Shown here: in pieces, positions 1 to 33,695 of the stretch
Layout: every line of letters begins with the position of its first letter
How positions within the stretch are numbered: the stretch's first letter is position 1
Origin: Candidatus Eiseniibacteriota bacterium
Lineage (GTDB): Bacteria > Eisenbacteria > RBG-16-71-46
Direction: 5' to 3'
Length of the DNA: 33,695 nt
Assembly: GCA_016223045.1 (NCBI GenBank)
Contig: JACRPT010000091.1
Location: forward strand, 1-33,695
Program-made: the position numbers and the translations under genes
Notes under the pieces: generated by a model
Told to the model about the DNA's origin: nothing
The model's input: the letters and a program-made list of their open reading frames with translations, nothing else
The model's database searches: none

Positions 1-257
1 GGGGGACCTGGACGTCGCTGGAGCGGCCGGAGCGAGCCATGCGACCATGGGACGGAACCTGAAAGACCGTCGGCGACTGTCCAACGCACCGTCCCGCAGG
101 CACTCGCGGCACGACCGATGGGCCGGTTCCGAAACGGCTGCTCCGATGCTCCCGCGCTGGCGGGCGGGGCGATGGTCTGCTAGACTTCGCACCCGCGCCA
201 GCCGCGGAGGGAGGGCATTCGAGCGGCGCTCCAGCCGCGCGCGCCACCATCGGATCC
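1..257. other. Left-edge stretch without a recognised gene
   Basis: The window opens in GC-rich sequence where the open frames on both strands are arginine-rich and look like no protein family I know. The stretch probably holds the upstream region of the small secreted-protein gene that starts at 258. A TAGACT hexamer near 180 could be a -10 element, but I find no convincing -35 partner. The end of a gene lying mainly outside the window cannot be excluded. Confidence 0.4.
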
Positions 258-920
258 ATGGGAACCTCGACCACGCTCCGCAGGCTCACCTTGCTCCTCG
301 CCGCGCTCGCGCTGTCGCTCGGCGCGCGCCCGGCGGCGGCGCGGGCCGCGGAATCGCCGCTGGCCTGCCCCGGCGCCGAGCTGCGCGCCGGCCAGCTCGT
401 CGAGCTGCGCTGGAGCGCGCTGCCGCGCGACGCCGAGGAGATGGAGATCCTGCTCTCGGTGGACGGCGGGAGGCACTTCGCGGTGCGCATCTCGCCCGAG
501 CTCGACCCGCGCGAGGGGCGCTTCCTCTGGCGGGTGCCGAACCTGCCCGCGGCGAGCGCGCGGCTCGTCATCCGTATCGGCCGCGGGCCCGCCGAGGTCG
601 CGACCGAGCCGACCGCGCCGTTCCGCATCCTCGGCGACGCAACCGCGCCGCGCGACCTCGACCAGGTGCACGAAGGCCCCTGGTGGAGCGGCGCGGGCGC
701 CGGCGGGCGCGATGCCGCGCCGGACGAGCTGAGCGCCGCGGGCGCGAGCCTCACCGGCGGCGGCCGCGCGGCCGAGCCGCTCGAAGCGCCGCAGCGCCCG
801 CAGGCGGACGCCGTGCGCGGCGCGAGGATCGATGCATCGCCCGTCGCGCGGCCCGACGCGACCTTCCCGCACACGCCGCGCCGCTCGAGCGCGCCGCTCT
901 TCTTCCCGCTGAGGAACTGA
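258..920 (+). CDS. Small secreted protein with an Ig-like/FN3-like beta domain
   Basis: This 220-residue protein starts with a clear signal peptide: Arg residues at 8-9, then a Leu/Ala-rich core to about residue 27 and an ARA-type cleavage region. Residues 34-130 look like a single beta-sandwich, with the phrases LSVDGGRHF, FLWRVPNL and LVIRIG typical of secreted proteins that describe a measured value. The last 80 residues are Ala/Arg/Pro-rich and probably disordered. Codons have the strong third-position G/C of the neighbouring genes. It lies 106 bases upstream of the TonB-dependent receptor on the same strand, so co-transcription is possible but not shown. I do not recognise a named family and cannot assign a role beyond export across the inner membrane. 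Confidence 0.7.
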   Translation: MGTSTTLRRLTLLLAALALSLGARPAAARAAESPLACPGAELRAGQLVELRWSALPRDAEEMEILLSVDGGRHFAVRISPELDPREGRFLWRVPNLPAASARLVIRIGRGPAEVATEPTAPFRILGDATAPRDLDQVHEGPWWSGAGAGGRDAAPDELSAAGASLTGGGRAAEPLEAPQRPQADAVRGARIDASPVARPDATFPHTPRRSSAPLFFPLRN

Positions 921-1026
921 GAACCGGTCGTTCCACGGGACGCCCGTAGTCCCGCCCAGACCGAACTCGTTCGGCTCCGGGTCGCGGCCGGCATTCATCC
1001 GGCGCGCCCACCTCCGGGAGGAACCC

Positions 1027-2906
1027 ATGCAGCTCCTGCTTTGCTTCTTTCTGGCCGCGTCCGCCGCACCGCCCGAGACGCTGGTCGTGCCGCTCCAGGG
1101 CATCGTCGTGACCGGCACGCGGACGCCGCAGGCCGCCTCGATCGCGGCGGAGGCGCGCGCGAGGTCGGCGCGGACCGCGGCATCCGCGTCCTGACCGACG
1201 GCATCCCGGTCACCGAGCCGGACGGCCGCACCTCGCTCGACCTGGTGGACCTCGGCGCCGCCGACCGCGTCGAGGTCTCGCGCAGCAACGTCTCCGCGCT
1301 CAACGGCAACGCCGCCGGCGGGGTCGTTAACCTGCGCACGAACCTGGACTTCGCCACTCCGTTCCTCGAGGTGCAGGAGCGCGCCGGCTCGTTCGGCTTC
1401 CACCGCGAGCAGACCATCGCGGGCTTCGGCGTGGGCGAATCGCGCGGCATCGTCTCGGTGATGAACTCCACCTTCGACGGCTGGCGCGCCCACGGCGCGA
1501 GCACCGGCACGCTCGCGCAGCTGCGCTTCCGCACGCCGCTCGATCCCATCACGCGGCTCGGCGTGCTGGTGGACGTGACGAGCGATCTCAACCGCTTCCC
1601 CGGCGCGCTGACGCGCGCTCAGGCGGACAGCGCGCCGCGGCAGGCCAACGCGAAGTTCGTGCAGCGCGACGACCGGCGCCGCAATCGCGTGGGGCGCGTG
1701 GCGGTCACGGTGGACCGCTCGATCGAGCCCACGCAGGACGTCTGGCTCACGCTCTACGTCGAGCCCAAGGTCCTGCAGCGCTCGGAACGCAACCGCTTCC
1801 GCGACTTCACCCGCACCCACGCCGGCGGGAGCGCGGTCTACGCGCTGCGCTCGGACCTCACGCCCGGGCTCAGGAGCCGGACCGCGGTGGGCGGCGACGA
1901 GGCCTTCCAGGACGGCTCGATCCTGTTCTACACGCTGAATCCCGACGGCAGCCGCGGCACCACGCTCAAGGCGAACAAGCGCGAGGCCGCGAACAGCGCG
2001 GGCGCGTTCGTGGAACAGGACCTGACCTGGCGCGAGCGCTGGTCGCTGAACGCGGCGCTGCGCTTCGACGACCTCTGGTACATCGCCGAGGATTTCATGG
2101 ACCCGCGCTTCGACGCGACCAGGCGCTTCACGCGCGTCACGCCGAAGGGGTCGCTGGCGTACTCGTCCGGCGCGCACACGGTCTACGCCTCGCTCGGCGG
2201 CGGCGTCGAGGCGCCGGCGTTCAACGAGATCGACCCGCCGCCGCCCTTCGACACGCTCACCAGCTTCAACCCGTTCCTCGAAGCAATGCGCTCGACCACC
2301 TACGAGCTGGGCGCCAAGGGCGAGCTCGTGCGGGGCGGCGCGCTCGGGCGGCTGCGCTACGACGTCGCGCTCTACCGCATCGAGGTCGCGAACGACATCG
2401 TGCCGTTCGACGGCGGAGCGTACTTCTTCACCGCCGGCAGGTCGCGGCGCCAGGGCGTGGAACTCGGGCTCGACTGGCGGCCCGCGGACGCGCTGCTGGT
2501 GAGCGCGACCGCGACGCTCTCGGACAACACCTACCGGACGTACCGGAACGACCTCGGCGACTTCGCCGGCAAGCAGGTGGCCGGGCTGCCGAAGTCCACG
2601 CTCACCGGGCTGGTGCGCTACACCACGCCGATGGGCTTGAGCGCCGACGCCGCGGTGAGGAACGTGGGCGCCTACTACGCCGACGATGCGAACACCGCGC
2701 GCGCCGCGGCGGCCACGCTGGTGAACGGCTCGCTCGGTTACGCGCGCGCGTTCGGCCCGCGCGTGCTGCGCGCGTTCGTGGCGGGCGAGAATCTCACGGA
2801 CGAACGCTACGTCGCCTCGGTGTTCATCAACGGCGTGAACGGCGAATACTACGAGCCGGGCCTGCCGCGGAACTGGTCCGCGGGTCTCACGCTGCGCTGG
2901 AGGTAG
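1027..2906 (+). pseudogene. TonB-dependent outer-membrane receptor, plug domain deleted and frameshifted
   Basis: A good ribosome site (GGGAGGA at 1015-1021) precedes ATG 1027. This frame encodes a signal peptide and the VVTGTRTP phrase that opens TonB plug domains, but stops at TGA 1192-1194. From about 1155 a different frame carries the plug continuation (GIRVLTDGIPV, then EPDGRTSLDLVDLG, then NAAGGVVNLRT) and an uninterrupted beta-barrel to 2906, including a late NLTDERY motif and a terminal aromatic-Arg pair. In intact family members some 55 to 75 residues separate the two plug landmarks; here almost none do. So an internal segment is missing and the reading frame is broken. The family imports siderophores, cobalamin or similar ligands using TonB energy; the ligand here is unknown. 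The defect is either a real inactivation or an assembly collapse. The long, clean barrel frame favours a recent event or an assembly error. Confidence 0.8.
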
Positions 2907-3045
2907 ACCGGCGGCGGCCGGTCAGCGCAAGCGGGCGACGGTGCGGCGCGTGACGGCGGCGCGTGGTGCGGGCGGGCGAGCGGGCGGCGCGGGCGGGCGG
3001 GCGCCCGCGCGGGCGGTGCGCGGCCCGCGTGACCGCGAGCGCGCG

Positions 3046-3077
3046 GAGCCCGGCATGCCCCATGGCATGCCGGGCTC
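3046..3077 (+). terminator. Hairpin terminator after the TonB receptor
   Basis: A perfect 14-bp inverted repeat (arms 3046-3059 and 3064-3077) with a CCAT loop is followed by GTTCGCTTTCC. It lies 140 bases after the receptor stop codon. The trailing T-run is short, so termination may be imperfect or may work in both directions. Confidence 0.7.
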
Positions 3078-3617
3078 GTTCGCTTTCCCCGACCGACAAG
3101 GCAGCGGAGGCGGGACACTTCGGCCGATCGGCCCCCGATTACGACCAACCTCTGCGAACCCGACCTGCCGCCCCTTGCCTGTCGTGGTCGAGGCCTTTCG
3201 ACCTCGCCGCCGTGCAACGCAAGCCGCGGACCATGCGCGCGCCCGCGGTCGCTCTTCGCGCCAATCCCTTGCGGGGCCCACGCGTCCGCGCGTAGTTCCG
3301 CCTGCGGTGTCGCACGCGGTGGCGGGCTCAGGTGTCCACCCCGTGCGCGTCGGTGTCGCCTGGCGGGCAGGGCAAGCGTTCTCTCCACGAGCAGGTGGCG
3401 CGGATGTCGCCGCGCGCGCCGCGGTGTCCCCCGCGTTGTCGGCGCGGTGCGCTCCCACGGGGCGCGCCCTGCCCGTGGCACGCCGGGGTCCGCCCTGGCA
3501 ATCGCGGACCGCGCCGATCGCGGGCGGGATCATCCATGTGTGCCCGCACCCGCGCCAATCGCGGCCACGCTCGTCCGCCACCGTCAGAACCCGCGCCTTT
3601 CCCGCCGATCTTGGCCC
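3078..3617. other. Gene-poor stretch upstream of lexA
   Basis: About 540 bases without a protein or RNA I can recognise. Open frames run through on both strands, as expected at this GC content, but their translations are Arg/Pro/Ala-rich and lack domain character. The RNase P RNA, tmRNA and SRP signatures I looked for by eye are not here. Base composition is slightly less extreme than in the coding regions. Confidence 0.45.
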
Positions 3618-3647
3618 TTGACGCGGTGCACGTCTGTGCACTAATGT
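3618..3647 (+). promoter_or_regulatory. lexA promoter with LexA operator in the spacer
   Basis: A sigma70-like promoter, TTGACG (3618-3623) and TAATGT (3642-3647), has an 18-bp spacer almost filled by the dyad GTGCAC-GTCT-GTGCAC (3626-3641). Its core, 3627-3640, fits TGCNC-N4-GTGCA, the LexA box reported for Fibrobacter succinogenes, and does not fit the E. coli, Bacillus or alphaproteobacterial boxes. LexA bound here would block RNA polymerase, giving autoregulation. Transcription would start near 3654, about 40 bases before the gene. Confidence 0.85.
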
Positions 3648-3694
3648 CTCGCCGTGGTCAATCGCCGCAGCCCCGGATTCACGAGGAGCGAGCC

Positions 3695-4294
3695 ATGCTG
3701 AATGACAGAGCGCGTGAGATTCTCGCCTTCATCCGCCGCTTCCAGAGCGAGCGCGGATTCCCTCCCACGATTCGCGAGATCGGTCGCGCCTCCGGGATCT
3801 CCTCCACGAACGGGGTGCGCTACTACCTCACGATGCTCGAGAAGGCCGGCCACCTGAAGCGACAGGGGAAGGTCTCCCGCGGCACCGGTCCCACCTCGAG
3901 GCCGCAGCCGAGCTGCATCCCGATCCTCGGGCGCGTCGCCGCGGGCCAGCCCATCCTCGCCGAGCAGTCGTTCGACGGCTCGCTCGAGATGAGCGAGGTG
4001 TTCGGCGATCCCGACGGGTTGTTCGCGCTGCGCGTGCGCGGCGACAGCATGGTCGAGGCCGGCGTCTTCCAGGGCGACTACGTCGTGGTGCGTCAGCGCG
4101 ACCAGGCATCCAGCGGGGACATGGTGGTGGCGCTGGTGGGAGACGAGGCCACGGTGAAGTACTACCGGCCGCACGCCGACCACATCGAGCTCATCCCCGC
4201 GAACGTGAACTACGCTCCCCTCCGGGTGGAACCAGGCACGGATTTCCGAATCCTCGGCGTCGTGACGGGCGTGCTGCGTACCGTCGGCCGCTGA
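3695..4294 (+). CDS. lexA: LexA, SOS repressor and self-cleaving peptidase
   Basis: A 199-residue protein of normal LexA length. Residues 1-65 form the winged-helix DNA-binding domain, with PPTIREIG and the recognition segment SSTNGVRYYLTMLEKAG. The Ala83-Gly84 bond in GRVAAGQP is the expected self-cleavage site. The catalytic dyad is Ser118 in RGDSM and Lys155 in TVKYY. RecA filaments on single-stranded DNA stimulate cleavage and release the SOS genes. ATG 3695 is chosen because it follows GAGGAGCG and gives the canonical N-terminus; upstream extension of the frame is an artefact of high GC. The recognition helix should match the Fibrobacter-type operator upstream. The following gene, a transposase-like protein, has a second candidate operator and may be in the same regulon. 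Confidence 0.96.
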   Translation: MLNDRAREILAFIRRFQSERGFPPTIREIGRASGISSTNGVRYYLTMLEKAGHLKRQGKVSRGTGPTSRPQPSCIPILGRVAAGQPILAEQSFDGSLEMSEVFGDPDGLFALRVRGDSMVEAGVFQGDYVVVRQRDQASSGDMVVALVGDEATVKYYRPHADHIELIPANVNYAPLRVEPGTDFRILGVVTGVLRTVGR

Positions 4295-4348
4295 CCCCCC
4301 CTCTACATCGAAAGGCAGGCAGCACGGACGCGAGAGCTTCCGAGTCGG

Positions 4349-4379
4349 TTCTCGAACCCCCCAATGGCACATATGTGCA
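4349..4379 (+). promoter_or_regulatory. Candidate SOS-controlled promoter of the transposase-like gene
   Basis: GGCAC-ATAT-GTGCA at 4366-4379 matches TGCNC-N4-GTGCA at all but the first base and contains the perfect palindrome GCACATATGTGC (4367-4378). It overlaps a weak -10 (TATGTG 4372-4377), placed 17 bp from TTCTCG (4349-4354). A second short dyad, GGTTC-TC-GAACC, lies at 4347-4358. The operator ends 23 bases before GTG 4403. Repression by LexA is inferred from the similarity to the lexA operator 740 bases upstream. Confidence 0.6.
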
Positions 4380-4402
4380 GTAAAGCGACAGGAGGTACCG
4401 CC

Positions 4403-4861
4403 GTGGAACGCAACCTGACCCCCGAAATCAACGAAGCGCTGCTGGGCCGGTGGGAACCCGTCTACCGCAGCCAGCTGCACTACCTGGTGACATGGAGTAC
4501 GCGCGGCCGCCGGCCGGTGCTGAAGGACCGGCACATCCGGGTGCTGCGCGAACTGATCCAGCAGGCGTGCGACGAACGCGGGTACACGCTGGTCGAGTCC
4601 TGCGCCGCGCCCGAGCACGTTCACGTCCTGGTGGGGCTGAGCCCCACGCAGAGCGTCGCGAGCGCGGTGCGAGAACTGAAGGGCCGCGCCGGCATGGCGC
4701 TGATGTCGCAGTTCCCCGAGCTGCGCGTGTGGCTGCGCGCGAACCTGGTGTGGGACGAACGCTACTCGGTGGAGACCGTGAGCGCGATGCGTCTCGACCG
4801 CGTGCGCGACCGCCTGCGCGTGCTCCACGGCCCGGAGGAGGATCTCGCCGCCGCGAGCTGA
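4403..4861 (+). CDS. IS200/IS605-type HUH (Y1) transposase-like protein
   Basis: A 152-residue protein with the Y1 transposase fold. An N-terminal strand LHYLVTWSTRGRRPVL is followed by the metal-binding HUH motif His72-Val-His74 in EHVHVLVG. The helix SVASAVRELKG comes next, then the catalytic tyrosine Tyr121 in WDERYSVETVS, the counterpart of the GYFVSTV segment of IS200 TnpA. These enzymes cut and rejoin single-stranded DNA through a 5' phosphotyrosine. GTG 4403 is preferred over ATG 4364: it follows AGGAGG (4390-4395) at good spacing, and the candidate LexA box would otherwise lie inside the gene. There is no tnpB, and I see no clear element ends beyond small dyads on each side. It may be a domesticated single-gene relative (RAYT-like) rather than an active insertion sequence. 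The possible SOS control is unusual. Confidence 0.85.
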   Translation: MERNLTPEINEALLGRWEPVYRSQLHYLVTWSTRGRRPVLKDRHIRVLRELIQQACDERGYTLVESCAAPEHVHVLVGLSPTQSVASAVRELKGRAGMALMSQFPELRVWLRANLVWDERYSVETVSAMRLDRVRDRLRVLHGPEEDLAAAS

Positions 4862-4890
4862 GCGCCGACCCCGGATCGTCGGCTCACGGT

Positions 4891-4909
4891 ATTTCGTGAG
4901 TCACGAAAT
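4891..4909. terminator. Perfect 19-bp dyad between convergent genes
   Basis: ATTTCGTGA and TCACGAAAT flank a single G. The dyad is AT-richer than its surroundings and sits between the stop codons of the transposase-like gene (+) and the exporter (-). It could be a weak bidirectional terminator, a protein-binding site, or a relic of the imperfect palindromes that Y1 transposases recognise at element ends. Confidence 0.45.
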
Positions 4910-4953
4910 GACGTGATTGGAATTGCGTGTCAGACCGTTGGCGGCCAAGTAGT

Positions 4954-5928
4954 TCAGACATGCTCGCGCGCCGGCGCCTGGCCCGGAGCCGACGCCAGCA
5001 CCGAGGCGGTGAGCACGAGGCCCGCGCCCAGCCACTGGAGCGGATGGAGGCCCTCGCCCAGGAAGATCGCCGCCGCGAACACCGCCATCACCGGCTCGAG
5101 CGTGGCGATGATGCCGGCCTGCGAGGGTGTGAGACGCCGCAGCCCGGCGTAGAACAGCGCGAAGGGGACGAGCGCGGAGCCGACCCCGATGGCCACCAGC
5201 AGCAGCCAGGTGTTGGCGTCGTAGCCCGCGGCCACGATGCGCCAGGGCGGGGTGACGATGGCCCAGAACGCCACGGCCACGAGAAAGCCGTAGAAGTGGA
5301 TGGTCTCGGGCGGGTAGCGGCGCAACGCGCGCTTCGAGAACAGGATGTAGAACGCGAACACCACCGCCGACCCGAAGCCGATCGCCCACTGCAGGGGTGT
5401 GGCGTGGAGCGCGACCGGATCCACGTCGCCCACCAGCAGCGCCGTGCCTGCCAGCGCTGCCGCGGCCGCCGCGAACGTGCTGCTCCCCACGCGGACCCCG
5501 CGCAGCAGGTCGTAGAGCACGAGCAGCGAGGGCGCCAGGTACTGGATCAGGATCGCCAGCCCGACGCCGAGCACCGAGATGCTGTAGTAGTACGCGCCCT
5601 GCATCGCCGCGACCCCGAACAGACCGAGGATGACGAAATAGCCCCAGTCCTCGCGCCGGATGGCGAGCGCGGGGCGCTTCCGCCATGCGAGCCACGGCCC
5701 CAGGATCGCGAGCGCCACCGCCAGGCGCAGCTCGACCACGGTGAGCGCCGGCACGTGCCGGTCGCGGAAGACGTAGCGCGCCAGCGTCGCCGAGGTGGCC
5801 CAGAAGAACGCCGCGCCGAACACCAGCCAGCGCCCCCGCGCGACCGAGCCGGGCCCGCTCGCGTGCGCGGAGGGGAGCCGCCCGACTTCAGAGGAGCCGG
5901 CGGCGGGCGAGGCGGCAGATTCGCTCAT
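4954..5928 (-). CDS. EamA-family (DMT superfamily) membrane exporter
   Basis: A 324-residue protein with about ten hydrophobic segments arranged as two EamA repeats, roughly residues 32-165 and 185-315. Family landmarks include WATSATLARY near the start of repeat one, ELRLAVALAI, and in repeat two the phrase TLEPVMAVFAAAIFLGE near the C-terminus. These carriers export metabolites such as amino acids or nucleoside derivatives; the substrate cannot be read from sequence. ATG 5928 is chosen over GTG 5937. The first 31 residues are polar and probably cytoplasmic. The start overlaps the 3' end of the protease gene by 41 bases, so the two are probably co-transcribed and coupled. Confidence 0.87.
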   Translation of the reverse strand: MSESAASPAAGSSEVGRLPSAHASGPGSVARGRWLVFGAAFFWATSATLARYVFRDRHVPALTVVELRLAVALAILGPWLAWRKRPALAIRREDWGYFVILGLFGVAAMQGAYYYSISVLGVGLAILIQYLAPSLLVLYDLLRGVRVGSSTFAAAAAALAGTALLVGDVDPVALHATPLQWAIGFGSAVVFAFYILFSKRALRRYPPETIHFYGFLVAVAFWAIVTPPWRIVAAGYDANTWLLLVAIGVGSALVPFALFYAGLRRLTPSQAGIIATLEPVMAVFAAAIFLGEGLHPLQWLGAGLVLTASVLASAPGQAPAREHV

Positions 5929-7354
5929 GGGATCCACGGCGGACGGTGAGGGTGACCCGGGAGCCCGGAGGGCCCTCGAGGCGGCGCGCCAGCGTCACCA
6001 GGTCGAACGCGGCGGCGGGCTCGCCGTCGATCGCGACCACCAGGTCGCCGGACGCGACGCCGGCGCGCGCGGCGGGCGAGCCCTCCGCGACCGCGACGAC
6101 GCACGCGGCGCCTGCGACCCGCTCGAGCTGCACACCGACGTGCGAGTACTCGTAGGGGCGCTCGTCGCTGCCCCCGCGGACGGGATCGAGCCACAGCATG
6201 TGGCCCGGGTAGTCGAGGGCCACGCGGTAGCCCTTCAGGAACGAGTAGCCGAGCAGGCCGTGCACCGGCTCGCCCACGGCCTGCGAGAGCATGGTCTCGA
6301 GCTCGCTGCGGATGACCGCGGCGTCCATCCCCAACACCCGCACCGGGCCGCCGCTCCCCTCGACCTGGAGCTCGGGCACGCGCACCATCCAGGCCGCGCT
6401 GGTCCCGATCAGCGTGGGCGCGGTGAGGCCGCGCAACGAGCGCCAGGAGCGCGCGCGCGGCACCCGCGTGGCAAGCGCGTTCTCGAAGAACACGCTCTTG
6501 GTGGCGCCCGTGTCCAGGATGAGCGTGAGCGCGCGGCCGAAGTGCGGCGGCCGCGGGTCGGAGGCTCGCGCCCGCACCAGCACCTTGCCATCGCCCGCGA
6601 GCCGAACGGGCACCGACACCGCGCGCGCGGAGAGGAACCCGGGGCGTGCCGGCCCCGGCCCCGCGGACCGGGCGCCGCCGGCACGGGCGCCGCCCTCACC
6701 GATGTCGCCGGCCCGGGCGCCTTCTGCAGGGACACCGCCCGCATCGGCGTCGTCGGTCGGCGCGCTGTCGGCGCCGGCACTGCCGGCGCGGGCACTGTCC
6801 GGGTCGGCCTCGCCGGCATGGGTGCGCGTGCTCCCGATCGCCGGGACCAGCGCGCCGATCCCCGCGCGGTAGTCGAGCCAGAGGACGCGGTCGGCGAGCA
6901 CGGACTTCCCGATCAGGCCGAGCACGGGACGGTCGGTGACGCGGCGAATCACCCCGGCGTCCACGGTGAGGACCGGGCTGACCTGGTCGAGCTGCATCCC
7001 GCCCAGGGTGAAGCGCGGGACCGGCCGCGCGGCGAGGCCGACGACGCCGGAGTCGGCCGCTCCGTCCACGAGCCCGAGCGCGCGGGCGAGGCCGTGGTCG
7101 AGCGCCAGGAACCCGGCGCCGGTGTCGAGCACGAACAGCCCGGTGGTGTCGCGCCCGTTCGCCCCGCGCAGCGATGCCGTCACGAGGATCGCCCCCTCCA
7201 GGTTCTCGAAATGGAGGATCTCCGTGCCGGCAGGCCAGCTACGGACGATAGCAGCGGCGCTGTCGGGGCCTGCCCGTGCTCCGCGCGGAGCGGCGGCGGC
7301 CGCCGCTGCGACCAGCAGCAGTGCGAGCGCGCTGGCAGCGGCGATCGGTCTCAT
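5888..7354 (-). CDS. Secreted protein with two retropepsin-like aspartyl protease domains and a PDZ domain
   Basis: The 488-residue product starts with a signal peptide (MRPIAAASALALLL, then an Ala run). Two pepsin-like half-domains follow, each with a catalytic triad: DTGAGF near residue 77 and DTGATK near residue 260. A low-complexity linker of Ala/Gly/Asp/Arg lies between them, with imperfect 15-bp repeats in the DNA. Residues 390-488 form a PDZ domain (GVQLERV, SPAARAGVASGDLVVAIDG). Bacterial proteins of this type are periplasmic or lipid-anchored proteases, often with PDZ substrate selection. ATG 7354 is preferred because it starts the signal peptide; GTG 7444, directly after the bactofilin stop, would add 30 Arg/Ala-rich residues. 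The two half-domains may form a pseudo-dimeric active site. The substrate is unknown. Confidence 0.8.
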   Translation of the reverse strand: MRPIAAASALALLLVAAAAAAAPRGARAGPDSAAAIVRSWPAGTEILHFENLEGAILVTASLRGANGRDTTGLFVLDTGAGFLALDHGLARALGLVDGAADSGVVGLAARPVPRFTLGGMQLDQVSPVLTVDAGVIRRVTDRPVLGLIGKSVLADRVLWLDYRAGIGALVPAIGSTRTHAGEADPDSARAGSAGADSAPTDDADAGGVPAEGARAGDIGEGGARAGGARSAGPGPARPGFLSARAVSVPVRLAGDGKVLVRARASDPRPPHFGRALTLILDTGATKSVFFENALATRVPRARSWRSLRGLTAPTLIGTSAAWMVRVPELQVEGSGGPVRVLGMDAAVIRSELETMLSQAVGEPVHGLLGYSFLKGYRVALDYPGHMLWLDPVRGGSDERPYEYSHVGVQLERVAGAACVVAVAEGSPAARAGVASGDLVVAIDGEPAAAFDLVTLARRLEGPPGSRVTLTVRRGSHERICRLARRRLL

Positions 7355-7444
7355 GGCCGCCCGGCCGGGGCGCGCGCCCGGGGGTCGCGCCCGCGCGGCC
7401 ATCGCGGCGGCCGCCGGCGCGGACGCGGGCTGCGGCCGCCGCAC

Positions 7445-7852
7445 TCAGCTCCGCGCGCGCACGTGGTCCGCGCCCAGATCCACGCTCTCCGAGCCGTTCT
7501 CGAGCATGGTGCAGCGGCCGGTGAAGTGCACGCCGGGCTCCATCACCACGGTCATCGCGGCGACGTCGCCCTCGACCCGGGCGCCGTTCTTCATCTCCAG
7601 CGACCCGAGCGCGCGGATGTCCCCGAACACGCGACCGCGGACCACGGCCTCCTTGACCTCGATGTCGGCCCGCATGATCCCGTGCTCGCCGATCTCGAGC
7701 CGGTCGCAGTTGAGGATGTCGCCTTCGAACTCGCCGTCGATGCGCAGCGTGCCGTGCACCATCAGCGTGCCGCGCAGGCTCGTGCCCACCCCCAGGATGG
7801 TGTTGGGCTGGGCCGCCCCATCGCTCTCGGAGGCCTTCGACCTGAAGATCAT
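7445..7852 (-). CDS. Bactofilin, polymer-forming cytoskeletal protein
   Basis: A 135-residue protein with the bactofilin beta-helix signature. The core from about 18 to 115 is a ladder of short strands (GTLMVHGTLRIDGEFEG, then RLEIGEHG, then VVRGRVFGDI, then LEMKNGARVEGD). Short polar tails flank it, as usual. Bactofilins polymerise without nucleotide at the membrane and position cell-wall enzymes or chromosome-segregation proteins; in Myxococcus, bactofilins are linked to ParABS. Its place right after parAB fits such a role, but this is inference. GGGAGCGGGACC before ATG 7852 is a good ribosome site. The 135 bases upstream hold an AT-richer patch (7920-7970) likely to contain its promoter. 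Confidence 0.92.
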   Translation of the reverse strand: MIFRSKASESDGAAQPNTILGVGTSLRGTLMVHGTLRIDGEFEGDILNCDRLEIGEHGIMRADIEVKEAVVRGRVFGDIRALGSLEMKNGARVEGDVAAMTVVMEPGVHFTGRCTMLENGSESVDLGADHVRARS

Positions 7853-7987
7853 GGTCCCGCTCCCTGGTTTCCGACCGGTGCCGCCGGCCGGGTCGGCCTT
7901 CCGTCGTCGTCCGCCGACTGCGAAATCATGTAATCAGCTTGTGCGCAACAGACTAATGCCAATGTAGTGCACGACCGCCAGCCCGAC

Positions 7988-8842
7988 TCACAGCACGCCC
8001 CATGCCTCCAGCAGGCGCTCCAGATCCTCCTGGCTGTAGTACTCGAACTCGACCCTGCCGCCTTTGCGGCCGGGCGTGATGGTGACGTGCGTGCCGAACC
8101 TCTGCTGGAGCTTGGTCTCCCACTCCCCGAGGCCCTCGAGCTTCGCCGATCGGGGGCGCGAGTGCTGGCGCCGCAGCTTGCGGCGCACGAATGCCTCGGT
8201 GCGACGTACCGAGAACCCCTTGCTCTGGACGTAGCGGGCGGCCGCGAGTTGATCGCCCGGGTTGGGCAGCGCGAGCAGCGCGCGCGCATGGCCGGCGCTC
8301 AATGTTCCACGTGAAACCATGTCCTGGACCTCGGGGGGGAGCGCCAGCAGCCTGAGCGCGTTGGTGATCGAGACGCGCTGCTTGCCGACCCGCTCCGAGA
8401 CCTTGTCGTGGGTGAGCGAGAGCCTCTCCACCAGCGCCTGGTATGCCTTCGCCTCCTCGATCGGATTGAGGTTCTCGCGCTGGACGTTCTCGATCAGCGC
8501 CAGCTCCATCATCTCGCGATCGGGGACCTCCTTGATCACGGCCGGGATGCGCTTGAGGCCGGCCAGCACGGCGGCGCGCAGCCGCCTTTCCCCGGCCACC
8601 AGCTGATAGCCGTCGGCGCCGTCATGCCGCACCAGCACCGGCTGCAGCACGCCGGTCGCCTTGATCGAGGCAGCCAGCTCCTTGATCGCGCCGTCGTCGA
8701 ACCGGGTGCGCGGCTGGTAGGGGTTCGAGCCGATCTCCTCCACGGGCAGCTCGCGCAGTCCGTCCTGGAGTTCCTCCAGCGTGGTCGTGGCTGCGGCGGG
8801 GATGAGGGCCTCGAGCCCGCGCCCCAGGGCTTTCCTATGCAT
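7988..8842 (-). CDS. parB: ParB, chromosome-partitioning CTPase and parS-binding protein
   Basis: A 284-residue protein of standard ParB length. The N-terminus RKALGRGLEALIP includes the ParA-stimulating Arg motif. Next comes the ParB/Srx-type CTP-binding domain with NPYQPR (residues 40-45), GERRLRAA and ENVQREN. The central helix-turn-helix (about 150-205) is followed by a C-terminal dimerisation segment ending at 284. ParB loads at parS, closes into a CTP-dependent clamp and slides to build the partition complex. The start overlaps the parA end by 8 bases, so translation is coupled. A parS site lies inside the gene (8303-8318), as in many chromosomes. Confidence 0.97.
   Translation of the reverse strand: MHRKALGRGLEALIPAAATTTLEELQDGLRELPVEEIGSNPYQPRTRFDDGAIKELAASIKATGVLQPVLVRHDGADGYQLVAGERRLRAAVLAGLKRIPAVIKEVPDREMMELALIENVQRENLNPIEEAKAYQALVERLSLTHDKVSERVGKQRVSITNALRLLALPPEVQDMVSRGTLSAGHARALLALPNPGDQLAAARYVQSKGFSVRRTEAFVRRKLRRQHSRPRSAKLEGLGEWETKLQQRFGTHVTITPGRKGGRVEFEYYSQEDLERLLEAWGVL
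8303..8318. other. parS site inside parB
   Basis: The 16-mer TGTTCCACGTGAAACC matches the parS consensus TGTTTCACGTGAAACA at 14 of 16 positions and keeps the CACGTG core. It sits in the middle of parB, where it encodes part of the helix-turn-helix region. Confidence 0.93.
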
Positions 8843-9596
8843 GGTCCAGGACCTCCAGCGCCAGTTCTCGATAGCTCTCGGCGCCTGTGCAGTGTGGGTC
8901 GTAGAGGACGATGGGCTTGCCGAAGGACGGGGCCTCGCTGAGCCTCACGTTGCGTGGGATCACCGTGCGGTAGACGCGCTCCGCGAAGAACTTCCGCGCT
9001 TCCTCGGCGACCTGCTGCGAGAGGTTCAGGCGCGCGTCGTACATGGTGAGGAGCACGCCCTCGATGCGCAGGGCCGGGTTCAGGTGGTCCTGGACGAGCC
9101 GGATGGCCGCGATCAGCTGGGTCAGACCCTCGAGCGCCAGGTACTCGCATTGCAGCGGGATGAGCACCGAGTCCGAGGCGGTGAGCGCGTTCACCGTCAG
9201 CAACCCCAGCGAGGGCGGGCTGTCGATGAGGACGAAGTCGTAGTCGTCGCGCACCTTTCCGACGGCGTTCCGCAGGCGGGTCTCGCGCGCCATCAGCCCG
9301 ACGAGTTCGACCTCGGCGCCCGAGAGCCGCTGCCCCGCCGGCACCAGGTCGAGATTCGCGAGCATGGTCGGCAGGATGGCCTGCCCGAGCTCGGAATGCC
9401 CGAGCAGCACCTCGTAGATGCTGTGCGCCTGGTCATTGCCGTTGACGCCGAGGCCGCTGGAGGCGTTCCCCTGCGGGTCTATGTCAATGACGAGGACGCG
9501 ACGGCTCTCCTGCGCCAGGCAAGCACCGAGGTTGATCGCGGTGGTGGTCTTGCCGACGCCGCCCTTCTGGCTGGCTACCGAGATGATTCGTCCCAT
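8835..9596 (-). CDS. parA: ParA/Soj, chromosome-partitioning ATPase
   Basis: A 253-residue Walker-type ATPase. The deviant Walker A motif QKGGVGKTTT lies at residues 9-18, with the signature lysine at 11. DIDPQGNASSG follows, and Walker B is FVLIDSPPSLG. ParA dimers bind DNA nonspecifically and are released by ParB, moving origins apart. ATG 9596 gives the typical short start MGRIISVASQ; GTG 9629 would add eleven residues not usual for the family. AAGGGA abuts this ATG, closer than a standard ribosome site, so the start is not fully settled. A promoter (9670-9699) and a parS site lie just upstream, and parB overlaps the 3' end. Confidence 0.96.
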   Translation of the reverse strand: MGRIISVASQKGGVGKTTTAINLGACLAQESRRVLVIDIDPQGNASSGLGVNGNDQAHSIYEVLLGHSELGQAILPTMLANLDLVPAGQRLSGAEVELVGLMARETRLRNAVGKVRDDYDFVLIDSPPSLGLLTVNALTASDSVLIPLQCEYLALEGLTQLIAAIRLVQDHLNPALRIEGVLLTMYDARLNLSQQVAEEARKFFAERVYRTVIPRNVRLSEAPSFGKPIVLYDPHCTGAESYRELALEVLDHA

Positions 9597-9669
9597 TCCC
9601 TTGAGCGCGGGGGCGGACTTCCTGCCCACCTTGATGCGGGGGTTGCTTCAGGCGACCTGCGTGGGCAGC

Positions 9670-9699
9670 AAGATAGCAACGACGACGGAGCGGGAACAA
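9670..9699 (-). promoter_or_regulatory. Predicted parAB promoter
   Basis: Read on the minus strand, TTGTTC (9699-9694) and TATCTT (9675-9670) are separated by 18 bp. Transcription would start near 9663, giving a leader of about 65 bases. The -35 box is only 6 bp from a parS site, so ParB spreading could repress its own operon. Confidence 0.6.
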
Positions 9700-9705
9700 G
9701 GGGAA

Positions 9706-9721
9706 TGTTCCACGTGAAACG
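9706..9721. other. parS site upstream of parA
   Basis: TGTTCCACGTGAAACG differs from the site in parB only at its last base. It lies between rsmG and the predicted parAB promoter. Two parS sites 1.4 kb apart place this region in the origin-proximal partition zone. Confidence 0.93.
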
Positions 9722-9747
9722 CCCTCAACCGAATCTTCGCAGAATGC

Positions 9748-11127
9748 TCACTTCCTTCTGAATCTGGCGACGGCGGTCTGCCCCTGTCCGATCCCGAGCA
9801 GCCCGTCGAGATCCCAGGCCTCCTCCCAGCGTCGATCCGAGGCCATCTCATCTTCGCGTTTGCTGCCCTTCCACAGGAACGCGCTCCCTCCGGGCGCTAC
9901 CCAGCCGGCCGCCATGACCAGCGTGGGTCCCAGCGGAAGCGTAGCGCGCGAGGTGAAACCTTCGAAAAGCTCGACTTCTCCGACTTCGTCGGACAGCGAC
10001 TCGAGTCTGGCCAAGACAACGCGTACTCCATCAACTCCAAGCTCCTGCAGAGCCTTGCGCATGAACAAGGTCTTGGTTCGTCGCGACTCGACCAGGGTCC
10101 AGCTCGATCCTACGCCGACCAGGGCGAGCGGCAGTGCCGGCAACCCACCGCCTGACCCGAAATCGAGCCACCTGGCCGCCCCGCTCGCCTTGAGCCAGTG
10201 GGCCGGCTCGATGGACTCGGCGATGTGCCGCTCCACGATGCGCGCCTCGTCGTTACGCGAGATCAGGTTGGAGACGCCGCGGTTCCACTGGAGGAGCAGC
10301 TCGGTGTAGCGGCGCAGTCGGGCCGTGGCCTGCTCCGGGTCCGCACCGACCTTGAGCAGGTGCGGCGTGAGCGAATCCCAGGGCTGGCGCTCCAGCACCT
10401 CGGTCACATCCGGGACCACGCTCCGCCCGCTTGCGAAGATCTCGAGCGAGCTCTCGAATTCTTCTCGGGGTACCGGCTTCCGCGTTTTCGTCGTGGCCTG
10501 CCGGGGCCGCCTTGCGGCGGCACCGGCCCGCTCGCGATACGCGCGCTTCGGCGCGGGGCTGGAGCCACGCCATGCCGACTTTCTGAGCCCGCTCTTGGGA
10601 GTTGGCCGCTGATCGCGCCGGCCCCTCTGGCCGCGGCTGTCCCTCGGGAAATCGCGGGAGTCACGCCGCACGGTCTGGCCGTGACCACCCGCAGGGACTG
10701 TGCGGGCATCGCGCCGACCCTTCGGGCCGCGGCTGTCCCTCGGGAAATCGCGGGAGTCACGCCGCGCGGTCTGGCCGTGACCACCCGCAGGGACTGTGCG
10801 GGCATCGCGCCGCCCCTTCGGGCCGCGGCTGTCCCTCGGGAAATCGCGGGAGTCGCGTCGCGCCGTCTGCCCCTGGCCACGCCCGGGGCCTGGGCGGGCG
10901 TCGGGCCTGCTGCTCGGCCAGCGGCGGTGATCGCGCCCGACGGTGTCGTCGCGTCGGCGCTTCGACGTGGCGCGGGAGGCGCGCCCGATCTGCCCGCCGC
11001 CCCGGCGAGGCGCCGGCCCTGCGGAAGCGCCGCTTCGGGGCTGGCCCGGGCCAGAGGTCCCGCGGGCGGGCTTGCGGGCGGGTCGGGAGGGGCGCTGGCG
11101 CGGTTTCACGGGCGCCCACTCTAGCAT
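9748..11127 (-). CDS. rsmG: RsmG (GidB), 16S rRNA m7G527 methyltransferase with a long Arg-rich N-terminal extension
   Basis: Residues about 245-459 are a complete RsmG: helix LRRYTELLLQWNRGVSNL, the SAM-binding motif DFGSGGGLPALP (322-333), the acidic/basic segment ESRRTKTLFMRKAL and the SR-ATLPLGP strand. The enzyme methylates G527 of 16S rRNA using S-adenosylmethionine; loss gives low-level streptomycin resistance in many bacteria. The first 220 residues are Arg/Gly/Pro/Ser-rich, disordered in character, and contain three 32-residue repeats around RRDSRDFPRDSRG (residues 74-169). RsmG is normally about 200-240 residues. The repeats keep the frame, which supports translation of the extension, but GTG codons near 10407 could provide a short start. 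I give the long form and mark the start uncertain. mnmG ends 75 bases upstream. Confidence 0.85.
   Translation of the reverse strand: MLEWAPVKPRQRPSRPARKPARGTSGPGQPRSGASAGPAPRRGGGQIGRASRATSKRRRDDTVGRDHRRWPSSRPDARPGPGRGQGQTARRDSRDFPRDSRGPKGRRDARTVPAGGHGQTARRDSRDFPRDSRGPKGRRDARTVPAGGHGQTVRRDSRDFPRDSRGQRGRRDQRPTPKSGLRKSAWRGSSPAPKRAYRERAGAAARRPRQATTKTRKPVPREEFESSLEIFASGRSVVPDVTEVLERQPWDSLTPHLLKVGADPEQATARLRRYTELLLQWNRGVSNLISRNDEARIVERHIAESIEPAHWLKASGAARWLDFGSGGGLPALPLALVGVGSSWTLVESRRTKTLFMRKALQELGVDGVRVVLARLESLSDEVGEVELFEGFTSRATLPLGPTLVMAAGWVAPGGSAFLWKGSKREDEMASDRRWEEAWDLDGLLGIGQGQTAVARFRRK
10631..10918 (-). repeat. Three 96-bp in-frame tandem repeats in rsmG
   Basis: Units begin at 10631, 10727 and 10823. 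The first two are nearly identical, and the second half of the third is degenerate. A further 20-bp partial match lies at 10611-10630. Each unit encodes 32 residues with the core RRDSRDFPRDSRG and a GRRDARTVPAGGH spacer. The unit length is a multiple of three, so copy number can change without a frameshift. Confidence 0.92.
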
Positions 11128-11202
11128 GCCGGGCCGCCCGTGCCAGCCAGGTCGCCGGCGCTCTCGCCACCCCGCCGCGATCGTCCGACCGCGGCCGGCG
11201 TC

Positions 11203-13359
11203 TCAGCCCGCGATGGCGAACCTGCGCGCGTGGACGAGCAGCACCGCGACGTCCGAGGGCGACACGCCGGCGATGCGGCCGGCCTGGCCGACGGTCGCCG
11301 GGCGCCAGCGCGCGAGCTTCTCCCGCGCCTCGCGCGAAAGCCCGTTCAGCGGCTCCTCCCACAGCGCCACCGGCAGGAGCAGGTGCTCGAGCGCGGCGGC
11401 GCGCGCGGCCACGCGCTGCTGGCGCTCGATGTAGCCGCGATAGCGCGTGCGCACTTCCAGGCACCCGGCCCACGCCGGCGGGAGCGCGGTCTCCACGCCG
11501 AGCGACGCGAGCGCGGCGCACGAGCCGTCCGGGCGCGCGACCAGGTCCAGCGCGCGCAGCGCGCGCGCAGCGGCGGCCGGGTCGCTCTTCCGTGTCACCG
11601 GCGCCGGCCCGGCGTCGGCGCCCGCGCCGTCGTCGGATGCCGCGCCGGGGGCGGGAGCCTCACGCACCGCATCGCCCACCGCCGCCGTCGCCGGCACCCA
11701 CACGACGATGCGCGCGAGCCGCCGCTCCTCCGCCTCGATCGCCGAGAGCTTCGCGCGCACGCGCTCGACCTGCTCGCGCGTGATGAGCCCGAGAGCGAAG
11801 CCGGTCTCGGCGAGTCGCTCGTCGGCGTTGTCGGCGCGCAGCAGCAGCCGATGCTCCGCGGCCGAGGTGAACATGCGGTAGGGCTCGCGATGTTCGCGCG
11901 TGACCAGATCATCCACCAGCACGCCGATGTAGGCCTGGTCGCGTCCCAGCACGAGCGGCTCGCGCCCCTGCACCCGCAGCGCGGCGTTGATGCCGGCGAC
12001 CAGACCCTGCGCCGCGGCCTCCTCGTAGCCCGACGTGCCGCAGATCTGGCCGGCGAGGAAGAGCCCCGGCACGCGCTTCACCTCGAGCGTGCGGTCGAGC
12101 TGGTGCGGCAGCACGAAGTCGTACTCGACGGCGTAGCCCGCGCGCAGCATCTCCGCGCGCCCGAGTCCGCGCACCGAGCGGACGAATCCGAGCTGCACCT
12201 CCTCGGGCAGACTCGACGACATGCCATTCACGTAGATCTCGGGCACGTCGCGGCCTTCGGGCTCGAGGAACACCTGGTGGGAGTCGCGCTCGGCGAACTT
12301 CACGACCTTGTCCTCGATGGACGGGCAGTAGCGCGGCCCGCGACCCTGGATGCGCCCCGAGTAGAGCGGCGAGTGGTGGAGGTTCTCGCGGATGATGCGA
12401 TGCGTCTGCGCGTTCGTGCGCGTGAGCCAGCACGGCACCTGCTCGACCTCGAGCCGGTCGCTCCAGTGCGAGAACGGCATCGGCGGCTCGTCGCCGCGCT
12501 GCGCATCGAGCGCCTCCCAGTCGATCGAGTCGCGGTGGAGCCGGGGCGGCGTCCCGGTCTTCAGGCGTCCGCGCTCGAGGCCCAGCCCGGCCAGGCACTC
12601 GCTGAGCGCGACCGCGGCGAACTCGCCGATGCGCCCGCCCGCGAAGCGCCGCGGGCCGACGTGGATCACACCGTTCAGGAACGTGCCGGGCGTGATGATC
12701 GCGGCGCGACAGCGGAGGCTGCGCCCGTCGTCCAGCTCGATCGCGGCGACGCGGCCGCGCTCGAGCCGCACGCGGCGGGCGACGCCGGCCACCCGCGCGA
12801 GGCCCGGGAGCGAATCGAGCGCGCGCCCCATCTCGACCGAATAGCGCGCCTTGTCGCACTGCGCGCGCGGCGACCACACCGCGGGGCCGCGCCCGCGATT
12901 CAACATGCGGAACTGGATGCCGGCGCGGTCGGTGACCAGCCCCATCAGCCCGCCGAGCGCGTCGAGCTCGCGCACCATGTGACCCTTCGCGATGCCGCCC
13001 ACCGCGGGGTTGCACGACATCTTCGCGGTGTCGGCGAGGCTCACGGTGAGCAGCGCGGTGCGGAGCCCGAGCTTCACGCACGCCGCGGCGGCCTCGCAGC
13101 CGGCGTGCCCGGCGCCCACGACCACGACGTCATAGCGGCCGTCGCGCTCGGGCGTGGCGGACGCCACCGCGGCCTCGCAGCCGGCGGGCCCGGCGCCCGT
13201 CACCTCGGCGTCGGAACGCGTGTCGCGCTCGTGCGTGGCGCCCGCCACCGCGACGTCGGAACGCGCGGCGCGCTCGTGCGGCGAGCGCGCGCCGCAGTGC
13301 CGAACATGGAGGCCATCCTGCGGGACGCGCGTGCTGCCCGACGGCGCGTCGCTCATCAT
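11203..13359 (-). CDS. mnmG: MnmG (GidA), tRNA uridine-34 carboxymethylaminomethyl-modification enzyme, N-terminally extended
   Basis: MnmG with MnmE builds the cmnm5 group on wobble uridine using FAD and methylene-tetrahydrofolate. The FAD-binding motif GAGHAGCEA is at residues 82-90, followed by KMSCNPAVGGIAKGH, the substrate-region cysteine in QCDKARYS, TGTPPRL and GQICGTSGYEEAAAQGLVAG. The protein is 718 residues, against about 620-640 in the family. An N-terminal extension of about 75 residues is built from degenerate copies of the FAD-motif region, including GAGPAGCEA at 55-63. A roughly 40-residue Ala/Asp/Gly-rich insert lies in the C-terminal helical part (about 570-610). The start shares one base with the mnmE stop (TGATG), and no ATG lies nearer the normal start. 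Coupling to mnmE fits the MnmEG complex. Confidence 0.95.
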   Translation of the reverse strand: MMSDAPSGSTRVPQDGLHVRHCGARSPHERAARSDVAVAGATHERDTRSDAEVTGAGPAGCEAAVASATPERDGRYDVVVVGAGHAGCEAAAACVKLGLRTALLTVSLADTAKMSCNPAVGGIAKGHMVRELDALGGLMGLVTDRAGIQFRMLNRGRGPAVWSPRAQCDKARYSVEMGRALDSLPGLARVAGVARRVRLERGRVAAIELDDGRSLRCRAAIITPGTFLNGVIHVGPRRFAGGRIGEFAAVALSECLAGLGLERGRLKTGTPPRLHRDSIDWEALDAQRGDEPPMPFSHWSDRLEVEQVPCWLTRTNAQTHRIIRENLHHSPLYSGRIQGRGPRYCPSIEDKVVKFAERDSHQVFLEPEGRDVPEIYVNGMSSSLPEEVQLGFVRSVRGLGRAEMLRAGYAVEYDFVLPHQLDRTLEVKRVPGLFLAGQICGTSGYEEAAAQGLVAGINAALRVQGREPLVLGRDQAYIGVLVDDLVTREHREPYRMFTSAAEHRLLLRADNADERLAETGFALGLITREQVERVRAKLSAIEAEERRLARIVVWVPATAAVGDAVREAPAPGAASDDGAGADAGPAPVTRKSDPAAAARALRALDLVARPDGSCAALASLGVETALPPAWAGCLEVRTRYRGYIERQQRVAARAAALEHLLLPVALWEEPLNGLSREAREKLARWRPATVGQAGRIAGVSPSDVAVLLVHARRFAIAG
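13088..13290 (-). repeat. 81-bp tandem duplication at the 5' end of mnmG
   Basis: Units 13088-13168 and 13169-13249 are both 81 bp and match at roughly four of five positions. A third partial copy runs to about 13290. The unit is 27 codons and duplicates the region that encodes the beta-alpha-beta FAD motif. The unit nearer the 3' end of the gene is functional; the upstream copies have drifted (GAGPAGCEA, then a remnant SDVAVAGA). Confidence 0.88.
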
Positions 13360-14927
13360 CACTTCCCGACGCAGAACCGGCTGAAGATGCGGTCGAGCAG
13401 GTCCTCGTCCACGCTCTCGCCGGTGACTTCGCCGATCGCGGACAGGCCGTCGCGCAGCTCGAGCGCCACGATCTCGCCCGGCGCGCCGGCGCGCGCGGCG
13501 CCGGTGGCACGCGCCAGCGCCGCGCGCGCGCGCTCGAGCGCGTCGGCGTGACGCCGGTTGCCCACCGCGCCGGCGAGGCCGCCCGCGCGTCCCGTGCCGA
13601 GCAGCGCGGCGAGCGCGCCGGTCAGCTCCACGATCCCGTCCCCGCGCAGGGCGGAGACCGCGACGGCGCGATGCGGCACGCCGTCCAGCAGCGAGCCGAT
13701 CTCGCCCGGGGCCACCGCCGGCGGCAGGTCGCTCTTGTTGAGCGCCACCAGCACGCGCCGGCCGGCGAGCCGCTCCGCGATCCGGCGGTCCTCCTCCGCG
13801 AGCGGCGCGGCGCGGTCCACCACCCACAGCACCACCGCGCTGGTCTCGAGGGACGCGCGCGCGCGCGCCACGCCCAGCGCCTCGATCTCGTCGCCGCCCT
13901 CGCGCAGGCCGGCGGTGTCCACCAGCGTCACCCGCGCGCCCGCGACCTCGAGACCCTCGCTCACCAGGTCGCGCGTGGTGCCGGGCTGACCCGTGACGAT
14001 GGCGCGCGCGTCACCCAGCAGCGCGTTGAAGAGCGACGACTTCCCGGCGTTGGGCCGGCCCACCAGCGTCACGCGCACGCCCTCGCGCACGGTGCGCGCC
14101 CACGCGGAGCCCGCCAGCAGCGCGGCGAGCGCCGCCTCGGCCGCGGCGACGCTCTCGACCACGTGCGCGGGCACCTCGATCCCGCCCACGTCCTCGGCGA
14201 AGTCCACGCGCGCCTCGACCTCGGCTGCGGCGTCGCGCACCGCCTCCGCGACCGCGGCGAGCCGGCGCGACAGCTCGCCGCCGAGCTGCGAGACGGCGAG
14301 TGCGTGCGCGCTCTCGGTCTCGGCGTGGATCAGGTCGGCCACCGCCTCGGCCTGCGCCAGGTCGAGCCGTCCGCTCAGGAACGCGCGCAGCGTGAACTCG
14401 CCGGGCCGCGCGAGCCGGGCGCCGGCGGCGAGCAGCGCCGCGAGCACGCGCGCGGCGCAGAGCGCGCCGCCGTGGCACGACAGCTCGACCACGTCCTCGC
14501 GCGTGTAGGAGCGCGGCGCGCGGAACACCGCCACCACCACCTCGTCAAGGCGCGTGCCGGGCGCGATGCCCGCATTGTCCGTGCACGCTCTCTCTCCCGC
14601 GGCTCCGCTCCGACCCGGCGGACTCTGCTCGCCCGGCGGTCCGGCTGCCTGCCGCCGCTTCGCCGCGGCGACATCGTCCTGCCCGGCCGGGCGCGGCGCC
14701 CGGCCCTGCGCCGGAAGAGCCCGGGCGGGCGCGCCGCCCGCGACCGCTGCGGCGGGCCACACCGCCCAGCCGTGGTGGAGCGTGTTCGCCGCGGCGTCGG
14801 CGAGCGGCGCGCCACCCGCGAACACGGCGTCGGCCGCCGCGAGCGCGCCGGGGCCGCTCACGCGCACGACCGCGAGGCCGGCGGCGCCGGTCGCGGTGGC
14901 GATGGCAGCGATGGTGTCGTGAGGCAT
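13359..14927 (-). CDS. mnmE: MnmE (TrmE), tRNA-modification GTPase with a loop insertion
   Basis: A 522-residue MnmE. The N-terminal folate-binding domain starts PHDTIAAIATATGAAGLAVVRVSGP and contains FRAPRSYTREDVVELSCHGG. The GTPase domain has G1 GRPNAGKSS at 290-298, the GTTRD switch, DTAG and NKSD. The C-terminus ends in FCVGK, with the conserved Cys and Lys needed for modification. Residues about 58-123 are an Ala/Gly/Pro/Arg-rich insertion replacing a short hairpin loop in the N-terminal domain. MnmE works with MnmG on tRNA wobble uridine and is regulated by G-domain dimerisation. A clear ribosome site (GGAGG) precedes ATG 14927. The gene overlaps the mnmG start by one base and follows jag by 64 bases. 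Confidence 0.96.
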   Translation of the reverse strand: MPHDTIAAIATATGAAGLAVVRVSGPGALAAADAVFAGGAPLADAAANTLHHGWAVWPAAAVAGGAPARALPAQGRAPRPAGQDDVAAAKRRQAAGPPGEQSPPGRSGAAGERACTDNAGIAPGTRLDEVVVAVFRAPRSYTREDVVELSCHGGALCAARVLAALLAAGARLARPGEFTLRAFLSGRLDLAQAEAVADLIHAETESAHALAVSQLGGELSRRLAAVAEAVRDAAAEVEARVDFAEDVGGIEVPAHVVESVAAAEAALAALLAGSAWARTVREGVRVTLVGRPNAGKSSLFNALLGDARAIVTGQPGTTRDLVSEGLEVAGARVTLVDTAGLREGGDEIEALGVARARASLETSAVVLWVVDRAAPLAEEDRRIAERLAGRRVLVALNKSDLPPAVAPGEIGSLLDGVPHRAVAVSALRGDGIVELTGALAALLGTGRAGGLAGAVGNRRHADALERARAALARATGAARAGAPGEIVALELRDGLSAIGEVTGESVDEDLLDRIFSRFCVGK

Positions 14928-14991
14928 GGTCCTCCGGGCAAACGAATGGCGCCGGGCTGGGGAGCCCGGCGCCGGGGCGCAGCGATCCGGG

Positions 14992-16266
14992 CTACTCGTC
15001 TCTCGGGCCGCCTTCGAAGTCGGCGGGCGCGATCGCCACGCGTTTGATCATGCCGTCGCCGAGCGCGTAGGTCTTGACCCGCTGATCGTCCTTGAGCGTG
15101 ACGTGCACGATGCGGCGCTCCTGCGAGTTCAGATACTCGGTCACCATCTCGGCGCCGGTCGCGAGCGCCTGGTCGGCCAGCGAGCGCGCCAGCTCGCGCA
15201 GCTCCTCCTCGCGCCGCTTCCAGAACTCGTTCACCTCGAGCTGCAGGTGGTAGCGCGAGCCCTCGCCGCGGTTGAGCATGCGGTTCAGCAGGTGCTGGAG
15301 CGCCTGCCTCACCTCGCCCTTCCGGCCCGTGAGCAGCTCGTCGTCCGACGCCACCGCGGCGGTGACGTCCACGCGCGTCTCCTCGGCGGTGGCGGTCACG
15401 GTGGCTTCGAAGCCCATCGCCGCGAGGAACTCCTCGGTCAGCCGCTTGCCCTCGGCCGCGAGTTGCTCGGACGAGAGCGCGGGGGCCTCGTCCGCGACCA
15501 TGCGCGGAGCACGCCGGCTCTCGCGGCCCGCCTCGTACGCCGGCTCGCCCGCGGGCTCGGGCGGGACGTCGGGCGCGTGGGTGCGCGCCTCCGGCCGGGA
15601 CTGCGCGGCGTGTTCCGGCGGCGCCGGCCTGGTCTCGTACCGGGCCGCCACCTGCTCCCGCTCGTCCGGGGGAGCGGAAGAACCGTGAGCCGGTGGTGAA
15701 GCCGAGTCCCGCGGCGGTCCGGCCGCGGCGCCCTCGCGGCGCCCGCGTCCGCCGCGGCGCCCGCGGCGGCGGCGCTTCTTGCCCTCGTCCCCGGCCTCGT
15801 CTCGCGATTCGGGGCGGGATTCCGGGCGTGGCCCGGGGCGCGTCTCCGCGCGCGGCGTGCTGCCGTTGCCCGAACGCGCCGCGCCGGCCTCCGCCGGTCG
15901 CTTCTCGCGGCCCTCGTCGCGGCGCTTCTCCTCGTGGCGCCGCCGCTCGCCCTGGGGTGGCGCGGCCTTCTGCCCGCCGCGGCGCTCCTCGCGACCGCGG
16001 CCGCGCTCGCTCCGGTCCCGATCACGGCCGCCGCGCCGGCCGCGGCCCTCCCGCCGGTCGCCCCCCTGGTCGTCCCGCGGCGCGCCGCCCGGGCGCGCCA
16101 TGACGCGGACCCGGTACGGCCGGGCGCCGATGCCGAGGAAGCCGCCCGAGCCCTCCTCGACGATGGTGATCATCACCTCGGCCCGGGACAGGCCGAGCGC
16201 CTCCAGACCTTTGCGAACCGCGTCGTCCAGCGTCCTGCCTTCGAAGACTGCGCCCTCTGGGGCCAT
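14992..16266 (-). CDS. jag: Jag/KhpB-type RNA-binding protein with a long RGG-rich linker
   Basis: A 424-residue protein. Residues 1-55 are the Jag-N domain (EGRTLDDAVRKGLEALGL, then GGFLGIGARPYRV). Residues 270-345 form a KH domain, with TGRKGEVRQALQHLLNRM in place of a GxxG loop. The end is an R3H domain with Arg384 and His388 in ERRIVHVTL. KhpB proteins bind RNA and affect cell elongation and division in Gram-positives; the role here is inferred. The linker of about 200 residues (60-262) is rich in Arg, Gly, Glu and Pro, with RGRRGGRDRDR and KKRRRRGRRGGRGRR patches. It is much longer than the usual Jag linker. ATG 16266 follows AGAGGTGAG. The position between yidC and mnmE is conserved across bacteria. 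Confidence 0.92.
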   Translation of the reverse strand: MAPEGAVFEGRTLDDAVRKGLEALGLSRAEVMITIVEEGSGGFLGIGARPYRVRVMARPGGAPRDDQGGDRREGRGRRGGRDRDRSERGRGREERRGGQKAAPPQGERRRHEEKRRDEGREKRPAEAGAARSGNGSTPRAETRPGPRPESRPESRDEAGDEGKKRRRRGRRGGRGRREGAAAGPPRDSASPPAHGSSAPPDEREQVAARYETRPAPPEHAAQSRPEARTHAPDVPPEPAGEPAYEAGRESRRAPRMVADEAPALSSEQLAAEGKRLTEEFLAAMGFEATVTATAEETRVDVTAAVASDDELLTGRKGEVRQALQHLLNRMLNRGEGSRYHLQLEVNEFWKRREEELRELARSLADQALATGAEMVTEYLNSQERRIVHVTLKDDQRVKTYALGDGMIKRVAIAPADFEGGPRDE

Positions 16267-16668
16267 GTCTCACCTCTCGTGTCGCGGCAGGAGGCCTGGC
16301 GGACCCTGGGTTGCCCCTGCCCTGCGACGCATGCGAACCATCGTGGGTCGGTCGGCCGGGGCCCGCGACCCACGTTCCGTGGGTGCCATGGCGGGCGCTC
16401 CGAGGTCGCGCGGAGCGGAGCGGACCCGACTGTGCTCGGGGATTGGGCCCTGACTCCGGGTTCCTGCGCGGTGCCGACCGCGTTCGAGTGCTCCTACACT
16501 ACCGCCTCGCGGCCGTTCTCGCCACGCCTTCGCGGCCGCGGGCGCAACCGCGCTCCGGCCCTGCCGAGTCCCGCTGGCTCCACCGGCCCGCAGCTCCGAC
16601 GTCGCGGCCCCGGATGATCGGAAGGCAGCGGCGCGCGTGGCCGCGGCCCGGACCCGGCGTGGCCCGGG
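16267..16668 (-). other. Intergenic stretch between yidC and jag, with two hairpins
   Basis: About 400 bases without a credible gene inside an otherwise compact operon. A perfect 7-bp inverted repeat (arms 16651-16657 and 16664-16670, 6-nt loop) touches the yidC stop codon, and another (arms 16368-16374 and 16378-16384, loop TTC) lies 100 bases before jag. Neither has a T-tract. They could attenuate or process the message between yidC and jag. I see no convincing promoter for jag. Confidence 0.45.
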
Positions 16669-18486
16669 TCATCTCTTCCGCTTCTTCGATCCACCCTCGT
16701 CGGGGACGACCACGACCGCCGGCTCGTCCTGTCTGAGCACGCGCCATTGCTGCCAGGCGCTCAGCAGGTTCATCACGGTCCAGTACATCACCAGGCCCGA
16801 GGGCAGGTTGTAGAACAGCACCAGCATGAACGCATTCATCATGTACTGCGTGGGCGCCTGCTGCGGGTTCATCGGCGTGAGCTTCTGCTGCAGGAACCCC
16901 GACCCGGCCATCAGCACGGGCATCAGGTGGATCGGGAACCCGCTCACGTGGAACAGCGTGTCGGGCGCCGACAGATCGTCGATCCACAGCGCGAACGGCG
17001 CCTGCCGGAGCTCGATGGCGTTCAGCAGCACCTGGTAGAGGCCCATGAGGATGGGCATCTGCAGCAGGACCGGCAGGCAGCCTCCCGCCGGGTTGACCTT
17101 GTGCTCCTTGTAGAGGGCCATGAGCGCGGCGTTCATGGCCTGCGAGTCGTTCTTGTACTTGGCGCGGACGCGCTCGATCTCGGGCTGGAGCTTCTGCATC
17201 GCCCGCATGCTGCGCAGGCTGGCCGCGTTGAGCGGGTAGAGCAGCACGCGCACCAGGGTCGCCAGCACCAGGATGGCGAGCCCGTAGTTGCGCACCACCA
17301 TGTGGACCCAGACCAGCAGGCGCAGCAGCAGCTCGCTGATCGGCCGGATCCAGTTCCAGCCCAGGTCCACGGAGCGCCCGAGCTCGTGCCCGAGACTCGA
17401 GAGGCGCGGGAAGTCGCTGGGGCCGAAGTAGAGCAGGAAGCGCTGCACCGGGTGCTCGGCGCCAGGCAGGCCCACCACCAGGCTGCTCACCGCCACGTTC
17501 GTGACCGGCTTCTCGTTCGGACCGAGCGCCCTGACCATGTCCTCCGCCAGCGGGCGCTGCTCGCCGTGCGAGACCGCGCCGCGGCCCACGGCCTGGTCCA
17601 CCGCCACGGCCCCGATGAAATAGCGGCTCTGCACCGCCGCCCACATGGCGTTGCCGTCGTAGGCGCGTGGTCCCTTGAGCAGGCCGGCCGCCTGGTCGCG
17701 GTGCAGGTTGGTGCCGACCAGCGTGGTGGCGCGCACCTGGCGCTCGTCGGTGCGGCGGTCGGTCTCGGTGAAGGGCGGCCACGAGCGCACCGTGAGCGAG
17801 TAGTCGTTGAGCCGCCACGCCGCCGGCACGCCGTCCACCTGCACGTCGAGGTCGAGCGCGTAGGTGCCGGGCCGCACGCGCCAGGTCTGGCGCACCGCCA
17901 GCCCCGAGCTGTCGCGCGCGGTGAACGTCAGCGCTGCGTCCTGCCCGGTGGCGTCGGCGCTCTCGGCCACCGCGTAGACCAGCCCGTCGAGCGGCCTGAG
18001 ACCCGCGCTTGAGCCGAGGTCCACGCCGAACAGCGGACCGCCGGCGAGCACCACGCGGTCGCCCGGCGGCACCGCATGTCCGGGCTTCACCCGCCGCGGC
18101 TTGCCGCCGGCGCTCGAGACGCCGTGCGCCGAGACGTAGCGTTTGAGCTCGACCGAGAGCAGCCGCGCGCCCCGGTTGGTGAAGGTCGCGCGGTAGAGCG
18201 GCGTCTCGATGCTGCTGGTCTTCTCCAGCGCGCCCGCCGCGGCCGCGATCGGCAGCGGAGCGAACACCGCCGGGGCATGGGCGGCGGGACCGCCCGCGGC
18301 CCGCGCGCTCTCGGCCGCGGACTGCACGCGCGCCAGCGAATCGGCGTGTGTGGTGTCCACGGCTGCCGGCGTCGGACGGCGCGACGGCTCGAGGTACTTC
18401 CCGAACCCCGCCATCCGCAGCAGCGGCTGGTAGAAGACCAGGAACAGCAGACACAGGATGACGGCGATGACGGTGCGACGGTCCAT
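16669..18486 (-). CDS. yidC: YidC membrane-protein insertase
   Basis: A 605-residue Gram-negative-type YidC. TM1 is at residues 6-22 (VIAVILCLLFLVFYQPL) and is followed by a Pro/Ala-rich stretch. A large periplasmic beta domain spans about 90-370, with ETPLYRATFTNRGARLLSVEL and a late RYFIGAV. The conserved insertase core follows, with the key positively charged residue in LVRVLLYPLN, the cytoplasmic coiled coil MRAMQKLQPEIERVRAKYKND and the terminal TM helices (GLVMYWTVMNLLS). The C-terminus is basic (KKRKR), as expected for ribosome contact. YidC inserts membrane proteins alone or with SecYEG. ATG 18486 lies one base after the yidD stop, so the pair is coupled. Confidence 0.96.
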   Translation of the reverse strand: MDRRTVIAVILCLLFLVFYQPLLRMAGFGKYLEPSRRPTPAAVDTTHADSLARVQSAAESARAAGGPAAHAPAVFAPLPIAAAAGALEKTSSIETPLYRATFTNRGARLLSVELKRYVSAHGVSSAGGKPRRVKPGHAVPPGDRVVLAGGPLFGVDLGSSAGLRPLDGLVYAVAESADATGQDAALTFTARDSSGLAVRQTWRVRPGTYALDLDVQVDGVPAAWRLNDYSLTVRSWPPFTETDRRTDERQVRATTLVGTNLHRDQAAGLLKGPRAYDGNAMWAAVQSRYFIGAVAVDQAVGRGAVSHGEQRPLAEDMVRALGPNEKPVTNVAVSSLVVGLPGAEHPVQRFLLYFGPSDFPRLSSLGHELGRSVDLGWNWIRPISELLLRLLVWVHMVVRNYGLAILVLATLVRVLLYPLNAASLRSMRAMQKLQPEIERVRAKYKNDSQAMNAALMALYKEHKVNPAGGCLPVLLQMPILMGLYQVLLNAIELRQAPFALWIDDLSAPDTLFHVSGFPIHLMPVLMAGSGFLQQKLTPMNPQQAPTQYMMNAFMLVLFYNLPSGLVMYWTVMNLLSAWQQWRVLRQDEPAVVVVPDEGGSKKRKR

Positions 18487-18487
18487 G

Positions 18488-18697
18488 TCAGGGTACCGGG
18501 TCGAAGCCGCTCGAGCCGAGCGGGTGGCAGCGCAGCAGCCGGCGCGCGGCGAGCAGGAGCCCGCGTCCGGCGCCGTGGCGCTCGATGGCCTCGCGCGCGT
18601 ACTCCGAGCACGAGGGGATATGCCGGCACGAGCCGCGGAAGTTCGGCGAGAGCAGGCGCTGGTAGAGCCGGATCAGCAGCAGCGCGACCGTTCGCAT
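18488..18697 (-). CDS. yidD: YidD, membrane-protein insertion efficiency factor
   Basis: A 69-residue protein with the complete family signature: an amphipathic helix (LLIRLYQRLLSP), C23-R-HIPSCSEYA and the RCHPL-SSGFDPVP ending. YidD aids YidC-dependent insertion at the inner membrane. It starts 4 bases after the rnpA stop and ends one base before yidC, giving a tightly packed rnpA-yidD-yidC unit. Length and cysteine pattern are normal. Confidence 0.96.
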   Translation of the reverse strand: MRTVALLLIRLYQRLLSPNFRGSCRHIPSCSEYAREAIERHGAGRGLLLAARRLLRCHPLGSSGFDPVP

Positions 18698-18701
18698 CGC
18701 G

Positions 18702-19088
18702 CTAGTGGAGGTCGAGGCTGGTGGGCGCCAGAGCCCCGGCGCGCGCGAGCAGGTGCTCGACGTCGGTGGCCAGGTCCTGGTGCGGGGTGGTGACCGCGGT
18801 CCGCGAGGCGATGAACACGAACCAGTAGCCGGCCGCGGGCAACCGCGGGCGGCGCCGGCGCACGATCTCGCGCAGGCGGCGGCGCGCGCGGTTGCGCTGC
18901 ACCGCGCCGCCCACTCCCTTGCGGCTGGCGATGAAACCGAAGCGGGTGGGCTCGCCGGGACGCGCGAGCGCCAGCATCACGCAGTGGTGGCCGCGGAAGG
19001 GAACGCCGGCTTCCTGGACCGCGGCGAACTGGCGCGGCGAGGTGAGACGGTGCTCCCGTCCCAGCCGTTCAGGATGCTCGGCAGTCAT
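18702..19088 (-). CDS. rnpA: RNase P protein component
   Basis: A 128-residue basic protein. REHRLTSPRQFAAVQEAG starts the fold, FGFIASRKGVGGAVQRNRARRRLREIVRR carries the RNA-binding RNR motif, and FVFIASRTAV forms the last strand. It binds the RNase P RNA and helps it recognise pre-tRNA 5' leaders. ATG 19088 is chosen because GGGGGGAGTCTC precedes it and it gives the family-typical start; the longer frame upstream is Arg/Ser-rich noise. It is linked to rpmH upstream (139 bases) and yidD downstream (4 bases). Confidence 0.95.
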   Translation of the reverse strand: MTAEHPERLGREHRLTSPRQFAAVQEAGVPFRGHHCVMLALARPGEPTRFGFIASRKGVGGAVQRNRARRRLREIVRRRRPRLPAAGYWFVFIASRTAVTTPHQDLATDVEHLLARAGALAPTSLDLH

Positions 19089-19227
19089 GAGACTCCCCCC
19101 ACGTCGGCTCCGACGGCATGCAGGCGTCCCGGTGCTGGCGCGGGTGCGCGGCCGGGGGCCGGCGGCGAGGTGGGACCGGCGTCCCGGAGCGGCCGCACGG
19201 TCCGGACTGGAGGACCGCAAGGGGATG

Positions 19228-19371
19228 CTAGCTGGAAGAGACGGTCAGGCGCTTGCGGCCCTGGGCCCGCCGGGCCGAGAGCACCTTGCGGCCGCCCCTG
19301 GTCTTCATGCGCGCCCGAAAACCGTGGGTCTTCTTGCGGTGGCGGTTACGGGGCTGGAATGTCCGCTTCAT
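19228..19371 (-). CDS. rpmH: Ribosomal protein bL34
   Basis: This 47-residue protein has the canonical bL34 sequence, starting [19 protein letters not shown] and continuing [23 protein letters not shown]. It is a 50S subunit protein. It opens the rpmH-rnpA-yidD-yidC operon. A 12-bp palindrome (TCGAGGCCTCGA, 19377-19388) sits just upstream of the start, and a sigma70-like promoter is at 19423-19451. The usual divergent dnaA is not on the other side. Confidence 0.97.
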
Positions 19372-19422
19372 GGCTCTCGAGGCCTCGAATCGACAGAGGG
19401 TCGCGCGGCGAAGGAGTGGCGG

Positions 19423-19451
19423 AGACTACGGGAGGCCGCACGCACAGTCAA
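19423..19451 (-). promoter_or_regulatory. rpmH operon promoter
   Basis: On the minus strand, TTGACT (19451-19446) and TAGTCT (19428-19423) are 17 bp apart. Transcription would begin near 19416, 45 bases before rpmH. This probably drives rpmH, rnpA, yidD and yidC. Confidence 0.75.
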
Positions 19452-19661
19452 GCCGCGCCGGTCCCGGACGATACGAGGCCGGGGACCGCGCCGGGCGACC
19501 CCACCGCCCGATCCCGGCCCCCCTCCCGGCCTCAAGCCCCGGGTCCGGCTGGCCGATGACCTTGCAGACCTCCGGGCGGGTGGGACCCGGGGGAAAGGGG
19601 GCATTGCATCCGCCTCCCCGGCCGCTCCGGCCCTCCCTCGGGCCCCGACCGCACGAGGACC

Positions 19662-21419
19662 ATGGCACCGCTCCCAGGCGTCCAGAACTTCCGCGAGCTC
19701 TCGCCCGAAGCCCAGGCGACCGCCGGCTGGTTCCGGCAGCTCGCGCGCGCGCTCAAGGTCTTCCGGCTCTACAGCGGGGCGAACCCGTTCGTGGCCGAAG
19801 CCCACGAGAACCTGGCGCGCGCCCTCGCCGAGCTGACGACCACGCACGGGCCCCTGGACCTGCGCTTCGCCGCCACCGAGATCTTCCTCGGCGAGGAGTC
19901 CATCGTGCGGGCCGTGGACCGGCAGCCGGGAGGCGACGTGGTGCCCGGCATCACCGACCAGCTGCCGTTCCTGTTCTACCGAGACGGCATTCGCAAGATG
20001 CGTCTCCTGCGCGGCATCCCGCGCCACGAGATCGACGCCCTGATCGAGGGAGTGAAGCTCGTCAGCCACGGCGGCAATACCCAGGACGACCTGGTCACGT
20101 GGCTGTGGCAGGCCAACCTCACCGGCATCCTGCTCGAGGCGGTGCCGCTCGAGCAGACCATCTACCTCTCGTCGCGACCCGGCGGCGGGCATACCGACGA
20201 CGGGGACCGGCGCGGCCAGACCTTCGCGTGGTCGCCCGCCGGCTCCGAGATCCGCGCCGAGCTCGGCCAGGTGACCGGCGGGCAGGGCCTGCATCGCGAC
20301 ACGTTCGACGACTGGCCGCTGCCGGAACCGGGCACGGACGTGACGGCGGCCTACCAGATCCTGCTGCCCGCGATGGAGGCGGCGCGCCCGCGGTTCCTGG
20401 CGGGCTGGGAGGCGGAGCGCAGCGTCGCCTGGGACCGCAAGGTGCCGGAGTTCGTGCAGGCGTTGCTCGCGCTCGACCCCGGCGAAGATACCCGGCGCGC
20501 GCTCGCGCATGCGCTGGTCACCTGGGTCGCCTCGGCCATCGAGAACGTGGCGTGGGCCGAGGCCCAGGCCGCCCTGCGCGTGCTCGACGCGTTCGACCCC
20601 GATCGCGCGCTGAGCTCCGAGGACATGACCGCGGCGCTGGCCGGGATCGACGCCGGCGCGGTGGCGGAGGCGCTCGACGAGGGCGACACCACCGAGCACG
20701 GGCGCTTCACCGCCATCACGGTGGCGCTCGGCAGGCCCGCCGTCGGGTTCACGGCCGCGGTGATGTCCCGGGCGACCAAGGCCCGCTCGCGCGCCGCGAC
20801 CTGCACGGCGCTGTGTTTCCTGTGCGCCGACGAGCCCGAGTCGCTCGCGCCGTGGATCAGCGACTCGCGCTGGCACGTGGTGCGGAACGTGGTGTTCGTG
20901 CTCGGGCACATCGGCGGACCCGAGGTGGTCCCGCTCCTGCAGGCGGTGTCCCGCCATCCCGAGCCGCGCGTGCGCCGCCAGCTGGTGCACTCGCTGGGCT
21001 CGGTGCCGCCCGAGGAACGCATCCCGATCCTGGTCGGGCAGCTCGACAGCCGCGACCCGCAGGTGCTGGCTGCCGCGCTCAACATGCTCACCCGCGAGCG
21101 GGACGCGCGCGTGGCGCGGGCCATCCTCGACTGCATCGAGGCCACCGACTTCGAATCGCGGGCCGAGGGCAACCAGCGCGCGCTGTTCAGCGCGCTGGGC
21201 GAGGTGGCCGACGACGCCGCGGTGCCGGCGCTCGAGGTCCTGCTCAGCCGGGGGGGCTGGTTCGCGCGCCGCAGCTTCCAGCGCAGCGCCGCGGCCCGCA
21301 CCCTGGCGCGCATCAACTCCGAGAAGGCGGTCGCCGCGCTCGAGGCCGGGCTGCGCGCCCGCAGCGAAGCGGTGCGCAGCGCGTGCATCGAGGCCCTGGG
21401 CTCGCGGAGCAGGTCATGA
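19662..21419 (+). CDS. HEAT-repeat protein with an N-terminal domain shared with the next gene
   Basis: A 585-residue protein. The N-terminal 100 residues (RALKVFRLYSGANPFV, then DLRFAATEIFLGEESIVR) resemble the N-terminus of the following HD-GYP protein. Residues 380-585 are HEAT-type helical repeats (WHVVRNVVFVLGHIGGPEVVPLL, then EPRVRRQLVHSLGSV, then DPQVLAAALNMLTRERDARV). HEAT arrays are scaffolds for protein binding. No enzyme motif is visible. ATG 19662 follows ACGAGGACC, a modest ribosome site. The stop overlaps the next start by four bases (ATGA), so the two proteins are probably made in fixed ratio and may form a complex. The specific role is unknown; cyclic-di-GMP or surface-behaviour signalling is a guess from the partner. 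Confidence 0.8.
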   Translation: MAPLPGVQNFRELSPEAQATAGWFRQLARALKVFRLYSGANPFVAEAHENLARALAELTTTHGPLDLRFAATEIFLGEESIVRAVDRQPGGDVVPGITDQLPFLFYRDGIRKMRLLRGIPRHEIDALIEGVKLVSHGGNTQDDLVTWLWQANLTGILLEAVPLEQTIYLSSRPGGGHTDDGDRRGQTFAWSPAGSEIRAELGQVTGGQGLHRDTFDDWPLPEPGTDVTAAYQILLPAMEAARPRFLAGWEAERSVAWDRKVPEFVQALLALDPGEDTRRALAHALVTWVASAIENVAWAEAQAALRVLDAFDPDRALSSEDMTAALAGIDAGAVAEALDEGDTTEHGRFTAITVALGRPAVGFTAAVMSRATKARSRAATCTALCFLCADEPESLAPWISDSRWHVVRNVVFVLGHIGGPEVVPLLQAVSRHPEPRVRRQLVHSLGSVPPEERIPILVGQLDSRDPQVLAAALNMLTRERDARVARAILDCIEATDFESRAEGNQRALFSALGEVADDAAVPALEVLLSRGGWFARRSFQRSAAARTLARINSEKAVAALEAGLRARSEAVRSACIEALGSRSRS

Positions 21420-22972
21420 GCGAACGAGCGGCAGGCGACGGCGGGAGACCCTCCGTTCGCCCTACCGACGAGCGCATGCGCGAGCACGGGCTCCTGCTTG
21501 TGGTGCGCTTCCTCGCGCTGGTGCGCATCGGGCGCTCGTACCGAATCGGCAACCAGGTGTTCGCCCGGCAGGTGGGATCCTTCCTCGACACGCTGAAACC
21601 GGTATTCGAGGAAGCGCCCGAGGTCGTGCTGGTGGCGGTCGAGAACGACCTCTACCTGAACGGCGTGCGCATCCCGGTCAAGGCCGCGAACCTGCGCTTC
21701 CACCGCTCGATGATCGAGGAGCTGCAGCGCCGCGGCATCGCGGGCGTGCGCATCCAGCCGGGCCTGACCGCGGAGGAGCTGGAGAAGTTCTTCGGGCTGT
21801 TCCTGCAGCCACACATCCATCACGGACCCGGCTTGCTCGAGGCTTCGCTCGCCGAGGGGATCACCCGCATCCTCCCCGCCGTGCACGCCTCGACCCAGTC
21901 GGACGGCGAGGAGGACGCGTTCACCCCGCACGCCTTCGAGACGTGGTCCGCCCGCGGGCCGGCAGAGGACTTCGGCGCCCCCGCGGACGAGCCCGGCGCG
22001 GGCGGCGGCGGCACCGCCCCGAGCCCCGGGGTGCGGCCGGCGGCGCGCAAGACCTACTCGCTCGCCATGCAGGGCGCGCGCTCGCTGCTCACCACCACCG
22101 CGCTGCAGGGCGGCGTCGAGCTGCGGCACGCCAAGCGCGTGGTCCAGCCGCTCATCGACGGCGCGTTCTCCGACGAGCCGGTGGTGATGGGGCTGGCGAG
22201 CCTCAGCCACCACGACGAGTACACGTACGCGCACTCGGTGAACGTCTGCATCGTGGCGGTGACCATGGGGCAGGCGCTGGGCCTGGAGCGGCGGGCGCTC
22301 GCCGACCTGGGCGTGGCGGCGCTGCTCCACGATGTCGGCAAGGCGGCGGTCTACGATCGCATCCACCACCCGCTCGAGGCGTTCGACGACGAGGAACGGG
22401 GACTCGCGGAGCGGCACACCGTCGAGGGCGCCAAGCTGATCGCGCGCTCGACCACGTTGAGCCCCACCACGCTCCACTGCATGCGCGCGGCGCTCGAGCA
22501 CCACGCGGCGCGTCCCGGCAATTCCGGTGGGTGGTGCTACCCCGCGCTGCCCGCCGGCTGGACCGTGAGCCACCTCTCCGAGATCATCGCGGCGGCCGAC
22601 GCGTACGTGAGCCTGCAGATGCACCGCAGCGAGCGCGGGCAGCAGACGACGCCCTTCGAGGCGCTCGGGATGGTGCTCGGGCCGCTCGCCGGACGCTTCG
22701 ACCCGGCCGCGCTGTGGGCGCTGGTGCAGAGCCTCGGCTTCTATCCGCCCGGGCAGGTGGTCGAGCTGGACGACGACCGCCAGGCCCTGGTGCTCGCTCC
22801 CAATCCCCGCGATCTCGAGCGCCCGCACGTGCGCGTGATCGCGGACGCGAGCGGCGTGCCCTTCTCGCCCGCCGAGGCGAAGGAGCTGAAGCCGCTGCCG
22901 CCCGAGCGCCACGTCCGCCGCGCGCTCCGCGCCGAGGAATACCCCCGGATCCCCGGCGCCGCCGCGGCGTAG
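21416..22972 (+). CDS. HD-GYP-type phosphodiesterase domain protein with altered GYP motif
   Basis: A 518-residue protein. The N-terminal domain (VRIGRSYRIGNQVF, then VVLVAVENDLYLNGVRI) shares its pattern with the upstream HEAT protein. A Gly/Pro-rich linker lies at about 160-210. The HD-GYP-like domain starts near 262 and has the metal-binding core LLHDVGK (His305-Asp306), RHTVEGAKLI, and EHHAARPGNSGGWCYP (361-376). Classical members read HHERxDGxGYP; here the ERxDG part is replaced and the GYP tripeptide is WCYP. HD-GYP enzymes hydrolyse cyclic-di-GMP, and loss of these motifs often turns them into sensors. ADAY near 393 is retained. The gene overlaps the upstream one by ATGA. Hydrolytic activity is uncertain. 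Confidence 0.85.
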   Translation: MSERAAGDGGRPSVRPTDERMREHGLLLVVRFLALVRIGRSYRIGNQVFARQVGSFLDTLKPVFEEAPEVVLVAVENDLYLNGVRIPVKAANLRFHRSMIEELQRRGIAGVRIQPGLTAEELEKFFGLFLQPHIHHGPGLLEASLAEGITRILPAVHASTQSDGEEDAFTPHAFETWSARGPAEDFGAPADEPGAGGGGTAPSPGVRPAARKTYSLAMQGARSLLTTTALQGGVELRHAKRVVQPLIDGAFSDEPVVMGLASLSHHDEYTYAHSVNVCIVAVTMGQALGLERRALADLGVAALLHDVGKAAVYDRIHHPLEAFDDEERGLAERHTVEGAKLIARSTTLSPTTLHCMRAALEHHAARPGNSGGWCYPALPAGWTVSHLSEIIAAADAYVSLQMHRSERGQQTTPFEALGMVLGPLAGRFDPAALWALVQSLGFYPPGQVVELDDDRQALVLAPNPRDLERPHVRVIADASGVPFSPAEAKELKPLPPERHVRRALRAEEYPRIPGAAAA

Positions 22973-23059
22973 GCGAAGCGCCCGCGCCGGGACGGGGCCC
23001 CGATCCGCGTCCACCGGGGTCCGGCGGAAGCCCGCCCGGACCTCGATACCGCTGAGGCC

Positions 23060-23085
23060 GGGCCCGGCTGCGACCCGCCGGGCCC
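23060..23085 (+). terminator. GC-rich hairpin after the HD-GYP gene
   Basis: Arms GGGCCCGGC (23060-23068) and GCCGGGCCC (23077-23085) pair perfectly around an 8-base loop, 90 bases after the stop. There is no T-tract, so termination would need Rho or occur inefficiently. Confidence 0.45.
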
Positions 23086-23177
23086 GAAGCGCGGCTAAGG
23101 GCATGGCCGGCCGTGGCCGATAACGGGCGCACAGAGGGCTGCAGGTTCTTCCGAACGGACCGCTTCGAGGAGAAGGC

Positions 23178-24035
23178 ATGCCACGCTCCGCCGCAGTGGG
23201 ACACGACGCGCGCCACCCCGTGCACCGGGCGGCGCTGGCGCTGTGGCGGCGCGTCCTGCCTGCCTGCCTGCTCGGCGTGTTCCTGGCGGAACTCCTGGTG
23301 ATGCTCGTGCTGGACCGACTTCACGTGCGCTGGGGGTGGGCCTCTTCCCTGCTCGATGCCGCCCTGCTCACCGCCTTGATCCTCCCCCTGCTCTACTTCG
23401 TGGTGCTGTGCCCGGTGGGCGAGCTGGCGGCTCGGCTGGCCACCTCCGCGAACGCCATGTTCCGGGCCGTGGTGGAAGCCGCCGGCGACGCCATCGTGGT
23501 GGGCGACCTCGAGGGCCGGATCCGCTACGTGAACCCGGCCGCGCTCGCGATGCTCGGCTACTCGCGGGAGGAGCTGGAGGGCGCGGACATCGCACTGCTG
23601 GTGCCTGAGGAGCTGCGGGAACGCCACCGCGAAGGCATGCGCCGCTACCTCGAGGCCGGCGAAGGCCGGGGCGTGGGCCGCGGCACGGTCGAGCTGGAAG
23701 CGCTCGCCAGGAACGGCGCACGCATCCCGGTGGAAGTGACTTTCTGCGCGCTGAACGCGCACCAGAACGGGCTGCCGGTGGCGGTGCTCCGGGACCTGCG
23801 CCAGCGGCGGCGCCTCGGCCTCTACGAGGCCCTGCTGCCGGCGTGCTGCATCTGCGGTGCCATCCGGGATGACGACGGCGCGGGCCACGGCGCGGGTGAC
23901 TGGAAGAGCCTCGAGGACTACGTGGAGCGTCACGCCGCGGCGCGCTTCAGCCACACCTTCTGTCCCCGCTGCCTCGAGAAGTACCGGCGCGAGCAGGGGC
24001 TGGCCGCGGCATCTCCGGTGAAGATGGCTTCGTGA
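23178..24035 (+). CDS. Membrane PAS-domain protein with a Cys-rich C-terminal module
   Basis: A 285-residue protein. Two TM segments lie at about 27-46 and 58-78. A PAS domain follows (about 92-205: FRAVVEAAGDAIVVGDLEGRIRYVNPAALAMLGYSREELEG). The C-terminal module has CCIC at 223-226, IRDDD, W242, LEDYVERHAAARFSH and CPRC at 262-265. It matches the CxxCxxIRDDxGYW...FSHxxCPxC module often found at the end of PAS or receiver proteins, probably a metal or redox site. There is no kinase, GGDEF or methyl-accepting output domain, so it must act through a partner. ATG 23178 follows GAGGAGAAGG. It is separated from the HD-GYP gene by 205 bases. The signal is unknown. Confidence 0.85.
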   Translation: MPRSAAVGHDARHPVHRAALALWRRVLPACLLGVFLAELLVMLVLDRLHVRWGWASSLLDAALLTALILPLLYFVVLCPVGELAARLATSANAMFRAVVEAAGDAIVVGDLEGRIRYVNPAALAMLGYSREELEGADIALLVPEELRERHREGMRRYLEAGEGRGVGRGTVELEALARNGARIPVEVTFCALNAHQNGLPVAVLRDLRQRRRLGLYEALLPACCICGAIRDDDGAGHGAGDWKSLEDYVERHAAARFSHTFCPRCLEKYRREQGLAAASPVKMAS

Positions 24036-24079
24036 CGAGGCGGGCCGCGGAGGCGTCACTGAGCGGCCCCGAGAATCCA

Positions 24080-24096
24080 GACGCCGCCGCGGCGTC
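24080..24096 (+). terminator. Short perfect dyad after the PAS gene
   Basis: GACGCCGC and GCGGCGTC flank a single C, 45 bases past the stop codon. Without a T-run it is only a weak terminator candidate. Confidence 0.3.
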
Positions 24097-24197
24097 GCGC
24101 CCGCCGAAGCCCGCCCGAACCCATCCCGCCTCCGCAGCCCCCGCACTCACACACAGGGGCCGGGCTCCCTTCAGGGGCTGACGATCCCGGGCACAGG

Positions 24198-24353
24198 GCC
24201 TCGAAGGTCGCGGCCGTCCGCAATCGCCGGGTGCCGGCCGTGAACGCTCACGGTGGTTTCGGGCGCTGGGTGTTCATTGAGATCTCCGACCCCCAGGACA
24301 CCAGGAACACGATTCGCGTTATGCTGCCGGCTCCCGCCGCGGCGGCGGGCTAG
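24198..24353 (+). pseudogene. C-terminal fragment resembling a type III-like restriction helicase (Res)
   Basis: The frame ending at TAG 24351-24353 reads VPAVNAHGGFGRWVFIEI and then SDPQDTRNTIRVML. This resembles the extreme C-terminus of large DEAD/DEAH restriction helicases of the type III Res group, where a VPAVNNHGGFGRWAF-type phrase ends the protein. No ribosome site or upstream helicase motifs are present, and the frame before about 24198 loses resemblance. I read it as the tail of a gene removed by deletion. It lies 10 bases before the nucleotidyltransferase gene. The match is from memory of the family and needs a database search. Confidence 0.45.
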
Positions 24354-24363
24354 GAGGCGAGTG

Positions 24364-24666
24364 ATGGTCTACCACGGGGTGCGGCTGCCCGAGGAGGAGA
24401 TCGCGGAGCTGTGCCAGCGCCACCACATCCGAAGGCTCGCGCTCTTCGGCTCGATCCTGTCCGACGAGTTCCGGCCGGGAAGCGACGTTGATGTGCTCGT
24501 GGAGTTCGAGCCGGGCATGACTCCGGGGCTCGACTTCTTCGGCATCGAAATCGAACTGAGCGACTTGCTGGGGCGCCCCGTTGACCTCAACACCCCCAGG
24601 AGCCTGAGTCGGTATTTCAGGGATCAGGTGCTCGCCGAGGCGCGAACGGTCTATGCCCAAGAGTGA
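24364..24666 (+). CDS. mntA: MntA-type minimal nucleotidyltransferase (antitoxin family)
   Basis: A 100-residue MNT protein. The motif LFGSILSDEF followed by SDVDVLVEF gives the GS-x-D-x-D nucleotidyltransferase active site, with the third acidic position in RPVDLNTP. In MntA-HepT modules this protein AMPylates and neutralises the HepT RNase. AGGAGG (24352-24357) precedes ATG 24364 at good spacing; GTG 24361 is a possible alternative three bases earlier. The 3' end overlaps hepT by 14 bases, the usual arrangement. All catalytic residues seem present although the toxin is truncated. Confidence 0.88.
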   Translation: MVYHGVRLPEEEIAELCQRHHIRRLALFGSILSDEFRPGSDVDVLVEFEPGMTPGLDFFGIEIELSDLLGRPVDLNTPRSLSRYFRDQVLAEARTVYAQE

Positions 24667-24844
24667 CGCGGTTCGCGTGCGTCACATGCTCGACGCGGCC
24701 CACGAGGCCGTCGAGCTTGTGAAGGGCAAGTCGCAGCGGGATCTTGAACGCGAGCGGCTCCTGCACCTGTCCATCGTCCGGCTGCTCGAGGTCGTGGGGG
24801 AGGCGGCGCGCTGGGAAGCGATTCTCTCGTCAGAAGAACCCTGA
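24653..24844 (+). pseudogene. hepT: Truncated HepT toxin (HEPN RNase remnant)
   Basis: The 63-residue frame starts as a normal HepT: VRHMLDAAHEAVELV, then LSIVRLLEVVGEAAR. It diverges right after GEAAR and ends at 24844. Intact HepT proteins are about 110-140 residues, and the missing part holds the RxxxxHxY catalytic motif. None of the three forward frames between 24845 and 24900 resumes the family sequence, so this is a deletion rather than a simple frameshift. The sulfide operon on the other strand ends 55 bases later. The product, if made, should lack RNase activity. Confidence 0.78.
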
Positions 24845-24899
24845 CCGTGCCCCCCAAGATGAAAGCCGCGGTCAGGAAGCTGCCGGTCAGGACCCCCAC

Positions 24900-26051
24900 T
24901 CAGATCCAGCGCCTGAGCCACATCCTCTCGAGCAGCACCTTGGCCGCGTGCCAGCGGCGGGCGGGCGGGTGGAGCCCCACCCGGGGCGCCGGCTCCGCGT
25001 AGAAGTCGCCCTTGCCGAAGCCGGCGCGCCCCTCGCCAGTTTCGAGGAAGCACTCGCCCACGCCATCGTAGGACGCTGGGCTTCCCCGGCCGGTGATCTC
25101 GCGGGCGAGGTTGTGGGCCACGACCTGCGCCTGCCGCTCCGCGAACACCCCGGCCTTCGGCAGCGGCTTGCCCATCGCGAGCGGGACGCTGACCACGTCG
25201 CCGAGCGCGTACACGCGCGGGTGGACCGTCTCGAACGTGCGCCGGTCGGCGGCCATCCAGCCGCTCTCCGCCGCCAGCCCGGACTCGCGGACCACCCGCG
25301 GGGCGCGATGCGGGGGAACGAAGGCCAGCAGGTCGTAGCCGGCCTCGACGCCGTTGGCGAACCTGAGACGCCGCTCCGCCGGGTCCACGCCGACGACCTG
25401 GTGCTCCGGGTGGTAGGCGATGCCCTTCGACTCGACCATCTGGCGCACTCCTCTCGAGACCTCGGGCCCCGCGGTTCCCATCGGGCCCGGCTCGGCGGCG
25501 TAGAGGGTGATCTCGGTGCGGTCGCGGATGCCGCGCCGGCGGCAGTACCACTCCAGCAGCATGGCCGCCTCGTAGGGCGCGCCCGGGCACTTGTAGGCCG
25601 GCGCCGCGGTCATCACCACCAGCCGGCCGCCCGTGAACGCCGACAGCGCATCCCGCAGTCCCGCGGCGCCCGCCGGCGTGTAGAAGTCGTGGCCGCCCTC
25701 CGCCAGACCGGGAAGCTGATCCGCCGCCAGCTCGGCCCCCAGGGCGATCACGAGATGGTCGCCCTCCAGAGCGCTGCCTTCCACGACCACGCGCCGCTTC
25801 TCGGGCTCGATCCGCTCGATCTCGCCCCGCACCAGCTCGACGCCCTTCGGGACCAGGCGGGGAAGCGGCCGCGAGATGCCCTCCACGGTGCGGTCGCCGG
25901 TCATCAGCCACAACAGCGACGGCTCGAAAAGGAAGGAGGCCCTGCGCTCCACCAGCACGATGCGGTGGGGATGCGGGAGCGCCCGCCTCAGGCACCGGGC
26001 CACGACCAGCCCGCCCACTCCGCCGCCGAGCACGAGTGTCGTAGAAGCCAT
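24900..26051 (-). CDS. Sulfide:quinone oxidoreductase-like flavoprotein
   Basis: A 383-residue FAD protein. The Rossmann motif is LGGGVGGLVVARCL near the start, a second nucleotide-binding region follows GGRLVV, and the late FAD segment is VYALGDVVSVPLAMGKPLPKAG. The CPGAPYEAAMLLEWY segment near residue 156 carries a cysteine at a position used by SQR-like enzymes. The C-terminal basic/aromatic helix (KVLLERMWLRRWI) fits membrane attachment near quinones. SQR oxidises sulfide to sulfane sulfur and passes electrons to quinone. Other SQR-like flavoproteins do not use sulfide, so the substrate rests on the operon: DsrE and an ArsR-rhodanese regulator are upstream. ATG 26051 follows GGAGGG. Confidence 0.85.
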   Translation of the reverse strand: MASTTLVLGGGVGGLVVARCLRRALPHPHRIVLVERRASFLFEPSLLWLMTGDRTVEGISRPLPRLVPKGVELVRGEIERIEPEKRRVVVEGSALEGDHLVIALGAELAADQLPGLAEGGHDFYTPAGAAGLRDALSAFTGGRLVVMTAAPAYKCPGAPYEAAMLLEWYCRRRGIRDRTEITLYAAEPGPMGTAGPEVSRGVRQMVESKGIAYHPEHQVVGVDPAERRLRFANGVEAGYDLLAFVPPHRAPRVVRESGLAAESGWMAADRRTFETVHPRVYALGDVVSVPLAMGKPLPKAGVFAERQAQVVAHNLAREITGRGSPASYDGVGECFLETGEGRAGFGKGDFYAEPAPRVGLHPPARRWHAAKVLLERMWLRRWI

Positions 26052-26073
26052 GCAGCCCTCCGGAAGACGACCT

Positions 26074-26424
26074 CTAGAAGACGATGACCTTGTCGGCCTC
26101 GAGCGTCCATTCGGTCAGCTGGTCCATGGAGCCTCGATGGGCGCCCTCGACCAGGTCCGCCTCGCCGATGCCCCGGGCTTCCATGCAGCTGCCGCACACG
26201 CCGATGACGCCGCCATGCCTGGCCACCGCGCCCAGCATGGTCTGGATGTTGTAGAAGCCCGTCGGCACCTTCTGGCCGCGCCGGGCGCAGGCCGCGGCGT
26301 CGCCCATCAGGAAGACCCTGAGCTCGACGCCCTCCCGTCTCGCCAGCGAGCCGCCGAGCCGGATGCCGTTGTACGCCCGCTCGCTGCCGTAGGGCGCGTC
26401 GTTGAGGACGATGAGTGTCTTCAC
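26074..26424 (-). CDS. DsrE/DsrF-family sulfur-relay protein
   Basis: A 116-residue DsrE-like protein: KTLIVLNDAPYGSERAYNGIRLGGSLA at the start, VFLMGDAAACA, and GVCGSCMEARGI with a CxxC pair, followed by the acidic EADKVIVF end. DsrE-family proteins carry sulfur as persulfide between enzymes. GTG 26424 is chosen because it follows GGAGGCGAGG and overlaps the upstream stop (GTGA), giving tight coupling; a longer frame begins inside the regulator gene. Placed between the regulator and the flavoprotein, it could accept sulfane sulfur made by the SQR-like enzyme. Confidence 0.88.
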   Translation of the reverse strand: MKTLIVLNDAPYGSERAYNGIRLGGSLARREGVELRVFLMGDAAACARRGQKVPTGFYNIQTMLGAVARHGGVIGVCGSCMEARGIGEADLVEGAHRGSMDQLTEWTLEADKVIVF

Positions 26425-27101
26425 GGCCTCGCCTCCGCTTCCCCACCCTCGACCGGCAGGCCCGCGGCCCGCCACTCGGGGAAACCCTCCGTCAGGCGAC
26501 GCGCGCCGAGCCCGCGGGCGCGCAGGATCTCGACGGCCCGGTACGCCAGCACGCAGTACGGCCCCCGGCAGTACGCCACGACCTCCCGGTCGGGCGGCAG
26601 CTCGCCGATGCGCTGCTCCAGCTCCGCCGCCGGGATGGAGACGGCGCCCGGGATGTGGCCGGCCCGATACTCGACGGCCGGCCGGACGTCGAGGACGGAC
26701 ACGGTCCCGACGCGGGCGCGCTCGAGAAGCTCCTCGCGCTCGACGGGCTCGAGCTGGTCGCGCGCCCGGAAGTAGGTCCGGACGATGCGCTCGACCTCGG
26801 CTAGCCGGCGCTCGGCGAGCGACCGGATCACGCGCGCCAGCTCGAAGACGTCGGGCCCGGCCAGGCGGTAGTAGACGTGGAGGCCCTCCTTGCGGGCCTC
26901 GACGAGCCGGGCTTCGCGGAGCACCTGCAGGTGGTGCGAGGCGTTGGCGAGGGAAAGGGCGGTCTCCCTGGCCAGCGCCTCCACGCTGCGCTCTCCCTGG
27001 GCCAGGATCTCGAGCAACTCCAGGCGCCGAGGGCTCGCGACCGCCTTGCCGACGCGCGAGAACTCCTGGAACAGGCGTGTCTTCAACTCATGCGGGGGCA
27101 T
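26421..27101 (-). CDS. ArsR-family regulator fused to a rhodanese domain
   Basis: A 226-residue two-domain protein. Residues 10-95 are an ArsR winged helix (SPRRLELLEILAQGERSVEALARETALSLANASHHLQVLREARLV). Residues 125-222 are a rhodanese domain with the active loop CRGPYC (Cys178 and Cys183). The winged helix contains no cysteine, unlike BigR and SqrR, whose persulfide-sensing dithiol sits there. So sensing probably uses the rhodanese cysteines, which is inference. Derepression by sulfide or persulfide would release the operon with DsrE and the SQR-like enzyme. A good ribosome site (GGAGGAG) precedes ATG 27101, and promoter plus operator are upstream. Confidence 0.92.
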   Translation of the reverse strand: MPPHELKTRLFQEFSRVGKAVASPRRLELLEILAQGERSVEALARETALSLANASHHLQVLREARLVEARKEGLHVYYRLAGPDVFELARVIRSLAERRLAEVERIVRTYFRARDQLEPVEREELLERARVGTVSVLDVRPAVEYRAGHIPGAVSIPAAELEQRIGELPPDREVVAYCRGPYCVLAYRAVEILRARGLGARRLTEGFPEWRAAGLPVEGGEAEARP

Positions 27102-27120
27102 GTCCAGCTCCTCCGGAAGT

Positions 27121-27164
27121 AATCAAACGATTGCCTGAATATCACCGGAGGCAGGACTCGTCAA
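27121..27164 (-). promoter_or_regulatory. Promoter and candidate ArsR operator of the sulfide operon
   Basis: On the minus strand TTGACG (27164-27159) and TATTCA (27141-27136) are 17 bp apart. The inverted repeat AATC-N4-GATT (27121-27132) overlaps the expected start of transcription, a usual place for ArsR binding. It lies 20 bases before the regulator gene, which suggests autorepression. Confidence 0.7.
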
Positions 27165-27245
27165 GGGGTTCGAGCTGGCTCCTGCGTTGCGCCGGGGCGG
27201 ATGCCGGCTGGACCGGGTCGCACGGGCCGGATGCGCGGAATGGGG

Positions 27246-27302
27246 CTCCGGCGCGGACGCCGGAGGGCAGGGAAACGGCCGGAGGCTCTCGCCCCCGGCC
27301 GT
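27246..27302 (-). terminator. Two hairpins terminating the histidine kinase gene
   Basis: First on the minus strand is a 12-bp stem (27291-27302 with 27275-27286, one G-U pair) with a GAGA tetraloop followed by TTT, a good intrinsic terminator about 45 bases after the stop. A second perfect 8-bp stem (27246-27253 with 27258-27265) lies just beyond. Together they insulate the sulfide operon. Confidence 0.75.
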
Positions 27303-27345
27303 CCCGGTCCCGGACCCGCTGTCCCGGACCTGCTTCCCTCTCCGG

Positions 27346-28938
27346 TCAGGCTGCCCGGCGCTCGGCCTCGGACTCGGCCTCGACCGGCACCAGCCTGGGC
27401 ATGGGGAGCCGCACCCAGAAGGTGCTGCCCTCGCCCGGGCGGCTGTTCACGCCGACGTGGCCGCCGTGCAGCTCGGTGATGCGCTTGACCAGGTGGAGCC
27501 CGATGCCGAGCCCGCGGCGCCCGTCCTTCTCGCCGTGGCCCTGGCCGAACAGCTCGAAGATGTGGGTCGCCTCCTCGGGCTCGATGCCGGTGCCCTGGTC
27601 GCGCACCTCGACCCGGAGGAAATCGCCGTCGCGCAGGGTCTCGACGGCGATGGTGCCGGCGTCGGGGCTGAACTTGACCGCGTTCACCAGCAGGTTCACG
27701 AACACCTGCCGCATCTTGACCTCGTCCATCATCACCGGCGGCAGGTCGGAGGCCAGGCTCTCGCTCACGGCGATGCCGCGCTTCTCGGCGATCGAGCGCG
27801 TGGTCTCGACCGCGGCGTGCACCACCTCGGAGGCCGACACCGACACGCACTTGAGCGTGAGCTTGCCGCTCTCGATGCGCGACAGGTCGAGGATGTCCTC
27901 GATCAGGCTCAGCAGCCGGCCGGCCTCGGCGCGCAGGCGGCGCAGGAACTCGCCCTTCTGGTCACGCGAGAGCCGCGCCTCGTTGTCGTCGAGCAGCTCG
28001 GCATAGGCGATCACCGAAGTGAGCGGGGTCTTGAGCTCGTGGCTGGCGGTCGAGAGGAACACATCCTTCATGCGGTTCATCTCGCTGAGCTTGAGGTTGT
28101 CGGCCTCCAGCTCGCGCGTGCGGCTGCCCAGGCGCTCCATGGTGTCGGCCCGGTCGATCACCGCGCCCACGTGCTCGGCGAACATCTGGAGGATGTCGCG
28201 GTGGTGGTTCTGGAAGTTCTCCGGGTGATTGATGCGGTTCACGTTGAGCACGCCCACGCAGCGGTCGCCGACGCGCAGCGGCAGCGACAGCGCCGAGGTG
28301 ATGTTGCGATTGCGCTTGAAGTGCGCGTCGAACGGCCCGGGCCCGTTCCCGGAGTCGAGCTGCACCGCCTCCTTGCGCTCCGCCACCCAGCCGGCGATGC
28401 CTTCGCCCAGACGCTTGCGGGCGTTCTTCGCGAACTCGCTCTCGAGGCCGTACGAGGCGCGGGTCTCGAGCAGGCTGCTCGCCGGGTTGTAGATCATGAT
28501 CGAGGCCTGCTGGGCCTTCAGCGTGGCGACGACGCGCCGCACGATGATCTCGAGGATGTCGTCGAGCCGCAGCTGCAGGTTGAGCGCGGTCGAGACCTGG
28601 AACAACGCCGACAGCTCGGAGAGGCGGGTGCGGACGTTCTCCTTCTCCTGCTCCTCGTGCTCGAGCTGGTGCCGCATGCGGTTCAGCTCCCGCTGTTTGA
28701 GCACGGTGTAGAGGCAGAAGAGCAGCACCAGGCCGGCGAGGCCGGTGACGGCCACGTACTCGGTGTCGATCGAGCGGCCGGTCTCCTCGGCGGTGGCGCG
28801 GACCAGGTTGAGGAGCGGCAGGTAGAGCAGCGGGACGGCGGCGGTCAGGGCGATGACGAGCACGAACGTCAGCGCCCAGAGCAGCCATGCGCGACGGTTG
28901 ATCGAGTCCCTCTTGGACCCGCGCTTGCGAGCGAACAT
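27346..28938 (-). CDS. GAF-domain sensor histidine kinase
   Basis: A 530-residue kinase. Two TM helices lie at about 18-40 and 62-80, with a short external loop. A coiled linker leads to a GAF domain (about 110-265: LFQVSTALNLQLRLDDILEII, then GEGIAGWVAERKE, then GVLNVNRIN). Next is HisKA with His300 in STASHELKTPLTSVIAYAELL, then the ATPase domain with N-box VNLLVNAVKFSP, G1 DQGTGIEP and G2 GLGIGLHLVKRI. It should autophosphorylate His300 in response to a signal bound by GAF or sensed at the membrane. No response regulator is adjacent, so the partner lies elsewhere. AGGGAG lies 10 bases before ATG 28938. The gene diverges from the esterase gene and ends in a strong terminator. Confidence 0.93.
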   Translation of the reverse strand: MFARKRGSKRDSINRRAWLLWALTFVLVIALTAAVPLLYLPLLNLVRATAEETGRSIDTEYVAVTGLAGLVLLFCLYTVLKQRELNRMRHQLEHEEQEKENVRTRLSELSALFQVSTALNLQLRLDDILEIIVRRVVATLKAQQASIMIYNPASSLLETRASYGLESEFAKNARKRLGEGIAGWVAERKEAVQLDSGNGPGPFDAHFKRNRNITSALSLPLRVGDRCVGVLNVNRINHPENFQNHHRDILQMFAEHVGAVIDRADTMERLGSRTRELEADNLKLSEMNRMKDVFLSTASHELKTPLTSVIAYAELLDDNEARLSRDQKGEFLRRLRAEAGRLLSLIEDILDLSRIESGKLTLKCVSVSASEVVHAAVETTRSIAEKRGIAVSESLASDLPPVMMDEVKMRQVFVNLLVNAVKFSPDAGTIAVETLRDGDFLRVEVRDQGTGIEPEEATHIFELFGQGHGEKDGRRGLGIGLHLVKRITELHGGHVGVNSRPGEGSTFWVRLPMPRLVPVEAESEAERRAA

Positions 28939-29052
28939 GGATGAGGCACTCCCTGCCGAGGACGAGGAGTCGGAGCTTCCGGGGTCGCCACGGTTATCGG
29001 CCCGAGCGGCGCGGAGTTGAGCCCGGAATGCGTGGCCGGCGGGGCCCCGGGG

Positions 29053-29079
29053 CGCCCCCGGCGGGAGACGCCGGGGGCG
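29053..29079. other. Perfect 11-bp hairpin between divergent genes
   Basis: CGCCCCCGGCG and CGCCGGGGGCG flank GGAGA. It lies between the kinase gene (-) and the esterase promoter (+), with no T-run on either side. It could form in the kinase leader or stop transcription running across the region. Confidence 0.5.
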
Positions 29080-29112
29080 GGTCGGCGCCGCATCGCGCGG
29101 CCCCTGCCCGGG

Positions 29113-29141
29113 TTGGGGAAACGGGCGGCGGGCTCTATCGT
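29113..29141 (+). promoter_or_regulatory. Predicted promoter of the esterase-ABC transporter genes
   Basis: TTGGGG (29113-29118) and TATCGT (29136-29141) are 17 bp apart. The start would be near 29148, about 50 bases before ATG 29197. The -35 is imperfect. Confidence 0.5.
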
Positions 29142-29196
29142 GCCTCCGGCGGCCGGGCGGACGGGCGGGCGGCACGGGACCGGGGAGGAGCAGGAG

Positions 29197-30222
29197 ATGA
29201 GGCAGGGACAGGTGGTGATGGAGCGGTTCGAAAGCGCGGTGCTCGCGGGCAACCCGGCCGGTGACCCCCACGTGCGCACGGTGCCGGTCTACCTGCCGCC
29301 GTCCTACCCGGACGCTCCGGAGCGGCGCTATCCGGTGGCCTTCGTGCTCACCGGCTTCACCGGGCGCGGGCGCATGCTGCTCAACGATAACCCGTGGTCT
29401 CCCGCGCTCGACGACCGCATGGACGCACTCATCGCGAGCGGCGCCTGCGGCGAGATGATCCTGGTGATGCCCGACTGCCTCACCCGCTTCGGCGGCTCGC
29501 AGTACCTCGACTCGAGCGCCACCGGCCGCTATGCGACGCACCTGGTCGAGGAGCTGGTGCCGCACGTGGACCGCCGCTTCCGCACGCTCGCCGCCCGCGA
29601 CCATCGCGGCGTGATCGGCAAGTCCTCGGGCGGCTACGGCGCGCTGGTGCTGGGCATGCGGCGCCCGGAGGTGTTCGGCGCGGTCGCCTGCCACAGCGGC
29701 GACTTGTGCTTCGACTACTGCTACCGCGGCGACGTGCCGAAGTTCTGCAGCCTGGTCCAGCAGGCGGGCGGGCTCCGGGAGTGGCTCGAGACCTTCGAGG
29801 CGAAGCGCCAGAAGGGCCACGACGACATGTTGGTCCTGAACATCCTCGCCATGGCGGCGGCCTACTCGCCCAACCCCGCCATGCCGCCCTTCGGCGTGGA
29901 CCTGCCGTGCGACCTCGAGACCGGCGCGTTCCGTGCCGAGGTGTGGGCGCGCTGGCTCGAGCACGACCCGCTCCACCTGATCGAGTCCTCGGCCGGGGCG
30001 CTGCGCTCGCTGCGGCTGCTCTACCTCGACTGCGGCACGCGCGACGAGTGGCACCTCCATCACGGGGCGCGACTGTTCGCGCGGCGGCTCGCCGAGCTGG
30101 GGGTCCCGCACGAGCGCGAGGAGTTCGACGACGGCCACCTGAACGTGAGCTATCGCTACGACGTGAGCCTGCCCAAGATGGCGCGGGCGCTGGGCGCTGC
30201 GGGCGCGGGAGAAACCGCGTGA
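29197..30222 (+). CDS. Putative esterase, alpha/beta hydrolase of the esterase D type
   Basis: A 341-residue hydrolase. RTVPVYLPPSYPDAPERRYPVAFVLTGFTG opens the fold, and the nucleophile elbow is GKSSGGYGAL with Ser143. The likely acid lies in LYLDCGTRDEWHLH, and the likely base is His in FDDGHLNVSYRY. Relatives hydrolyse acyl esters (S-formylglutathione, ferric enterobactin, mycolyl transfer); the substrate here is not evident and no signal peptide is visible. ATG 29197 follows GGGGAGGAGCAGGAG. The last 20 codons lie in the first unit of a 56-bp repeat, and the stop overlaps a GTG. Downstream is an ABC transporter, so the esterase may act on an imported or exported compound. Confidence 0.85.
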   Translation: MRQGQVVMERFESAVLAGNPAGDPHVRTVPVYLPPSYPDAPERRYPVAFVLTGFTGRGRMLLNDNPWSPALDDRMDALIASGACGEMILVMPDCLTRFGGSQYLDSSATGRYATHLVEELVPHVDRRFRTLAARDHRGVIGKSSGGYGALVLGMRRPEVFGAVACHSGDLCFDYCYRGDVPKFCSLVQQAGGLREWLETFEAKRQKGHDDMLVLNILAMAAAYSPNPAMPPFGVDLPCDLETGAFRAEVWARWLEHDPLHLIESSAGALRSLRLLYLDCGTRDEWHLHHGARLFARRLAELGVPHEREEFDDGHLNVSYRYDVSLPKMARALGAAGAGETA

Positions 30223-30330
30223 GCCTGCCCAGGATGGCGCGGGCGCCGGGCGCCGCGGGCGCGGGGGGAACCGCGTGAGCCTGCCCAGGATGGCGCGGGC
30301 GCCGGGCGCCGCGGGCGCGGACGGGACCGC
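30163..30330 (+). repeat. Three 56-bp tandem repeats joining esterase and ABC genes
   Basis: Units start at 30163, 30219 and 30275, each opening GTGAGCCTGCCC; the last two differ at only about three bases. The ABC gene begins GTGAGC at 30331, exactly one period later. Because 56 is not a multiple of three, each unit shifts frame, so GTGA at every junction is a stop overlapping a start. The esterase stop (30220-30222) overlaps GTG 30219, a 19-residue frame runs 30219-30278, and another runs 30275-30334 to overlap GTG 30331. G-rich ribosome-site-like runs precede each GTG. Confidence 0.92.
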
Positions 30331-31098
30331 GTGAGCGAGCCGCCGCTCCGCGTCCGGGGCCTCACCCGCCGCTACGGCGAGCTGACCGCGGTGGACGGCC
30401 TGTCCCTCGAGGTGCGCGCGGGCGAGATCCTCGGCTTCCTCGGGCCCAACGGCGCGGGCAAGAGCACCACGCTCCGGGCCTGCGCCGGGCTGTTGCGGCC
30501 CGACGCGGGGGACATCCTGATCGCCGGGGCCTCGCTCGCCGCCGCGCCGCTGCGCGCCCGCGCGCTGATGGGCTTCGTGCCCGACCGCCCGTTCCTCTAC
30601 GAGCGGCTGAGCGCGCGCGAGTTCCTCGACTTCGTGGGCGCGCTCTACGGGCTCGCGCCCGACGCGTGCGCCGCGCGCGCCGCGGCGCTGCTCGCGCGGC
30701 TCGACCTGGTCGAGGCGGCCGACGACCTGATCGAGGGCTGCTCGCTCGGCATGCGGCAGAAGGTCTCGGTGGCGGCCGCGCTGCTCCACGACCCGCCGCT
30801 GGTGATGCTGGACGAGCCGCTCCAGGGGCTCGACCCGCGCGCGGCGCGGGCCCTCAAAGATCTGCTGCGCGAGCGCGCCGCGGGCGGCGGCGGCGTGCTG
30901 GTCTCGACCCACCTGCTCGACGTGGCCGAGCGGATGTGCGACCGCGTCGTGATCCTGCACCGCGGGCAGAAGGTGGCCGAGGGGAGCCTCGAAGAGCTGC
31001 GCGGCGCGAGCGGACTCGAGGCATCCGGGGCGCCCGCGACGCTCGAGGACGTGTTCCTCGAGCTGACCCGCGAGGAAGCGGCGGAAGGCGGACGATGA
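30331..31098 (+). CDS. ABC transporter ATP-binding protein
   Basis: A 255-residue ATPase. Walker A is GPNGAGKST (about residues 38-46), the Q-loop region reads GFVPDRPFLY with Asp in place of Gln, and the signature is CSLGMRQKV. Walker B is LVMLDEP, the D-loop is GLDPRAARAL and the H-loop is VSTHLLDVAE. The Asp or Glu at the Q-loop position is common in this exporter-like subgroup. It powers the permease encoded next, which overlaps it by ATGA. GTG 30331 is the start, in the last GTGA junction of the 56-bp repeat array, so translation may depend on re-initiation. The substrate is unknown. Confidence 0.93.
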   Translation: MSEPPLRVRGLTRRYGELTAVDGLSLEVRAGEILGFLGPNGAGKSTTLRACAGLLRPDAGDILIAGASLAAAPLRARALMGFVPDRPFLYERLSAREFLDFVGALYGLAPDACAARAAALLARLDLVEAADDLIEGCSLGMRQKVSVAAALLHDPPLVMLDEPLQGLDPRAARALKDLLRERAAGGGGVLVSTHLLDVAERMCDRVVILHRGQKVAEGSLEELRGASGLEASGAPATLEDVFLELTREEAAEGGR

Positions 31099-32705
31099 GG
31101 CTCGCCGGCGTGGCGCTCGGGCGCTGGCGGCTCGCGCGCAATCACCTGCTCTCGCGTCGCGGGCGAAGCCGCGGCAGGCGGAGCCCCGCGCTGCTGGTGC
31201 TGGCCCTCATGCTGGTGATGGCGGGACTCGTCGGCTCGGGCCTGGCCGCGCTGTTCACGCAACTCGCGCTGCACGGAGCTTCGGCGGCCGCGGCGGCCAT
31301 GGCGCTGGGGCTGCTGCTGGCGCTCGCGCTCCTCGCGCTGCTAGTCTTCGACCTCCACGAGGCCGTGGCGACCCTGCTGCTCGACTCCGACCTCGAGCTG
31401 TTGCGCCGCGCACCGCTCTCCCCCGCGGCGCTGCTCGGGCTCAAGCTGCTCGACGCGCTGCCGCGCACCGCGACCCCGCTGCTGGTGCTGGGGCTCCCGG
31501 CGGTGGCGGGCTACGCTTCGGCCTATCCGTTGCCCGGCTGGGCGTGGCTCCTGCTGCCGCCCGTGTTCCTGACGCTGTGGGCGATCCCGCTCGGCCTGGG
31601 CGTGGCCGCGGCCATGCACCTGCTGCGCCTGGTCCCGGCACGCCGCGCGCGCGAGGCGCTGGCCCTGTTCTCGACGCTCACGCTCACGCTGATCTGGGTC
31701 GCGAACGCCTTCCTGCTGCCGCGGCTCACCGATCCGGCCGAGGGCCTTCCCCGCGCCGCCTATGCCGCGCTCACGACCGCCCCTGCGGCCGCCGCCTGGT
31801 CACCCGCCCACTGGGCGGCGCGCGGCTTCGGCGCGGCCGCGGCGGGCGATCCCGCCGGCGCGGCGCGGCACCTCGCCCCGCTCCTGCTCGCCGCGCTGCT
31901 CTCGCTGGCGCTCGCGGCCTGGAGCGCCGGCCGCCAGCTCGAGGGCGCGCAGGCCCGACTCGCCGCGCGGGTGGGGGGCCGCCCGGCGCGCGGCCGCCGG
32001 CCCGCGATCCGCCGCCGCCGGCCTTCGCTGCTCCGCGCCACGCTGGCACGGGACGCCCGGCTCTTCACGCGGGACTGGACCGTGCTCGGCGACGTGCTCA
32101 CGGCCGCCGCGCTCTGGACCCTGCTGCCGCTGGTCAGCGCCCCGCTCCATCACACGCCGGGCCCCACCCTCGCCCGCACCATGCTGCTCGCGCTCACCGT
32201 GGGGCTGGGCTACGAGGTGGCGGCGCGCTCGGTGCCGTTCGAGCGCGACGGGCTGGCGTGGGTCCGGCTGGCGCCCGTCCCGCCCGGGCGCTGGCTGGCG
32301 GCGAAGCTAACAGCCACGGCCGCGATCGCCCTGCCCGTCCTGGCGGTAGTGACGGCGAGCCTGGTCTTCGGCTTCCGCCTCCCTCCCGGCGAGACCCTGG
32401 CCATCCTCGCGCTGGTGCTGCCGGCCCTCGGGCTCTCGCTCTGCCTGGGGCTCTGGACCGGGGTCGCGTTCGGGGACCCGCACTGGACGAACCCTCGTGC
32501 CACGTTGTCACTTGCCGGCCGGCTGCTGGCCACCGGCCTGCTGGTCGCACAGGCCACAGGCTGGCTCGTGCTCGCCCGGCTCGCTCCAGCCGGCTCCTTC
32601 GAAGGCCTCCGCCTCGGGCTTCCCCTGGTCCTCGCGGCCGCCGTCTCCGTAGTCCCACTGAGGGCCGCGGCTGCACGTCTGTCCACGCGCGAGTGGTGTC
32701 ACTAA
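31095..32705 (+). CDS. ABC-2-type transporter permease
   Basis: A 536-residue membrane protein with about a dozen hydrophobic segments in two similar halves. The first starts near residue 34 (PALLVLALMLVMAGLVGSGLAALF) and the second near 325. A basic loop (RRPAIRRRRPSLLRATLARD) separates them. Segments such as DLELLRRAPLSPAALLGLKLLDALPR and FERDGLAWVRLAPVPPGRWLAAK occur at matching places in the halves, as in two-module permeases where each half has a membrane-edge coupling helix. It forms an exporter-like complex with the preceding ATPase. ATG 31095 overlaps that gene by four bases. No substrate can be assigned. Confidence 0.85.
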   Translation: MRLAGVALGRWRLARNHLLSRRGRSRGRRSPALLVLALMLVMAGLVGSGLAALFTQLALHGASAAAAAMALGLLLALALLALLVFDLHEAVATLLLDSDLELLRRAPLSPAALLGLKLLDALPRTATPLLVLGLPAVAGYASAYPLPGWAWLLLPPVFLTLWAIPLGLGVAAAMHLLRLVPARRAREALALFSTLTLTLIWVANAFLLPRLTDPAEGLPRAAYAALTTAPAAAAWSPAHWAARGFGAAAAGDPAGAARHLAPLLLAALLSLALAAWSAGRQLEGAQARLAARVGGRPARGRRPAIRRRRPSLLRATLARDARLFTRDWTVLGDVLTAAALWTLLPLVSAPLHHTPGPTLARTMLLALTVGLGYEVAARSVPFERDGLAWVRLAPVPPGRWLAAKLTATAAIALPVLAVVTASLVFGFRLPPGETLAILALVLPALGLSLCLGLWTGVAFGDPHWTNPRATLSLAGRLLATGLLVAQATGWLVLARLAPAGSFEGLRLGLPLVLAAAVSVVPLRAAAARLSTREWCH

Positions 32706-32754
32706 ACTCTTCCACCTCAGTGACAAGCGGGCGCGCCTGTCTCCTACTTGAGTC

Positions 32755-32782
32755 TTGATTCCGTGGTGGGCGGGCCTATAAT
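32755..32782 (+). promoter_or_regulatory. Strong sigma70-type promoter of the terminal secreted-protein gene
   Basis: TTGATT (32755-32760) and a perfect TATAAT (32777-32782) are separated by 16 bp in an otherwise GC-rich area. Transcription would start near 32789, leaving a leader of about 210 bases. The leader has a GGGACC/GGTCCC inverted repeat (32878-32883, 32899-32904) but matches no riboswitch I know. Confidence 0.78.
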
Positions 32783-32999
32783 CCGAGCCGTTCCGCCGGG
32801 GCTGTCGGACCACCCGGCGACTTCATGGTCGCACTTGCGTCCCCGCTTTCGCACGAGGACGCGCCCTCCATCTTTTCGGGACCCCCAACCGGATCCCCGG
32901 TCCCAGAAAGGCGGCCCGCAGCGCTTCCGACGGCTAGCCCCGTCACTTCCTGAGATCACACACTGCGTGCACCACTTCTGCACCTCGAGGAGGTGGCTG

Positions 33000-33692
33000 A
33001 TGAAGCGTAAGGTCTTGCTACTTCTCTTCGCCCTGTCTATCGCAGTCACAGCGCCCGCGCTCGCGCAGACCGATGTCTTCCTGCTCGGTTTCACCGGCTT
33101 CGACTACGAGAATCCCAATCTCGACACCGGGAACTACCTGCAGGTCGGCGACGGGTACAAGGCGCTCGGCTTCGTTACGAGCTTCGGCCCGTACCTGGCG
33201 CCCTACGTGGACCCCGGGGTCAACGAGTACACGCTCTACTTCTACGACCTCACGGTCGCCACGCGCTTCTTCGCGGGGGGCGTGCTCGAGGTCACGTTCG
33301 ACAACAACGGACGCGGGCGCTACTTCGAAGACAGCCGCACCTCGGGCACGCCCGCGGTCTACGGGACCAATCCCCCCAACGCCTCGGCGCCGTCCACGTT
33401 CACCGACGGCACGCTGGCGCTCGGCGGGCGGATCGACAACTTCGCACTGATCTACGACTTCAACCTCGACCAGGGCAACTTCCAGGGGAACATGACCCTC
33501 GACGAGGGCGTGGACCTGATCTACATCCCATCTGGCCAGCGCGCGGGGTGGACACTCGGCGGTCTCGCCGGCCGTCCCAACGCGACCGTGCCGCAGGGTT
33601 ACGACAACCAGATCTCGGGCGAGTGCCGGATCCCCGGCCCGACGCCCACGACCCACGCGACCTGGGGCGCCCTCAAGGCGCTCTACCGCTGA
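33000..33692 (+). CDS. Secreted beta-rich protein of unknown function
   Basis: This 230-residue protein has a textbook signal peptide (KRK, then VLLLLFALSIAVTAPALAQ, cleaved after AQ). The mature part alternates aromatic and hydrophobic residues in strand-like phrases (NEYTLYFYDLTVATRF, VLEVTFDNNGRGRYFED, NFALIYDFNLDQGNFQG, VDLIYIPSGQ), with a single Cys near the end (SGECRIPG). I do not recognise a family. Length, signal peptide and beta pattern fit an extracellular or periplasmic structural or binding protein. GAGGAGGTG precedes the ATG at good spacing. A strong promoter and a roughly 210-base leader suggest high expression. The stop is three bases from the window end. Confidence 0.8.
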   Translation: MKRKVLLLLFALSIAVTAPALAQTDVFLLGFTGFDYENPNLDTGNYLQVGDGYKALGFVTSFGPYLAPYVDPGVNEYTLYFYDLTVATRFFAGGVLEVTFDNNGRGRYFEDSRTSGTPAVYGTNPPNASAPSTFTDGTLALGGRIDNFALIYDFNLDQGNFQGNMTLDEGVDLIYIPSGQRAGWTLGGLAGRPNATVPQGYDNQISGECRIPGPTPTTHATWGALKALYR

Positions 33693-33695
33693 CCT

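Follow-up and report, generated by a model that had tools for sequence, protein, structure and literature searches.

The lexA locus and the Y1-like gene

The 33,695-nucleotide stretch of DNA analysed here (the window) comes from a Candidatus Eisenbacteria genome, as related records bear the same name, and the hosts of this family are uncultured soil and groundwater bacteria. The window carries lexA followed on the same strand by a gene derived from Y1/IS200-type TnpA transposases, called the Y1-like gene below, and each of the two has a LexA-type operator (Table 1). The start of the Y1-like gene is the GTG at 4403, which lies seven bases past AGGAGG and is homologous to the orthologue starts, and the ATG at 4364 further upstream is unneeded as a start. 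With the start at this GTG, the operator of the Y1-like gene, which contains the 12-bp perfect palindrome core GCACATATGTGC, falls in the promoter or leader and outside the open reading frame. The original prediction had placed this operator over a weak -10; a promoter scan found no sigma-70-like -10/-35 pair, a terminator scan likewise returned nothing, and Rfam gave no match over positions 3000 to 6000. The palindrome 3' of the stop codon is probably a terminator. A few kilobases from lexA, ParA-like, ParB-like and bactofilin-like genes occupy positions 7445-9629 of the window on the minus strand.

Table 1. Features of the lexA locus in window coordinates
Feature	Position	Strand	Remarks
lexA operator TGCACGTCTGTGCA	3627..3640		perfect TGCAC-N4-GTGCA; same position in orthologous loci
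lexA, 199 aa, LexA_DNA_bind and Peptidase_S24	3695..4294	+	homologous and next to the Y1-like gene in all 19 same-family genomes that yielded lexA
Weak hairpin without T run	4331..4354	+	at the position of the relatives' conserved hairpin
LexA-type operator GGCACATATGTGCA of the Y1-like gene	4366..4379		conserved in 18/18 intact orthologues
Ribosome-binding site AGGAGG	4390..4395	+	AGGAGG invariant in aligned leaders
Y1/IS200-type TnpA-derived gene, putative SOS protein, 152 aa	4403..4861	+	HUH histidines H72 and H74 kept; R137 in place of the catalytic Tyr; H142 invariant
Perfect palindrome TTTCGTGAGTCACGAAA 3' of the stop	4892..4908		sole perfect copy in the genome; sequence not common to relatives' downstream regions

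Synteny, copy number and selection

The Y1-like gene is single-copy in its own genome and no tnpB adjoins it. It was found in 19 of the 20 genomes of the same family, never in multiple copies and always directly downstream of lexA; the remaining genome, G007 (80% complete), has neither a Y1-like gene nor a lexA match. Eighteen of the 19 copies are intact and one, in G006, is decayed. The original prediction had described a lone IS200-like gene without tnpB, kept beside lexA, and had proposed to count its copies; the PF01797 match, the single gene per genome and the fixed, syntenic locus bear this description out. Beyond the order, a profile search of 26 further genomes from the phylum or class detected no orthologues, the other Y1 genes in those genomes being rare and unrelated, and viral contigs contained no relatives. 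On our reading, the gene became fixed in one order of Candidatus Eisenbacteria.

Mean pairwise identity is 0.648 for the Y1-like protein and 0.646 for LexA, the pairwise distances of the two proteins correlate (r = 0.77), and the three closest pairs give the Y1-like gene a dN/dS of 0.085-0.099. These values indicate a gene that evolves no faster than LexA, in the manner of a host gene under purifying selection. Pfam and NCBIfam both name the product an IS200-type transposase, as they would for an ordinary IS200-like element inserted next to lexA by chance, but fixation in 19 genomes without a single multi-copy case, purifying selection, a conserved operator and loss of the catalytic tyrosine are all against such an insertion. 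Its probability is negligible, and we regard the evidence of synteny and conservation as having already refuted it. The proposal that the gene is domesticated is, on the other hand, strongly supported by the comparison of relatives that the original prediction had suggested, with its fixed lexA linkage, single copy and conserved operator, and by the purifying selection.

Conservation of the operator and the neighboring hairpins

The near-perfect operator of the original prediction was recovered at exactly the same position, one mismatch from the lexA-operator pattern TGCAC-N4-GTGCA. The chance of a site with at most one mismatch in a given 60-bp stretch is about 0.1%; genome-wide, the own genome has 73 such sites versus 58 for the reversed control, an enrichment that is not clear, so that one such site taken alone is weak evidence. 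We consider the operator real because it is conserved in all of the intact orthologues, where matches of at least 9/10 lie 19-26 nt 5' of the start, most commonly in the form TGCACATNNGTTCA. The only disrupted copy, that of G006 (L034 / L040), has suffered a deletion or frameshift after FPELR, and the operator is absent there too; barring an assembly error, gene and operator have decayed together. The apparent LexA control that had been proposed for the gene is therefore strongly supported by the conservation of its predicted operator.

Ahead of the operator, 51-61 nt 5' of the start, 14 of the 18 intact loci carry, by a strict test, a hairpin that has a perfect stem and a T run. Its stem is mostly CGGGAGC...GCTCCCG, with similar structures in other loci; the window copy and L017 have no recognisable T-run hairpin, and L026/L027 have a different stem. 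This conserved hairpin probably serves lexA as a rho-independent terminator, and the Y1-like gene would then be transcribed as a unit of its own. The fixed distance of the hairpin, and the occurrence of its strict form once each in 4 of 8 genomes tested and only at the lexA/Y1 locus, would also suit a regulator that recognises the stem-loop lying between lexA and the operator of the Y1-like gene, in either its DNA or its RNA form, and thereby influences the termination of lexA or its own expression. However, a lexA terminator explains the hairpin equally well, and some loci have a missing or altered stem; we consider a hairpin-binding regulator quite improbable.

Two local palindromes were tested as REP palindromes, and neither is repeated genome-wide: the upstream hairpin was rejected as a REP-like element, having at most one copy per genome, and the downstream palindrome was rejected as a repeated element, having only its one perfect copy. 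Subterminal-hairpin ends of an insertion sequence were examined as well. The upstream hairpin is conserved but better read as the lexA terminator, and the downstream stem-loops, unrelated in sequence between genomes and often no better than shuffles, were rejected as conserved ends.

A small predicted SOS regulon

The strict pattern TGCACAYNYGTKCA occurs at 1-5 sites per genome in the 20 family genomes, and its reversed control gives almost none. Among 28 fetched operator loci, some of which overlap the same place, 26 have lexA, the Y1-like gene or dinB, the last mostly accompanied by DUF6504, at the operator. This operator set has the look of a genuine but very small SOS regulon, predicted to consist of lexA, the Y1-like gene and DUF6504-dinB operons. 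The own genome has two separate DUF6504-dinB operons (L004:1501, C86; L006:1501, C159), each behind a LexA-type operator, and its two DinB paralogues are thus under predicted SOS control.

The protein keeps the TnpA fold and the HUH pair with an altered active site

The protein matches PF01797 (Y1_Tnp) with 77.6 bits against a cut-off of 23 (E = 1.1e-21) and NCBIfam NF033573 (IS200/IS605 TnpA) with 76.8 bits against a cut-off of 55, and it scores 42.8 bits with the RAYT profile NF047646, below the cut-off of 80. In the profile comparison with the PDB, transposases of Deinococcus radiodurans rank first (2fyx, E = 9.6e-18; ISDra2, 2xm3, E = 2e-17), and IS608 comes next. An AlphaFold2 model of moderate confidence (mean pLDDT 76.5) matches hairpin-bound ISDra2 and IS608 TnpA in Foldseek with E of about 1e-10, and the protein has no extra domains.

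The residues invariant in the 18 intact copies include the HUH pair H72-x-H74, H142, Y27, Y121, K93, R34, R36 and E119. The HUH pair was thus correctly read in the original prediction, but the catalytic tyrosine, which it took to be kept as well, is gone. Alignment to ISDra2 TnpA pairs TVSENTRAQIQKYIESQH with TVSPLRLEKVRERLRALH and sets the nucleophile Y132 against R137, and in the alignment with ISDra2 and IS608 TnpA this position is Arg in 17 intact copies and Lys in 1. The Gln metal ligand, which in IS608 lies four residues past the Tyr and has been described as essential for transposition (PMC6006769), is also lost in all 18, where its position holds L, T, R, S, F, V or A; the invariant H142 is next to it. 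The loss of both Tyr and Gln is as expected for a protein that lost transposition and retained a function. The protein is not decaying, and its repurposed site is under selection.

Y121, within ERYxVETVS, is probably the tyrosine that was earlier taken as catalytic. Since Y27 and Y121 are both invariant, either could be imagined as the substitute nucleophile of a still active Y1 transposase. We consider this very improbable, because they align with tyrosines of ISDra2 TnpA other than the nucleophile, Y121 with a non-catalytic one, and because a single copy in each genome, always at the same place, gives no sign of mobility.

The sister family and the origin of the gene

In G020, the sole sister-family genome compared, lexA is followed in turn by a glyoxalase-like gene, a perfect TGCACATATGTGCA operator, the Y1-like gene, DUF6504 and dinB. 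The Y1-like protein of G020 has 118 residues, carries HVN instead of HUH and ends before the Tyr helix; that such a reduced copy still has a perfect operator ahead of it and DUF6504-dinB right after it is a point in favor of exaptation. Elsewhere in the class, reading of the DNA places a DUF6504-dinB-like or dinB-like sequence directly after lexA in several genomes. The simplest history we infer is that an IS200-type tnpA was captured within an ancestral lexA-DUF6504-dinB cluster, would then have gained its own operator and subsequently lost the catalytic Tyr, and that the dinB operons finally separated from lexA in the family of the window.

Proposed function of the Y1-like protein

With a probability of about 0.6, we propose that the Y1-like gene is an exapted IS200/IS605 TnpA, LexA-repressed and fixed in a small SOS regulon, whose product is dead for strand transfer and binds single-stranded DNA or hairpins. 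The sequences show the homology, the single copy, the synteny, the conserved operator, the purifying selection, the disappearance of Tyr and Gln and the small size of the regulon, and we infer LexA binding and induction, DNA binding, the absence of cleavage and a role at damaged DNA. LexA would repress the gene through the operator at 4366-4379; upon DNA damage, RecA-stimulated cleavage of LexA would free this operator, and the protein would be produced alongside LexA and Pol IV. It would be incapable of the tyrosine cut-and-rejoin chemistry of transposases, most likely retaining the hairpin and single-strand binding surface of TnpA, and could act without cutting on single strands or hairpins at damaged forks and gaps, at the step where DinB bypasses lesions. 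More tentatively, with the odds somewhat against this particular role, such a non-cutting protein, encoded between the genes of the SOS repressor and of translesion polymerases in this order, may be an SOS effector of a new kind that remodels or protects structured single strands while Pol IV carries out bypass, or that feeds back on lexA via the hairpin.

The invariance of the HUH histidines and H142 speaks against a purely non-cutting protein and suggests that a metal site is still selected, possibly for some chemistry. The original prediction had suggested a single-strand nuclease, a view at odds with the replacement of the nucleophilic Tyr and the Gln ligand in every intact copy and with the G020 copy, in which the second His is lost and the Tyr helix is missing altogether. 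A hydrolytic variant can nevertheless be formulated, in which H72, H74 and H142 hold a metal and the part of the Tyr is taken by water or by a host factor; SOS induction would then yield a structure-specific ssDNA nuclease for trimming hairpins or flaps. It agrees with the invariance of these histidines, the acidic E119 and the basic K93, R34 and R36, and with the position of H142 five residues past the Tyr site, which is the Gln spacing of class 3 TnpA (Y----Q; PMC6006769). However, Tyr-to-Phe mutation abolishes cleavage by TnpAREP (PMC8266576), the family-wide Arg looks like abandoned chemistry, and the G020 version kept its perfect operator while lacking the second His and the tail. We therefore judge the hydrolytic nuclease unlikely, and the strand-transfer-dead binder remains the preferred reading.

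Comparison with known systems

The protein resembles IS200/IS605 TnpA (ISDra2, IS608; PF01797, NF033573) in fold, sequence, HUH pair and lack of extra domains, and it differs in the change of Tyr to Arg or Lys, the lost Gln, immobility at a single fixed locus, the missing tnpB and the LexA-type operator. With RAYT/TnpAREP (NF047646) it shares the IS200-superfamily origin, single copy and housekeeping-like vertical inheritance (PMC8266576). TnpAREP, however, is described as a domesticated Y1 transposase that is catalytically active, with Tyr-to-Phe mutants devoid of cleavage (PMC8266576), whereas the protein studied here falls under the RAYT cut-off, has no Y---NP signature, has no REP array in view at its locus and is under predicted SOS control. 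DNA damage has been linked to transposases before: a passage of PMC8533742 cites LexA repression of the Tn5 transposase in E. coli, and in Deinococcus irradiation stimulates ISDra2 transposition, though not through induction of TnpA (PMC2806898). Unlike these active mobile elements, the Y1-like gene does not move, belongs to the host and has a conserved operator.

In the literature searched, which included few subscription papers, we found no report of a LexA-controlled, lexA-linked, Tyr-less Y1 protein, and nothing on LexA or SOS in Eisenbacteria or on LexA control of a Y1 transposase. A 2018 survey of the superfamily set aside proteins without HuH or Y motifs as probably non-functional (PMC6006769); the lexA-linked Tyr-less family argues that some motif-lacking Y1 proteins may well be functional. 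The protein is probably a new single-strand-handling part of the bacterial SOS response. If this is true, it would be a new protein type in that response, a naturally occurring protein of the simplest HUH fold in which DNA binding is uncoupled from strand transfer, and a case of a mobile-element enzyme captured by a repair regulon, within a clean, small regulon (lexA, the Y1-like gene and dinB) of a phylum for which the literature searched held no SOS work.

Other candidate members of the regulon

One of the two fetched loci without lexA, the Y1-like gene or dinB is in G018, where the operator (L140:1501) precedes a radical-SAM gene (CAHRCTFCYVREF) that, by reading, resembles spore photoproduct lyase; it may be one more SOS gene. 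In 3 of 4 genomes (L164:1331, L165:1342, L166:1333), a weak operator-like site (TGCACAAGTGTGTA or TGCCCAAATGTGTA) precedes the RecA domain match by about 170 nt, and recA may be a weakly controlled member of the regulon. The RecA of the own genome (G000:C69:5492-6814, L166) contains an in-frame, intein-like insertion of about 174 residues, from CFHYDT to VVHN before SPET, and the RecA of G008 is split as well, by about 350 residues.
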